NCBI GenBank assembly: GCA_040880805.1
Contig: JBBDHW010000019.1
Coordinates: forward strand, 1 to 45,769
From: Acidimicrobiia bacterium
GTDB taxonomy: Bacteria > Actinomycetota > Acidimicrobiia > IMCC26256 > DASPTH01
Direction: 5' to 3'
Length of the DNA: 45,769 nucleotides
The notes under the pieces are model-generated. The model worked only from the letters and a program-made list of their open reading frames with translations, did no database searches and had not been told where the DNA came from. The position numbers were made by a program, and so were the translations under genes. Of this stretch, positions 1 through 45,769 are shown piece by piece (positions within the stretch are counted from its first letter, which is position 1; each line of letters starts with the position of its first letter).

Positions 1-1498
1 CGTAGAGCCGCGGGTTCGAGCGCGTGGCGCGCCCGAGCGCCACGGCGCGCGGCTCACCGAGCGCGCGCCGTCGCCCGCTGACGCCGAGCACGAACTGGCG
101 CACGATCCCCGCCGTCGCGAACGCGCCGAGCCCGTACGCGATCACCTCGGCCACGCCTCGCGCGCCGAACGCCACCGCCACCACCATCGTGATCGCGCCG
201 ACCCACGCGGGGACGAGCAGCCGTTGCCGGAGCACGTCGCCGCTCGTCGCCCGCCACGGCAGCGCGGGCGCGACCGCCATCAGGAACAGCAGCGCGAGGC
301 CGATCGGCGTGGTCATGCGGTCGAAGTAGGGTTCCCCCACCGACAGCCGGCTCCCGCGCAGCGCCTCCGCGACGAGTGGGAACACGGTGCCGAGCAGCAC
401 GACGAACGCGAGCCCCGCGAACAACAGGTTGTTGGCGAGGAACGCCGACTCGCGCGACACCGCCGAGTCGATGCGACCGGGCGCCCGCAGCCGGTCGCCG
501 CGCCACGCGAGGAGGCCGATGCCCGTGGCGGCGACGATCCCGAGGAACGTGAGGAGCCAGGGGCCGATGTCGGACACCGAGAACGCGTGCACCGAGTCGA
601 TCACGCCCGAGCGGGTGAGGAACGTGCCCAGGATCGTGAGGCAGAAGGTGGCGACGACGAGCGAAAGGTTCCACACGCGGAGCATCCCACGGCGCTCCTG
701 CACCATCACCGAGTGGATGAACGCGGTGCCGGTGATCCACGGCAGGAGCGACGCATTCTCCACCGGGTCCCACGCCCAGAAGCCGCCCCACCCGAGCACC
801 TCGTAGCTCCACCAGGCCCCGAGGATGATCCCGACGGTGAGGAAGCCCCACGCCATCAACGTGGCGCGCCGGGTGTCGGCGAGCCAGCCCTCGCCGAAGC
901 GGCCGGTGACGAGCGCGCCGATCGCGAACATGAACGGCACCGTGAATCCGACGAGGCCGAGGTACAGCATCGGCGGGTGGAACGCCATGAGAATGTGGTT
1001 CTGGAGCAGCGGGTTGGGGCCACGGCCGTCGAGAGGCGTGGTGGCCAGGGTCTTGAACGGGTTCGCGGGGCCGAGCATCAGTGCGAAGAAGAACAGCGCC
1101 ACGACGAGGCCGGTGATCGTGGCGACGGCCACCAGCGGGTCGGCGGCGCGGTGGCGGAACTTGTGCGCGACGAACGCGAGGTAGCCGCCGAGGATCACTG
1201 CCCACAACAGAATCGAGCCGGCGAGCGCGGCCCACAGCCCGGTGATCGTGAAGAGCAGCGGCGTGCCGCGCGCGTTGTTCTCGGCGACGTACTGGATCGA
1301 GAAGTCGTGGCTGATCAGCGCCCATTCCATGAACCCCGCCGCCGCGAGCGCGGCGAGCAGCACCACGAACACACAGCGGCGCCCGATGCGCAGCAGCATC
1401 GCGTCGTGCTGGCGCAGCCCCGCGATCAGCGCGCTGATGCCGACGACGGCCGCGCCCGCGCCCACGGCGACCGCGGAGTAGCCGAGCGCGGCCTTCAC
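1..1498 (-). CDS. ccmF: Cytochrome c heme lyase subunit CcmF (3' end off window)
   Basis: CcmF is the integral membrane subunit of System I that transfers heme from holo-CcmE to apocytochrome c outside the membrane. The frame opens at GTG 1498, overlapping the ccmE stop as GTGA, and stays open to base 1. About 499 residues are present, against roughly 640 usual for the family, so the C-terminus is missing. Seen: many hydrophobic segments, an early ISHDFSIQYVAENN stretch, and the tryptophan-rich WWD-type motif WGGFWAWDPVEN with nearby histidines typical of heme-handling proteins. It is the last gene of a minus-strand ccmABCDEF operon. The long parallel open frame at 54-1601 is out of phase with this one and encodes only arginine-rich, low-complexity sequence, so it was discarded. 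Confidence 0.93.
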   Translation of the reverse strand, partial: MKAALGYSAVAVGAGAAVVGISALIAGLRQHDAMLLRIGRRCVFVVLLAALAAAGFMEWALISHDFSIQYVAENNARGTPLLFTITGLWAALAGSILLWAVILGGYLAFVAHKFRHRAADPLVAVATITGLVVALFFFALMLGPANPFKTLATTPLDGRGPNPLLQNHILMAFHPPMLYLGLVGFTVPFMFAIGALVTGRFGEGWLADTRRATLMAWGFLTVGIILGAWWSYEVLGWGGFWAWDPVENASLLPWITGTAFIHSVMVQERRGMLRVWNLSLVVATFCLTILGTFLTRSGVIDSVHAFSVSDIGPWLLTFLGIVAATGIGLLAWRGDRLRAPGRIDSAVSRESAFLANNLLFAGLAFVVLLGTVFPLVAEALRGSRLSVGEPYFDRMTTPIGLALLFLMAVAPALPWRATSGDVLRQRLLVPAWVGAITMVVAVAFGARGVAEVIAYGLGAFATAGIVRQFVLGVSGRRRALGEPRAVALGRATRSNPRLY

Positions 1499-1983
1499 CG
1501 TTGGCCCTTCTCACCAGTGTCGGGCCTGGCAGTGTCGACCTTCGGTGGCTCGTACTCGGCGCCGTGCTTGATGAGGATGCGGTCCGAGTCGAAGGCCACA
1601 TTCTTCGCCGTGCTCGCCCAGTGACCCTCGCACACGACGGGTGCGCCCTCCTTGAACAGATCGGGCGGGTCGCCGGTGTGGTCGACGGTGACGGTGTTCT
1701 TGCCGTCGGTGACCTCGAAGCGCACCCCGCGCGCGGTCTCGCGCACCGAGCCGTCGACCACCGCGCCGGCGAGCCGGAACCGCGACGTGCCCTCGTCGGC
1801 GCGGTTGTGCACCGCCTCCGACACCGTGCGGAAGTACACGACGTTGTTCGAGAGCTGTACCGCGAGCACGATGATCGCGATCACCGCGAACACACATCCG
1901 CCGACCGCGACGATGTACCGCGTGCGGTTCGGGCGGCGGCGCGGCGCGGACGGTGGAGCGGGGGGCGACTCGACGGTCGTCAC
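1495..1983 (-). CDS. ccmE: Cytochrome c maturation heme chaperone CcmE
   Basis: CcmE is a membrane-anchored periplasmic-side heme chaperone that binds heme covalently and hands it to CcmF. The 162-residue product has a basic N-terminus, one membrane segment at about residues 24-44, and an OB-fold-like domain. Near the C-terminus is KHGAEYEPP, which matches the family heme-attachment motif (His followed by Tyr and Pro-Pro), so the covalent His is retained. The GTG start at 1983 overlaps the ccmD stop as GTGA, and the stop overlaps the ccmF start, implying translational coupling. Length is normal for the family. Confidence 0.93.
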   Translation of the reverse strand: MTTVESPPAPPSAPRRRPNRTRYIVAVGGCVFAVIAIIVLAVQLSNNVVYFRTVSEAVHNRADEGTSRFRLAGAVVDGSVRETARGVRFEVTDGKNTVTVDHTGDPPDLFKEGAPVVCEGHWASTAKNVAFDSDRILIKHGAEYEPPKVDTARPDTGEKGQR

Positions 1984-2108
1984 TCGACCTCGGTATCGGG
2001 CAACGACTGCTCAGCGCGCTTCGTACGGCGCACGATCCAGAACCAGTAGGCGCCCAGCGTCACGCCCGTGAGCACCCAACCCGTGATCACGTACTCGGCG
2101 AACCTCAT
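1980..2108 (-). CDS. ccmD: CcmD-like small membrane protein
   Basis: A 42-residue protein with one hydrophobic helix (about residues 6-26) followed by a basic stretch, WIVRRTKRAEQ. This is the size and topology of CcmD, which helps release holo-CcmE from the CcmABC transporter complex. CcmD is poorly conserved in sequence, so the call rests on position between ccmC and ccmE, on length and on topology. The ATG at 2108 overlaps the ccmC stop by ATGA and its own stop overlaps the ccmE start, so it is embedded in a fully coupled operon. Confidence 0.82.
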   Translation of the reverse strand: MRFAEYVITGWVLTGVTLGAYWFWIVRRTKRAEQSLPDTEVE

Positions 2109-2863
2109 CGCGGCGCCCCCACTTCGACCGGAGGCGCCGGCGGCGCGGGTGGCGCGGCGCGCTCGGCAATAGCCTGCGCGACCTCGCGCTCCTCGCGCGA
2201 CTCGTCGAGCGCGAGCAGGCGATAGCGCCGATCGAGGAGGTACAGGTAGAGCAAGGTGAACGCGAGCACTCCGAACCAGAGAGTGAACGCCATCACGCCG
2301 TGGATCTCTGCCGAGAGCTCGTCGTTGAACACTGTTCCTTGCTGGTGCAGGGTGCGCCACCACGTGACCGAGAAATGCACGATCGGCACGTCGGCGAATG
2401 CGATCAGCGCCGCGATCGCGCAGCGCTTCGCGCGGGCGTCGGGCGAGCTCGGGATGCGCCGCAGTGCGAGATACCCGAGGTAGAGGAAGAAGAGGACGGC
2501 GGTGGTGACGAGACGCGCGTCCCATGCCCACCACACACCCCAGACCGGCCGTCCCCAGAGGGAGCCCAGGACGAGCGTGAGCGCGGTGAAGATCACGCCC
2601 AGCTCCGCCGACGAGGCGGCCACGCGGTCCCACACCACCGCCCGCGTGCGCGGCCACAACCACAGCGCCGAGGAGATCGCGGTGACGCCGAACGCGAGGT
2701 AGGCCACCCATGCCGAGGGAACGTGCAGGTACATGAGGCGCTGCGCGTCGCTCTGCACACTGTCGGGCGGTGCGCCCCACAGGCCGAAGAGTGCGAGCAC
2801 CACGAGCGCGACGAGCGAGAGCCAGCCCAGCACCGTCGCCACCTGCGGCTTCAGCAGTCTCAT
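2105..2863 (-). CDS. ccmC: Heme exporter CcmC
   Basis: CcmC presents heme to CcmE and carries a tryptophan-rich loop plus two external histidines. The 252-residue product shows about six hydrophobic segments, the motif WGVWWAWDARLV, and two conserved-looking histidine contexts (LYLHVPSAW and IVHFSVTWW). The start is the ATG at 2863, which follows a good GGAGG and overlaps the ccmB stop as ATGA. The longer open frame upstream of this ATG lies inside ccmB and was rejected. The C-terminal tail is proline- and alanine-rich and probably cytoplasmic. Confidence 0.94.
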   Translation of the reverse strand: MRLLKPQVATVLGWLSLVALVVLALFGLWGAPPDSVQSDAQRLMYLHVPSAWVAYLAFGVTAISSALWLWPRTRAVVWDRVAASSAELGVIFTALTLVLGSLWGRPVWGVWWAWDARLVTTAVLFFLYLGYLALRRIPSSPDARAKRCAIAALIAFADVPIVHFSVTWWRTLHQQGTVFNDELSAEIHGVMAFTLWFGVLAFTLLYLYLLDRRYRLLALDESREEREVAQAIAERAAPPAPPAPPVEVGAPR

Positions 2864-3534
2864 GCTTCCTCCAGGAGCGGCCCGAAGGCGAGCATCCCGA
2901 TCGCGGTGAACAGCACGGCGAAGACCCCGAGCAGGCCCACCCACGGCCACGCGTCCGACGGGACGCCGTCGATGGCAGCCTCCCAGGAGCGGGTGGCCCC
3001 GAGCAGCACCGGCGCCACCACCGGCAGGAGCAACACCGGCACGAGGGTCTCGCGTACCCGCAGCCCGGCGGCGAGCACGCCGTACAAGGTACCGGTGGCG
3101 GCCACGCCGACGGTCGCGGCCAGGGTCGCGAGCACGAGCGGCACGAGGGTGTTCAGCTCGATCCCGTAGAGCACGATCACGCACACGGTGAGCACCACCT
3201 CGAGCACGATCAGCTGCACCGCGATGGCCACCGCCTTTCCGAGGAACAGCGCGGGCCCGTCGAGACCCGAGAGCCGCAGGCCGTCGCGTGCGCCGTTGTC
3301 GGCTTCGATCGAGTACGCGCGCGACACGGCGAGCAGCGATGCGAGCAGCACCGTCACCCAGAACAGGCCGGGCGCGACGCGCCGCAACACGCCCCGGTCC
3401 GGATCGAGCGCGAACGCGAACAAGAAGAGCACGATCAACCCGAACGGCGCGATCTGCTGAATCGTGACGCGCGACCGGGCCTCGATGCGGAGGTCCTTCC
3501 CCGCCACCAGCCGCACCTCACGCCACAGCGTCAC
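2860..3534 (-). CDS. ccmB: Heme exporter permease CcmB
   Basis: CcmB is the permease half that pairs with CcmA to drive release of heme-loaded CcmE. The 224-residue product has six predicted hydrophobic helices, starts with a short cytoplasmic segment (TLWREVRLVAGKDLRIEARSR) and carries the family-like internal segment LLASLLAVSRAY. The start is GTG 3534, which overlaps the ccmA stop as GTGA. Open frame upstream of that GTG is arginine-rich antisense-like sequence within ccmA and was not used. Length matches the family. Confidence 0.92.
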   Translation of the reverse strand: MTLWREVRLVAGKDLRIEARSRVTIQQIAPFGLIVLFLFAFALDPDRGVLRRVAPGLFWVTVLLASLLAVSRAYSIEADNGARDGLRLSGLDGPALFLGKAVAIAVQLIVLEVVLTVCVIVLYGIELNTLVPLVLATLAATVGVAATGTLYGVLAAGLRVRETLVPVLLLPVVAPVLLGATRSWEAAIDGVPSDAWPWVGLLGVFAVLFTAIGMLAFGPLLEEA

Positions 3535-4190
3535 CTGATCACTCGCTCGTTCGCCGGCAACACGGCCTGGCCCGCGGTGAGCACCACCTCGCGGTGTGCC
3601 AGGGCGCGGGTGCGGTCGAGCTCGTGCGACGCGATGAGCACGCTGCGGCCCTCGCTCGGCGCGGCCTTCACGATCTCGTCGAGCACCGCCCGGCCCTCGG
3701 CGTCGAGCCCGGCATGCGGTTCGTCGAGCAGCAGCAGTGTCGGATCGCGTGACCACGCGACCGCGAGCGAGAGCCGTCGTCGTTGCCCGGCCGACAGCTT
3801 GCGGTGCGGTAGGTCGCGCGCGCCCGCGAGCCCGACCCGTTCGAGCGCATCGTCTGCCGCCGCGGCATCCCGCCCGGCGGCGCGTGCCGCGAACCGCAGG
3901 TTCTCGCGCACCGTGAGGTCGTCGTAGCAGAACGTCTCGTGCCCGACGAGCGCGAGCTCACGGCGAGCGCTCTTCCGATCACGCGCGAGGTCGCAGCCGA
4001 GCACGACGGCCTCACCCGAGTACAGCGGCACGAGGCCCGCGACGAGGCGCAACAGCGTGGTCTTGCCCGCGCCGTTCGCGCCCGACAGGAGCACGATCTC
4101 GCCCGCGGCGAGGTCGAGATCGACCCCGGCGAGGGCGGGGAAGCGATCGAGCAGGCAGACGGCGGAGCGGAGACGGACGACGGTGGGCAC
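3531..4190 (-). CDS. ccmA: Heme exporter ATP-binding protein CcmA
   Basis: ABC ATPase of the CcmABCD complex, cytoplasmic side. The 219 residues contain Walker A GANGAGKTT (about 38-46), signature LSAGQRRRLS, Walker B LLLLDEP and a switch histidine in IASHELD. It is the first gene of the operon. The GTG at 4190 follows GGAGGCGAGT, a clear Shine-Dalgarno. A TACACT element on the minus strand (4220-4225) is a plausible -10 box, placing the operon promoter in the 94-nt gap shared with the divergent sortase gene. Confidence 0.93.
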   Translation of the reverse strand: MPTVVRLRSAVCLLDRFPALAGVDLDLAAGEIVLLSGANGAGKTTLLRLVAGLVPLYSGEAVVLGCDLARDRKSARRELALVGHETFCYDDLTVRENLRFAARAAGRDAAAADDALERVGLAGARDLPHRKLSAGQRRRLSLAVAWSRDPTLLLLDEPHAGLDAEGRAVLDEIVKAAPSEGRSVLIASHELDRTRALAHREVVLTAGQAVLPANERVIR

Positions 4191-4284
4191 ACTCGCCTCC
4201 GGGCTGTGGATGACAAACGAGTGTACGAACGGTCCGCCCGGTGGGTCGAACCGGCCCAGGTGAGCGCTCCGTTACTCTTCGCGG

Positions 4285-5190
4285 ATGCGGCGCTTCCTCG
4301 GCGCGACCGGCCGTGTCCTCATCACGGTCGGCATCCTCCTGCTGCTCTTCGTCGCGTACCAGCTCTGGGGTACGGGCATCTACGAGGCCCGGGCCCAGAA
4401 CCGCCTGAAGAGCGAATTCCAGCAGACGCTCCGGGAGAGCAAGAAGCCGCCGACCACCACGACCGACAACCCCACCGTCACCACCGCGCCGGGGCCGACT
4501 ACCACGGTCGCCCCGGTCGAGGTCCCCCCGAACGGCGAGGCGGTCGGTCGTATCGACATCCCGAAGATCGGCTTGTCCGCGTACGCCGTCGAAGGCGTCG
4601 ACGTGGCCGACCTTCGCAAGGGGCCCGGCCACTACCCCGGCACGCCGTTGCCCGGTCAGCTGGGGAACGCGGCCATCGCCGGCCACCGCACCACCTACGG
4701 CGCGCCGTTCGGCGACCTCGACCAGCTGGCGGCCGGCGACGAGATCACCGTGGAAACCGTTCAGGGCACCTTTGCCTACAAGATCGATGTCGACCCGTTC
4801 GTGGTGAATCCCGACGACGGCGACGTGCTGCTCCCCGAGCCCGGCAAGGCGACGCTCACACTCACCACGTGCAACCCGAAGTACTCCGCCGCGGAACGCC
4901 TCATCATCAAGGCGTCGCTCGTGCTGCCGGAGGGTACGACCCCGCTCCCTCCGAGTCCCGGCACGAAAAACCCCGCGCCCGCCACGATCAGCGGGCTCTC
5001 GGGTGAGCGTTCGTCACGGCTGCCGGCAGTGCTGTGGGGCATCATCGTCGCGATCATCGGTCTGCTCTGGTGGTGGCTCTTCCACCGCTACCCGCGCTGG
5101 ACCACCTGGTTCGTCGGCGTGCTCCCGTTCCTCGCCGCGCTCTTCGTGTCCTACACGTACCTCGAGCGCATGCTCCCGTCGAACTACTAG
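4285..5190 (+). CDS. Class E sortase
   Basis: A membrane-bound cysteine transpeptidase that would anchor surface proteins to the cell wall. The 301 residues comprise an N-terminal membrane helix (about 11-27), a Thr/Pro-rich linker (about 55-80), the sortase barrel, and two C-terminal hydrophobic helices. Catalytic residues are visible: His134 in AGHRT, Cys196 in LTLTTC and Arg205 in AAERL. This arrangement and the TLTTCNPKYSAAER context resemble class E enzymes of high-GC Gram-positives. The two extra C-terminal helices are less usual. No substrate with a sorting signal was seen in the window. A TACTCT box at 4273-4278 sits 6 nt before the ATG, suggesting a leaderless mRNA. Confidence 0.9.
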   Translation: MRRFLGATGRVLITVGILLLLFVAYQLWGTGIYEARAQNRLKSEFQQTLRESKKPPTTTTDNPTVTTAPGPTTTVAPVEVPPNGEAVGRIDIPKIGLSAYAVEGVDVADLRKGPGHYPGTPLPGQLGNAAIAGHRTTYGAPFGDLDQLAAGDEITVETVQGTFAYKIDVDPFVVNPDDGDVLLPEPGKATLTLTTCNPKYSAAERLIIKASLVLPEGTTPLPPSPGTKNPAPATISGLSGERSSRLPAVLWGIIVAIIGLLWWWLFHRYPRWTTWFVGVLPFLAALFVSYTYLERMLPSNY

Positions 5191-5229
5191 CGCGGAGCGC
5201 GAAGTTGCCGCTCGGGAAGTGCACGGGGC

Positions 5230-5622
5230 TCACTTCAATACTCGGATCGCACATCGAGGCCCGGGCGCGTTGGCCAGCCGGTGGTCTGCGGTCAACAGCT
5301 CGCAGTCCAGGATCTCCGCGAGGGCAACATAGGTTGCGTCGTACGCGGTCACGTTGGAACGCAGCTCGTACGCGCGTCGCATCAGCGGGAGAGTTGGGTA
5401 GCGCTCCACGTCGATCGCCTCGAGATCATCGACTGCGGTGGCGAGCCTGCGGTCCGAGATCGTGCCCTCGAGCCAACGTTTGCGAAGCACGGCAACGGTT
5501 TCGACATCAACGAGACCCGGCGCGGCGACATCACCGGCACTTCGGATTTCGCCGCGAGCTCGCCGGCCATCGGCCCCGTCATCACCGATCACGTTGGCCA
5601 GGATCGAAGCGTCGATGACCAT
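5230..5622 (-). CDS. vapC: PIN-domain ribonuclease toxin, VapC family
   Basis: A 130-residue PIN-domain protein. VapC toxins are Mg-dependent RNases neutralised by VapB. The acidic metal-binding set is present: Asp4 (VIDAS), Glu41 (VDVET), Asp95 (YDATYVALAE) and Asp113 (TADHRL), so the enzyme looks intact. The chosen ATG at 5622 overlaps the antitoxin TGA by one base (TGATG). A TTG codon just before it would add one residue. Gene order (antitoxin first, toxin coupled behind) is that of a classic type II module. The RNA target is unknown. Confidence 0.88.
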   Translation of the reverse strand: MVIDASILANVIGDDGADGRRARGEIRSAGDVAAPGLVDVETVAVLRKRWLEGTISDRRLATAVDDLEAIDVERYPTLPLMRRAYELRSNVTAYDATYVALAEILDCELLTADHRLANAPGPRCAIRVLK

Positions 5623-5852
5623 CAATGCCGAGACCGCTCCTGGGTGAGATCCTGGGCTGCCTGCGCGAGCCCGACCCGGCCGCCCCGACGCCGCTCGATT
5701 CGGTCCAGCACGTCGGTAAGGCTCGGTTTTGTCGCCAGGCGCTTCAGCTCACTCGCGAGGTACTGCTGGAGCGATTGGCCCCGTTGCTCGGCGCGACGTC
5801 GCAACGCGGCGTGGACTTCTTCGGGGACGTCTCGAACGAGCACGTTTGGCAT
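5622..5852 (-). CDS. vapB: VapB-type ribbon-helix-helix antitoxin
   Basis: A 76-residue protein whose N-terminal half (VLVRDVPEEVHAALRRRAEQRGQS) fits a ribbon-helix-helix DNA-binding fold. The C-terminal half would bind and inhibit the PIN toxin. It is the first gene of the pair, and its stop overlaps the vapC start (TGATG). RHH antitoxins normally autorepress. The promoter just upstream (5859-5887) has unusually AT-rich sequence for this genome and places the start of transcription next to the ATG, so the mRNA is probably leaderless. Confidence 0.85.
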   Translation of the reverse strand: MPNVLVRDVPEEVHAALRRRAEQRGQSLQQYLASELKRLATKPSLTDVLDRIERRRGGRVGLAQAAQDLTQERSRH

Positions 5853-5858
5853 GCTTAC

Positions 5859-5887
5859 ATTATGCTATCAACTGCGCTTGGTTACAA
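5859..5887 (-). promoter_or_regulatory. Promoter of vapBC (leaderless)
   Basis: On the minus strand, TTGTAA (5887-5882) and CATAAT (5864-5859) are separated by 17 nt, a good match to a vegetative sigma-70 promoter. The -10 box ends 6 nt before the vapB ATG, leaving no room for a Shine-Dalgarno leader. The AT-rich stretch is also the natural place for VapBC autorepression, but no clear operator palindrome was resolved. Confidence 0.55.
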
Positions 5888-5962
5888 GCAGGTTGTCGTG
5901 AATGGATCCAGCGTCTCGTCACGGGAAAGACGAGGCTCGTGGTCGAGATGGCGCAGGGATGG

Positions 5963-7201
5963 TCAGCTCGCAGCCAGGGGCTCGTGGACGAGGTGCGCGT
6001 GACGACGAACACGGGCGAGGGCAGCGATACCGGTGCCGACCGCTGCGACCCCACCCACCAGCACCGCGACTCGCGGGTTCGTAACCTCGGCCACCGCGCT
6101 CACGATGATGCTTCCGATCGGCGTCGAGCCGAGGAACACGATCGAATACAACGCCATGACGCGACCCCGGTACACGTCGTCGCTCTCCTGCTGGAGACGC
6201 GCGTTGCTCCACGCGATGTAGATCGAAGCCCAGAAGAACGCACCGGCGAGCCCGATCATCGCCAACCAGGCCCACGGGGCGAAGGCGACGAGGGAGTACA
6301 CAATGCCGAACGCGAGCGCGGAGCGGCCGATGAGAGACACCGATGAATGGGTGACGCGCGCAGCCACGAGGGAGCCGACGAGAGCACCGAACGCGACCGC
6401 GGCGCCGAACGCCGCGAACAATTCAGGCCCGGAGTCGAACGTGATCCGCGCGAGCAGGGGCGCGACGACTTGCGTATTCAGCGAGATCGTGCCGACCACT
6501 GCCATGGCCAGCAGTGGGAACCGCACTTCGTGGGCGCGCATCACGTAACGGAAGCCGTCGCGGATCTGACCGCGCCCGCGCGGGACCACGACCGACGGAC
6601 GCAGCTCATGCCGCCGGATCATCAGGAGGGCGAGGATCACTGCGGCAAATGATGCGGCATTGATATAGAGACAGATCGACGCCCCGAGCACTGCGATCAA
6701 GACACCGGCGATCGCCGATCCCACGATGCGTGCTCCGGTCATCGTGGCTCCGTTGAGCCCAACCGCGCTCGGGATGTCTTCAGGCTGCACGAGCTCCGCG
6801 ACGAAGCTTTGACGCGTCGGGGTTTCGAACGCCATCGCGCACCCGAGCAACAGCGACATGACGGCGAGTACTGCCACGGACCGATGGTCATTCGACACGA
6901 GCAGGGCCGTGGCGACCGCGATCAGCGCGCTTGCGATGTTCGTCACGACGAGGATCCGGCGCTTGTCGCCGCGATCGGCGACGGTACCCGCGTACGCGCC
7001 GAACACCAGGAGCGGGAAGAACTGCAACGCAACGACGACCCCGAGCCCGGTCGAGTCATGCGTCTCGCGGAGCACGATCCAGCCGACGGCAGTGGCCTGA
7101 GTCCATGTGCCGATCACGGAGAGAACTTGCCCCACGAAGAAGAGGCGGTAGTTCCGGACGCGTAACGCCCTGAACGCCCCCGCTCGAGAGTTGTCCGTCA
7201 C
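5963..7201 (-). CDS. MFS transporter (MFS_3/EntS-like exporter family)
   Basis: A 412-residue major facilitator protein with about 12 hydrophobic helices. The opening (FRALRVRNYRLFFVGQVLSVIGTWTQ) and the loop-2 motif GTVADRGDKRR are typical of the MFS_3/enterobactin-exporter-like group. Substrate cannot be told from sequence. The GTG at 7201 overlaps the stop of the small biotinyl/lipoyl-like gene by GTGA, so the two are translationally coupled. Coupling to such a domain is unusual for a single-component MFS pump. Confidence 0.85.
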   Translation of the reverse strand: MTDNSRAGAFRALRVRNYRLFFVGQVLSVIGTWTQATAVGWIVLRETHDSTGLGVVVALQFFPLLVFGAYAGTVADRGDKRRILVVTNIASALIAVATALLVSNDHRSVAVLAVMSLLLGCAMAFETPTRQSFVAELVQPEDIPSAVGLNGATMTGARIVGSAIAGVLIAVLGASICLYINAASFAAVILALLMIRRHELRPSVVVPRGRGQIRDGFRYVMRAHEVRFPLLAMAVVGTISLNTQVVAPLLARITFDSGPELFAAFGAAVAFGALVGSLVAARVTHSSVSLIGRSALAFGIVYSLVAFAPWAWLAMIGLAGAFFWASIYIAWSNARLQQESDDVYRGRVMALYSIVFLGSTPIGSIIVSAVAEVTNPRVAVLVGGVAAVGTGIAALARVRRHAHLVHEPLAAS

Positions 7202-7416
7202 GATTCGTCGATGCGCGCGATCAAATCGCCCGCGCTCACTGGTCGGCCCGGTTCGATGTAGAGCTCGCGGACGACGCCGGGTACCCGGGTGACGACGACG
7301 GTCTCGACACCGTTCTCGTCGATCGCCGCAATGGGGTCCTCCTCGGCGATCAACTGGCCTTCGTCGACGACGACCCGGACGACGGTTCCGCTCACGGGCG
7401 TGCGCACGTCGTACAC
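7198..7416 (-). CDS. Small biotinyl/lipoyl-like domain protein lacking the modified lysine
   Basis: A 72-residue protein made of one biotinyl/lipoyl-like hammerhead: a first lobe (RTPVSGTVVRVVVDEGQLIAE), a hairpin (DENGVET) and a second lobe (TRVPGVVRELYIEPGRPV) ending GDLIARID. The hairpin that normally carries the modified Lys (AMKM in biotin carriers, DKA in lipoyl domains) has no lysine, so it should not be biotinylated or lipoylated. It may be a structural adaptor, as in HlyD-type proteins. GTG 7416 follows AGGAG at good spacing and overlaps nothing upstream. Longer readings extend into the divergent DUF5317-like gene and were rejected. Confidence 0.75.
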   Translation of the reverse strand: MYDVRTPVSGTVVRVVVDEGQLIAEEDPIAAIDENGVETVVVTRVPGVVRELYIEPGRPVSAGDLIARIDES

Positions 7417-7458
7417 GTTTGCTCCTGTCCGAAGTAGCCGGATCGGTACCGTATCGCC

Positions 7459-8037
7459 GTGGTGTTCTTCGTGGTGACGATCGTGGTCGCCGTACTGGTC
7501 GTCGCCGTCACCAAGGGGAGCTTCCAGCGGATGGGTCGCATCCACCTGAATGCGCTCTGGCTGTTGCTCGTCGCTCTGATCATCCAGGTTGCGCTCGAGC
7601 TTGTCGACTTCCCCAAGGAACGGATCGACGACGTCGGGCTCGCGATCCTGCTGATGTCCTACGTGCTCATCTTCGCCTTCTGCTTCCTGAACCGGCGCAG
7701 GAGCGGAATGTTCATCGTGGCGATCGGAGTAGCGCTGAATGTGCTCGCGATCGCGCTCAACGGTGGGATGCCGACAAAGGACGACGTGAAGGAGCGCGAC
7801 GGCGGCGAAGCGCACGTGCCGATCGAGCGCACGGTGAAGCACAAGCCGCGCGAAAGCGACGACAAACTCCCGTTCCTCGGCGATGTGATCACCGCACCCG
7901 GTGTGCCGAACCAGCAGTTCTCGGTGGGTGACATCGTGATCGGGATCGGCGTGATCGACATCTGCTTCGAGGCGAGCCGGCGGCCTCGCCGCCGCGGTGG
8001 CTATCTACCCGAAGCGGACTGGTCGGCTACGACGTGA
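7459..8037 (+). CDS. DUF5317-like membrane protein
   Basis: A 192-residue membrane protein with about five hydrophobic segments. After the third comes LNGGMPTKDD, and near the end PGVPNQQFSVGDIVIGIGV. These features (a conserved NGGMP and a late FSxGD followed by a helix) fit DUF5317, a family without assigned function. The GTG at 7459 lies 6 nt after a TACCGT -10-like box (7447-7452), suggesting leaderless expression. It converges on the HD-GYP-like pair, its 3' end overlapping theirs by 11 bp. Confidence 0.7.
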   Translation: MVFFVVTIVVAVLVVAVTKGSFQRMGRIHLNALWLLLVALIIQVALELVDFPKERIDDVGLAILLMSYVLIFAFCFLNRRRSGMFIVAIGVALNVLAIALNGGMPTKDDVKERDGGEAHVPIERTVKHKPRESDDKLPFLGDVITAPGVPNQQFSVGDIVIGIGVIDICFEASRRPRRRGGYLPEADWSATT

Positions 8038-9211
8038 CCGCGGTGAGCAGACCGGCGCGATCGAGCGCTACCTCGAGCGCGCCCAGCACCCGCACGTCGT
8101 AAACGAAGCCCGGGGCCGAGTAGAGCGCTTCGAGCGCGGCCGGCGAGCAATCGGGCCGCCCCCGCGATAACTCGTCGAACGCGCTCGCGACTTTCAGCAC
8201 CTGTCCCGCCATCACCGACGGACGCGAACCCATCTTGTCTCGGTGCGGCGTCGGTTCGGCCGCGATGATGTCGCCCGCCGGCGCGAGCAGGGGCGTGCTG
8301 CGAAGGATCTCCGCGCCGGCTTGCGCGACAGCAACCAATTCCGGTGCGCGACCGTCCTCCGGCTCGTCGAGACACACCTGACCGAGGTGGTGCAGGAGCG
8401 CAGCGGTCTCGAGTTGTTCGAGCTCGTGACGGGAGAAACCCAGCTCGCTCGCAGTGGCGACCGCGAGCGATGCGACGCGTTCGGCATGCCCCTCGCGCAC
8501 GAGGCCTCCGAGCTCGGGTGCTGCACCGAGCGCACGGATCGTCTGGTCGTACGTGCGGCGGATGACGTTGAGCTGTTCGTAGGAGTACCAAGCTGCCAGC
8601 AACGGGATCGTGAAGACGACCGGACCCCAGAGACCCATGCCACGCTTGCCGTCGATGCCCTGGTCGCTGACCGCCATGAGCATCGCGCTCGTGATCAGCG
8701 CGAGATCGGCGCTGCGACCGTGCATCGTGATACCCACGTGACGCTCACGCACCATGCGAGCGATCTCGGCGATGACGATCGGTGTGATGGACGCGGCCGC
8801 GAGCGCGATCAACTCGCCTGCCCGGTCGGTCGGTGTACCGAGCTCCGCCACGACCGCGTAGTACACGACGACGGTTCCCAGCCCTTCGGCGAGGCGTTCC
8901 ACGAAGAGGGCGAGTCGGCCCTCGACCGTGGTGGGCTCCGGACGAACCAGGAGGCTCGCGAGCAGTGCGATCAGCAGCACGAGCGCGGCGTCTTCGACCG
9001 ACGTTCGCTCGGCGAGCACCACCATGAACGCGAACGAGATCGGGAGCGGAGCCCGGAGGGGCGGTCGGAGTTCGATCAGCTCGCCCGCCGCGATCGCGCC
9101 GCCGATGAGCGCGAGTGCCGCCCACTTGGTGCCCGGGTCGGAGAGTTCCGTTCCCACTGCAACGAGGGCGCTGCCCGCCATGAGGACGGCGACCTGGAGG
9201 AACCGTCTCAC
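8027..9211 (-). CDS. Membrane protein with degenerate HD-GYP domain (second of tandem pair)
   Basis: A 394-residue protein: an N-terminal membrane region of about six to seven helices (residues 5-210), then an HD-type domain (about 215-390). HD-GYP enzymes hydrolyse cyclic di-GMP. Here key residues are altered: the HD dyad reads LLHHLGQ (His274-His275, no Asp), and where HHE...GYP is expected the sequence is AAEPTPHRDKMGSRPSVM. It is therefore probably catalytically dead and may be a nucleotide-binding or partner subunit. The GTG at 9211 overlaps the stop of the preceding paralogue as GTGA. Confidence 0.78.
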   Translation of the reverse strand: MRRFLQVAVLMAGSALVAVGTELSDPGTKWAALALIGGAIAAGELIELRPPLRAPLPISFAFMVVLAERTSVEDAALVLLIALLASLLVRPEPTTVEGRLALFVERLAEGLGTVVVYYAVVAELGTPTDRAGELIALAAASITPIVIAEIARMVRERHVGITMHGRSADLALITSAMLMAVSDQGIDGKRGMGLWGPVVFTIPLLAAWYSYEQLNVIRRTYDQTIRALGAAPELGGLVREGHAERVASLAVATASELGFSRHELEQLETAALLHHLGQVCLDEPEDGRAPELVAVAQAGAEILRSTPLLAPAGDIIAAEPTPHRDKMGSRPSVMAGQVLKVASAFDELSRGRPDCSPAALEALYSAPGFVYDVRVLGALEVALDRAGLLTAVTS

Positions 9212-10587
9212 GTCTTGCCCGCCCGATCCTCGGAGCGATCGGAGTCCCGATCAGTGTCGAGGTCACCCAGGCCCGCCGAGCCGGTCCCAGCCTCGGGAGG
9301 AGCGACCTCCCACTCGTGGGCCTCTTCCTCGTGACCGTCCCCGTACTGCTCGCCCCGGCGCACGATCGCCGCGATGAGGGCGTCGACGCAGCCTTCGTTG
9401 AACTGCGTACCGGAGCCCTTCTTGAGCTCGTCGAATGCAGTCTCCTGGGTGAGCGCTCGGCGGTAGGAACGGGTCGAGGTCATGGCGTCGAAGGCGTCGG
9501 CCACATGGATGATCGCCGGCTCCACCAGCCCGGTACCGCTGACGGCAGCGTTGGCCGCCTCGGTGGTGGTGTCACCGGCGACAGGAGCGAGAAAGTCGAT
9601 GCGGCGGAGCAGTTCGACGGACACGAACTCGTGGCGCTTGACGCGCGCGAACTCGGATTCGGTGAGACGGCCCGGCTTGTTGAGAAGCTGGTTCGGCACG
9701 ATGAGCTTGCCGATGTCGTGCATCAGCGCCGCGTAGCGCAGCCGCTCCATGCGACGTGGGCTGAACCGAAGCTCCTCGCCCACGTACGCGGAGAATGTCG
9801 CAACGCGTTGCGCGTGGCCCGCCGTATACCTGTCCTTCGCCTCGAGCGCCAAGATCAAGGTTTCGATCGTCTGCTCCTGCGCCGCCTTCAACTCGAGATA
9901 GTTCGCGAACGTGCTCCGCGCAATCAAAATCGGAACGACCAGCAACGGCACCACCGCCGCACCAAGTTCGAGGTACACCCATCCGAGGCCGAGTCCGAGG
10001 AGGGCGAATGGATAGGCGCTGACATCAAACGCCGCGATCTGGCGTAGCACTTTCGCGTACGGTTCGTGGCAGCTCAATGCCACCGGAATACTGATTAGGA
10101 GCGCGTTCAGGAAGAGGTACGCCGAGGCGCTGAGCGCTATGGCTGCAAAAACAGCCAGTTGCGAGCTAGGACGGGGCTGATCGGTCATCGCCCAAAACAC
10201 GGCCGCAGCGGCCAGCAGCGAAAGACCATCGGCTGACGCGTTGAACGCGATTTTCTGCCACGCATGCTGGCGGAGCTGCGCGATATCGAGCGCGCCACAG
10301 GTGCCAACAATGATCGGACCCAGGAAGAAGCCATACGCACGGAAGACAACCAGCGACGCAATGAGCACCATGACGTTCCCGCTCATGCCAAAGCCTGCTC
10401 GCGCCGTGACGTCAAAATTCGTGGCGGCGAGCGCAAAGAGTCCCAAGACGACCAGTGCTACAGCGATACGACCTGTAATGGGCTCATGTGACGCGACGGC
10501 TGACAGCACTACGAGCGCGATCGTCAGACCGCACAGCAAGAGCACGGTCCCTTGAATCAGTCGTTCTGTCTTGCGTTCGGTATCCAT
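9208..10587 (-). CDS. Membrane HD-GYP-type phosphohydrolase with altered GYP loop
   Basis: A 459-residue protein: about seven to eight N-terminal membrane helices (residues 10-228), then an HD-GYP-like domain. Seen: His258 (AGHAQRV), His290-Asp291 (LMHDIGK), NKPGRL, His319 (KRHEF) and Asp364 (VADAFDAMTS). The usual HHExxDGxGYP loop is replaced by TTTEAANAAVSGTG at 340-353, losing two metal-ligand histidines and the GYP signature. Activity may be that of a plain HD hydrolase, or absent. The ATG at 10587 lies 48 nt after a 28-codon ORF. A tail of about 40 acidic residues follows the domain. Confidence 0.82.
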   Translation of the reverse strand: MDTERKTERLIQGTVLLLCGLTIALVVLSAVASHEPITGRIAVALVVLGLFALAATNFDVTARAGFGMSGNVMVLIASLVVFRAYGFFLGPIIVGTCGALDIAQLRQHAWQKIAFNASADGLSLLAAAAVFWAMTDQPRPSSQLAVFAAIALSASAYLFLNALLISIPVALSCHEPYAKVLRQIAAFDVSAYPFALLGLGLGWVYLELGAAVVPLLVVPILIARSTFANYLELKAAQEQTIETLILALEAKDRYTAGHAQRVATFSAYVGEELRFSPRRMERLRYAALMHDIGKLIVPNQLLNKPGRLTESEFARVKRHEFVSVELLRRIDFLAPVAGDTTTEAANAAVSGTGLVEPAIIHVADAFDAMTSTRSYRRALTQETAFDELKKGSGTQFNEGCVDALIAAIVRRGEQYGDGHEEEAHEWEVAPPEAGTGSAGLGDLDTDRDSDRSEDRAGKT

Positions 10588-10635
10588 AGCCCTGTTCGGG
10601 GTGGAGATGGCAAGGCCTCAGCCTCTTGAGTGGTG

Positions 10636-10722
10636 CTACTTCCAACGTCCAGCGCCACCGGCGAGCAGCATTGCAACGAGTGCTGACGCGCCGGCTGCAA
10701 CGCGGAATGCGGTCTTCTTCAC
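10636..10722 (-). CDS. 28-aa hydrophobic peptide ahead of the HD-GYP genes
   Basis: GTG 10722 opens a 28-codon frame (KKTAFRVAAGASALVAML...GRWK) behind a strong G-rich Shine-Dalgarno (AGGGGGT). It has a Lys-Lys start and a single hydrophobic helix, and ends in a basic tail, so it could be a small membrane peptide or a leader peptide. It stops 48 nt before the HD-GYP gene in the same direction. The longer in-frame extension to 10884 has no hydrophobic or conserved character and was not used. No homologue is recognised. Confidence 0.5.
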   Translation of the reverse strand: MKKTAFRVAAGASALVAMLLAGGAGRWK

Positions 10723-11038
10723 GAGACCCCCTGAAACCTCGATCTCCCGCCTGGGCAACGCTGTGCGCCCTGGGGACAAGTCGCTTCGCTTCAGGTGTTC
10801 GTGTGTGTGAAGGCCGAGGCCTTGCCGTCTCCACCCGGACGGTCTTGAGTCCTCCCTGCGCGCTTCTCCGCGATCGAACCCCACTCAAATCGGGGGGACG
10901 TTAGTCTCACGCGTCGTCGCTCCCAACGCAAGCCCCATGAGCCACATTTGCAACGCAAGGATCCCCACGGAGGGTGGTTGGGTGGCCGTATCCTGTGCAA
11001 CCATGCGGGGACGGGGCCCCTGGGAGGAACGGAACCAC
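10723..11038. other. Divergent intergenic region with foldable leader
   Basis: These 316 nt separate the 28-aa peptide gene (minus) from the unknown gene (plus). On the minus strand, CCTGAA (10795-10790) and TTCAGG (10735-10730) can pair around 54 nt, and the 3' arm runs directly into the GGGGG Shine-Dalgarno of the peptide. Inside are a GGGC/GCCC pair and, further upstream, the palindrome AAGGCC-TC-GGCCTT (10812-10825). It could be a regulatory leader. It does not fit the c-di-GMP-I riboswitch consensus. The remainder towards 11038 is lower in GC and presumably holds the plus-strand promoter. Confidence 0.4.
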
Positions 11039-11761
11039 ATGCCGAGTGACCGGCCGAACGGCGAATCAGGTTCGGACGAGGCGCAGCCGGAGGAGGTCCT
11101 CGAGCTCCAGGAGCTCGAGGAGGAGCTCTGTCGGCTCGGTGGCGTGCTGGCGGTGCGCGTGGTTGGTGACCGCCTCGGCCGACCGACCGAGGTGCACGTC
11201 CTCTCCGACAACAGCAAGCCTGCGAAGCAGACCGTGCGCGACGTGCGCGCGGTTGCGCAGACCGTGTTCGGGCTCGAACTCGATCATCGCATCGTGTCAG
11301 TGGCGCAGTTCGACGCAAACGACAGCGACGAGCACGCACACGGCGCGCCTGCGCGCACCGAGACCAGAGTGCGTGTTGCAAGTGTCAGGTTCGACAGCGA
11401 GACCGTGCGCGCGACGGCCCAGGTCGTCCTCGCCGACGGCGACCGCGAACAGACCGGCCACGCCGAAGGCTCCGTTGCGGCAATCGGCCGTCCTCAGCTC
11501 GTGGCCGCAGCTACGCTCGACGCGCTGCGTCAACTCGAGCCGGCGGCCGGGGCCGTCCACCTCTCGGCTGCAGACGTCACCCGTGTCGGTAAGTACCGCA
11601 TCGCGTTGGTAACCGTCGTGTGGGTCGAACCGCCGCTCGAGTTAGCGGTGTCGGGTTCGGCAGTTGTGCGCCGTGACCGCGACGACGCCGTGGCGCGGGC
11701 CTTGCTCGATGCTACCAACCGCCGCATCTCCCGTTTGGAATCAGGGCGCGTCGCACGCTGA
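11039..11761 (+). CDS. Uncharacterised protein with two alpha/beta repeat-like halves
   Basis: A 240-residue soluble protein not assigned to a named family. After an acidic N-terminal coiled stretch (residues 17-37, rich in Glu and Leu) comes a segment reading VLAVRVVGDRLGRPTEVHVLSD followed by KQTVRDVRAVAQTVFGLELDHR. The C-terminal half contains GKYRIALVTVVWVEPPLELAVSGSAVV followed by DDAVARALLDATNRR. The pattern strand-strand-helix occurs in both halves. The ATG at 11039 follows GGGAGGA. An earlier in-frame ATG at 11003 is possible. It is divergent from the HD-GYP/peptide operon and may belong with it. Confidence 0.65.
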   Translation: MPSDRPNGESGSDEAQPEEVLELQELEEELCRLGGVLAVRVVGDRLGRPTEVHVLSDNSKPAKQTVRDVRAVAQTVFGLELDHRIVSVAQFDANDSDEHAHGAPARTETRVRVASVRFDSETVRATAQVVLADGDREQTGHAEGSVAAIGRPQLVAAATLDALRQLEPAAGAVHLSAADVTRVGKYRIALVTVVWVEPPLELAVSGSAVVRRDRDDAVARALLDATNRRISRLESGRVAR

Positions 11762-11801
11762 CACGCGCGGGCTCGTCGACTCGCGCGAATCTTCTCGTCC
11801 G

Positions 11802-12881
11802 ATGAAGCTCGTCGCGGTGATGGTTTCCTATCGACTCGGTGGCGCCGACGGCGTTGCCGTCGAAGCGCGCAAATGGGAGTGGGCGCTGCGCGAGCTCGGT
11901 TTCCATATCCGACGGGTCGCAGGTGAGTTCGACGACAGCGTGCGGCCCGACGACGTCTGGCTCCCGTTCCTTGCCATCGATCCGGCCGAGGGGAGCACGC
12001 TGGACCCTAAGGCGCTCGAGGCCGCGCTCGCGGGCGCCGATCTCGTAGTGGTCGAGAACCTGTGCTCACTCCCGATCAATCCCGACGCCTCGACGCTGGC
12101 CGCGGGCGTGCTCGCCGAGCACAACGGCGCGGTGACGTTCCACCACCACGACCTGCCCTGGCAGCGCGCTGGACTCCCGGCACCGGACGGGATCCCACCG
12201 CGCCGACCCAACTCGCTCCACGTGACGGTCAACGATTACTCGCGCGTCCAACTCGAGCACCGAGGCTTCGAAGCGGTAACCATCCGGAACACGTTCGATC
12301 TCGATCCGCCGCGCGGGCATCGTGACGCGACCCGCGAAGCATTCGGATTCGCACGCGACGACCTCGTCTTGCTCCTGCCGGCGCGCGCCATCCCACGTAA
12401 GAACGTGCCGGCTGCAATCGCGTTCGCCACGGAGCTCGCTGCCCTCGAGGCGCGCGCGGTGCGACTCTGGATCACCGGACCCGCCGAAGACGGGTACGAC
12501 CTCGTGCTCGCGCGGATCCTCGCCGACGCGACGATTCCCATCGTGGTCGGCCGCGCCGCGTCGGCATCGGACGCGTACGCCGCGGCTGACCTGGTCGTCT
12601 ACCCGTCGACGTGGGAGGGCTTCGGTAATCCGGTCATCGAGTCGATCGCGCACCGACGACCGATCGCGGTGGGGGGCTATCCGGTGCTCGACGAGCTGCG
12701 CGCGTTCGGCGTCGAGCTCCTGTCCGTCGACGACCCGCAAGGTGCCCGGGAGTGGCTCGTCGATCCTCGACCCGAAGTGCTCGAAGCGAACGTCGACCGT
12801 CTGCGGCCACACTGCTCGATCACCGACCTCCCCGACCGTCTCGCCGCGGCCTTCGCGCGAGCAGGATGGGAAGCGTGGTAG
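11802..12881 (+). CDS. Glycosyltransferase, GT4-like (GT-B fold)
   Basis: A 359-residue enzyme that would transfer a sugar from a nucleotide donor. The N-terminal half begins KLVAVMVSYRLGGADGVAVEARKW, which holds the glycine-rich acceptor-side loop of GT-B enzymes. The C-terminal half has ARAIPRKNVPAAI, a DAYAAADLVVYPSTWEGFGNPVIES motif (donor-binding EX7E-like region) and the usual terminal helix. Donor and acceptor are unknown. The ATG at 11802 is chosen because the fold starts there. The open frame upstream is in the end of the preceding gene. Confidence 0.82.
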   Translation: MKLVAVMVSYRLGGADGVAVEARKWEWALRELGFHIRRVAGEFDDSVRPDDVWLPFLAIDPAEGSTLDPKALEAALAGADLVVVENLCSLPINPDASTLAAGVLAEHNGAVTFHHHDLPWQRAGLPAPDGIPPRRPNSLHVTVNDYSRVQLEHRGFEAVTIRNTFDLDPPRGHRDATREAFGFARDDLVLLLPARAIPRKNVPAAIAFATELAALEARAVRLWITGPAEDGYDLVLARILADATIPIVVGRAASASDAYAAADLVVYPSTWEGFGNPVIESIAHRRPIAVGGYPVLDELRAFGVELLSVDDPQGAREWLVDPRPEVLEANVDRLRPHCSITDLPDRLAAAFARAGWEAW

Positions 12882-13165
12882 CGCCCGAGCCCGATCCGGT
12901 CATCGAGCGTCGGGCTCGGATCGCACGCGGCGTCACCCTCGCGAAGCGAACCGGCTACCTGCTGTTGCTCGGCGCAGTGGTCGCGTTCGTGGTGGCGGCG
13001 GTGGCGGGGTTTCCGAGCTGGGCCGTCACCAGCACCGTCATCGCGCTCGTCGGGGCCTGCGTCGTGCTCCCCGTACCCATCGTGCTCGGGTATGGACTGC
13101 GCGCGGCCGAGCGAGAGGACCGAGAACAGGGCCAGGGTGGGATGCCCGGTGCCGGACGGCAGTAG
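12866..13165 (+). CDS. Small two-helix membrane protein
   Basis: A 99-residue protein with a charged N-terminus, two hydrophobic segments (about residues 31-50 and 55-78) and a hydrophilic, Gly/Glu-rich tail. It overlaps the glycosyltransferase stop by 16 nt and is therefore coupled to it. GTG 12875 is an alternative start. No family is recognised. The size and topology suggest an accessory membrane protein. Confidence 0.65.
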   Translation: MGSVVAPEPDPVIERRARIARGVTLAKRTGYLLLLGAVVAFVVAAVAGFPSWAVTSTVIALVGACVVLPVPIVLGYGLRAAEREDREQGQGGMPGAGRQ

Positions 13166-13204
13166 ATTGCGCGCGCCGAACACCGTTTGGGCGAAGGAGT
13201 CACC

Positions 13205-14215
13205 GTGCGCTACCGATGCTTCGGTCGAAGCGATCTCGAAGTGTCCGAGGTTGGTTTCGGCGTGTGGACGCTCGCGAGCGACTGGTGGGGACGCGTCGAC
13301 GACCCGCGGGGGATGTTGCATGCGGCGCTCGACGTCGGCATCAACTTCATCGACACCGCCCCCGTCTACGGCGACGACGGTGTCGGTGAATCCCTGCTCG
13401 CGGATCTGCTGAAGTCGAACCGCAACGAGATCATCCTCACCACCAAGTGCGGATACGACATCGACTCGCCCCGCCCAGAGAGCCAGTCGGAGCGGCGCCA
13501 AGACTGGGCGCCCGCGTCGATCCGCGCGCAGCTCGAGGCGTCGCTGCGCCGGCTCGGAACCGAATACATCGATCTCTACCAGCTGCACAACGCGCGCATC
13601 GAACCAATCCACGACGACGCCCTGTGGGATGAGCTCGAGCAGTTCCGAGTGGAGGGCAAGGTGCGCGAGCTCGGCGTCGCGCTCGGTCCTGCGATCGGGT
13701 GGGTCGACGAAGGTCTCGACTCCGTACGCGAACGCCCGATCGTGTCACTTCAGACCGTCTTCAACATCCTCGAGCAGGAACCGGGCCTCACCTTCGCCGC
13801 AGAGCCGAACGTGGCCCAGGGCAAGGCCGGACTCATCGCGCGCGTCCCCCACGCGTCCGACACGCTCTCGGGCAAGATCACACGCGAAACGGAATTCCCG
13901 CCGGGTGACCATCGGGCACATCGCAACCGCGACAACATGCTCGACAACTTCGACAAGGCCGAGACGCTCGCGTTTCTGTGGGAAGACACCGGGCGCACGA
14001 TCGGGCAGGCTGCCATCGCGGGAATCCTCGCGAATCCCGCGTTCACCGCCGTGCTCCCCACCTGCCTCTCGATCGACGACGTCCGCGAATACGCGGCCGG
14101 GTCTGATCTTCCGCTCACCGACGACGAGCGGGCACAGCTCGACGAGCGCTGGAGCGAAAACTTCGGCGTGACCAACCGCTACGAGATGCCGCTGAAGTCG
14201 AGCACCAGCGGGTGA
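13205..14215 (+). CDS. Aldo/keto reductase
   Basis: A 336-residue NAD(P)H-dependent oxidoreductase of the AKR superfamily. The catalytic tetrad is visible: Asp50 and Tyr55 in FIDTAPVYG, Lys81 in LTTKCG, and the His in LYQLHNA. It has the usual GxRRLGTEYIDLYQLH-like segment and a C-terminal helix (TIGQAAIAGILANPAF). The GTG at 13205 has a GAAGGAG Shine-Dalgarno 7 nt upstream. An upstream in-frame TTG at 13187 was rejected. Its stop overlaps the TetR start (GTGA), so the regulator may control it. Confidence 0.88.
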   Translation: MRYRCFGRSDLEVSEVGFGVWTLASDWWGRVDDPRGMLHAALDVGINFIDTAPVYGDDGVGESLLADLLKSNRNEIILTTKCGYDIDSPRPESQSERRQDWAPASIRAQLEASLRRLGTEYIDLYQLHNARIEPIHDDALWDELEQFRVEGKVRELGVALGPAIGWVDEGLDSVRERPIVSLQTVFNILEQEPGLTFAAEPNVAQGKAGLIARVPHASDTLSGKITRETEFPPGDHRAHRNRDNMLDNFDKAETLAFLWEDTGRTIGQAAIAGILANPAFTAVLPTCLSIDDVREYAAGSDLPLTDDERAQLDERWSENFGVTNRYEMPLKSSTSG

Positions 14216-14823
14216 CCACCACTCGCCGCTCGGCCCCCCTGCGGCTGGCGCCAGAAGAGCGCCGGTGCCAGCTCCTCGATGTCGCGTGTGTCGAGTTTGC
14301 AGAGCGCGGTTTCTACGGCACCGCGATGGACGACCTCGCGCAGGCAGCCGGCGTCACAAAGCCCGTCTTCTACCAACACTTCCCGTCGAAGCGCGCGCTG
14401 TTCGTCGCTGTCCTCGAAAACGTGGGGGAGCGGTTGCTCGCGGTGTTGGTCGACGCCACGAGCAGCGTTGAGACGGGAAGAGCGCGTGTCGAGCACGGTT
14501 TCGCCGCGTACTTCCGGTTCGTCGAGGGCGACCGCGCGGCGTTCCGCCTTTTGTTCGGCGCGTCGGCGCGCAACGACGCCGAGTTCGCCGACGTGGTCGA
14601 CGACGTGCTCGAGCGCGCGGCGTCGGCGGTGAGCACCTTGATCGAGATCCCCGGTTCGCCCGAGCATCGGCTCGTGCTGGCGCACGCCGTCGTCGGGATG
14701 GCCGAGGGAATCAGCCGCCATGCGCTCACCGACCCCGACGGCCCCCACAATCCCGACCAGCTTGCGCACTGGGTCGCCGAGCTCGCGTGGTTCGGCCTCC
14801 GTGGGGTGCGACCGGACGACTGA
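14212..14823 (+). CDS. TetR-family transcriptional regulator
   Basis: A 203-residue regulator. The N-terminal helix-turn-helix is clear (residues about 18-63: LLDVACVEFAERGFYGTAMDD, then AGVTKPVFYQHFPSKRAL), and the remainder is a helical ligand/dimer domain. GTG 14212 overlaps the aldo/keto reductase stop. The last 98 bp overlap, on the opposite strand, the end of the CPBP protease gene. The ligand is unknown, and no operator was resolved nearby. Confidence 0.9.
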   Translation: MTTTRRSAPLRLAPEERRCQLLDVACVEFAERGFYGTAMDDLAQAAGVTKPVFYQHFPSKRALFVAVLENVGERLLAVLVDATSSVETGRARVEHGFAAYFRFVEGDRAAFRLLFGASARNDAEFADVVDDVLERAASAVSTLIEIPGSPEHRLVLAHAVVGMAEGISRHALTDPDGPHNPDQLAHWVAELAWFGLRGVRPDD

Positions 14824-15658
14824 GGCGCGGCGCAGGGTCGCGTAGGTCGATCACGGACGGCACCCGACGGCGGAGCCCCAGACGCCGACCCGCGACCATA
14901 AGGCCGAGAACCAGCGCGGTGAGCGCGGTCGCCGCGACCGCGACGCGTTCGGAGGCCGACAACTCACCGGCGAAGTACGCGAGCGTGATGACGTCGAGCA
15001 ACACGTGCACGACGATTCCCGGCAGGAGTGATCCCGTGCGGAACGTGACGTAGCCGAGGAGCATGGCAAGGCTCGCGAACGGGACGATGCTCGTCGCGCC
15101 AGTCATCTGCTCGACATGACCGGGCAGCGCGCTGAACGCCAGCGCGCCGCCGACCAGTGCCACCACGACCGGACCGGTTCCCCACCGCGCGGTATCACGC
15201 CAGTCGCGGCCACAGATTCGTGCACACGCCGCGCCGATCAGGAGCACTGCCGCGAGCCGGTAGACGATCTCCTCACTCGTGGCCGCGAACGTCACGCCCT
15301 CGACCTTGCGCCATCCAGGAGTCGTTTGGCCGGCGATCGACTGGGCATAGGCGAGAGCAACGACGAGCGCGGTGAGCGAGCCGCCGACGAGGTACTCGCG
15401 CCAGGCGGACAACGAACGGCGCGACCCACCCACGCGCGCCCACCCGACGAGCAACACCAACAACGCGGCCACGGGCAACGCCGGCGACACGAGCACGCCG
15501 CCGATCGCCCACGACGGCTGCCCCGACCACGCGGACCCGACGTCGAGCGCGACCGCGACGAACGCGACCACGAGAACTGCGGGCGTCACCGGCCAAGAAG
15601 TCCAGCCCGCCCATTGCCAACTCCACCCGCGTATCTCGGTATCCACGCCTGCCCTCAC
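14726..15658 (-). CDS. CPBP (Abi) family intramembrane metalloprotease
   Basis: A 310-residue membrane protein with about eight hydrophobic helices. The CPBP signature residues are visible: EEIVYR (Glu-Glu plus Arg) at about residues 128-133, and a later His in GIVVHVLLD. Members cleave within the membrane and are linked to peptide maturation, self-immunity or phage defence in various bacteria. The role here is unknown. GTG 15658 is the first start. The C-terminal tail of about 40 residues is low-complexity Arg/Gly and overlaps the convergent TetR gene, so the true functional end may be earlier. Confidence 0.8.
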   Translation of the reverse strand: MRAGVDTEIRGWSWQWAGWTSWPVTPAVLVVAFVAVALDVGSAWSGQPSWAIGGVLVSPALPVAALLVLLVGWARVGGSRRSLSAWREYLVGGSLTALVVALAYAQSIAGQTTPGWRKVEGVTFAATSEEIVYRLAAVLLIGAACARICGRDWRDTARWGTGPVVVALVGGALAFSALPGHVEQMTGATSIVPFASLAMLLGYVTFRTGSLLPGIVVHVLLDVITLAYFAGELSASERVAVAATALTALVLGLMVAGRRLGLRRRVPSVIDLRDPAPRLSRPVAPHGGRTTRARRPSAQAGRDCGGRRGR

Positions 15659-15750
15659 TCACTCAGCGACGGGCGCAGTCTGCCGGGGCGCGGTCGCGCA
15701 GACAATGCTCTACAGGCAAAGACTCGGGAAAGGTTCGGCGGCCGTCGCGT

Positions 15751-16470
15751 TCAGGCCGCTTCGAGGTGGCTGGAGAACCAGTCGAGGGCGCGGCGCCAGC
15801 CGTCCTTCGCCGATTCCTCGTGGTAGCTCTCACGCTCGTCGCAGTGGAACCCGTGCCCCGCGTCCGGGTAACGGACGACCTCGGTCTTCACCGACGAGTC
15901 GGCGAGTTTCGTGCGCAGGTCTTCGACGCCGTCGACGGGGATCATCGCGTCCTGATCGCCGAACAATCCGAGCCACGGGGTCTGGAGCGATCCGGCTTCG
16001 CTCGCGAGCGGCGCGGCCATCCCCTGGCTGTTGTGGGTGATCCCACCGCCGTAGAAGCCCACACTCGCGCCGATCTTTCTCCGGGCCGCGATGAGGAACG
16101 TCACCCGGCCACCGAAGCAGAAGCCGACGATCCCGACGCTGCCGTCGGAGAAGCCCGCCTCGTGCAGGTGATCGATCGTGGCGTCGACGTCCATGAGCAC
16201 GCCGTCATCGGTCAACCCTTCGAAGAGCGGCATCACCTTGCTGAAGTCGTCGTAGGGCGCGGTGCCGCCGCCCGCACGGTGGAAGATCGCGGGTGCGACT
16301 GCGTGGTAGCCCTCCGCGGCGAAGCGTCGCGCGACGTCCTGGATGTGACTGTTCACCCCGAAGGCTTCCTGGATCACGATCACTGCGCCGCGAACTTCGT
16401 CGTCGGGCACCGCCTCGAACACCGCCATCGGACCGTCGACCGTCGACAACTCGATCGTCTGCGTCTTCAT
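15751..16470 (-). CDS. Dienelactone hydrolase family protein
   Basis: A 239-residue alpha/beta hydrolase. The dienelactone hydrolase catalytic triad is present: Cys118 in GFCFGG, Asp174 in GDQDAMIP and His206 in GHGFHC. Glu35 in IQEAFG is the residue that activates the cysteine in this family. It would hydrolyse lactones such as those of the chlorocatechol pathway or similar esters. It lies 11 nt downstream of the CoxS gene on the same strand, so it is likely co-transcribed with the orphan CoxM/CoxS pair. Start ATG 16470. Confidence 0.88.
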   Translation of the reverse strand: MKTQTIELSTVDGPMAVFEAVPDDEVRGAVIVIQEAFGVNSHIQDVARRFAAEGYHAVAPAIFHRAGGGTAPYDDFSKVMPLFEGLTDDGVLMDVDATIDHLHEAGFSDGSVGIVGFCFGGRVTFLIAARRKIGASVGFYGGGITHNSQGMAAPLASEAGSLQTPWLGLFGDQDAMIPVDGVEDLRTKLADSSVKTEVVRYPDAGHGFHCDERESYHEESAKDGWRRALDWFSSHLEAA

Positions 16471-16481
16471 CTGCGACTCCT

Positions 16482-16964
16482 CTACGACTTCACACTCATC
16501 GACTCCGCGGCGATCTGCACCGCCTTGATGATCCCCTGGTAGCCGGTGCAGCGGCACAGGTTGCCCGAGAGCCCCTCGCGGATCTCGTCGAGCGTCGGGT
16601 TGGGGTTCTGCTGGAGGAAGGCGTGCACCGAGACGACGAAGCCGGGCGTGCAGAAGCCGCACTGGAGGCCGTGCGCCTGACGGAACGCCTCCTGCACCGG
16701 ACCGAGCGTGCCGTCGGCGGGACCGATGCCCTCGATGGTGACGACATCAGCGCCCTCGGCCTGCACCGCGAACATGAGACACGAGCGGACCGCAGCACCG
16801 TCGACGAGCACAGTGCACGCGCCACACACTCCGTGCTCGCATCCGAGGTGCGTACCGGTGAGCGCGAGGTCTTCTCGCAGGAAGTCGGCCAGCGTCTTGC
16901 GCGCCTCGGCGCGGCCGCGGCGCTGCTCCCCGTTGACGGTCAGCGTGATAGCGTGCTCAGCCAC
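16482..16964 (-). CDS. [2Fe-2S] small subunit, xanthine oxidase/CO dehydrogenase family (CoxS)
   Basis: A 160-residue two-cluster ferredoxin-like subunit. The first [2Fe-2S] site is CEHGVCGAC (Cys42, 47, 50) with Cys62. The second is made by GLQCGFCTPG and NLCRCTGY. Such subunits pass electrons from a molybdenum large subunit (CoxL) to the FAD subunit. No CoxL is found adjacent. GTG 16964 overlaps the CoxM stop by 8 nt, and no ATG is available. It has normal length for the family. Confidence 0.9.
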   Translation of the reverse strand: MAEHAITLTVNGEQRRGRAEARKTLADFLREDLALTGTHLGCEHGVCGACTVLVDGAAVRSCLMFAVQAEGADVVTIEGIGPADGTLGPVQEAFRQAHGLQCGFCTPGFVVSVHAFLQQNPNPTLDEIREGLSGNLCRCTGYQGIIKAVQIAAESMSVKS

Positions 16965-17829
16965 TCCGCGCTTCTCCCAGTGCTCGATCGAGCGCGCGCT
17001 GCACGAGGTGCGCACCCACATGTGTTCGGTACTCGGCCGACGCGTGCACGTCGTCAGTGGGACTACAACCCGCAGCGGCGAGACGCGCCACTTCGGCGAG
17101 CTCGGTCGCGGTGGGCGTGCTGCCGTTCAGCGCGGCCTCGGCGTCGCGGGCGCGTACGGGCGTGGAGCCCATACCGAACAGCCCGATCGCAGAACGGCGC
17201 ACCGCGCCCGCTTCGTTCAACTCGACCGCGCACACCACACCGGCGAGCGCGAAGTCGCCGCTTCGGCGCGCGACCTCGTCGACTACGAAGCCGCACCTGC
17301 CTTCCCACACCGGCACGTGCACCGCAGTGAGCAGCTCCTCGGGCTCGAGGGTGGTGGTCCAGGTTCCTTCGAAGAACTCGGCGGCCGGGATGCGACGGGT
17401 CGACCCCGCTCGCGCGGCTTCGAGCTCGGCGTCGAGCGCCAGCGCGACGGCGGGTAGCTCGGACGCGGGGTCGGCGTGCGCGATCGACCCTCCGACCGTT
17501 CCGCGGTTCCGGATCTGGAAGTGCCCGATCATCGGCAGCGCCTGTGCGATCAGCGGCGCCGCCGCCGCGACGGTCGCGTCGTGCTCGGCGTCGGACTGCC
17601 GCGTCATCGCCTTGATCGTGAGCGTCCCGTTCTGACGCTCGACACCGCGCAGCTCGGCGACACGGTTGAGATCGACGATGTGCGGGAAGCGCGTGAGGCG
17701 CATGGCCAGCAGCGGCACGAGGCTCTGGCCGCCGGCGAGGAGCTTGGCGTCGTCGCCGTGCTCGGCGAGCAGCAATGAGACATCGGCCACTGTCTCGGGG
17801 GCGTGGTACTCGAACGCAGCGGACTTCAT
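16957..17829 (-). CDS. FAD-binding medium subunit, CO dehydrogenase/xanthine dehydrogenase family (CoxM)
   Basis: A 290-residue FAD subunit. The two FAD-binding motifs are visible: AGGQSLVPLLAMRL near residue 33 and RNRGTVGGSIAHADPASELP near 100. The C-terminal CO_deh_flav domain follows. It would accept electrons from the CoxS-type subunit encoded just downstream. ATG 17829 has a GGGAG Shine-Dalgarno. It is the first gene of a CoxM-CoxS-hydrolase transcript divergent from the NUDIX gene. Confidence 0.9.
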   Translation of the reverse strand: MKSAAFEYHAPETVADVSLLLAEHGDDAKLLAGGQSLVPLLAMRLTRFPHIVDLNRVAELRGVERQNGTLTIKAMTRQSDAEHDATVAAAAPLIAQALPMIGHFQIRNRGTVGGSIAHADPASELPAVALALDAELEAARAGSTRRIPAAEFFEGTWTTTLEPEELLTAVHVPVWEGRCGFVVDEVARRSGDFALAGVVCAVELNEAGAVRRSAIGLFGMGSTPVRARDAEAALNGSTPTATELAEVARLAAAGCSPTDDVHASAEYRTHVGAHLVQRALDRALGEARSG

Positions 17830-17936
17830 CGACGACTCCCGAAGCTGGGCGGCGCCCGAACCTAGCGCGAGGCCGCGCGCCCACGCACTCCGGCCCCGCC
17901 GCTTCCTCCTCCATTCGGCCAGTACTGTCGGCTGCG

Positions 17937-18635
17937 ATGAGCGACGCGCCCGAGCCGGCGGTACCCGCGGCCACGGTCGTGCTCCTGCGTGACACGCCGG
18001 ATGGCGTCGAGACACTCATGCTCCGGCGCGACACGGAGCTCGCGTTCGCCGGCGGCGCGTGGGTCTTCCCGGGAGGGCGGATCGACCCCGAGGACTACCC
18101 CGGTGGCGGTGCTGGCGGAGGTCCCGACGCGGTGTTCGAGGCGGCCCGCAACGCCGCCGCCCGCGAGGCGATGGAAGAGGCCGGGCTCACGGTCGACCCC
18201 CACGGGTTGGTGTGGTTCGCACACTGGACGCCGCCTCACGGTGCCGGCGCGCGACGACGGTTCGCGACCTGGTTCTTCGCCGCGCGGGCGCCGAGCGGCA
18301 TGGTCGTCGTCGATGACGGTGAGATCCGCGACCATCTCTGGATCCGGCCCGCCGACGCGCTGCGTCGTCGCGATGCGGGCGAGATCTTGATCATCCCGCC
18401 CACCTGGGTGACCTTGCACACGCTCGCAAGCGCGGAGTCGGTCGACGACCTCCTCGCGCGGATGGGCGGAGCCGAGCCTGACGTCTACGTAACGCGCATG
18501 GGTCGAGTCGACGGAATCGGCGTATCGATGTGGGCGGGCGACGCCGGTTACGAAGACGGCGACTCGGCGAAGCCGGGACCACGCCACCGCCTCGTGATGG
18601 ACGACAACGGCTGGCGACTCGAACGCGACGTGTGA
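17937..18635 (+). CDS. NUDIX hydrolase
   Basis: A 232-residue NUDIX protein that would hydrolyse a nucleoside diphosphate derivative. The Nudix box is GGRIDPED...AAREAMEEAGL, with an insertion of about 20 mainly Gly-rich residues between its Gly and the REAMEEAGL helix, as in the NUDT19-like/CoA-directed group. The start is ATG 17937, 8 nt after a TACTGT -10-like box. Longer open frame upstream overlaps the divergent CoxM gene. Substrate unknown. Confidence 0.85.
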   Translation: MSDAPEPAVPAATVVLLRDTPDGVETLMLRRDTELAFAGGAWVFPGGRIDPEDYPGGGAGGGPDAVFEAARNAAAREAMEEAGLTVDPHGLVWFAHWTPPHGAGARRRFATWFFAARAPSGMVVVDDGEIRDHLWIRPADALRRRDAGEILIIPPTWVTLHTLASAESVDDLLARMGGAEPDVYVTRMGRVDGIGVSMWAGDAGYEDGDSAKPGPRHRLVMDDNGWRLERDV

Positions 18636-18648
18636 CGCGCGACCATCG

Positions 18649-20046
18649 CTACTTCACCACGGCGATTGCGGTGGTGTACCCCGACCTCGTGACGGTAGCC
18701 GTGCCCTTCCCGACCGGTCCGGTTGCCTGACCCTTCGCGTTCGTGGTGACGGTCTTCTTCTTGAACGCGACCTTCGCACCCTTGATCGGCTCTCCCGCGT
18801 CGCTCACGGTGAACGTGACGTTCTTCTTCGTCTTCTTCGTGTCGACAGTGAGGCCGGGCAGCACCTGGGTGTGCCACGTGGCGAGCGAGTCCGGCGTGGT
18901 GAACGACGCGAACACGTCGAGCGAGTCCGAACTCGCGTGGCCCTGCAGCTTCCAGACCGTGTCGGTGTCCGGCGCCTCCTTGAACTCGACGATCGCCCCG
19001 AGCTCGGACGCATCCTCGTCGGTGCGAAGGGCGAAGAGGCTGGTCTCGGCGGTGTCCTCCCACATCACCCAGAGCCGACCGTCGGGATCGGCCGCGAGGT
19101 TGACGTCCTCGATGTCGGTTCCTGTCGCAACGGTGATCGGTTCGTCCTCGCCGATCTGCCAGAGCAGCACCTCTTTGCAGGTCGGGTAGCCGCTGCAGTA
19201 CGCGACGTAGGTACCCTCCGCGCCCGTGCGCGCCGCGATCGGCGTGCGCTGCGAGGGCCCGATCGCCTCGCCGTCGACGGCCGACTTCGGCACCGCCGTC
19301 GCGGTCCCGATCGACGGCCAGATCGGTTGCACCCACAGCCCGACCTGGTCGTCGACGTTCGAGTACCACGCGATGTACCCGTCGTCGTCGGTCTCGGAGA
19401 ACGCGAGGTTGGGCATATAGTCGCAGCACGCGTTCCCCGTGAGCAGGTCGGTGTCGGGGTCGGCAGGGTTGAGCCCGAAGTGCAGGCCGAGGGTGAAGGA
19501 GACCGCGTAGGCGAACGCCGGCGTGCCGTCCTGGCGGAGCGCTGCACCTATCCCGTCGGGCATCGCGCTCTGCGACGACGAGACGCGCGCGCCTTGCTCG
19601 GTCCACGTGGTTCCCTGCGAGTCCGAGGTCGCCGATTGCATGCCGCTGCCCGTGCCACTGCTCAGGGTGAGGCCCGGGAAGAACACGCGGAGACCGCCGT
19701 CGGACGTGACGATGACCGCAGGGTTTCCCGCCGACGGCCATCCCGCCGACGCGGTCGCCGGGTCGCCGACCTCGCCGTCGGTGTCGACCGGCGTGTCCCT
19801 GATCTCCTCGAGGTTGCTGACGACGCGGGCGTGCCACAGCACGTGCAGCACGCCGTCTTCGGTGCGGGCCACGCTGACCTCGTCGATGTTCCGACCCTCG
19901 GAGTCGGTCACCTGTGTCCAGGTTTGCTCCTTCGCCGCGGTGTCGGTCGAGGCCGCCCACGCACCGGGCGTGACCGCAACTGCGACCGCGACCAGTGATC
20001 CCGCCAGAGCAACAACCCGCGTCCGAACTCCCCGATACGAATGCAT
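18649..20046 (-). CDS. Exported beta-propeller (sialidase/BNR-like) protein
   Basis: A 465-residue secreted protein. The N-terminus is a signal peptide (Arg-rich, then VVALAGSLVAVAVAV, cleavage near AWA-A). The body has repeated short strands with Asp/Gly turns (for example VTSDGGLRVFF, SDSQGTTWTE, DPDGRLWVMW), as in BNR/sialidase-type propellers, and many Asp/Thr. The last 80 residues (KNVTFTVSDAGEPIKGAKVAF...TTNAKGQATG) look like an Ig-like or carboxypeptidase-regulatory-type domain. No sialidase catalytic Arg set was confirmed, so function is open. The start is ATG 20046, divergent from the lipoprotein gene. Confidence 0.75.
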   Translation of the reverse strand: MHSYRGVRTRVVALAGSLVAVAVAVTPGAWAASTDTAAKEQTWTQVTDSEGRNIDEVSVARTEDGVLHVLWHARVVSNLEEIRDTPVDTDGEVGDPATASAGWPSAGNPAVIVTSDGGLRVFFPGLTLSSGTGSGMQSATSDSQGTTWTEQGARVSSSQSAMPDGIGAALRQDGTPAFAYAVSFTLGLHFGLNPADPDTDLLTGNACCDYMPNLAFSETDDDGYIAWYSNVDDQVGLWVQPIWPSIGTATAVPKSAVDGEAIGPSQRTPIAARTGAEGTYVAYCSGYPTCKEVLLWQIGEDEPITVATGTDIEDVNLAADPDGRLWVMWEDTAETSLFALRTDEDASELGAIVEFKEAPDTDTVWKLQGHASSDSLDVFASFTTPDSLATWHTQVLPGLTVDTKKTKKNVTFTVSDAGEPIKGAKVAFKKKTVTTNAKGQATGPVGKGTATVTRSGYTTAIAVVK

Positions 20047-20108
20047 GCCGGGCAGTCTCGCATGCGCGGGAACGCCGCGGCACCGCACGGGCGGTCGCGG
20101 CGCGTACT

Positions 20109-21389
20109 GTGCGTCGCTTGCTGGCGAGCACCGATCTCCGGTGGGCACGACGGCTGATCGTGGCGGCCACGATCCTCGGCCTCGTCGCGGTCGCGTGCAC
20201 CGGCGGGGACGGCGGAACGCAGTCACAGCCCACGACCACGTCGTTGGCGGACACGTCGACGTCCGGCGGCACGACAACCCCGCCTCCGTCGACCGAGGCG
20301 CCCAAGACGATCGACACGATCCCCGGCATGCCGGGCGTGACCGACCCGAACAACCTGTACTCCGACGCGGGTGCCGGCAAGTTGAGCCCGGCGGTGGAGG
20401 GCGCGCTCTCGCGCGTCTACGTGCCCAACCGCAGATCGAACGACGTGTCGGTGATCGATCCGGCGACCATGCAGGTGGTCAACACGTTCAAGGTCGGCAT
20501 CAACCCGCAGCACGTCGTTCCGTCGTGGGACCTGAAGACCCTCTGGGTCACGAACAACGCGGAGGGACGGACCGACGGCACCCTCACGCCGCTCGACCCG
20601 AAGACCGGCGAACCGCGCGGCCCGGCCATCGCGGTCGACGATCCCTACAACATGTACTTCACACCCGACGGCAAATCGGCTCTGGTCGTGGCCGAGGCAC
20701 GCAAGCGACTCGACTTTCTCGACCCTCAGACCATGCAGCAGCAGGTCTCGGTCGACGTCCCGGACTGCGCGGGCGTGAACCACGCCGACTTCTCGATCGA
20801 CGGCAAGTTCGCGATCTTCACGTGCGAGTTCCAGGGCAGCCTCGCGAAGGTCGACATCGTGAACCACACCGTGATGGGCTACCTGACGCTCAGCGGTGGA
20901 GGCATGCCGCAGGACATCCGCGTGTCACCCGACGGCAGCACGTTCTACATCGCCGAGATGGTGCGCGGCGGCGTGTACACCATCGATCCGTACGCGTTCA
21001 CCGAGACGGGCTTCATCAAGACGGGAATCGGCACCCACGGCCTCTACCCCAACCGCGACGGCACCAAGTTGTTCGCCGCGAACCGGGGGCAGGACCACGT
21101 CGGCAACAACACCAAGAACGGCCCCGGGAGCGTGTCGGTGATCGACTTCGCGACGAAGGCGGTCGTTGTCACGTGGGACATCCCCGACGGCGGCAGCCCC
21201 GACATGGGCAATGTGAGCGTCGACGGCGGCACGCTCTGGCTCAGTGGTCGCTACGACGACGTCGTGTACGCCATCAACACCATCAACGGTGAGGTCACGA
21301 AGATCCCGGTTGGCGACGAGCCTCATGGGCTCGCGGTGTGGCCGCAGCCCGGGCGCTATTCGCTCGGCCACACCGGCAACATGCGGTAG
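20109..21389 (+). CDS. Lipoprotein with YVTN-type beta-propeller
   Basis: A 426-residue lipoprotein: an N-terminal helix, lipobox LVAVACTG with the lipidated Cys at about residue 27, a Thr/Ser-rich linker, then a propeller of repeats such as VPNRRSNDVSVIDPATMQVVNTF and VYAINTINGEVTKIPVGDEPHGLA. These are YVTN/lactonase-like blades. The ligand is unknown. A TACTGT box at 20105-20110 overlaps the GTG used here, so an in-frame TTG at 20118 may be the true leaderless start. Its 3' end is 10 nt from the convergent amino-acid dehydrogenase gene. Confidence 0.8.
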   Translation: MRRLLASTDLRWARRLIVAATILGLVAVACTGGDGGTQSQPTTTSLADTSTSGGTTTPPPSTEAPKTIDTIPGMPGVTDPNNLYSDAGAGKLSPAVEGALSRVYVPNRRSNDVSVIDPATMQVVNTFKVGINPQHVVPSWDLKTLWVTNNAEGRTDGTLTPLDPKTGEPRGPAIAVDDPYNMYFTPDGKSALVVAEARKRLDFLDPQTMQQQVSVDVPDCAGVNHADFSIDGKFAIFTCEFQGSLAKVDIVNHTVMGYLTLSGGGMPQDIRVSPDGSTFYIAEMVRGGVYTIDPYAFTETGFIKTGIGTHGLYPNRDGTKLFAANRGQDHVGNNTKNGPGSVSVIDFATKAVVVTWDIPDGGSPDMGNVSVDGGTLWLSGRYDDVVYAINTINGEVTKIPVGDEPHGLAVWPQPGRYSLGHTGNMR

Positions 21390-21399
21390 GTCGGTTTGG

Positions 21400-22536
21400 T
21401 CAGGGGCGCAGTGCGCGCAGGGGTTCGCCGTTCGTCCACGCGGCAGGGTCACCCGGCTGCCACCGGCGGCCCGCTCCTTCCTCGGCGATGCGCTGGCGCG
21501 CAATTCTCTCGGCGGCGCGCGACGGTGTGATGCCATGCTCGTCGGCGAACGCGAGCACGCGCGCAGTAGTGCCTTCGATCTCCGCGGCGCGCGCGAGGGC
21601 GCGCTCGCGGTCATAGCCCACGAACTCCTCGGCGATGTTGATGATCCCGCCGGCGTTTGCGACAAAGTCCGGCGCGTAGAGGATCCCGCGCGCGGCGAGC
21701 ATGCGGTCGGCGCCGATCACGCCGAGTTGGTTGTTCGCGGCGCCGACGATCGCACGGCACTGGAGGCGGGGGATGGTCTCGTCGTCGAACACGTCACCGA
21801 GCGCGCAGGGAGCGAGGATGTCGCAGGGCGTGACGAGTGCCTCGTCGGCACCAACCCTCGTCACGCCCAGCTCGCGTGCGAGCGCGTCGGCGCGCGACTC
21901 GAAGAGGTCGGACACGACCACTTCGGCTCCCGCAGCGACGAGCCGGCGCGCGAGCTGTGCGCCCACATGGCCGGATCCCTGGACGACGACCCGACAGCCG
22001 CGGAGCGAGGCGTCGCCGTCGAGCGCCGCGCGCACCGCGCGCATCGCGTGCAGCACACCGAGGGCAGTGACGGGTGACGGGTCGCCCGAGCCGCCCAGTG
22101 CCTCGTCGACACCGGTCACCCAGGGCGTGACTTCGGCGAGCCCGTTCATATCCGCGGTGGTCGCGCCCACATCCTCGGCCGCGAGGTAGCGGCCACCGAG
22201 CTCGTCGATGGCACGCCCGAGCGCGTGGAGCAGAGCGCTGGGACGCGCACGATCCGGGTCGTCCCACATGACGACCGCCTTGCCCCCGCCCTGGTGCAAG
22301 CCCGCGATCGCGGCCTTGAGCGTCATCGCCTCCGACAGCCGGAGCGCGTCGAGCAACGCGTCGTGCTCGCTCGCGTACCGCCAGAACCGGACCCCGCCGA
22401 GCGCGGGACCGAGCGCGGTCGAATGGATCGCGATGACCCCGCGCAACCCCACCGCGCGATCGGCGACGAACACCACTTGCTCGTGACCCGCGGCGGCCAT
22501 CAGCGAGGTCACCGTCGCGCTTTGGAGCGATGCCAT
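21400..22536 (-). CDS. Glu/Leu/Phe/Val-family amino acid dehydrogenase (leucine dehydrogenase-like)
   Basis: A 378-residue NAD-dependent oxidative deaminase. Seen: GPALGGVRFW and AIAGLHQGGGKAVV (substrate- and catalytic-lysine region), EDVGATTADMN, the Rossmann start VVVQGSGHVGAQLA and the NNQLG/DFVANAGGIIN segments typical of leucine dehydrogenases. It would convert branched-chain amino acids to 2-oxo acids, though specificity is uncertain. Start ATG 22536. It lies 12 nt downstream of the hydroxyacid dehydrogenase gene, forming a two-gene operon. Confidence 0.87.
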   Translation of the reverse strand: MASLQSATVTSLMAAAGHEQVVFVADRAVGLRGVIAIHSTALGPALGGVRFWRYASEHDALLDALRLSEAMTLKAAIAGLHQGGGKAVVMWDDPDRARPSALLHALGRAIDELGGRYLAAEDVGATTADMNGLAEVTPWVTGVDEALGGSGDPSPVTALGVLHAMRAVRAALDGDASLRGCRVVVQGSGHVGAQLARRLVAAGAEVVVSDLFESRADALARELGVTRVGADEALVTPCDILAPCALGDVFDDETIPRLQCRAIVGAANNQLGVIGADRMLAARGILYAPDFVANAGGIINIAEEFVGYDRERALARAAEIEGTTARVLAFADEHGITPSRAAERIARQRIAEEGAGRRWQPGDPAAWTNGEPLRALRP

Positions 22537-22548
22537 CGCGGGCTCGGT

Positions 22549-23475
22549 TCAGAAGGGCAGCGCGGAGTTGGCCTTGCGCAGCACGTCGAGCGAGTGCTCC
22601 CACGCGGTCTGCTCGTCAGCATTCATCGCGGGCATGAGCGGTTCGCTCGGCCCATCAGGCCCGAGCGCGCACGGAAGGCTGGCGCAGACGCCGTCGGCGA
22701 CGCGTACCGAAACCGGGATGATCGTGCCCGCTTCCCGCCCGATGCAGCGGATCAGCCCACTCACCGCGAGGCCGATCCCATGCCGCGAGGCGCCGGCGAG
22801 CTCGCGCACGCGGTACGCCGCGCTGCGCACCTCCTGTTCGATCCCTGCACGCCACTCCGGGGTGAGGTCGAGCTTGCGTTGCTGGGCGTAGTCGACGAGC
22901 GACATCGCGCCGATGCACGCACCGCTGAACAAGAACACCGCCGAATCGCCATGCTCGCCGACAACCCACGCATGCACAGTGCGCGCGTGCACTCCGCACT
23001 CCCGGGCGAGCAGTTCGGCGAAACGGAGCGTGTCGAGCGACGTGCCGGTACCCATCACCGAGACCGGCCTATCGGCCCATCGCCGGGTGAGGTACTCGGT
23101 GAGGACGTCGAGCGGGCTGCTCACGACGATCGCGACGCGTGGCAACCCGCCACGCTCGATCGCTTCGGCCGTCGCCGCCATCACATCGAGGTTGCCCTGC
23201 AACATGTCGAGGCGCGACTGCCCGCTCTTCGTGTGCGCACCGACCGTGATCACGAGCACGTCTTCGGGTTCGATCTCCTCGAACGACCGGCCGCGGATTT
23301 CGGTGCGCGGGAGCAAGGGCATCCCGCTCAGGTAGTCGAGCGCTTCGCCCCGTGCGCGATCACCGGTGCGCCCGTAGAGCGTGACACAGCCGGCAAGCCC
23401 TTGGAAGATGACCGCGCCCGCGCTCGCGATGCCGACGCCGCCGGTGCCCACGATGCCCACGCTCAGTCCGGCCAT
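22549..23475 (-). CDS. Lactate/malate dehydrogenase-fold 2-hydroxyacid dehydrogenase
   Basis: A 308-residue NAD-dependent dehydrogenase. Seen: nucleotide motif GTGGVG near residue 10, catalytic Asp/Arg in GTSLDTLRF and catalytic His in VVGEHGDS. The substrate-specificity loop reads AHTKSGQSRLDM. The residue aligned to Gln102 of LDH (Arg in MDH) appears to be Thr, so neither lactate nor malate is assured. Another 2-hydroxy acid such as hydroxyisocaproate would fit the neighbour, a leucine-dehydrogenase-like gene. ATG 23475 follows GGAG. Confidence 0.82.
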   Translation of the reverse strand: MAGLSVGIVGTGGVGIASAGAVIFQGLAGCVTLYGRTGDRARGEALDYLSGMPLLPRTEIRGRSFEEIEPEDVLVITVGAHTKSGQSRLDMLQGNLDVMAATAEAIERGGLPRVAIVVSSPLDVLTEYLTRRWADRPVSVMGTGTSLDTLRFAELLARECGVHARTVHAWVVGEHGDSAVFLFSGACIGAMSLVDYAQQRKLDLTPEWRAGIEQEVRSAAYRVRELAGASRHGIGLAVSGLIRCIGREAGTIIPVSVRVADGVCASLPCALGPDGPSEPLMPAMNADEQTAWEHSLDVLRKANSALPF

Positions 23476-23504
23476 ATCTCCGCCGAGCCTAAATCATGGG
23501 TCGC

Positions 23505-24086
23505 TCACGAGTTCCACACGCGCAGCACGCGCTGCTCGTGCTCGTGGCCGAGCACGCTGATGGTCGCGACGTCGAGCCCGAGGAGACGCCCGGCCTCGGG
23601 CGCGAGACCCACCCAACGCGCGCCGAGCACGCGAAGGAAGTGGCCGTGCGAGAAGAGCGCGACGGGGCCTCGCGCCGCGGCGTCGGCCGCGCGCGCGAGC
23701 ACGCGGTCAGCCCGCGCGCCGACCTGCGCGGCGGTCTCGCCGCCGGGGACGCCGTGCGAGAAGATCGTCCAGTCGGGAACCTCGTTTCGGATCTCGATGG
23801 TGGTGCGCCCCTCGTACTCGCCGTAGTTCCACTCCGCGAGATCGTCGGTCAGTTCAGTGCGATCGCCCAGACCCGCGAACGCACACGTGTCGACGGCCCG
23901 CGTACGCGGGCTGGTGAGCACCAGGGCGAACCCCCGGCCCATGAGCCGTGGCGCGAGCTCGGCCGCTTGCTCCTGCCCGCGTTCGGTGAGCGGGATGTCG
24001 CTGTACGACGTGTGCCTGTCAGAACTGCTCCACTCCGTCTCGCCGTGTCGCACGAGCACGATCTCGGGCTCGGGCTCGACCGCCAT
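23505..24086 (-). CDS. Histidine phosphatase family protein (phosphoglycerate mutase-like)
   Basis: A 193-residue enzyme of the histidine phosphatase superfamily. The phosphohistidine motif is VLVRHGETEW near residue 12, the second His is in LFSHGHFLRV, and the acid residue is in the AEWNYGEYEGR segment. It could be a cofactor-dependent mutase or a small-molecule phosphatase, and the substrate cannot be told. ATG 24086 has a strong GGAGGA Shine-Dalgarno. The longer upstream frame crosses the TPP riboswitch and was rejected. Confidence 0.87.
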   Translation of the reverse strand: MAVEPEPEIVLVRHGETEWSSSDRHTSYSDIPLTERGQEQAAELAPRLMGRGFALVLTSPRTRAVDTCAFAGLGDRTELTDDLAEWNYGEYEGRTTIEIRNEVPDWTIFSHGVPGGETAAQVGARADRVLARAADAAARGPVALFSHGHFLRVLGARWVGLAPEAGRLLGLDVATISVLGHEHEQRVLRVWNS

Positions 24087-24139
24087 CCGTCCTCCGGTTC
24101 CAAATGAAGAACGCACACTTGCACAGGTACGCCAACGCA

Positions 24140-24145
24140 TACGAT
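24140..24145 (+). promoter_or_regulatory. Probable -10 box of the thiamine operon
   Basis: TACGAT matches TATAAT at four of six positions and sits 15 nt after TTGCAC (24119-24124), a fair -35 box at slightly short spacing. Initiation about 7 nt downstream would start the transcript just before the TPP riboswitch. Confidence 0.4.
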
Positions 24146-24160
24146 GACGCGACAACCGAA

Positions 24161-24253
24161 TCCCCGGGGAGCTCGGGACAGCCGGGCTGAGAGGGCGACC
24201 GTCATGCGTCGCCGACCCCTCGAACCTGAACCGGGTAATTCCGGCGGAGGGAC
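24161..24253 (+). ncRNA. TPP riboswitch (THI element)
   Basis: The two conserved TPP-binding blocks are present: CCGGGCTGAGAGGG (24183-24196), then ACCCCTCGAACCTGAACC (24215-24232), GGGTAATTCCGGCGGAGGGA. This matches the consensus GGGCUGAGA ... ACCC-UGAACCUGA ... GGnUAAUnCCnGCGnAGGGA. The TCCC at the 5' end can pair with the terminal GGGA, closing helix P1. The 3' strand of P1 (GGAGGGA) is also the Shine-Dalgarno of the downstream gene, whose ATG is at 24256, so ligand binding should repress translation. Confidence 0.93.
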
Positions 24254-24255
24254 TG

Positions 24256-24909
24256 ATGGGAAGCGTCGCGCTCGTGTTCGCAGGAGGCGATCCACCGCCC
24301 CCGAGCGCCATCGCGGATCTGCCCGCCGCCGATCTCGTGGTGGCGGCCGATTCCGGGCTCCACCACGCGGTCGCGCTCGGGTTCCGCGTCGACCTGGTCG
24401 TCGGCGATCTCGACTCGGTCGACCCGGCTGCGCTCGACGCCGCCGCGGCGGCGGGTACAACGGTCGACGCGCACCCCGCGGCGAAGGACTTCACCGACCT
24501 CGAGCTCGCGTTGCAGGCGGCACGCAACCGCGGATGTTCGCGGGCCGTGGTGATCGGCGGTGCGGGCGGACGTGTCGACCACTTCCTTGCCAACCTGCTC
24601 CTCCTCGCCTCGCCCGAGTTCGTCGGGCTCGACGTGGAGGCGCGGGTGGGAAGCGCCGATGTGTTCGTCGTCCGCGCCGCGCGTGAGGTCCGAGGGCAGC
24701 CGGGTGACTTCTGCTCGCTGCTCGCGCTCGGTGGACCCGCGCGTGGCGTTCACACCGCGGGCCTCCGGTTCCCACTGCGCGGCGAGACACTGCACCCGGG
24801 ATCGACGCGCGGGTTGAGCAACGAGTTGCTCGAACCGGTCGCGCAGGTATCGCTCGACGACGGTGTGCTGCTGGTCGTACTCCCCGACGCACGGAAGGCG
24901 TACTCATGA
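24256..24909 (+). CDS. Thiamine pyrophosphokinase
   Basis: A 217-residue enzyme that converts thiamine plus ATP to thiamine diphosphate. Seen: VFAGGDPPP, AADSGLHHA, VGDLDSVD, KDFTDLELAL and GGAGGRVDHFLANLLLL, the thiamine-binding and catalytic motifs of the family. A C-terminal beta domain carries LLALGGPARGV. It is the first gene after the TPP riboswitch and overlaps the binding-protein gene by ATGA, so kinase and transporter are co-regulated. Confidence 0.93.
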   Translation: MGSVALVFAGGDPPPPSAIADLPAADLVVAADSGLHHAVALGFRVDLVVGDLDSVDPAALDAAAAAGTTVDAHPAAKDFTDLELALQAARNRGCSRAVVIGGAGGRVDHFLANLLLLASPEFVGLDVEARVGSADVFVVRAAREVRGQPGDFCSLLALGGPARGVHTAGLRFPLRGETLHPGSTRGLSNELLEPVAQVSLDDGVLLVVLPDARKAYS

Positions 24910-25952
24910 AGCGCGCGCTCGCCCTGATGCTGCCGATCGCACTGCTCTCGATCTGGCCGACACATGCCAACGCGGCGAGCGCCACGACAATCACGCTCGT
25001 CGCGCACGACTCGTTCGGGGTGTCGAAGCCGGTGCTCGCCGCGTTCACGAAGCAGACAGGGGTGAAGGTGAAGCTCCTGCAGTCGGGCGACGCAGGAGAG
25101 GTGCTCAACCAGGCCATCCTCACGAAGGACCACCCGGTCGGCGACGTGCTCTTCGGTGTCGACAACACGTTCCTCGGCCGCGCGCTCGACGAGGGGATCT
25201 TCGAGACGTACGCCCCTGTGGCGCTGTCGAAGGTGCCGGCCGAGTTCCAGCTCGACGCGACACACCACCTCACGCCGATCGACCACGGCGACGTGTGTAT
25301 CAACTACGACAAGCAGTGGTTCGCCAAGGAAAAGGTCGCGGTGCCGGAGACGCTCGACGACCTCACGAAGCCTGTCTACAAGGGCAAGCTCGTGGTCGAG
25401 AACCCGGCCACCTCGTCGCCCGGCCTGGCGTTCGTGCTCGCCACGATCGCCCGCTACGGCGACGGCGGCTGGCGCGCGTATTGGGAGAAGCTCCGGTCGA
25501 ACGACGTGAAGGTCGACGACGGGTGGGAGACCGCGTACCAGGGCGACTTCACCCAGGGCGGCAACCAGGGCACGTACCCACTCGTGGTGTCGTACGCGTC
25601 GAGTCCGCCCGCGGCCGTCTATTACGCGAAGCCGCACCCGAAGACCTCGCCGGTCGGCACCATGCTCGACTCGTGCTTCCGTCAGGTGGAGTTCGCGGGC
25701 GTTCTGAAGGGAACAGAGCACCGGGCGGCCGCTCGCAAGCTGGTGGACTTCATGCTGTCGGAACGCTTCCAAGCAGACGTACCCCTCGGGGGGGAGATGT
25801 TCGTGTTCCCGGTCCGCGTGGGCACGCCGCTACCGCCGCTGTTCACGAAGTTCGCGGACGTAGCACCAAACCCGCTCTCGCTGCCGGCGTCCGAGATCGC
25901 TCGCAACCGCGACCAGTGGATCGAGCAGTGGACCAGCACGGTGCTCCGGTAG
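24906..25952 (+). CDS. thiB: Thiamine ABC transporter substrate-binding protein (ThiB-like)
   Basis: A 348-residue secreted or lipid-free binding protein with signal peptide (residues 1-23, cleavage near ANA-A). The family-like segments TLVAHDSFGVSKPVLAAFTKQTG, DVLFGVDNTFLGRAL, THHLTPIDHGDVCINYDKQWF and VVSYASSPPA agree with ThiB/TbpA proteins. It delivers thiamine, TMP or TPP to the permease. It overlaps the kinase gene by 4 nt and the permease by 25 nt. TPP control makes thiamine the likely substrate. Confidence 0.92.
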   Translation: MKRALALMLPIALLSIWPTHANAASATTITLVAHDSFGVSKPVLAAFTKQTGVKVKLLQSGDAGEVLNQAILTKDHPVGDVLFGVDNTFLGRALDEGIFETYAPVALSKVPAEFQLDATHHLTPIDHGDVCINYDKQWFAKEKVAVPETLDDLTKPVYKGKLVVENPATSSPGLAFVLATIARYGDGGWRAYWEKLRSNDVKVDDGWETAYQGDFTQGGNQGTYPLVVSYASSPPAAVYYAKPHPKTSPVGTMLDSCFRQVEFAGVLKGTEHRAAARKLVDFMLSERFQADVPLGGEMFVFPVRVGTPLPPLFTKFADVAPNPLSLPASEIARNRDQWIEQWTSTVLR

Positions 25953-27586
25953 CCGTCGTCGCGCACCGGCGCGGCGCAAGCGCGCTGCTCGCGCTCGTCC
26001 CGCTCGCGTTCTTCGCGGTGTTCTTCGTGTACCCGGTCGCGACGATCGTCGCACGTGGCCTGGCGCCTGGGGATGCGGGTCTCGACCTCGACCCACTCCG
26101 CGAGGTCGTCACCGACCCGTCGCTCCGTCACGTGATCTGGTTCACGGTGTGGCAGGCCACCGTGTCGACGGTGCTCACCGTGGCGATCGCGCTCCCTGGC
26201 GCGTACATGCTCACGCGCTACGAGTTCCGCGGGCGACGCGTCGTGCGCTCGCTGGTGACCGTACCGTTCGTGCTGCCCACGGTGGTGGTCGGCACCGCGT
26301 TCGCGGCGTTGCTCGGACCGGGCGGCACGCTCGGGAGCCTCGGACTCGACCAGACGGTGTGGGCGATCCTCATCGCCCACGTGTTCTTCAACTACGCGGT
26401 GGTCGTGCGGACCGTCGGCGGCCTCTGGTCACACCTCGACCCACATCAGGAGGAAGCCGCGCGCATGCTCGGCGCAAGCAAGTGGCGGGCGTTCCGGGCG
26501 GTCACCCTCCCCGCGCTGCGCCCGGCAATCGCGACCGCGAGCGCGGTCGTGTTCCTCTTCACCTTCACATCGTTCGGCATCATCCTCATCCTCGGTGGCC
26601 CGCGGTATGCGACGCTCGAAACGGAGATCTATCGGCAGACGGCTCAACTCCTGAACCTCCCGCTCGCGGCCGCGCTCACGCTCGTGCAGCTCGTGGCCGT
26701 CGGCCTCCTCCTCGCGGTCACCGCGCGCATCCAGGGACGCGAGCGTGCGGCGTTGCGGTTGCGGGCCGCCACCGAGACCGCGCACCGTCCGCGCACCACG
26801 CGGGAGCGCGTCGTGGTGGGAGTGAACCTCGCGGTGATGGCATTGCTGCTCGGGGGTCCGATCGCGGTGCTCGTCGAGCGGTCGCTGCACACGCCGACGG
26901 GCTACGGCCTCGACTTCTACCGCGCGCTCGACGAGCTCCACCGCGGCAGCACGTTGTTCGTGCCACCGCTCAACGCGGTCGGCACGTCGTTGCGGTATGC
27001 GGTGCTCGCCACGGTCATCGCGGTTGTCGTCGGCGGCTGCGGCGCGATAGTGCTCGCCCGACGGCGTGGACGCGCGCTCGACGCGCTCGTCTCGCTGCCG
27101 CTCGGCGTGTCGGCAGTGACCGTGGGGTTCGGGTTCCTCATCGCGCTCGATGAGCCCCCGCTCGACCTCCGCACGTCGTGGCTCCTCGTTCCGATCGCGC
27201 AAGCGCTGATCGCCATCCCGTTCGTCATTCGCATGATGACCCCGGTGCTGCGGGCCATCGACCCGCGACTCCGGGAGGCCGCGGCGACCCTCGGCGCTCC
27301 GCCGGCTCGGGTCTGGCGCGAGGTCGATCTGCCGATCGTCGCCCGTGCCGCGCTCGTGGCCGGCGGGTTCGCGTTCGCGATCTCGCTCGGCGAGTTCGGC
27401 GCCACGATCTTCATCGTGCGACCGACCTCGCCGACGCTGCCGGTGCTCGTCTACCGGCTCCTCGGACAGCCGGGGCCACTCAACTTCGGCGCGGCAATGG
27501 CCGCAAGCGTGATCCTCATGGCAATCACCGCACTCGCGATCCTCGCCATCGAGGGCTTCCGGGTGGGATCGGTGGGCGAGTTCTGA
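25928..27586 (+). CDS. thiP: Thiamine ABC transporter permease (two-domain, ThiP-like)
   Basis: A 552-residue permease with about 12 hydrophobic helices. Two fused BPD_transp_1 domains are visible from two EAA loops: EEAARMLGASKWRAFRAVTLP in the first half and REAAATLGAPPARVWREVDLP in the second. This duplicated architecture is that of ThiP. GTG 25928 overlaps thiB by 25 nt. No better start exists before the first helix. The stop overlaps the ATPase ATG by one base (TGATG). A longer upstream frame is antisense-like and was discarded. Confidence 0.92.
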   Translation: MDQHGAPVAVVAHRRGASALLALVPLAFFAVFFVYPVATIVARGLAPGDAGLDLDPLREVVTDPSLRHVIWFTVWQATVSTVLTVAIALPGAYMLTRYEFRGRRVVRSLVTVPFVLPTVVVGTAFAALLGPGGTLGSLGLDQTVWAILIAHVFFNYAVVVRTVGGLWSHLDPHQEEAARMLGASKWRAFRAVTLPALRPAIATASAVVFLFTFTSFGIILILGGPRYATLETEIYRQTAQLLNLPLAAALTLVQLVAVGLLLAVTARIQGRERAALRLRAATETAHRPRTTRERVVVGVNLAVMALLLGGPIAVLVERSLHTPTGYGLDFYRALDELHRGSTLFVPPLNAVGTSLRYAVLATVIAVVVGGCGAIVLARRRGRALDALVSLPLGVSAVTVGFGFLIALDEPPLDLRTSWLLVPIAQALIAIPFVIRMMTPVLRAIDPRLREAAATLGAPPARVWREVDLPIVARAALVAGGFAFAISLGEFGATIFIVRPTSPTLPVLVYRLLGQPGPLNFGAAMAASVILMAITALAILAIEGFRVGSVGEF

Positions 27587-28536
27587 TGCTCGAGGTGGAA
27601 CACCTCTCGGTTCGCTACGGGGAGGTCACCGCGCTCGACGGCGTGGATCTCGCGGTCGCTGCACGCGAGATCGTGAGCGTGCTGGGCCCGAGCGGCAGCG
27701 GCAAGAGCACGCTGCTCCGGGCGGTCGCGGGCCTCGCGCCCGAGGCAACCGGGCGCGTGCGGTGGAACGGCGTCGACCTCGCCAACGTGCCGCCACACCG
27801 TCGCGAGTTCGGCCTGATGTTCCAGGATCACGCGCTCTTTCCGCACCGCGATGTGATTGGCAACGTGATCTTCGGGCTTCGCATGCAGCGCCGCCCGCGC
27901 GTCGAAGCCGAGGCGCGCGCACGCGAGACGCTCGCGCTCGTCGGACTCGTTGGGTTCGACCATCGTCGGGTCGCGGAACTGTCAGGCGGCGAGCAACAAC
28001 GAGTCGCGCTGGCTCGCGCGCTCGCGCCGGCGCCGCGACTGCTCATGCTCGACGAACCGCTGGGCGCTCTCGACCGCGCGCTGCGCGACCGGCTCGTCGC
28101 CGAACTGCGCGCGCTGTTCGTGCGTCTCGGGGTCACCATCATCTTCGTGACCCACGACCACGACGAGGCCTTCGCGCTCGCCGACCGCGTCGTTGTGATG
28201 GAAGGGGGCCGCATCGCACAGTCCGGCACGCCGGCCGACGTGTGGGACCACCCGAAGAATGCGTTCGTCGCCCGGTTCCTCGGCTGGAACGTGACCCACG
28301 CGTTCGGCGACGGCCTCATCGCAGTGCGCCCCGAGGGGCTGGCGCTCACGCCGTCGTCCGCCAGAACGGCCGTCGTCACCGGCCGCACGTTCCGTCGCGA
28401 CCACTATCTCCTGGAGATCGAGGTGGGCGACGGTGAGCGCCTCGAGGTCGCGGTCGCCGTCGACGGCTCCGTTCCCGAGGTCGGCGACACCGTGGGCATC
28501 GAGATGGTCCCCGGAGCGGCCGTCGGGCTCGGATGA
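27586..28536 (+). CDS. Thiamine ABC transporter ATP-binding protein (ThiQ-like)
   Basis: A 316-residue ABC ATPase: Walker A GPSGSGKST, Q-loop MFQDHALF, signature LSGGEQQRVALARAL, Walker B LLMLDEP, D-loop and switch His in FVTHDHDEAFAL. A C-terminal TOBE-like region of about 90 residues follows. ThiQ of enterobacteria is shorter, so the longer form is closer to the PotA/FutC type. The gene ends the riboswitch-controlled operon. The response regulator's operator overlaps its last codons. Confidence 0.9.
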   Translation: MLEVEHLSVRYGEVTALDGVDLAVAAREIVSVLGPSGSGKSTLLRAVAGLAPEATGRVRWNGVDLANVPPHRREFGLMFQDHALFPHRDVIGNVIFGLRMQRRPRVEAEARARETLALVGLVGFDHRRVAELSGGEQQRVALARALAPAPRLLMLDEPLGALDRALRDRLVAELRALFVRLGVTIIFVTHDHDEAFALADRVVVMEGGRIAQSGTPADVWDHPKNAFVARFLGWNVTHAFGDGLIAVRPEGLALTPSSARTAVVTGRTFRRDHYLLEIEVGDGERLEVAVAVDGSVPEVGDTVGIEMVPGAAVGLG

Positions 28537-28554
28537 TCTCCACCGAATCTCCAC
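28537..28554 (+). promoter_or_regulatory. PhoB/OmpR-type direct-repeat operator
   Basis: The 7-mer TCTCCAC occurs at 28537-28543 and again at 28548-28554, exactly 11 bp apart, the one-turn spacing recognised by OmpR/PhoB-family dimers. It lies just upstream of the -35 element of the response-regulator gene, so direct autoregulation is the natural reading. The preceding A is also repeated, giving an 8-bp identity. The site overlaps the end of the thiamine ATPase gene. Confidence 0.45.
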
Positions 28555-28563
28555 AACTCCAGC

Positions 28564-28592
28564 GGGACACCTTCAGAGCGTGTCTTTATCCT
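28564..28592 (+). promoter_or_regulatory. Promoter of the two-component operon
   Basis: GGGACA (28564-28569) and TATCCT (28587-28592) are separated by 17 nt, each matching the consensus at four positions. Initiation about 6-8 nt later would fall next to the ATG at 28602, giving a leaderless or nearly leaderless message. No Shine-Dalgarno precedes that ATG. Confidence 0.45.
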
Positions 28593-28601
28593 GGACCGAC
28601 G

Positions 28602-29296
<695 letters not shown>

Positions 29297-29300
<4 letters not shown>

Positions 29301-30313
29301 ACCGTCGAGCGCGCCTCGCCCACCCGCTCGACGACGTCCCGTCGATCAAACTCAAGCTCGGCTTCGTGATCGCGGCGGCGGTCGCGATCACCGTGTTCGT
29401 GTTCTGGGTGGGTCTCAAGATCGGGCTGTGGCCGTCGGTGAGCGGCGTCATCGCCGCCGCGGTCGCCATGACCATGGTGTGGTTCCTCTCGCGCGGCATG
29501 ACGTCGCCGCTGCGCGAGATGGCCGCCGCCGCGTCCGAGATGGCCAAGGGCAACTACGAGCGACGCGTGCGTTCCTCGTCGCGCGACGAGGTGGGCGCAT
29601 TGGCGCGCGCGTTCAACCAGATGGCCGCCGACCTCGCCGAGACCGACCGCGTGCGGCGCGACCTGGTCGCGAACGTGTCTCACGAGCTGCGCACACCGAT
29701 CACTGCACTGCAAGTGCTGCTCGAGAACCTCGTCGACGGAGTCACCGAGCCCGACCCCGAGACCTTCCACACGATGCTCACGCAGGTGGAGCGGCTCGGC
29801 CGGCTGGTCAAGCAGCTCCTCGATCTCTCGCGCCTCGAATCGGGCGCGGTGCCGCTCGAGCGCACCGCGTTCCGGGTGGAGCCGCTGCTGGCTCACGCTG
29901 TGCGCGAGCAACGCCTGCATGCACCCGAGATCGACGTCTCGATCGCGGTCGACTCACCCGACCTCACCGCCGACGGCGATCCCGAGCGGGTGCACCAGGT
30001 GGTCGCGAACCTGCTCGAGAACGCGGTACGCCACACGCCGCGCGGCGGTGTGGTCGAGGTGTGCGCGCACCGCACCTGCGACAGCGTCGTCATCGAAGTC
30101 GTCGACGAAGGCCCGGGCATCCCCGAGTCGGAGCAGACGCGGATCTTCGAACGCTTCTACCGCGCCGACGCGGCACGCGCGTCGAGCGACGGCGGCGCGG
30201 GGCTCGGCCTCGCGATCGCGCAATGGATCGTCGACCTCCACGGCGGCGACATCCACCCGGAACGGCGGGAGCCGCACGGCTGCCGCATGGTCGTGACCCT
30301 CCCCGACAACTGA
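29297..30313 (+). CDS. Membrane sensor histidine kinase with minimal sensing loop
   Basis: A 338-residue kinase: two membrane helices at about 21-40 and 51-66 with only about ten residues between them (KIGLWPSVSG), a HAMP linker, DHp with His129 in VSHELRTP, and a HATPase domain with NLLENAVRHT, DEGPGIP and GLGLAIAQ. The near-absent external domain suggests sensing within the membrane or through a partner. GTG 29297 overlaps the regulator stop as GTGA, so they form a coupled pair. Confidence 0.92.
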
Positions 30314-30328
30314 GAACCAGGAGCCCCA

Positions 30329-30976
30329 ATGCCACTGGCCACCATCGACGACGCACTCAAGCGCATCCGCCGCGGCGAGATGGTCCTCGTCGTCGACGAC
30401 GAAGACCGTGAGAACGAGGGCGATCTCACGATGGCCGCGAGTTGGGTCACACCCGAGGCCGTCAACTTCATGTTGCGCTGGGGTCGCGGGCTCGTGTGCA
30501 TGCCATGCGACGGTCGAGTGCTCGACGCGCTCGACGTATGGCCGATGGTGCCGTCGGACCGCGCCGGTTGCGACACCGCGTTCGCGGTTTCGATCGACCA
30601 TGTCACTGCGGGGAGCGGAATCGGCGCGGCCGACCGTGCGCGCACGATCCGCAAGGTGATCGACCCCGGCGCCCGGCCATCCGATTTCCATCGACCCGGG
30701 CACGTGTTCCCGTTACGCGCTCGCCCGGGTGGGGTGCTCGAGCGGCGCGGCCACACTGAAGCCGCCGTCGACCTCGCGCGGCTCGCAGGGCTTCCACCGG
30801 TTGCGACGATCTGCGAGGTGCTGCACGAGGACGGCTCGCCGGCGCGGCTGCCGTACCTCGACGGCTTCGCGACCGAGCACCTCATCACCATCGTGTCGGT
30901 GGAGCAGATCGCCGAGTACCGCCTCACGCTCGACGACACCGACGCCTACGGCCTGCGCACTCCACTGCTCCTGTGA
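30329..30976 (+). CDS. ribB: 3,4-dihydroxy-2-butanone-4-phosphate synthase
   Basis: A 215-residue enzyme that turns ribulose 5-phosphate into the four-carbon riboflavin precursor. Seen: VVDDEDRENEGDL, the CMPCDGR-like segment, and RPGHVFPLRARPGGVLERRGHTEAAVDL, with the metal-binding Glu and His. The protein ends after this domain, so there is no fused GTP cyclohydrolase II. It lies 15 nt after the kinase gene, possibly in the same transcript, preceded by AGGAG. Confidence 0.94.
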   Translation: MPLATIDDALKRIRRGEMVLVVDDEDRENEGDLTMAASWVTPEAVNFMLRWGRGLVCMPCDGRVLDALDVWPMVPSDRAGCDTAFAVSIDHVTAGSGIGAADRARTIRKVIDPGARPSDFHRPGHVFPLRARPGGVLERRGHTEAAVDLARLAGLPPVATICEVLHEDGSPARLPYLDGFATEHLITIVSVEQIAEYRLTLDDTDAYGLRTPLLL

Positions 30977-30983
30977 CGAGCTG

Positions 30984-31382
30984 TCACAGGCTCGCGAGGC
31001 GGGCGAGCACCGCCACGCGCTCCATCGCTTCTCGCGCCTTCTCGTCTTGCCCGCGGTCCCATTCCCACATTGAGTAGTCGACCTCGCGGGCGACGGCCCG
31101 GTTCACAACGCTCGATCAGCAACGCGAAGTGCTCGCGATCCTCGTCGAGTAGCAACACCGTGCCGTCGCCGTCCCACCACCGCAGCGCGGTCCCCTCGTG
31201 ACGCGCCTCTCGCTCCGGGAACGCGAGCTTGATCACTACGTCGGTGCCGTCGGCACGCGTGGCCGCTGTTCGAACTCGTCGACCAAGCCCGGGAGGGCGG
31301 CGAGCCAACGATCACCGTCTTCCGTACCGGCGAAGCTGTCGCGCAGATCGGACGGGATCGAGAACGAGCTGTCGCGCGGCAC
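30984..31382 (-). pseudogene. Decayed aminoglycoside/hydroxyurea-type antibiotic kinase
   Basis: Three fragments in different frames resemble one APH(6)-like kinase. From GTG 31382: an N-terminal part (PRDSSFSIPSDLRDSF, then GDRWLAALPGLVDEFEQR) that soon reaches a stop. Then, in another frame, ATRADGTDVVIKLAFPEREARHEGTALRWW...HFALLIERCEPG, the N-lobe with the ATP-binding Lys. Finally, after another shift, VNRAVAREVDYSMWEWDRGQ, a C-terminal helix ending at TGA 30984. The glycine-rich loop and the whole catalytic loop with its HxD are missing. At least two internal deletions explain the frames, so the gene is inactive. It follows the cupin gene by 6 nt. Confidence 0.7.
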
Positions 31383-31388
31383 GCGCGA

Positions 31389-31787
31389 TCAGCGGGGGCG
31401 GGTCTCGGTGCCGCGGCCGGCGGTGATGAAGAGCGCCTCGCCGGGTTCGTGTACATCGGCGGTGTGCCACACGCCCGGAGGGTTGACCACCGCCATGCCG
31501 GGACGCAGCTCGACCACGCGGTGTTCGCCGTCGATCTCCTGGATGAGGTCGGCGCGACCGGAGAGCAGCACCACGAGCTCGTCACCGGCCGGGTGTCGTT
31601 CCCAGGAGTCCCACGACGCGTCCTGCTTCATCAACACGACGAGCCGGCCCTCGTTGCCGTCGGACGCGGTGCGCTGCACGTAGGCGTCGAGGTACTCGGG
31701 CGTCCACTGGAAGTCCGGGAGCGGCTCGACGCGCGCGCCGAGGCCGAGGTGGGCGTACGTCGTGTGCAGGTCGAAGGTCTCAGACAC
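31389..31787 (-). CDS. Cupin-domain protein
   Basis: A 132-residue single-domain cupin. The barrel motifs are visible: ERHPAGDELVVLLSGRADLIQE (with a His and Glu in metal-ligand positions) and a second motif near PPGVWHTADVHEPGEALFITAG. Cupins of this kind bind a metal and may be enzymes or sensors; the role is not predictable. GTG 31787 overlaps the stop of the 85-aa gene by 8 nt (GTGTCTGA). The decayed kinase follows it. Confidence 0.82.
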   Translation of the reverse strand: MSETFDLHTTYAHLGLGARVEPLPDFQWTPEYLDAYVQRTASDGNEGRLVVLMKQDASWDSWERHPAGDELVVLLSGRADLIQEIDGEHRVVELRPGMAVVNPPGVWHTADVHEPGEALFITAGRGTETRPR

Positions 31788-32037
31788 CAGGTGTGGGGGG
31801 CTCAGGGGGTTCGTAGACGTACACGACCGAACGCTCGGGGTGCTCGAAGTCGAGGATCACGTCGAGGTTGTCGGGTGGGGGCGCGGCGGGCGCTTCCGAG
31901 ATGATCGCCGGCTCTTCCTTCTCGGGGCGCCCTTCGAGTGCGTCACGGAGACCGAGCAGACCTGCGGCCACGACCGACCCGGCGGCGGATCGCTTGAATC
32001 TGTCGACTGGTCGTTCCCACTCGGTCGAGCTCACCAC
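31780..32037 (-). CDS. Small hypothetical protein
   Basis: An 85-residue protein with a basic N-terminus, an Ala/Gly-rich helical segment (SAAGSVVAAGLLGLRDALEG) and an acidic, proline-rich C-terminal half ending VYVYEPPEPPTPGV. It is not assigned to a family. It overlaps the cupin start by 8 nt, so it is coupled to it. Two adjacent GTG codons can serve as the start. The helix could be a weak membrane segment. Confidence 0.6.
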   Translation of the reverse strand: MVSSTEWERPVDRFKRSAAGSVVAAGLLGLRDALEGRPEKEEPAIISEAPAAPPPDNLDVILDFEHPERSVVYVYEPPEPPTPGV

Positions 32038-32052
32038 GCCACTGTACGCCCT

Positions 32053-32319
32053 TCAATCTCCAGGGTCTTCGCCGATCTCGCGGAGTGCCGCGGCGATCGC
32101 GACTCGCAGGCGACGCGCGGTGTCGGGTGCGAGGTGCGCGACAATCCCGAGCCCGGCTCGCCCGGCTTCCTCGACGGTCAGGACGACGCGCAGGTCGCCC
32201 TCGCCGCACGCGTCGCAGTCGTCGGTGAGCGCGATGGCCCACGACACGGGCGGGCGTTCGTCGTCGTCGGCGGGATGGTCGTCGAGAGCATCATCGATGG
32301 AACGGCGCATGCGGGACAC
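32053..32319 (-). CDS. Small hypothetical protein
   Basis: An 88-residue acidic protein with DDCDACGEGD in the middle, a strand-like RVVLTVEEAGRAGLGIVAHL and a C-terminal helix (TARRLRVAIAAALREIGED). It is not recognised. The CDAC pair could bind a metal, but only two cysteines are present. GTG 32319 is used here; ATG 32310 is an alternative. It is between pdxH and the 85-aa gene on the same strand. Confidence 0.6.
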   Translation of the reverse strand: MSRMRRSIDDALDDHPADDDERPPVSWAIALTDDCDACGEGDLRVVLTVEEAGRAGLGIVAHLAPDTARRLRVAIAAALREIGEDPGD

Positions 32320-32342
32320 CCTACGAGAGCCGCACGATCGGC

Positions 32343-32981
32343 TCAGGGCTGGAGGCGGTCGATCGCCCAGGTGCCGTCGTCCGCGCGCGTGTAGCGCAAC
32401 CGGTCGTGCAGTCGATCTTCGCGGTGCTCCCAGAGCTCGAGCTCATCGGGGACGAGTCGGTAGCCACCCCAGAACGGCGGGAGGGGAACGTCGCCGTCGT
32501 CCTCGGCGAACCGCGCTTCGGCAGCAGCTGCGCGCGCCTCGAGCTCCTCACGCGATCCGATGGGCTCGCTCTGCGCCGACGCCCACGCGCTCACGCGGCT
32601 CGCGCGCGGCCGGTTGCGCCAGTACGCCTCCGACTCCTCCTGGGAGACGCGCTCGACTCGACCCGTCGCGCGCACCTGTCGCTGCACCGCGGGCCAGTGG
32701 AAGAGCACGGCCGCGTGCGGGTTGGCGTCGAGCTCGCGGCCCTTCCGGCTCCTGAAGTTGGTGAAGAAGCAGAAGCCGCGCTCGTCGAGGCCACGCAGCA
32801 GGACGGCTCGGGCCGATGGGCGGCCGTCGGGCGTGGCGCTCGCCACGGTCATCGCGTCGGGCGCCAGCACGCCTCGGGCCTCGGCATCGGCGTACCAGCG
32901 GCCGAACTGCACGATCGGATCGGGGTCGACTGCGTCCTCGCGCAACGGGCCCATGGGCACCCGTGTCAGGCTACGTGCCAT
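32343..32981 (-). CDS. pdxH: Pyridoxamine 5'-phosphate oxidase
   Basis: A 212-residue FMN enzyme that oxidises pyridoxamine- or pyridoxine-phosphate to pyridoxal 5'-phosphate. Seen: DPIVQFGRWYADAEARG, MTVASATPDGRPSARAVLLRGLDERGFCFFTN, SRKGRELDANP, the VERVSQEESEAYWRNRPRASR region, ASAQSEPI and the C-terminal LELWEHREDRLHDRLRY. These are the FMN and substrate motifs of PdxH. ATG 32981 is chosen; ATG 32954 is an internal alternative. It is divergent from the sigma-factor gene. Confidence 0.93.
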   Translation of the reverse strand: MARSLTRVPMGPLREDAVDPDPIVQFGRWYADAEARGVLAPDAMTVASATPDGRPSARAVLLRGLDERGFCFFTNFRSRKGRELDANPHAAVLFHWPAVQRQVRATGRVERVSQEESEAYWRNRPRASRVSAWASAQSEPIGSREELEARAAAAEARFAEDDGDVPLPPFWGGYRLVPDELELWEHREDRLHDRLRYTRADDGTWAIDRLQP

Positions 32982-32988
32982 TCCGAGG

Positions 32989-33013
32989 CAACCGAAACCG
33001 ACTCCTGTGCGTC
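32989..33013 (+). promoter_or_regulatory. ECF-type promoter candidate
   Basis: CAACC (32989-32993) and CGTC (33010-33013) are 16 nt apart, a pattern typical of promoters used by extracytoplasmic-function sigma factors (an AAC-containing -35, a CGTC-type -10). It lies upstream of an ECF sigma gene, so autoregulation is plausible. It overlaps the 5' end of divergent pdxH. Confidence 0.35.
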
Positions 33014-33051
33014 GATCCCGTGCAGGCGCGCCGCGCTTGCAGGGAGGAATC

Positions 33052-33612
33052 GTGCAAGCCCTGGCCGAGCAACCGCCTCCGGCACACGACCATCCGGCGC
33101 TCCAGAGCGTCGAGAGCGACGACGAGCGGATCCGGGCGTTCGTCGACGGTGAATACCGCCAGGTCGTGTCCACGGTTGCCCTGGTGTGCGGCAGCGTCGC
33201 GACCGCGGAGGACTCGGTGCAGGAGGCCCTCGCGCGTGCCTGGGAGCAGACGGCGCGGGGCAAGGAGATCGAGCGACTGCCCGCGTGGATCACGACGGTC
33301 GCGCTCAATCTGGCGCGCAGCCAGATGCGGCGGTGGCGGTGCGAGCGCCGGGCACGGACGCGCCTCGGTGCACTGCGCCCGGAGATCCACGACGTCACCG
33401 GTGCGAGCGGAGAGGCGTACGCGGTGCGGCAGGCACTCCTCGCCCTCCCGCGCCGGCAACGCGAGGTCACCGCGCTCCGTTACTACCTCGGCCTCGACGT
33501 CCGCGAGATCGCCGAGCAGCTCGGGATCGCGGAAGGAACGGTGAAGGCGATGCTCTTCCGAGCGCGGCAGTCGCTCGCCGAGACACTCGACGACGGAGCC
33601 ACGGATGCGTGA
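33052..33612 (+). CDS. ECF RNA polymerase sigma factor
   Basis: A 186-residue sigma-70 family protein with region 2 (FVDGEYRQVVSTVALVCG...AEDSVQEALARAWEQ) and region 4 (ALLALPRRQREVTALRYYLGLDVREIAEQLGIAEGTVKAMLFRARQSL). No region 3 or C-terminal extension is present. GTG 33052 follows AGGGAGGA at good spacing. Upstream in-frame sequence belongs to the antisense of pdxH. It overlaps the next gene by 8 nt, the usual layout of sigma/anti-sigma pairs. Confidence 0.9.
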   Translation: MQALAEQPPPAHDHPALQSVESDDERIRAFVDGEYRQVVSTVALVCGSVATAEDSVQEALARAWEQTARGKEIERLPAWITTVALNLARSQMRRWRCERRARTRLGALRPEIHDVTGASGEAYAVRQALLALPRRQREVTALRYYLGLDVREIAEQLGIAEGTVKAMLFRARQSLAETLDDGATDA

Positions 33613-34780
33613 GGACCAGCTCGAGCAGTCGCTGCGTGCCGCGGTGCCGCGCGTGGCCACGAACGGCGTGCTCGATCGCGTCGCGCACAAGCGCGCGCGT
33701 CGACACACGGTTCGACGCATCGAGCTCGGCGCGGTCGCGTTCGTGCTGGTCGTCGCGCTGTCGATGGTCGTCGTGCTGGCGCAGGAGGACGGCGAGGTAT
33801 CTCGCGTCGCTGCGCCGGGCGGCGCGTCGACTGTTCGTGTGATCACCGGTGGCGCGGCAGTTACGCCGAAGGCGGGAACCGCGCGCACACCGGTGCCCGT
33901 CACGCTCGATCCCGACCAGGGCTACGTGCGCGGACCGCTGGTCGTCTCCGGCTCCACACTCTCGCTCGCGGCCTACGACCACGACCGCGACAGCTTCACC
34001 TATCCGCCGTCGCGGATCGTGCGGCTCGATGACCGCACCTTCCGCGAAGAAGGGCGGACAGACCTCAAGGCCGAGATTCTCTCGATCGCCAATGGTGACG
34101 GTGGCGCGCGGTGGGTTGTGACCCGCAACCCGGCACCACCGAACGGACTCCCGGATACGTTCCTGAAGCGCATCGGCGCCGACGGCGCGGTCGTGTCGAC
34201 CCTCCTGCCGCCAGGCACCGACCCGGTCGGGGAAGTGGTCGCGGGTAGCGGTGCCGTGTGGATACCAGTGCGCGACGGAGTGCTCCGCTACGACGCCGCG
34301 ACCGCGCGACTCACCGCACGGATCGACCTGTCACCCACTGACACCCGTGCAGTCGCAGTCGGGAGCGGTGTCATTTCGGTGACTACGGCCGGCGGAGGCG
34401 TGCAGTTGCTCCGACCCGACGGCTCGGGAACGCTGAAACCCTCCGGAGGCGTCGCCGATGGCCCGGTGATCGACCTCGCCCAAGACGGCGTCGGCGGCGT
34501 GCTCACACTGGGAACCGATGGCGCCACCGGCCAGGTACACGTCGGCGATCAGAGGCTGCCACGCGGCTTCGCTGCGACCTCGCTGTCCGCAGCCGACGGA
34601 CGCGTCTGGGTGGAGGGCACCGCGGGCGGCGCGCCGGCAGTCGTGCTACTCGGCGGAGCCCACGGTATGACGACGGTCGTGCTCGACAAGGGGCGGGACG
34701 CGTCGTTCGCCTGGATCGGACCGAACACGGTGCTCGCGGTGTCGAACGGCACGCTGCTCCGAATCGACCTGAAGAAATAG
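33605..34780 (+). CDS. Membrane-anchored beta-propeller protein, putative anti-sigma factor
   Basis: A 391-residue protein with a short N-terminal cytoplasmic part of about 40 residues (REDQLEQSLRAAVPRVATNG...RRHTVRR), one membrane helix (about 41-60) and a large external region with repeated short strands and Asp/Gly turns, consistent with a propeller (VAGSGAVWIPVRDGVLRYD, AADGRVWVEG). Position behind a sigma gene suggests a membrane anti-sigma. No HxxxCxxC zinc motif is seen in the cytoplasmic part, so the inhibitory mode would be different. The external domain could be the sensor. Confidence 0.65.
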   Translation: MREDQLEQSLRAAVPRVATNGVLDRVAHKRARRHTVRRIELGAVAFVLVVALSMVVVLAQEDGEVSRVAAPGGASTVRVITGGAAVTPKAGTARTPVPVTLDPDQGYVRGPLVVSGSTLSLAAYDHDRDSFTYPPSRIVRLDDRTFREEGRTDLKAEILSIANGDGGARWVVTRNPAPPNGLPDTFLKRIGADGAVVSTLLPPGTDPVGEVVAGSGAVWIPVRDGVLRYDAATARLTARIDLSPTDTRAVAVGSGVISVTTAGGGVQLLRPDGSGTLKPSGGVADGPVIDLAQDGVGGVLTLGTDGATGQVHVGDQRLPRGFAATSLSAADGRVWVEGTAGGAPAVVLLGGAHGMTTVVLDKGRDASFAWIGPNTVLAVSNGTLLRIDLKK

Positions 34781-34814
34781 GCAACGCCAACACGCACTCA
34801 GACGTCGGTCAAGC

Positions 34815-36062
34815 ATGCTGTCCATTCGAAGTCTTGCGCTCGCGGCGGTCGCTGCAATCGTTGCTGGCGTCGGTAGTCCGGTTGCGCAGGCGAGCCCGCC
34901 AACTGACGGACTGCTCTACGTCGGGAGCGCGAGCACGATCACCGCGCTCTCGCCGGAGACCGGTGCGGTGCAGTTCACGAAGTCGCCCGCGATCGCGTCA
35001 CGCGACTGGTCGCGGCTCTACTCGACGCAGTCGACGAACACCGCGACGGTGCTGACCACGTCGGACGCGCGCACCGGCAAGGCGCTCGCAACCCGCAAGC
35101 TCGCGCCCAACCTCGGGTTGCGCGCGGTCTCCGACGACGGCTCCGCGGCGGTGCTCAGCGAGAACGCGACCACGGGCGCCAACCCGTACGAGCCCACGCC
35201 CCGCCCCACCACGACGCTCACGGTTGTTCGCACCGGTCAGAAGCCCCGCACGTACACGGTCATGGGCAACGTCGAACCAGAGGCGTTCTCGCTCTCGAAC
35301 TACTCGCTGTTCGTCATCGAGTACTCACCACCGACCGCGCCGGACCGGTACCGCGTCGCTCGTATCGACGTGGTCGGCCACGCCAAGGTCCTGAAAACCC
35401 GTGCCGTCCGCAGCAACGAGGACGAACTCCAGGAACCGATGCGCGGCACCGCCCGCGCCCAGACGATGGCGCCTGACGGCCGTCGCCTCTACACGCTGTA
35501 CACACGCGACGCCACCGCGACCGAGCCGGCCGAGGCGTTCGTGCACGTGCTCGACCTCCAACGCGAACGCGCGACCTGTGTCGATCTTCCCCCCGAGTTC
35601 GCGGCGAGCCCCGTCGGCGCGGTCGCGGTGTCGCCGTCCGGTACCCGTCTCTACGTCGTCGCACCGGCGGCGGCCGCGCTCGCCGAGCTCGACACCGCCA
35701 CGCTCCGCATCACGCGCACGGCGCGGCTTCCCGAACCGTCGACCGATACGACGGTGCGAGCAACCGTCGCCGGAAGCACAACGCTGTATGTCGCCACGGC
35801 CAGCGAGGTGACCTCGGTGAACCTCACCGATCTCGCCGCGTCCGGCGCTTGGTACGTGCCGGGCACGGTCACCGGCATCCAGCCCGCGTCGAGCTCGCGC
35901 ACGCTCTTCGTCTCGCTCACCGACCGGGTGCTCGCGGTGGACCCGAGGACGGGCACGACGCAGCGCGAGTTCGCTTCGATCAACGCCGGCCGCATCGACC
36001 ACGTCGCGCCCGCGCTCCGCCCGATCGTGCGCGAAGGCGACTCCGTGCAGTGCGCCTGCTGA
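34815..36062 (+). CDS. Secreted beta-propeller protein
   Basis: A 415-residue exported protein with a signal peptide (residues 1-27, cleavage after AQA). The body is propeller-like with repeats such as LLYVGSASTITALSPETGAVQF and RLYVVAPAAAALAELDTATLRITRTARL. No catalytic motif is evident. It lies 34 nt after the membrane propeller gene and may be co-transcribed with the sigma/anti-sigma pair. It ends in a Cys-Ala-Cys tail. Confidence 0.72.
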   Translation: MLSIRSLALAAVAAIVAGVGSPVAQASPPTDGLLYVGSASTITALSPETGAVQFTKSPAIASRDWSRLYSTQSTNTATVLTTSDARTGKALATRKLAPNLGLRAVSDDGSAAVLSENATTGANPYEPTPRPTTTLTVVRTGQKPRTYTVMGNVEPEAFSLSNYSLFVIEYSPPTAPDRYRVARIDVVGHAKVLKTRAVRSNEDELQEPMRGTARAQTMAPDGRRLYTLYTRDATATEPAEAFVHVLDLQRERATCVDLPPEFAASPVGAVAVSPSGTRLYVVAPAAAALAELDTATLRITRTARLPEPSTDTTVRATVAGSTTLYVATASEVTSVNLTDLAASGAWYVPGTVTGIQPASSSRTLFVSLTDRVLAVDPRTGTTQREFASINAGRIDHVAPALRPIVREGDSVQCAC

Positions 36063-36099
36063 GCAGTAGGGTCCGGGCCACACCACCCAGCACGAACTG

Positions 36100-36136
36100 G
36101 CGTCGTTCAAGGCGGCTATACGACCTTGAACGACGC
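36100..36136. promoter_or_regulatory. Perfect 13-bp inverted repeat, probable operator
   Basis: GCGTCGTTCAAGG (36100-36112) and CCTTGAACGACGC (36124-36136) are exact reverse complements, separated by 11 nt (CGGCTATACGA). No run of T follows, so it is not a simple terminator. The loop contains TATACG, a possible -10 box. It ends 28 nt before the acyl-CoA dehydrogenase ATG, consistent with a TetR/FadR-type operator or a regulatory hairpin. Confidence 0.5.
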
Positions 36137-36164
36137 AGGTTCGCAGACGGACGAGGATGCGACC

Positions 36165-37379
36165 ATGGACTTCGCGCCCAGCCCACGCGCCGAGGAGCTC
36201 AGGCGGGAGCTCGCCGAGTTCATCGACCTGTTCGTCGATCCGGCCACGCCCGTCGCCCGGAAGCAGGTCGAGGATTCGGGCGATCCGCACTTCCATCCGC
36301 CCGTGATGGAGGAGCTGAAGAAGGAAGCGCGATCACGCGGCTTGTGGAACCTCTTCCTGCCCAACGACAAGTACGGCGCCGGGCTCGGCAACCTCGACTA
36401 TGCCCCGCTGTGCGAGCTCATGGGGCGCTCGCCGCTCTCGCAGGAAGCCACCAACTGCAACGCTCCCGACACCGGCAACATGGAGATCCTCGCGGAGTTC
36501 GGCACGCCGTTGCAGGTCGAGCAGTTTCTCCAGCCGCTGCTCGACGGGGAGACGCGTTCGTGCTTCGCGATGACCGAGCCGTTCGTCGCCAGCTCCGACG
36601 CCACCAACATCCAGAGCCGCATCGAGCGTGACGGCGACCACTACGTGATCAACGCGCACAAGTGGTTCACCAGCGGCGCGGCGTCGAAGCGGTGCAGCTT
36701 CGCCATCCTCATGGGCGTGTCCGACCCGAATGGCGATTCGCACCGACGCCACAGCATGGTGCTCGTCCCGCTCGACACGCCCGGCGTCACGATCGTTCGC
36801 TCGCTCCCGGTGTTCGGCCGCGATCACGGCATGGGCCACTGCGAGACGCTCTACGAGAACGTGCGGGTGCCGAAGGAGTACATCCTCGGCGAGGAGGGTG
36901 GCGGGTTCGCGATCGCGCAGGCACGGCTCGGTCCGGGGCGCATCCACCACTGCATGCGCGCGATCGGCATGGCCGAGCTCGCGCTCGAGCTGATGTGTCG
37001 GCGGGCGCAGACGCGGGTCACGTTCGGCAAGCACCTCGCCGACCAGGGCGTGATCCAGGAACGAATCGCCGAGTCGCGCATCGCCATCGAACAGGCGCGC
37101 CTTCTCACGCTGAAGGCTGCGTGGCTGATCGACACCGTCGGCAAGAAGAGCGCGCGCTTCGAGATCGGCGCGATCAAGGTGATCGCGGCCCGGCTCGCCA
37201 CCTCCGTGATCGACCGCGCCATCCAGACGTTCGGCGGCGCGGGCGTCACCGACGACTGGCCACTCGCCGAGATGTACGCGCACGCGCGCACCCTCCACCT
37301 CGTCGACGGCCCCGACGAGGTGCACCTCCAGCAGATCGCCCGCCGCGAGCTGCGGCAGTACGAGTCTCTGCGTGTCTAG
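36165..37379 (+). CDS. Acyl-CoA dehydrogenase (ACAD10/11-like)
   Basis: A 404-residue FAD flavoenzyme. N-terminal helical domain, middle beta domain with CFAMTEPFVASSDATNIQSRIERDGDHYVINAHKWFTSGA, and C-terminal helical domain ending FGGAGVTDDWPLAEMYAHARTLHLVDGPDEVHLQQIARREL. The GPDEVH ending and RVTFGKHLADQG pattern fit the long-chain ACAD10/11-like group. It oxidises an acyl-CoA to the enoyl-CoA, chain length unknown. ATG 36165 has GAGGA upstream. A TTG further upstream was rejected. Confidence 0.9.
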   Translation: MDFAPSPRAEELRRELAEFIDLFVDPATPVARKQVEDSGDPHFHPPVMEELKKEARSRGLWNLFLPNDKYGAGLGNLDYAPLCELMGRSPLSQEATNCNAPDTGNMEILAEFGTPLQVEQFLQPLLDGETRSCFAMTEPFVASSDATNIQSRIERDGDHYVINAHKWFTSGAASKRCSFAILMGVSDPNGDSHRRHSMVLVPLDTPGVTIVRSLPVFGRDHGMGHCETLYENVRVPKEYILGEEGGGFAIAQARLGPGRIHHCMRAIGMAELALELMCRRAQTRVTFGKHLADQGVIQERIAESRIAIEQARLLTLKAAWLIDTVGKKSARFEIGAIKVIAARLATSVIDRAIQTFGGAGVTDDWPLAEMYAHARTLHLVDGPDEVHLQQIARRELRQYESLRV

Positions 37380-37452
37380 ATGCTGAGGCGCACGCGGCGA
37401 ACGGAGCGAGCGGCAGCGAGTGCAGAGAGCTCGCCAGCGAGCGAACGGCGGC

Positions 37453-37471
37453 GAGGCGGGTATCCCGCCTC
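37453..37471. repeat. Hairpin in an AGCGAG-rich intergenic stretch
   Basis: GAGGCGGG-TAT-CCCGCCTC is a perfect 8-bp stem with a 3-nt loop, in the 107-nt gap after the acyl-CoA dehydrogenase. Flanks repeat GCAGAGAGC twice and AGCGAG/GCGAACGG several times, like a REP-type extragenic element. It may also act as a terminator, but no T-run is present. Confidence 0.4.
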
Positions 37472-37486
37472 GCAGAGAGCGAGCGC

Positions 37487-38392
37487 ATGGTGAAAGTTCG
37501 GATCGGATTTGGCGCGGGGACGGCGGGGCTCGCGGACGGCGGCACTCGGTTCGGCGAGCTCGTCGACGCGCTCGAACGCAACGGCTTCGACTCGATCTGG
37601 TGTTCGGAGCGCGCGACGGGACCGGCGCCCGACCCGTTGGTCGCGCTCTCGTTCGCGGCCGGGCGCACGCGCAAGCTGAAGCTCGGCACGTCGGTACAGG
37701 TGCTCCCCGGGCGCAACCCGGTGCTCCTCGCGAAACAGTGGGCGGCCCTCGACCGGCTGTCCGGTGGGCGCGCGCTCCCTGCCTTCGGGCTCGGCGTCGT
37801 GGAGCCGATGGAGCAGCAGGCCTTCGGCGTCACGCGGGAAGATCGCGCGCCGCTGTTCGACGAGGCACTCCCCCTGCTCCGTCGCCTGTGGACCGAGGAG
37901 GCGGTCGACCACGACGGCCCGCGCTATCACTACGAGGGCGTGTCGATCGGCACGCTCCCGATCCAGCAACCGCTCGACGTGTGGCTCGGTGGCCGCGCGC
38001 CCGCCGAGCTCCGCCGCGTCGGGCGCTTGGGCGACGGGTGGCTCCCCAGCTTCTCCACTCCCGCGGTGGTCGCCGACGGCCGGGTGATCGTCGAGAAGGC
38101 GGCGGCCGACGCGGGCCGCGCCATCGACCCCGAGCACTTCGGCGCGATGGTGTTCTACGCGCGCACCGAGATGCCGAGCGCGTTCGCGCGTGCACTCGCG
38201 CAACGCCGCGGCGTCGACCCCGACGAGGTGATCATCGTGGGTCTCGACGCGCTGCGGACGCGGCTCGAGGAGTTCATCGCGGTCGGCTTCTCCAAGCTCG
38301 TGCCGGTGCCGCTGGAGCCGGTCGAGTCGTGGGACGAGGAGCTCGACACCCTCGCCGACGCGGTCCTGGATCTCCAGCGCGTCAAGCAGTAA
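37487..38392 (+). CDS. LLM-class F420/flavin-dependent oxidoreductase
   Basis: A 301-residue luciferase-like (beta/alpha)8 monooxygenase/reductase. Seen: VRIGFGAGTAGLADGG, NGFDSIWCSERATG, KLKLGTSVQVLPGRNPVLLAKQWAALDRLSGGRALPAFGLG and DVWLGGRAPAELRRVGRLGDGWLPSF, the TIGR03-type LLM signature. Cofactor may be F420 or FMN. The start is ATG 37487. It converges on the DMT transporter with an 11-nt tail overlap. The substrate is unknown. Confidence 0.85.
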   Translation: MVKVRIGFGAGTAGLADGGTRFGELVDALERNGFDSIWCSERATGPAPDPLVALSFAAGRTRKLKLGTSVQVLPGRNPVLLAKQWAALDRLSGGRALPAFGLGVVEPMEQQAFGVTREDRAPLFDEALPLLRRLWTEEAVDHDGPRYHYEGVSIGTLPIQQPLDVWLGGRAPAELRRVGRLGDGWLPSFSTPAVVADGRVIVEKAAADAGRAIDPEHFGAMVFYARTEMPSAFARALAQRRGVDPDEVIIVGLDALRTRLEEFIAVGFSKLVPVPLEPVESWDEELDTLADAVLDLQRVKQ

Positions 38393-39251
38393 CGGCCGCG
38401 TCAGCTTCTTCGTGCGTCACGAGCGGCGAGCGCGCGAGCGCGATCGTGCCCACCGCCATCGCCCCGATCGCTGCAGCCGTCACCGTCACCGCGAGCGAGC
38501 CGTGCGCGTCGAGGTGCTCGCCGAACATCGTCACCGCGAAGATGCAGCTCAGCACGGGGTTCGTCACCGCGATGGCGGGCAACGACGCGGCCACGTGGCC
38601 GGCCTGGAAGGCGCTCTGGTTCAGCAGGAGCCCGACGGCTGAGACCGCGAGCAACGCGTACAGCTGCCAGTGTCCCAGTACTTGGACCACCCCACCGTCG
38701 AAGAGGTCGACCGTGGCCTTGGTGAGAATCGCGGTGAAGCCGTACACCGTGCCCGTCGCGACACCCAGGTAGAGCGCGCGCCGCGATCCCATCGTCTTCA
38801 CCGCGAGCGCGACGAGCGTGCCCGTGATCACCGCGACGACCGTGCCCGCCACGACCCACGCGCCGAGCGACGCGGTGGAGCGATTGCCATCGGGCGAGCC
38901 GACGACCACGAACAACGCCAGCCCTCCGGTGACCGCGATCGCGGGGATCCATTCGTGCCGGGTGACGCGTCGCCCGTGACCGATCGTCGACAACGGCAGC
39001 GCGAACAACAGACCGCTCACGAGCAGCGGCGCGACGGTGACCACGGTCCCGGTCGCGAGCGCGCCGGCCTCGAAGCCGAAGGCACCGAGGTCGAGGACGA
39101 TGCCGAGCAGCCACACCGGTCGCCGCACCAGCGCGAGCAGGAGGGCCGGCCGCAGCGACAGCTCCGGCGGCTGCTCGGACGCAACCCGCTGTTGGAGCAC
39201 GGACGCACCCGCATAGCTGAGCCCCGCGAGGAGCGCGAGCGCGATGGCCAT
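38382..39251 (-). CDS. DMT-superfamily (EamA-like) transporter
   Basis: A 289-residue protein with about ten hydrophobic helices in two five-helix halves. LSYAGASVLQQR in the first helix and GVATGTVYGFTAILTKATVDL at the centre recall the DMT/magnesium-transporter NIPA-like branch. The substrate is unknown. ATG 39251 is preceded by the stop of the polysaccharide deacetylase gene by one base. The 3' end overlaps the convergent flavin oxidoreductase. Confidence 0.78.
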   Translation of the reverse strand: MAIALALLAGLSYAGASVLQQRVASEQPPELSLRPALLLALVRRPVWLLGIVLDLGAFGFEAGALATGTVVTVAPLLVSGLLFALPLSTIGHGRRVTRHEWIPAIAVTGGLALFVVVGSPDGNRSTASLGAWVVAGTVVAVITGTLVALAVKTMGSRRALYLGVATGTVYGFTAILTKATVDLFDGGVVQVLGHWQLYALLAVSAVGLLLNQSAFQAGHVAASLPAIAVTNPVLSCIFAVTMFGEHLDAHGSLAVTVTAAAIGAMAVGTIALARSPLVTHEEADAAVTA

Positions 39252-39252
39252 G

Positions 39253-39981
39253 TCAGCGAGGGTACGTGAACCCCTTGCCCGACTCGATCCCGTGGTCGCC
39301 GACCGCACCGACGGTGAGACGGCGCGCCGCGAGCTCGTCGGCGAGCCGGGGCAGTGCACCCACGGTGGCCTTCCACGATCCGGGGTACGACTCGCAGTCG
39401 GAGTCGTGGAGGAGCACCGTCCCGCCGTCGAGGTAGCGGCGGGTCACGTCGGCGACGACGGTCTCGGGCGTGGCCTCGCGCCGCCAGTCGCGGCCCCACG
39501 TGGTCCAGAGGACCGTCGCCATCCCGTGGCGGCGTGCCGCGCGCAGCGCGGAGAACGACAGGATGCCGAACGGCGGCCGGAACCAGCGCGGCTCGACGCC
39601 GGTGGCAGCCGCGACGGTGTCGTACGCGTGCGCGACGTCGTGCTCGGTACTGCGGGGCGTGCGTCGCAGCATGTTGCGGTGCAGATCACCGTGGACCGCA
39701 ACCTCGTGGCCGGCGGCCGCGACGTCCTGAGCAACCGTCGGTGATCGACGAACCATGTCACCGAGCATGAAGAACGTGGCGCGCCAGCCGAGGTCGTCGA
39801 GCACCGAGAGAATCTCGGGCGTCGACACCGGATCGGGGCCGTCGTCGAACGTCAACGCAACGTGTCCGGGCCGGCCGACACCGACGAGACGCGGCGTGAT
39901 GCGCACTCCGATCGGCGACACCCCGACGAGCGCCGGTGCCGCGTGCACTGTGGCCGCACCGAGACCAACCGCGCCCGCCAT
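39253..39981 (-). CDS. Polysaccharide deacetylase (NodB homology domain)
   Basis: A 242-residue carbohydrate esterase family 4 protein. The metal and catalytic motifs are present: TFDDGPD (Asp-Asp), HGDLH (two histidines), RPPFG, and a late LLHDSD. A short Ala-rich hydrophobic N-terminus suggests export or membrane attachment. It would remove acetyl or related groups from a surface glycan. It follows the fused glycosyltransferase gene by 23 nt on the same strand, so they probably act together. Confidence 0.88.
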   Translation of the reverse strand: MAGAVGLGAATVHAAPALVGVSPIGVRITPRLVGVGRPGHVALTFDDGPDPVSTPEILSVLDDLGWRATFFMLGDMVRRSPTVAQDVAAAGHEVAVHGDLHRNMLRRTPRSTEHDVAHAYDTVAAATGVEPRWFRPPFGILSFSALRAARRHGMATVLWTTWGRDWRREATPETVVADVTRRYLDGGTVLLHDSDCESYPGSWKATVGALPRLADELAARRLTVGAVGDHGIESGKGFTYPR

Positions 39982-40004
39982 CCCGGCCAGCTTGACCGCA
40001 CGCC

Positions 40005-41771
40005 TCAGCGGAGCTCCCCGAGCGGGTGCGCGTGCAGACCGGCGCGCTCGAGCCGCGCCTCGAGGTCGGACACCGCGATCTCCATCGCCTTCGCGTCGCG
40101 GTCGCGACCGTCGAGCAGGTACACCTTCCGTGCTTCGAACGTCGATGGCAAGTTCTCGGGCCCGAAGGTGTGATCGGGCACGACGAGGCGCTGCTTCGAG
40201 CGCCGTGAGAAGAACTGGTCGAACGCGTCGGGCCGTCGGGCCGAGACGAACTCGTGCATCGGCTCGCCGGTTTCACGGGCGATCACCTTGCCGGCCTTGT
40301 CGAGGTCGTTCCGGGCCTGGTTCCACGGGAGCAGCGTTCCCTTACCCCATCCTCCGTTCGCGATATCGACCTTGCGGTCGACCAACCATTCGAGCTCGGG
40401 CGAGTGATGGCTGGCGGTCCGCGCGTCGATCACCGCCGACACACCAAGGTCGTCGATCGCAGCGAGTAGCGCTCGGTCGCTGAGCTGACGATCGTCGAGC
40501 CGTACCCCGATGTACGCGGCGTGCTCGGCGTTCGCCGGTGGCTTGGCCACACCCACACCGATCGCCGAGACCGCTTGGGCGCCGACGGTGAGCCCGATGT
40601 ACAGCGCGACCACGCTCGCGGCCACGATCGTGACCGAGCGGCGCCCCTTGGGTGTGCGCAGCACGACCACCCGCCCCTTGCGGTCGACCGAGTTGTTGGC
40701 AACCGCGAGCTCGGCGACGGCGTCGGCAGGGTCGCCGGTGAACAGTTGGCGCGCGGTCGTGACCAGCTGCTCGCGTGCCGGACCCGGAGTGGTGAGCTCG
40801 CGCAGACGTGTTTGCAGCTCCTCGTCGTCGCGCGCGTAGTAGTTGACGCCCGAGCGCGCCATCATCTCGGCGTTGTCCTTGCCGTGCCCGGCGATCGGAA
40901 GGTACGTGATCACGGGGAGGCCCACCGCGAAGGCCTCCATGCAGGTGAGGCCGCCCGCGTTCTCCACCAGCGCGTCGGCGGCAGTCATGAGCGCGGGCAT
41001 CTCGTCGCTCCAACCGATCACCGTGCCGAAGCCGCGGCTCTCGAGGTGGGTCAGGAGCTTCTCGTCCTTCCCGCACACGGTGATCGGGTGGAACTCGCCG
41101 GAGCGCCCGATCGCCTCGACGGTGGCGAGGACGTCACCGACGCCCCACGACCCGGCGACGACGAGCACCGCCCGGTCGTCGGGTGCGAGGCCGAGCGCGC
41201 TCCGCACCGCGGCACGGTCGATGCGAGCATCACGGAACCGGTCGGCGACCAAGGGTCCGTGCGCACGCGCGTCCTTGCCACCGCGAGCAACCGCCGCCGC
41301 GGCAGAGAGCTCACTGACAGCAAGGTGACGGTCGATGCCCGGGTGTACCCACAGCGAGTGCACCGCGAAGTCGGTGAGATAGGTGACGACGGGGACGCGG
41401 AGGATCTTCGTGCGCCGCATGCGGCCGAGGACGAGCGACGCGAGCGGGTAGACCGACACGATCGTGTCGGGCCCGAACGCCTTGATCGCCTTGCGCAGCT
41501 TCCGACGAGTGAGCCACGTATCGACCATCACCGCGGGAGCGCGCAGGAGAGGCGCCATGCGGTACGACAGCTCGTAGCTCCACGGGAAGAGCCGGAGCTG
41601 CACCTGGTAGAACCAGCGGAGGAAGGGCCCGATGTGGAGCGCGACCGCGTCGAGGAAGTCGATGACTTCTACCCGATGGCCGCGCTCGTCGAGCCGCTTG
41701 CGAAGCTCTTTGGCCGCGCCGTCATGACCCGCGCCCATGGACGCGGAGACGATCAAGATGCTCCGACGCAC
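40005..41771 (-). CDS. MGDG-synthase-like glycosyltransferase fused to an inactive NodB-like domain
   Basis: A 588-residue protein. Residues about 1-175 resemble the MGDG synthase N-terminal domain (LIVSASMGAGHDGAAKEL), and about 185-355 the Glyco_tran_28 C-terminal domain (VENAGGLTCMEAFAVGLPVITY, then GHGKDNAE). A membrane helix at about 380-403 follows, then about 185 residues resembling a polysaccharide deacetylase without its catalytic Asp-Asp (YIGVRLDDRQLSD in place of TFDDGPD). The glycosyltransferase may build a glycolipid. GTG 41771 is chosen because TACTCT lies 6 nt before it. GTG 41816 would add 15 residues. Confidence 0.78.
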   Translation of the reverse strand: MRRSILIVSASMGAGHDGAAKELRKRLDERGHRVEVIDFLDAVALHIGPFLRWFYQVQLRLFPWSYELSYRMAPLLRAPAVMVDTWLTRRKLRKAIKAFGPDTIVSVYPLASLVLGRMRRTKILRVPVVTYLTDFAVHSLWVHPGIDRHLAVSELSAAAAVARGGKDARAHGPLVADRFRDARIDRAAVRSALGLAPDDRAVLVVAGSWGVGDVLATVEAIGRSGEFHPITVCGKDEKLLTHLESRGFGTVIGWSDEMPALMTAADALVENAGGLTCMEAFAVGLPVITYLPIAGHGKDNAEMMARSGVNYYARDDEELQTRLRELTTPGPAREQLVTTARQLFTGDPADAVAELAVANNSVDRKGRVVVLRTPKGRRSVTIVAASVVALYIGLTVGAQAVSAIGVGVAKPPANAEHAAYIGVRLDDRQLSDRALLAAIDDLGVSAVIDARTASHHSPELEWLVDRKVDIANGGWGKGTLLPWNQARNDLDKAGKVIARETGEPMHEFVSARRPDAFDQFFSRRSKQRLVVPDHTFGPENLPSTFEARKVYLLDGRDRDAKAMEIAVSDLEARLERAGLHAHPLGELR

Positions 41772-41867
41772 GGGCGCAGAGTATCGGGTCACCCTGCGCC
41801 GCGCCGGGAACAGCACCCCGGGAGAGAACCGTCGAACTTCCGCCGGGTGCTCACGCGCCCATCCGGG

Positions 41868-43868
41868 CTAGTTGAGGCGGTCGCGGAGGACGGCGACGAT
41901 GACGCGCATGGCGAGGACGGTCGAGCAGAACAGGCCGAAGTAGCCGAACACCTGGAAGAGCGACGTGTTGCCGGTGAACGGCGGGCCGCCCTCGATCGCG
42001 ATCAGCCCGACGGACAGCAAGCCGATGGTCCCCGACAGGAACGCGAGGATCGAGCGGTTCACGAGGGTGGTCACGAATCGCGTGTCGTCTGCGTCCTGGA
42101 AGTGACTCACCCGCACGCGGATCCCCTCGCGTTCGAGCATGCTGAACGCGCGGTCGACGTGGCGCGGCAGCCGCCGCAACATCGGCACCGTGCGCAGGAT
42201 CTCGTCGCGCACCGCCTGTTGCACGGATCCGGGCGTGATCTGGCCGCGTACCCACTGCGCGGCGATCGCCTCGGCGGCGTCGATCACCGAGTAGCCCGGC
42301 GCGATCGTGGTGAGCGTGCCCTCCAGCACGATCAACGCGCGGAAGAACGTGCTCCACTCCGCCGGGAGCGTGATGCCGAACTCGAAGAACAGCCGGAGCA
42401 TCGCGTTGAACATCGCGGCGTCGGCGCGCGCGCCGGGCGCGAGATGTTGAGCCATGAACCGCGCGAGCGCGCGCTCGAACTCGGCGATGTCGACGCCGCG
42501 TCGCAGGCTCGCGACCTGCAGCACTGCCTGCGCGACGGCGTCGGCGTCGCGCCGGCTCACACCAGCCATGAGCTCTCGGAGCGCGGCCTGCTGGACAGAA
42601 TCGAGACGGCCGGCAGCGCCGAAGTCGATCAGCGCGAGGCGACCGTCCGTGAGCAGCATCACGTTCCCGGGGTGCGGGTCGGCATGGAACACCCCGTCCT
42701 GGAGCATCTGCTCGAGGACGGTGCGGAGCAGGAGGTCGGCGATCTTCGTTCGCTCCCCGGCGCGCGCATCGCCCCAGGCGACGTCGCGCACACTCGCGCC
42801 GTCGAGCCACTCCATCACGAGCACCCGCGACGTGCTCAGCTCTTCGTAGACCTCGGGAACCGAGATCCGCGATCCGTGCGGCAGGCTCGACGCGATCGCG
42901 CGCGCGTTGCGCGCCTCGATGCGAAAGTCGAGCTCTTCGCGCAGTCGGGAACTGAACTCGTCGACAAGATCCATCACGTGATAGTCGGCGCCCCACGACG
43001 TACGCGTCTCCGCGACGCGACCGAGCTCTTCGAGCACCGAGAGGTCGACCGCCACCGACTCTTCGATGCCGGGCCGGATCACCTTGACCACCACCGGTGA
43101 GCCGTCGGGCAGGGCGGCTCGGTAGACCTGACCGATGGACGCCGCCGCGAGCGGCTGCCAGTCGAAGGTGGCGAATACGTCCTCGAGCGGCGCGTCGAAC
43201 TCCGACTCGAGCAAGGCGGCGACGTCGTCGCGAGCGGCCGGCTGCACGTGATCCTGGAGCAACGAGAGCTCCTTGACCGCGTCGGGGGACAGCAGATCCG
43301 AGCGCGTCGAGACGATCTGGCCGAGTTTCACGAACATGCCGCCGCATTGCTCGAGCGACAGCCGGAGCCGCCGCACGGTGGGGGTCTTCGCGCCGTTCCG
43401 GGAGACGTCGTCGTGCCGGCCGAGGCCGAGCGAAGGACCGAGGCCGTTGCGCACCGCGATCCTCGTGATCTCGGCGTACCGCGCCATCCGGCGACCGCGG
43501 CGACGGAGGGACCGCACCGGGTGCGGAACCGACGCGAGGCCGGTTTGCGCGCGGGCCATCATGCCCGGCCGCGAGAGGAACTCGATCCACACCGCAGCCG
43601 CCATCGCGCCGAACAACGCGAACAGGAACAGATTGCGGGCGAAGCCTTCGGACGCGTTGCCGCGTTCGTTCGCGATGAGCAGTGAGATCGCGACGCCCAC
43701 TGCGAAGCCGACGATCCCGGAGAGCACGCTCGCACCGAACGACCGCCGTACCCCAAGCACCCGGCCGACGAAAATGCCCGCGAGCACCGAGAAGGCGAAC
43801 GCAGGAATGAGGAGCCAGAGGTCGCCGCCGAGCCGGTCGAAGACCGACTCCGCGAGCGTCGGGGTCAT
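41868..43868 (-). CDS. AarF/UbiB (ABC1) kinase-like protein
   Basis: A 666-residue protein with an N-terminal hydrophobic region (helices at about 15-65 and 75-100), the UbiB/ABC1 kinase-like core (KLGQIVSTRSDLLSPD, AASIGQVYRAAL, VVVKVIRPG, FHADPHPGNVMLLTDGRLALIDFGAAG) and C-terminal hydrophobic segments. UbiB proteins bind ATP and aid quinone or isoprenoid lipid handling; actinobacteria typically use menaquinone. ATG 43868 is 22 nt downstream of the acyl-CoA synthetase stop. The long plus-strand frame across this region is antisense and was ignored. Confidence 0.86.
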   Translation of the reverse strand: MTPTLAESVFDRLGGDLWLLIPAFAFSVLAGIFVGRVLGVRRSFGASVLSGIVGFAVGVAISLLIANERGNASEGFARNLFLFALFGAMAAAVWIEFLSRPGMMARAQTGLASVPHPVRSLRRRGRRMARYAEITRIAVRNGLGPSLGLGRHDDVSRNGAKTPTVRRLRLSLEQCGGMFVKLGQIVSTRSDLLSPDAVKELSLLQDHVQPAARDDVAALLESEFDAPLEDVFATFDWQPLAAASIGQVYRAALPDGSPVVVKVIRPGIEESVAVDLSVLEELGRVAETRTSWGADYHVMDLVDEFSSRLREELDFRIEARNARAIASSLPHGSRISVPEVYEELSTSRVLVMEWLDGASVRDVAWGDARAGERTKIADLLLRTVLEQMLQDGVFHADPHPGNVMLLTDGRLALIDFGAAGRLDSVQQAALRELMAGVSRRDADAVAQAVLQVASLRRGVDIAEFERALARFMAQHLAPGARADAAMFNAMLRLFFEFGITLPAEWSTFFRALIVLEGTLTTIAPGYSVIDAAEAIAAQWVRGQITPGSVQQAVRDEILRTVPMLRRLPRHVDRAFSMLEREGIRVRVSHFQDADDTRFVTTLVNRSILAFLSGTIGLLSVGLIAIEGGPPFTGNTSLFQVFGYFGLFCSTVLAMRVIVAVLRDRLN

Positions 43869-43890
43869 CGCGGCCAAGGCTGCCCGCGGT

Positions 43891-45522
43891 TCACGCGAGC
43901 TCCTCGACGACGAGAACGCCGTCGGCGTGACGAGAGCGAAGCACCTTCTTGTCGAACTTGCCGACGCTCGTCTTCGGGACCTCGTCGATGAAGGTCCAAC
44001 GCTCGGGAAGCTGCCACTTCGCGATGCGATCACCGAGGAACTCGCGCAGCTCGCTCGCGGTCACCTCGGCATCGCTCTTCCGCACGATGCACGCGAGCGG
44101 TCGCTCGTCCCAGCGCGGATCGGGCACCGCGATCACCGCGGCCTCCGCCACCGCGGGATGCGCCATGAGCAGCACCTCGAGCTCCACCGACGAGATCCAC
44201 TCCCCGCCCGACTTGATGACGTCTTTCACGCGGTCGGTGATCTGGATGTAGCCGTTCGGCGTGACGCTCGCGATGTCGCCGGTGCGGAGCCAGCCGTCGT
44301 GGAACTTGAGAGGGTCGGGGTCGCGGTAGTACGAGCCCGTGATCCACGGACCGCGCACCTGGACCTCGCCGACCGCTTCACCGTCCCACGGGAGCACGGT
44401 GCCGTCGTCGTCGACGATGCGCAGCTCGACGCCGGCGATGACGCGCCCCGACTTCACTCGCCAGTCCATCTCCTCGGTGGTGCCGAGGTCGATGCCTTTC
44501 GGCGGCCACGACACCGCGGCCAGCGGGCTCGTCTCCGTCATGCCCCAGCCCTGCAGGATGCGGATGCCGAACTGCTGCTCGAACTGCTCGATGAGCGGGC
44601 GCGGCACCGCCGAGCCGCCGCAGATGACTCGTTCGAGCGACGAGAGGTCGACGGAGTTCGCCTCCGCGTAATGGAGGAGCTCCGTCCAGATCGTGGGCAC
44701 CGCGCCCGCGCAGGTGGGCTTCTCCTGCTCGATGAGACGCGCGAGCGGCTCGGCCTGGAGGTAGCGATTGGGCATGATCAGATCGGCGCCCGCCATCCAC
44801 GCGGCGTAGGGCGTTCCCCATGCGTTCGCATGGAACATCGGTACGACGGGCAGCACCCGGTCGCGATCGGTGTACGCGACCGCGCCGGCCTGCAGTACGC
44901 CGAGGGAGTGCAGGAACGTGGAGCGGTGCGAGTAGACGACACCCTTCGGGTTGCCGGTGGTGCCGCTCGTGTAGCACATCGCTGCCGCGGCGCGTTCGTC
45001 GATCTCCGGGTACGCGATGCCGGGCTGCTCGGCGGCGAGAAGCTCGTCGTAGCGCAGCACCTGCGCGCGGTTGCCCTCGAGCGGGGCGGTGTCGGCGTCA
45101 CCCACCACGATGTAGTACTCGACGCTCGACAGCTCGGGCGCGAGTTTCGCGAGCACCGGGATGAGGGTGCCGTCGACGATGACGATGCGGTCCTCGGCGT
45201 GGTTCACGATGTACACGAGCTGATCGGGGAACAGCCGGATGTTGAGTGTGTGGAGCACACCCCCCATGCAGGGGATCGCGAAATAGGCCTCGAGGTGCTC
45301 CTGGGTGTTCCACGCGAAGGTGCCGACCCGGTCACCCGAATCCACGCCGAGGCGACGCAGCGCCGCCGACAGCTGGTCGACCCGGGTGGCGACTTCGGTG
45401 AACGAGGCCCGGCGGCTCGAGTCACCCTCGAAGGTCACCACCTCGCTGTCGCCGTGGACCGTTCGGCCGTGGCGGAAGATCATCCCGATGGTGAGGGGAA
45501 AGTCCTGCATCGTCGACAACAT
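43891..45522 (-). CDS. Long-chain fatty acid-CoA ligase
   Basis: A 543-residue ANL-superfamily enzyme that activates an acid to its acyl-CoA via an acyl-AMP. Seen: the ATP loop CYTSGTTGNPKGV, GGSAVPRP, LQGWGMTETSP, WLRTGDIASVTPNGYIQITDR, the KSGGEWISS hinge region and KTSVGKFDKK with the terminal catalytic Lys. It fits the medium/long-chain ligases rather than acetate ligases. ATG 45522 has GGAGGG 6 nt upstream. Upstream are two 12-bp direct repeats and a tandem 68-bp repeat. Confidence 0.92.
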   Translation of the reverse strand: MLSTMQDFPLTIGMIFRHGRTVHGDSEVVTFEGDSSRRASFTEVATRVDQLSAALRRLGVDSGDRVGTFAWNTQEHLEAYFAIPCMGGVLHTLNIRLFPDQLVYIVNHAEDRIVIVDGTLIPVLAKLAPELSSVEYYIVVGDADTAPLEGNRAQVLRYDELLAAEQPGIAYPEIDERAAAAMCYTSGTTGNPKGVVYSHRSTFLHSLGVLQAGAVAYTDRDRVLPVVPMFHANAWGTPYAAWMAGADLIMPNRYLQAEPLARLIEQEKPTCAGAVPTIWTELLHYAEANSVDLSSLERVICGGSAVPRPLIEQFEQQFGIRILQGWGMTETSPLAAVSWPPKGIDLGTTEEMDWRVKSGRVIAGVELRIVDDDGTVLPWDGEAVGEVQVRGPWITGSYYRDPDPLKFHDGWLRTGDIASVTPNGYIQITDRVKDVIKSGGEWISSVELEVLLMAHPAVAEAAVIAVPDPRWDERPLACIVRKSDAEVTASELREFLGDRIAKWQLPERWTFIDEVPKTSVGKFDKKVLRSRHADGVLVVEELA

Positions 45523-45550
45523 CGAGGCCCTCCGTGCGTGATTCGGCGTG

Positions 45551-45577
45551 CGCGACTCGGATGGACGCGACTCGGAT
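45551..45577. repeat. Two 12-bp direct repeats upstream of the acyl-CoA ligase
   Basis: CGCGACTCGGAT occurs at 45551-45562 and 45566-45577, a 15-bp period, 29-55 nt upstream of the ligase start. Direct repeats at this position may be an operator for a regulator of the ligase, or a remnant of a short duplication. Confidence 0.45.
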
Positions 45578-45613
45578 CGACGGCCGGAGCGTACCCGGGA
45601 CCCCGTTTCCCCG

Positions 45614-45682
45614 TCACCCGCCGTAGTTCATCCTCGTATCCACCTCCACCATGGGTCGGACACCCGCATGAGCGCCCGGCAT
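45614..45682 (-). CDS. Putative 22-aa peptide, repeat unit 1
   Basis: ATG 45682 to TGA 45614, 22 codons. The peptide begins MPGAHAGVRPM and ends VEVDTRMNYGG. The ATG overlaps the stop of the next upstream unit (TGATG), so it may be translated by coupling. Its last eight residues DTRMNYGG match the next unit, although their D-T-R codons (GAT ACG AGG) are different from those of the other copy (GAC ACC CGC). No Shine-Dalgarno or known family is seen. Short length makes the call tentative. Confidence 0.35.
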   Translation of the reverse strand: MPGAHAGVRPMVEVDTRMNYGG

Positions 45683-45769
45683 CACCCGCCGTAGTTCATG
45701 CGGGTGTCCTCCATCACCATGGGTCGGACACCCGCATGAGCGCCCGGCATCACCCGCCGTAGTTCATGC
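45615..45769. repeat. 68-bp tandem repeat array (2 full units plus 19 nt)
   Basis: Units begin at 45615, 45683 and 45751, each with CACCCGCCGTAGTTCAT. Units 1 and 2 are identical over 52 of 68 positions in two blocks; a 16-nt block (unit positions 18-33) holds all the differences. The third is cut off by the window end. The array lies upstream of the acyl-CoA ligase and may continue beyond. On the minus strand each unit holds a 22-codon ORF. Confidence 0.8.
45682..45750 (-). CDS. Putative 22-aa peptide, repeat unit 2
   Basis: ATG 45750 to TGA 45682, 22 codons: begins MPGAHAGVRPM and ends VMEDTRMNYGG. The TGA at its end overlaps the ATG of unit 1 by one base. Relative to unit 1, two internal residues differ (ME for EV), while Asp, Thr and Arg are kept through different codons. 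A 14-bp inverted repeat spans the unit (45696-45709 with 45726-45739), so an RNA or DNA structural role is an alternative to coding. Confidence 0.35.
   Translation of the reverse strand: MPGAHAGVRPMVMEDTRMNYGG

Follow-up and report, generated by a model that had tools for sequence, protein, structure and literature searches.

A predicted structured leader RNA enclosing a conserved membrane microprotein gene upstream of membrane HD-GYP-type genes in Actinomycetota and Bacillota

The gene block between positions 7,459 and 11,761 of the window (the whole 45,769-nucleotide stretch of Acidimicrobiia DNA that was analysed) includes a 28-residue ORF, apparently translated as a conserved microprotein under purifying selection, and an inverted repeat around it that is, judged by its substitution pattern, a covarying RNA stem (P1). 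Both precede the gene for a membrane HD-GYP-type protein, HDa (Table 1). The block is best explained as an old regulatory unit composed of nov, the leader RNA, the microprotein, HDa, often HDb, and DUF5317, acting as an operon gated by an RNA, in which the microprotein is the partner of a sensor HD-GYP protein, a reading that as a whole stands at about an even chance. The existence of the RNA and microprotein unit is strongly supported; for its mechanism, we infer the model set out below.

Table 1. Features of the gene block and its leader RNA, in window coordinates
Feature	Position	Strand	Basis or remark
DUF5317 membrane protein	7459..8037	+	PF17248 97.7 bits, cut-off 25
HDb, membrane HD pseudoenzyme	8027..9211	-	borderline HD match; alignment A2
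HDa, six-helix S-component-like membrane domain and HD-GYP-type domain	9208..10587	-	HD_5 E 9.9e-20
Stem P1, 3' arm, between microprotein stop and HDa start	10596..10624	-	inverted repeat; covariation
Leader RNA around microprotein ORF	10596..10839	-	MFE z -5.27; covariation
Membrane microprotein, 28 aa, VKKTAFRVAAGASALVAMLLAGGAGRWK, GTG start	10636..10722	-	conserved upstream of HDa
Leader motif AGCGAAGCG	10782..10790	-	AGCGNAGCG in 135/166 distinct leaders
Stem P1, 5' arm	10811..10839	-	inverted repeat, arms 90% complementary
nov, soluble protein with ferredoxin-like N domain and possible LeuA-regulatory-like C domain	10937..11761	+	fold matches

All five ORFs of the original prediction were present where it had placed them. 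The HDa and HDb ORFs overlap by 4 nt, and DUF5317 and HDb are convergent with an 11-nt overlap at their 3' ends. The peptide and the novel protein had both been called divergent; nov is the sole divergent gene relative to HDa, but the microprotein ORF runs on the minus strand in the same direction as HDa, immediately 5' of it. The five-gene block was found again in the window's order and, beyond it, in further orders of the class, further classes of the phylum and Bacillota. The grouping is thus real and ancient, and a linkage first proposed from adjacency alone is strongly supported by this recurrence. In a survey of HD-type ORFs that carry a membrane part, score 100 or more and have 300 nt or more of upstream sequence, whose counts were not dereplicated and include some genomes twice (e.g. 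L255/L301), the microprotein ORF lies ahead of 177 of the 216 first-in-tandem HDa-type genes from Actinomycetota and Bacillota and ahead of none of the 34 second-in-tandem copies. Of the 197 first-in-tandem HDa genes near nov, 178 are preceded by a short hydrophobic ORF (motif-bearing in 171) and 138 also have DUF5317 nearby, the co-occurrence by which the prediction was to be checked. By comparison, any short hydrophobic ORF was found in 71 of 1000 random windows. The wider peptide criterion was adopted because the first regular expression missed the peptide in the window and at L032 and L055.

The microprotein consists of a basic N-terminal start, a single membrane helix, the sequence LAGGA and an aromatic-basic tail, with lengths of 24-30 aa across its bearers, and is without an entry in Pfam and NCBIfam as searched. 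An ATG start was observed in 149 of 177 ORFs and a Shine-Dalgarno sequence with at least 5/6 matches in 139 of 177. The dN/dS ratio is 0.19 (36 independent pairs), with codon-position differences of 93/48/238. It is kept beside HDa paralogues with no other module genes nearby (L132, L133, and L135) and with HDb where HDa has been lost (L058 and L059). Loci devoid of both HD genes (L046, L053, and L069) had neither a microprotein nor an RNA match, and within the window's class a recognisable peptide was not found beside HDa at L105, L113, L119, L122, L126, L127, and L129. Its small size, hydrophobicity, basic start and variable C-terminal tail behind a constant LAGGA would also suit the precursor of a secreted signal, cut near the LAGG-A junction and sensed by the membrane domain of HDa. 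Such a precursor is very improbable, as the tail is just 3-6 residues long in 154 of the 157 distinct peptides, with mostly aromatic and basic end residues, and across the scanned loci no exporter or protease recurs as a constant neighbour. A lipobox cysteine was not apparent: at every aligned position of the 157 distinct peptides, the six most frequent residues do not include Cys.

An inverted repeat of 29 nt, absent from the original prediction, encloses the peptide ORF and turned out to be a conserved RNA stem. Its 5' arm keeps its position at 32 of the order's 33 loci. Compensatory changes were observed in 22 of 25 P1 pairs in the window's order and in 11 of 12 in other groups, where the arm sequences differ; alignments A6 (26) and A7 (32) were drawn from 105 leaders listed at a repeat score of at least 10 and are bounded by the detected repeat, which biases them towards P1. 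Slid controls fell far below P1 in compensatory changes, and its covariation score was equalled by 0 of 500 shuffles. P1 scored above all 30 shuffles at 32/33 loci of the order and in other Actinomycetota at 17/22 and 18/25, and in just 38/85 Bacillota and 3/12 leaders from other orders of the class. The ratio of G.U to A.C in P1 is 45:15 and 16:5, the pattern expected of an RNA transcribed in the coding sense. That the repeat is a terminator, a DNA operator or the remnant of a mobile element in place of a regulatory RNA is barely credible: U-runs follow the 3' arm in several Bacillota, but the genome has a single copy of the repeat, its arms lie ~200 nt apart, and both the G.U excess and the compensatory changes speak for RNA. 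A mobile element was ruled out on the same single-copy occurrence.

Within the leader, AGCGNAGCG is found in 135 of 166 distinct leaders (out of 177 genes with a motif peptide), against a background of 0.012 per 150 nt. Energy folding placed a second hairpin, P2, in 63 of 135 leaders compared with 115 of 540 shuffled sequences, which is weak support. In a test on 58 sources, the covariance model R1 recovered 45 of the 51 held-out loci at E <= 0.01 and none of the 7 controls; on the window itself it reached just 9.8 bits (E 0.23), over the ORF part. It detects the RNA in 44 of the 119 Bacillota genomes. Among the best 30 genome-wide matches, 30 are downstream of nov and 29 upstream of HDa, the remaining contig ending first. 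Weak matches off the module were seen in G607 (two), G510, G526, G599, G601, G517, G565, and G558. No Rfam family, c-di-GMP riboswitches included, matched the leader in the window, at 23 loci (gathering score) or at 16 loci (E <= 5), and a known riboswitch was ruled out accordingly. The leader fits the general form of a uORF-containing structured leader RNA, with a conserved short ORF, complete with start, stop and Shine-Dalgarno sequence, within a covarying structure upstream of the main ORF.

The original prediction that the HD proteins have lost metal or GYP residues was borne out by alignment to PmGH. In 35 of 35 HDa sequences of the order, the equivalents of H189, H221, D222, K225, H250, and D305 are kept, with the HH pair and GYP lost (GYP 0/35), and HDb has lost the outer Asp and lacks most ligands. 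GYP is absent from HDb in every group. Outside the window's class (other classes and Bacillota/Armatimonadota), HDa has all seven metal ligands including HH in 80 of 80 sequences, and GYP is present in 30 of 30 from Bacillota/Armatimonadota. Since the ligands are kept there, the phosphodiesterase of the ancestral module is probably active, and the window's HDa, which retains H, HD, H, and D, may be a one-metal hydrolase. The HDa model has a pLDDT of 84.5; its HD domain is closest to DvhD (9rbz, Z 18.1), followed by PmGH (4mcw, Z 17.4). Residues about 36-210 of the model adopt an ECF S-component fold with Z up to 14.1 (4hzu_S), although Z values of 13-14 are reachable by helical membrane folds without kinship. 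The window's HDa scores 14.5 bits against MASE9 (PF20972), below the cut-off of 24.3, and the orthologues L255 and L283 score above it (30.3 and 41.2 bits).

By analogy with DvhD, a c-di-GMP receptor role is a possibility for the window-type HDa. The original view, in which a nucleotide is bound by the HD domains and not hydrolysed, may hold for the window's lineage, but judging from the ligands retained elsewhere it is not module-wide. A non-catalytic receptor complex, in which the degenerate HD domains bind c-di-GMP, DUF5317 and the peptide are membrane partners and the RNA is ordinary expression control, is unlikely. It would account for the loss of HH and GYP from HDa of the order, for the greater degeneracy of HDb and for the best fold match being a metal-free c-di-GMP receptor, as the available text on DvhD describes it; the complete ligand sets outside the class preclude binding without hydrolysis as the general function of the module, and the RNA is conserved above the level of ordinary leaders.

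Of the order's 58 genomes, 43 have nov, and its true start may lie further in than 10937. It produced no Pfam match, and no PDB chain matched it significantly by sequence; residues 143-271 superpose on the LeuA-type regulatory domain 3f6h with Z 10.1 (119 aligned residues, 3.3 A, 15% identity). A role as an RNA-binding protein was considered and rejected, with the dsRBD, KH and ribosomal S5-like matches being mixed and too weak. No literature on DUF5317 was found.

In the proposed mechanism, P1, the AGCGRAGCGG segment and perhaps a UAGCGG-loop hairpin would form a leader control over how the microprotein and HDa are translated as a pair. The 3' arm of P1 begins a median of 13 nt past the microprotein stop codon, where a ribosome ending or pausing would reach it, so translation of the microprotein should unfold P1 and let ribosomes reach HDa. 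In many Bacillota, the 3' arm lies before, not over, the HDa ribosome-binding site, and gating of HDa is consequently not evident from sequence. The same geometry, with the ORF constantly just 5' of HDa and an estimated spacer to HDa of median 38 nt, would also serve a purely cis-acting leader peptide, at which ribosome pausing through an exit-tunnel ligand or a scarce tRNA switches P1 and sets HDa expression while the released peptide is idle; uORF-bearing structured RNAs such as odc1 offer a precedent (PMC8632094, in its available text). This is possible, if somewhat doubtful. What is conserved in the alignment of 157 distinct peptides is a membrane helix with basic ends and interchangeable L/I/V, with no regulatory codon run; the short spacer leaves scant space for an attenuator; and the ORF persists as a solitary copy without P1 (L180) and where P1 was undetected (L058 and L059). 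In the preferred model the microprotein would be more than a leader, inserting into the membrane and packing the small-residue face S..A.L..AGGA against the S-component-like domain of HDa. Small accessory subunits pack likewise in cobalt and nickel ECF transporters. The microprotein would set the c-di-GMP phosphodiesterase activity of HDa in the ancestral form and, in the window's degenerate form, c-di-GMP binding, with HDb as a partner.

Genes of less than 30 codons, and RNA structures overlapping them, elude annotation. Here, a microprotein and an RNA conserved between phyla beside a c-di-GMP enzyme are missing from Pfam, NCBIfam, and Rfam as searched. Literature searches found no HD-GYP protein with a small membrane protein in actinobacteria, no HD-GYP leader-peptide or MASE9 report on such a locus among titles and the starts of abstracts, and no uORF ahead of an HD-GYP gene in the main text of RNA-discovery papers. 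If correct, the model would offer a testable case of a single RNA controlling a microprotein and its enzyme jointly, a suggested fold for the HDa sensor domain and a context for DUF5317 and the nov family.

The raiA motif RNA (ModT, RF03072) is a separate RNA located about 5 kb from the module in most Coriobacteriia loci. Deletion of ModT raises c-di-GMP in C. difficile, according to the available text of PMC11706538. As a fixed partner of the module it was ruled out: in the window's order it is present in just 2 of 58 genomes, both without a nov match, and its proximity in Coriobacteriia is accordingly read as synteny. A broader proposal is offered tentatively and is less likely than not: an undescribed ancient RNA class of Actinomycetota, Bacillota and perhaps Armatimonadota, folding around its own microprotein gene, would form with the microprotein and the S-component-like HD-GYP sensor a unit linking an outside or metabolic cue to c-di-GMP, tied to the ribosome-hibernation/raiA-RNA locus in Coriobacteriia and some Bacillota. 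If so, a c-di-GMP enzyme module would share a locus with an RNA reported to act on c-di-GMP, and the wiring of that locus would be a route for the raiA RNA effect.

Among known proteins, DvhD is described in the available text (9rbz; PMC13090378) as a c-di-GMP receptor with a non-catalytic HD-GYP domain and its metal ligands lost. The window's HDa shares the ligand loss and the HD-domain fold; DvhD has lost its HD pair and carries dCache and PAS domains, whereas in HDa the HD pair is retained and is joined by an S-component-like membrane domain. Bacillota HDa proteins exceed both cut-offs for MASE9-HD-GYP proteins (PF20972 and PF13487), whereas the window's HDa falls under that for MASE9 and is without HH and GYP. 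The ECF S-components RibU, ThiT, BioY, NikM, and CbiM have a fold like that of HDa, but a helical fold in common is no evidence of function, and in HDa the membrane domain is joined to a signalling domain. The C domain of nov may resemble the regulatory domain of LeuA/citramalate synthase in fold (3f6h), and nov is without the synthase domain. The closest RNA parallel is odc1, an alphaproteobacterial uORF-bearing structured RNA encoding an 11-aa peptide (PMC8632094 and PMC11109978, available text). Such RNAs likewise have a conserved short ORF inside a covarying leader ahead of the main gene; the present leader differs from odc1 in its 24-30 aa membrane microprotein, its occurrence in several phyla, its HD-GYP target and a stem around the whole ORF.

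The five open reading frames of the original prediction are all present in the window, and the 28-aa hydrophobic peptide (the microprotein), predicted to be divergent from the genes for the membrane HD-GYP paralogues HDa and HDb, in fact shares their strand. Its ORF is flanked on both sides by a 29-nt inverted repeat, 90% complementary, which has one copy in the genome.

Features in the window and in compared loci (L-numbers)
Feature	Locus	Positions	Strand	Remark
DUF5317	window	7459-8037	+	above its Pfam cut-off
HDb	window	8027-9211	-	borderline match to HD
HDa	window	9208-10587	-	HD_5 match
28-aa peptide ORF	window	10636-10722	-
nov	window	10937-11761	+	protein without family
TPP riboswitch	window	24155-24269	+	58.2 bits
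Solitary second microprotein copy	L180	5563-5634	+	MKRIFAMLSTLVAVFLAAGAGARW
raiA RNA	L223	907-1131
raiA RNA	L209	1416-1652
raiA RNA	L242	4416-4675
raiA RNA	L271	3902-4138
raiA RNA near nov-peptide-HDa module	L216, L219, L226, L229, L231, L232, L236
c-di-GMP-I-GGC riboswitch, ahead of next ORF	L245 (Desulfosporosinus fructosivorans)	10814-10900	+
HD-GYP-type ORF	L245	11317-11973

The linkage proposed from adjacency is strongly supported by relatives: the grouping recurs in the order, the class, other classes and Bacillota. The protein nov is present in 43 of the 58 genomes of the order; among 40 loci fetched around it there, most of those not truncated by a contig end have the arrangement DUF5317/HDb/HDa/peptide/nov, and three (L046, L053 and L069) have nov and DUF5317 with neither HD genes nor peptide. 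The block also recurs in further orders of the class and, beyond it, in further classes of the phylum (nov in 68/346 genomes of the latter). Within a named collection it is present in Coriobacteriia, Desulfosporosinus, Carboxydocella, Symbiobacterium-labelled MAGs, Thermosediminibacter and Thermoanaerobacter wiegelii; Armatimonadota MAGs have a diverged form of it. Outside the class the one-direction order nov, peptide, HDa, (HDb), DUF5317 is frequent, and in most Bacillota loci there is a single HD gene, with a second one in some.

The microprotein was sought by a motif-free criterion (18-40 codons, a 12-residue uncharged hydrophobic stretch, and an end between -200 and +60 of the estimated HDa start). 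Among 250 HD-type ORFs that include a membrane part, 187 were accompanied by a qualifying ORF, compared with 71 of 1000 random windows; all 187 lay before HD genes first in tandem (187/216, 177 with a LAGGA-like motif) and none before those second in tandem (0/34). Among first-in-tandem genes, the motif form was found in 128/138 with nov and DUF5317 nearby, 43/59 with nov only, 3/10 with DUF5317 only and 3/9 with neither. The start codon is ATG in 149/177, the Shine-Dalgarno sequence matches at 5 or 6 of 6 positions in 139/177, and the length is mostly 24-30. A dN/dS of 0.19 with a third-position excess was obtained from 36 independent pairs. Examples are MSKLLKAITVLVTLVLAGGASFRI (D. acididurans, L255), MNKATLIKILLVLMALALAGGANVAWG (T. 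wiegelii, L283) and MKRIAFLLASLAALVLGGGAFTKM (Coriobacteriaceae EMTCatB1, L223); no family was found in Pfam or NCBIfam. For the solitary copy in L180, no P1 (the RNA stem formed by the repeat arms), leader motif or same-strand HD gene behind it was detectable.

Each leader, the RNA upstream of HDa, was searched for an inverted repeat enclosing the ORF and compared with 30 Markov shuffles. P1 exceeded all 30 in 32/33 leaders of the order, 3/12 from other orders of the class, 17/22 and 18/25 from other Actinomycetota and 38/85 from Bacillota. The arms stay complementary while their sequences vary between groups (GACGGCAAGGCCTCGG in the order, GGGCCAACGCCG in Coriobacteriia, GGGCCGACA in Bacillota). 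In alignment A6 (26 leaders of the order) both sides had changed in 22 of 25 P1 pairs, and 93.0% of P1 cells were paired versus 30-48% in slid controls; in A7 (32 other leaders) the values were 11 of 12, and 92.8% versus 22-48%. The covariation score was matched by 0/500 shuffles for either alignment; as both are bounded by the repeat, the unselected test of P1 is the comparison of all leaders with shuffles. G.U cells exceeded A.C cells (45 versus 15 and 16 versus 5), as expected of an RNA that would be transcribed from the coding strand. The motif AGCGNAGCG lies within 150 nt upstream of the ORF in 135/166 distinct leaders (against a background of 0.012 per 150 nt), and there are weak signs that a hairpin loop holds a second AGCG. 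The window's own element has a folding z of -5.27, and no match to the element was found in Rfam.

A covariance model built from A7, R1, detected, at E ≤ 0.01, 45/51 held-out loci that have such an HDa and 0/7 control loci, missing L112, L116, L128, L354, L359 and the window (9.8 bits, E 0.23). Because R1 spans both the ORF and P1, its matches are not evidence of pairing alone. It matched 44/119 Bacillota genomes at E ≤ 0.001, and the best 30 matches all lay just downstream of nov, 29 of them just upstream of HDa and one where the contig stops before. Several lower-scoring matches fell at other places.

Taken together, these sequence comparisons show that the microprotein gene is under selection, lies inside a covarying RNA stem and is tied to HDa in two phyla. 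The leader RNA would gate translation, and the microprotein would act as a membrane partner of HDa. A partner role is favoured by its occurrence beside isolated HDa paralogues and also beside HDb alone, by conservative exchanges in its helix and by the existence of a solitary copy. The ORF could also be a leader peptide, as its position upstream of HDa and the median of 13 nt between its stop and P1 suggest. Both may be true.

HPF, a ribosome-hibernation factor assigned by Pfam, is encoded directly upstream of nov in 33/38 named actinobacterial, 15/38 other-class and 9/38 Bacillota/Armatimonadota loci, and in 0/38 loci of the order and 0/25 of the class. The module of Coriobacteriia and related loci has raiA RNA close by, mostly ~5 kb upstream of nov, often with HPF directly upstream of nov. 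Deletion of raiA RNA in C. difficile is reported to raise c-di-GMP (PMC11706538). Only 2/58 genomes of the order have raiA RNA, both without nov, and the link to the module is thus suggestive only.

In the predicted structure of nov (pLDDT 81.1) the N domain is ferredoxin-like, and the C domain resembles the regulatory domain of LeuA/citramalate synthase (Z 10.1). This LeuA-like half also occurs in other actinobacterial proteins with no module nearby (L197, L198, L199 and L203).

HDa retains all seven metal ligands of the reference HD-GYP protein PmGH in 30/30 Bacillota/Armatimonadota sequences and 50/50 from other classes of the phylum, and is partially degenerate in other orders of the class (26 sequences). 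The predicted loss of metal or GYP residues holds in the order, where HDa keeps five ligands in 35/35 and lacks HH and GYP; no group has GYP in HDb, and the outer aspartate is usually missing from HDb too. An HDa C-terminal GSAGLGDL is invariant in 19/19 aligned sequences of the order; a motif search of HDa in other orders of the class found none. In the HDa model (pLDDT 84.5), the only matches listed above Z 10 for the membrane part are ECF S-components, from 14.1 (4hzu_S) to 10.7 (CbiM), scores that helical proteins can reach by chance. The resemblance of this membrane sensor domain (residues 36-210) to vitamin-binding S-components hints at a small-molecule ligand. The proposal that the HD domains bind rather than hydrolyse a nucleotide is plausible as a receptor function for the window's lineage and is limited to it. 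The HD part is closest in fold to DvhD (Z 18.1; PmGH 17.4, PA4781 16.8), a c-di-GMP receptor with a non-catalytic HD-GYP domain, reported to bind c-di-GMP metal-free (PMC13090378).
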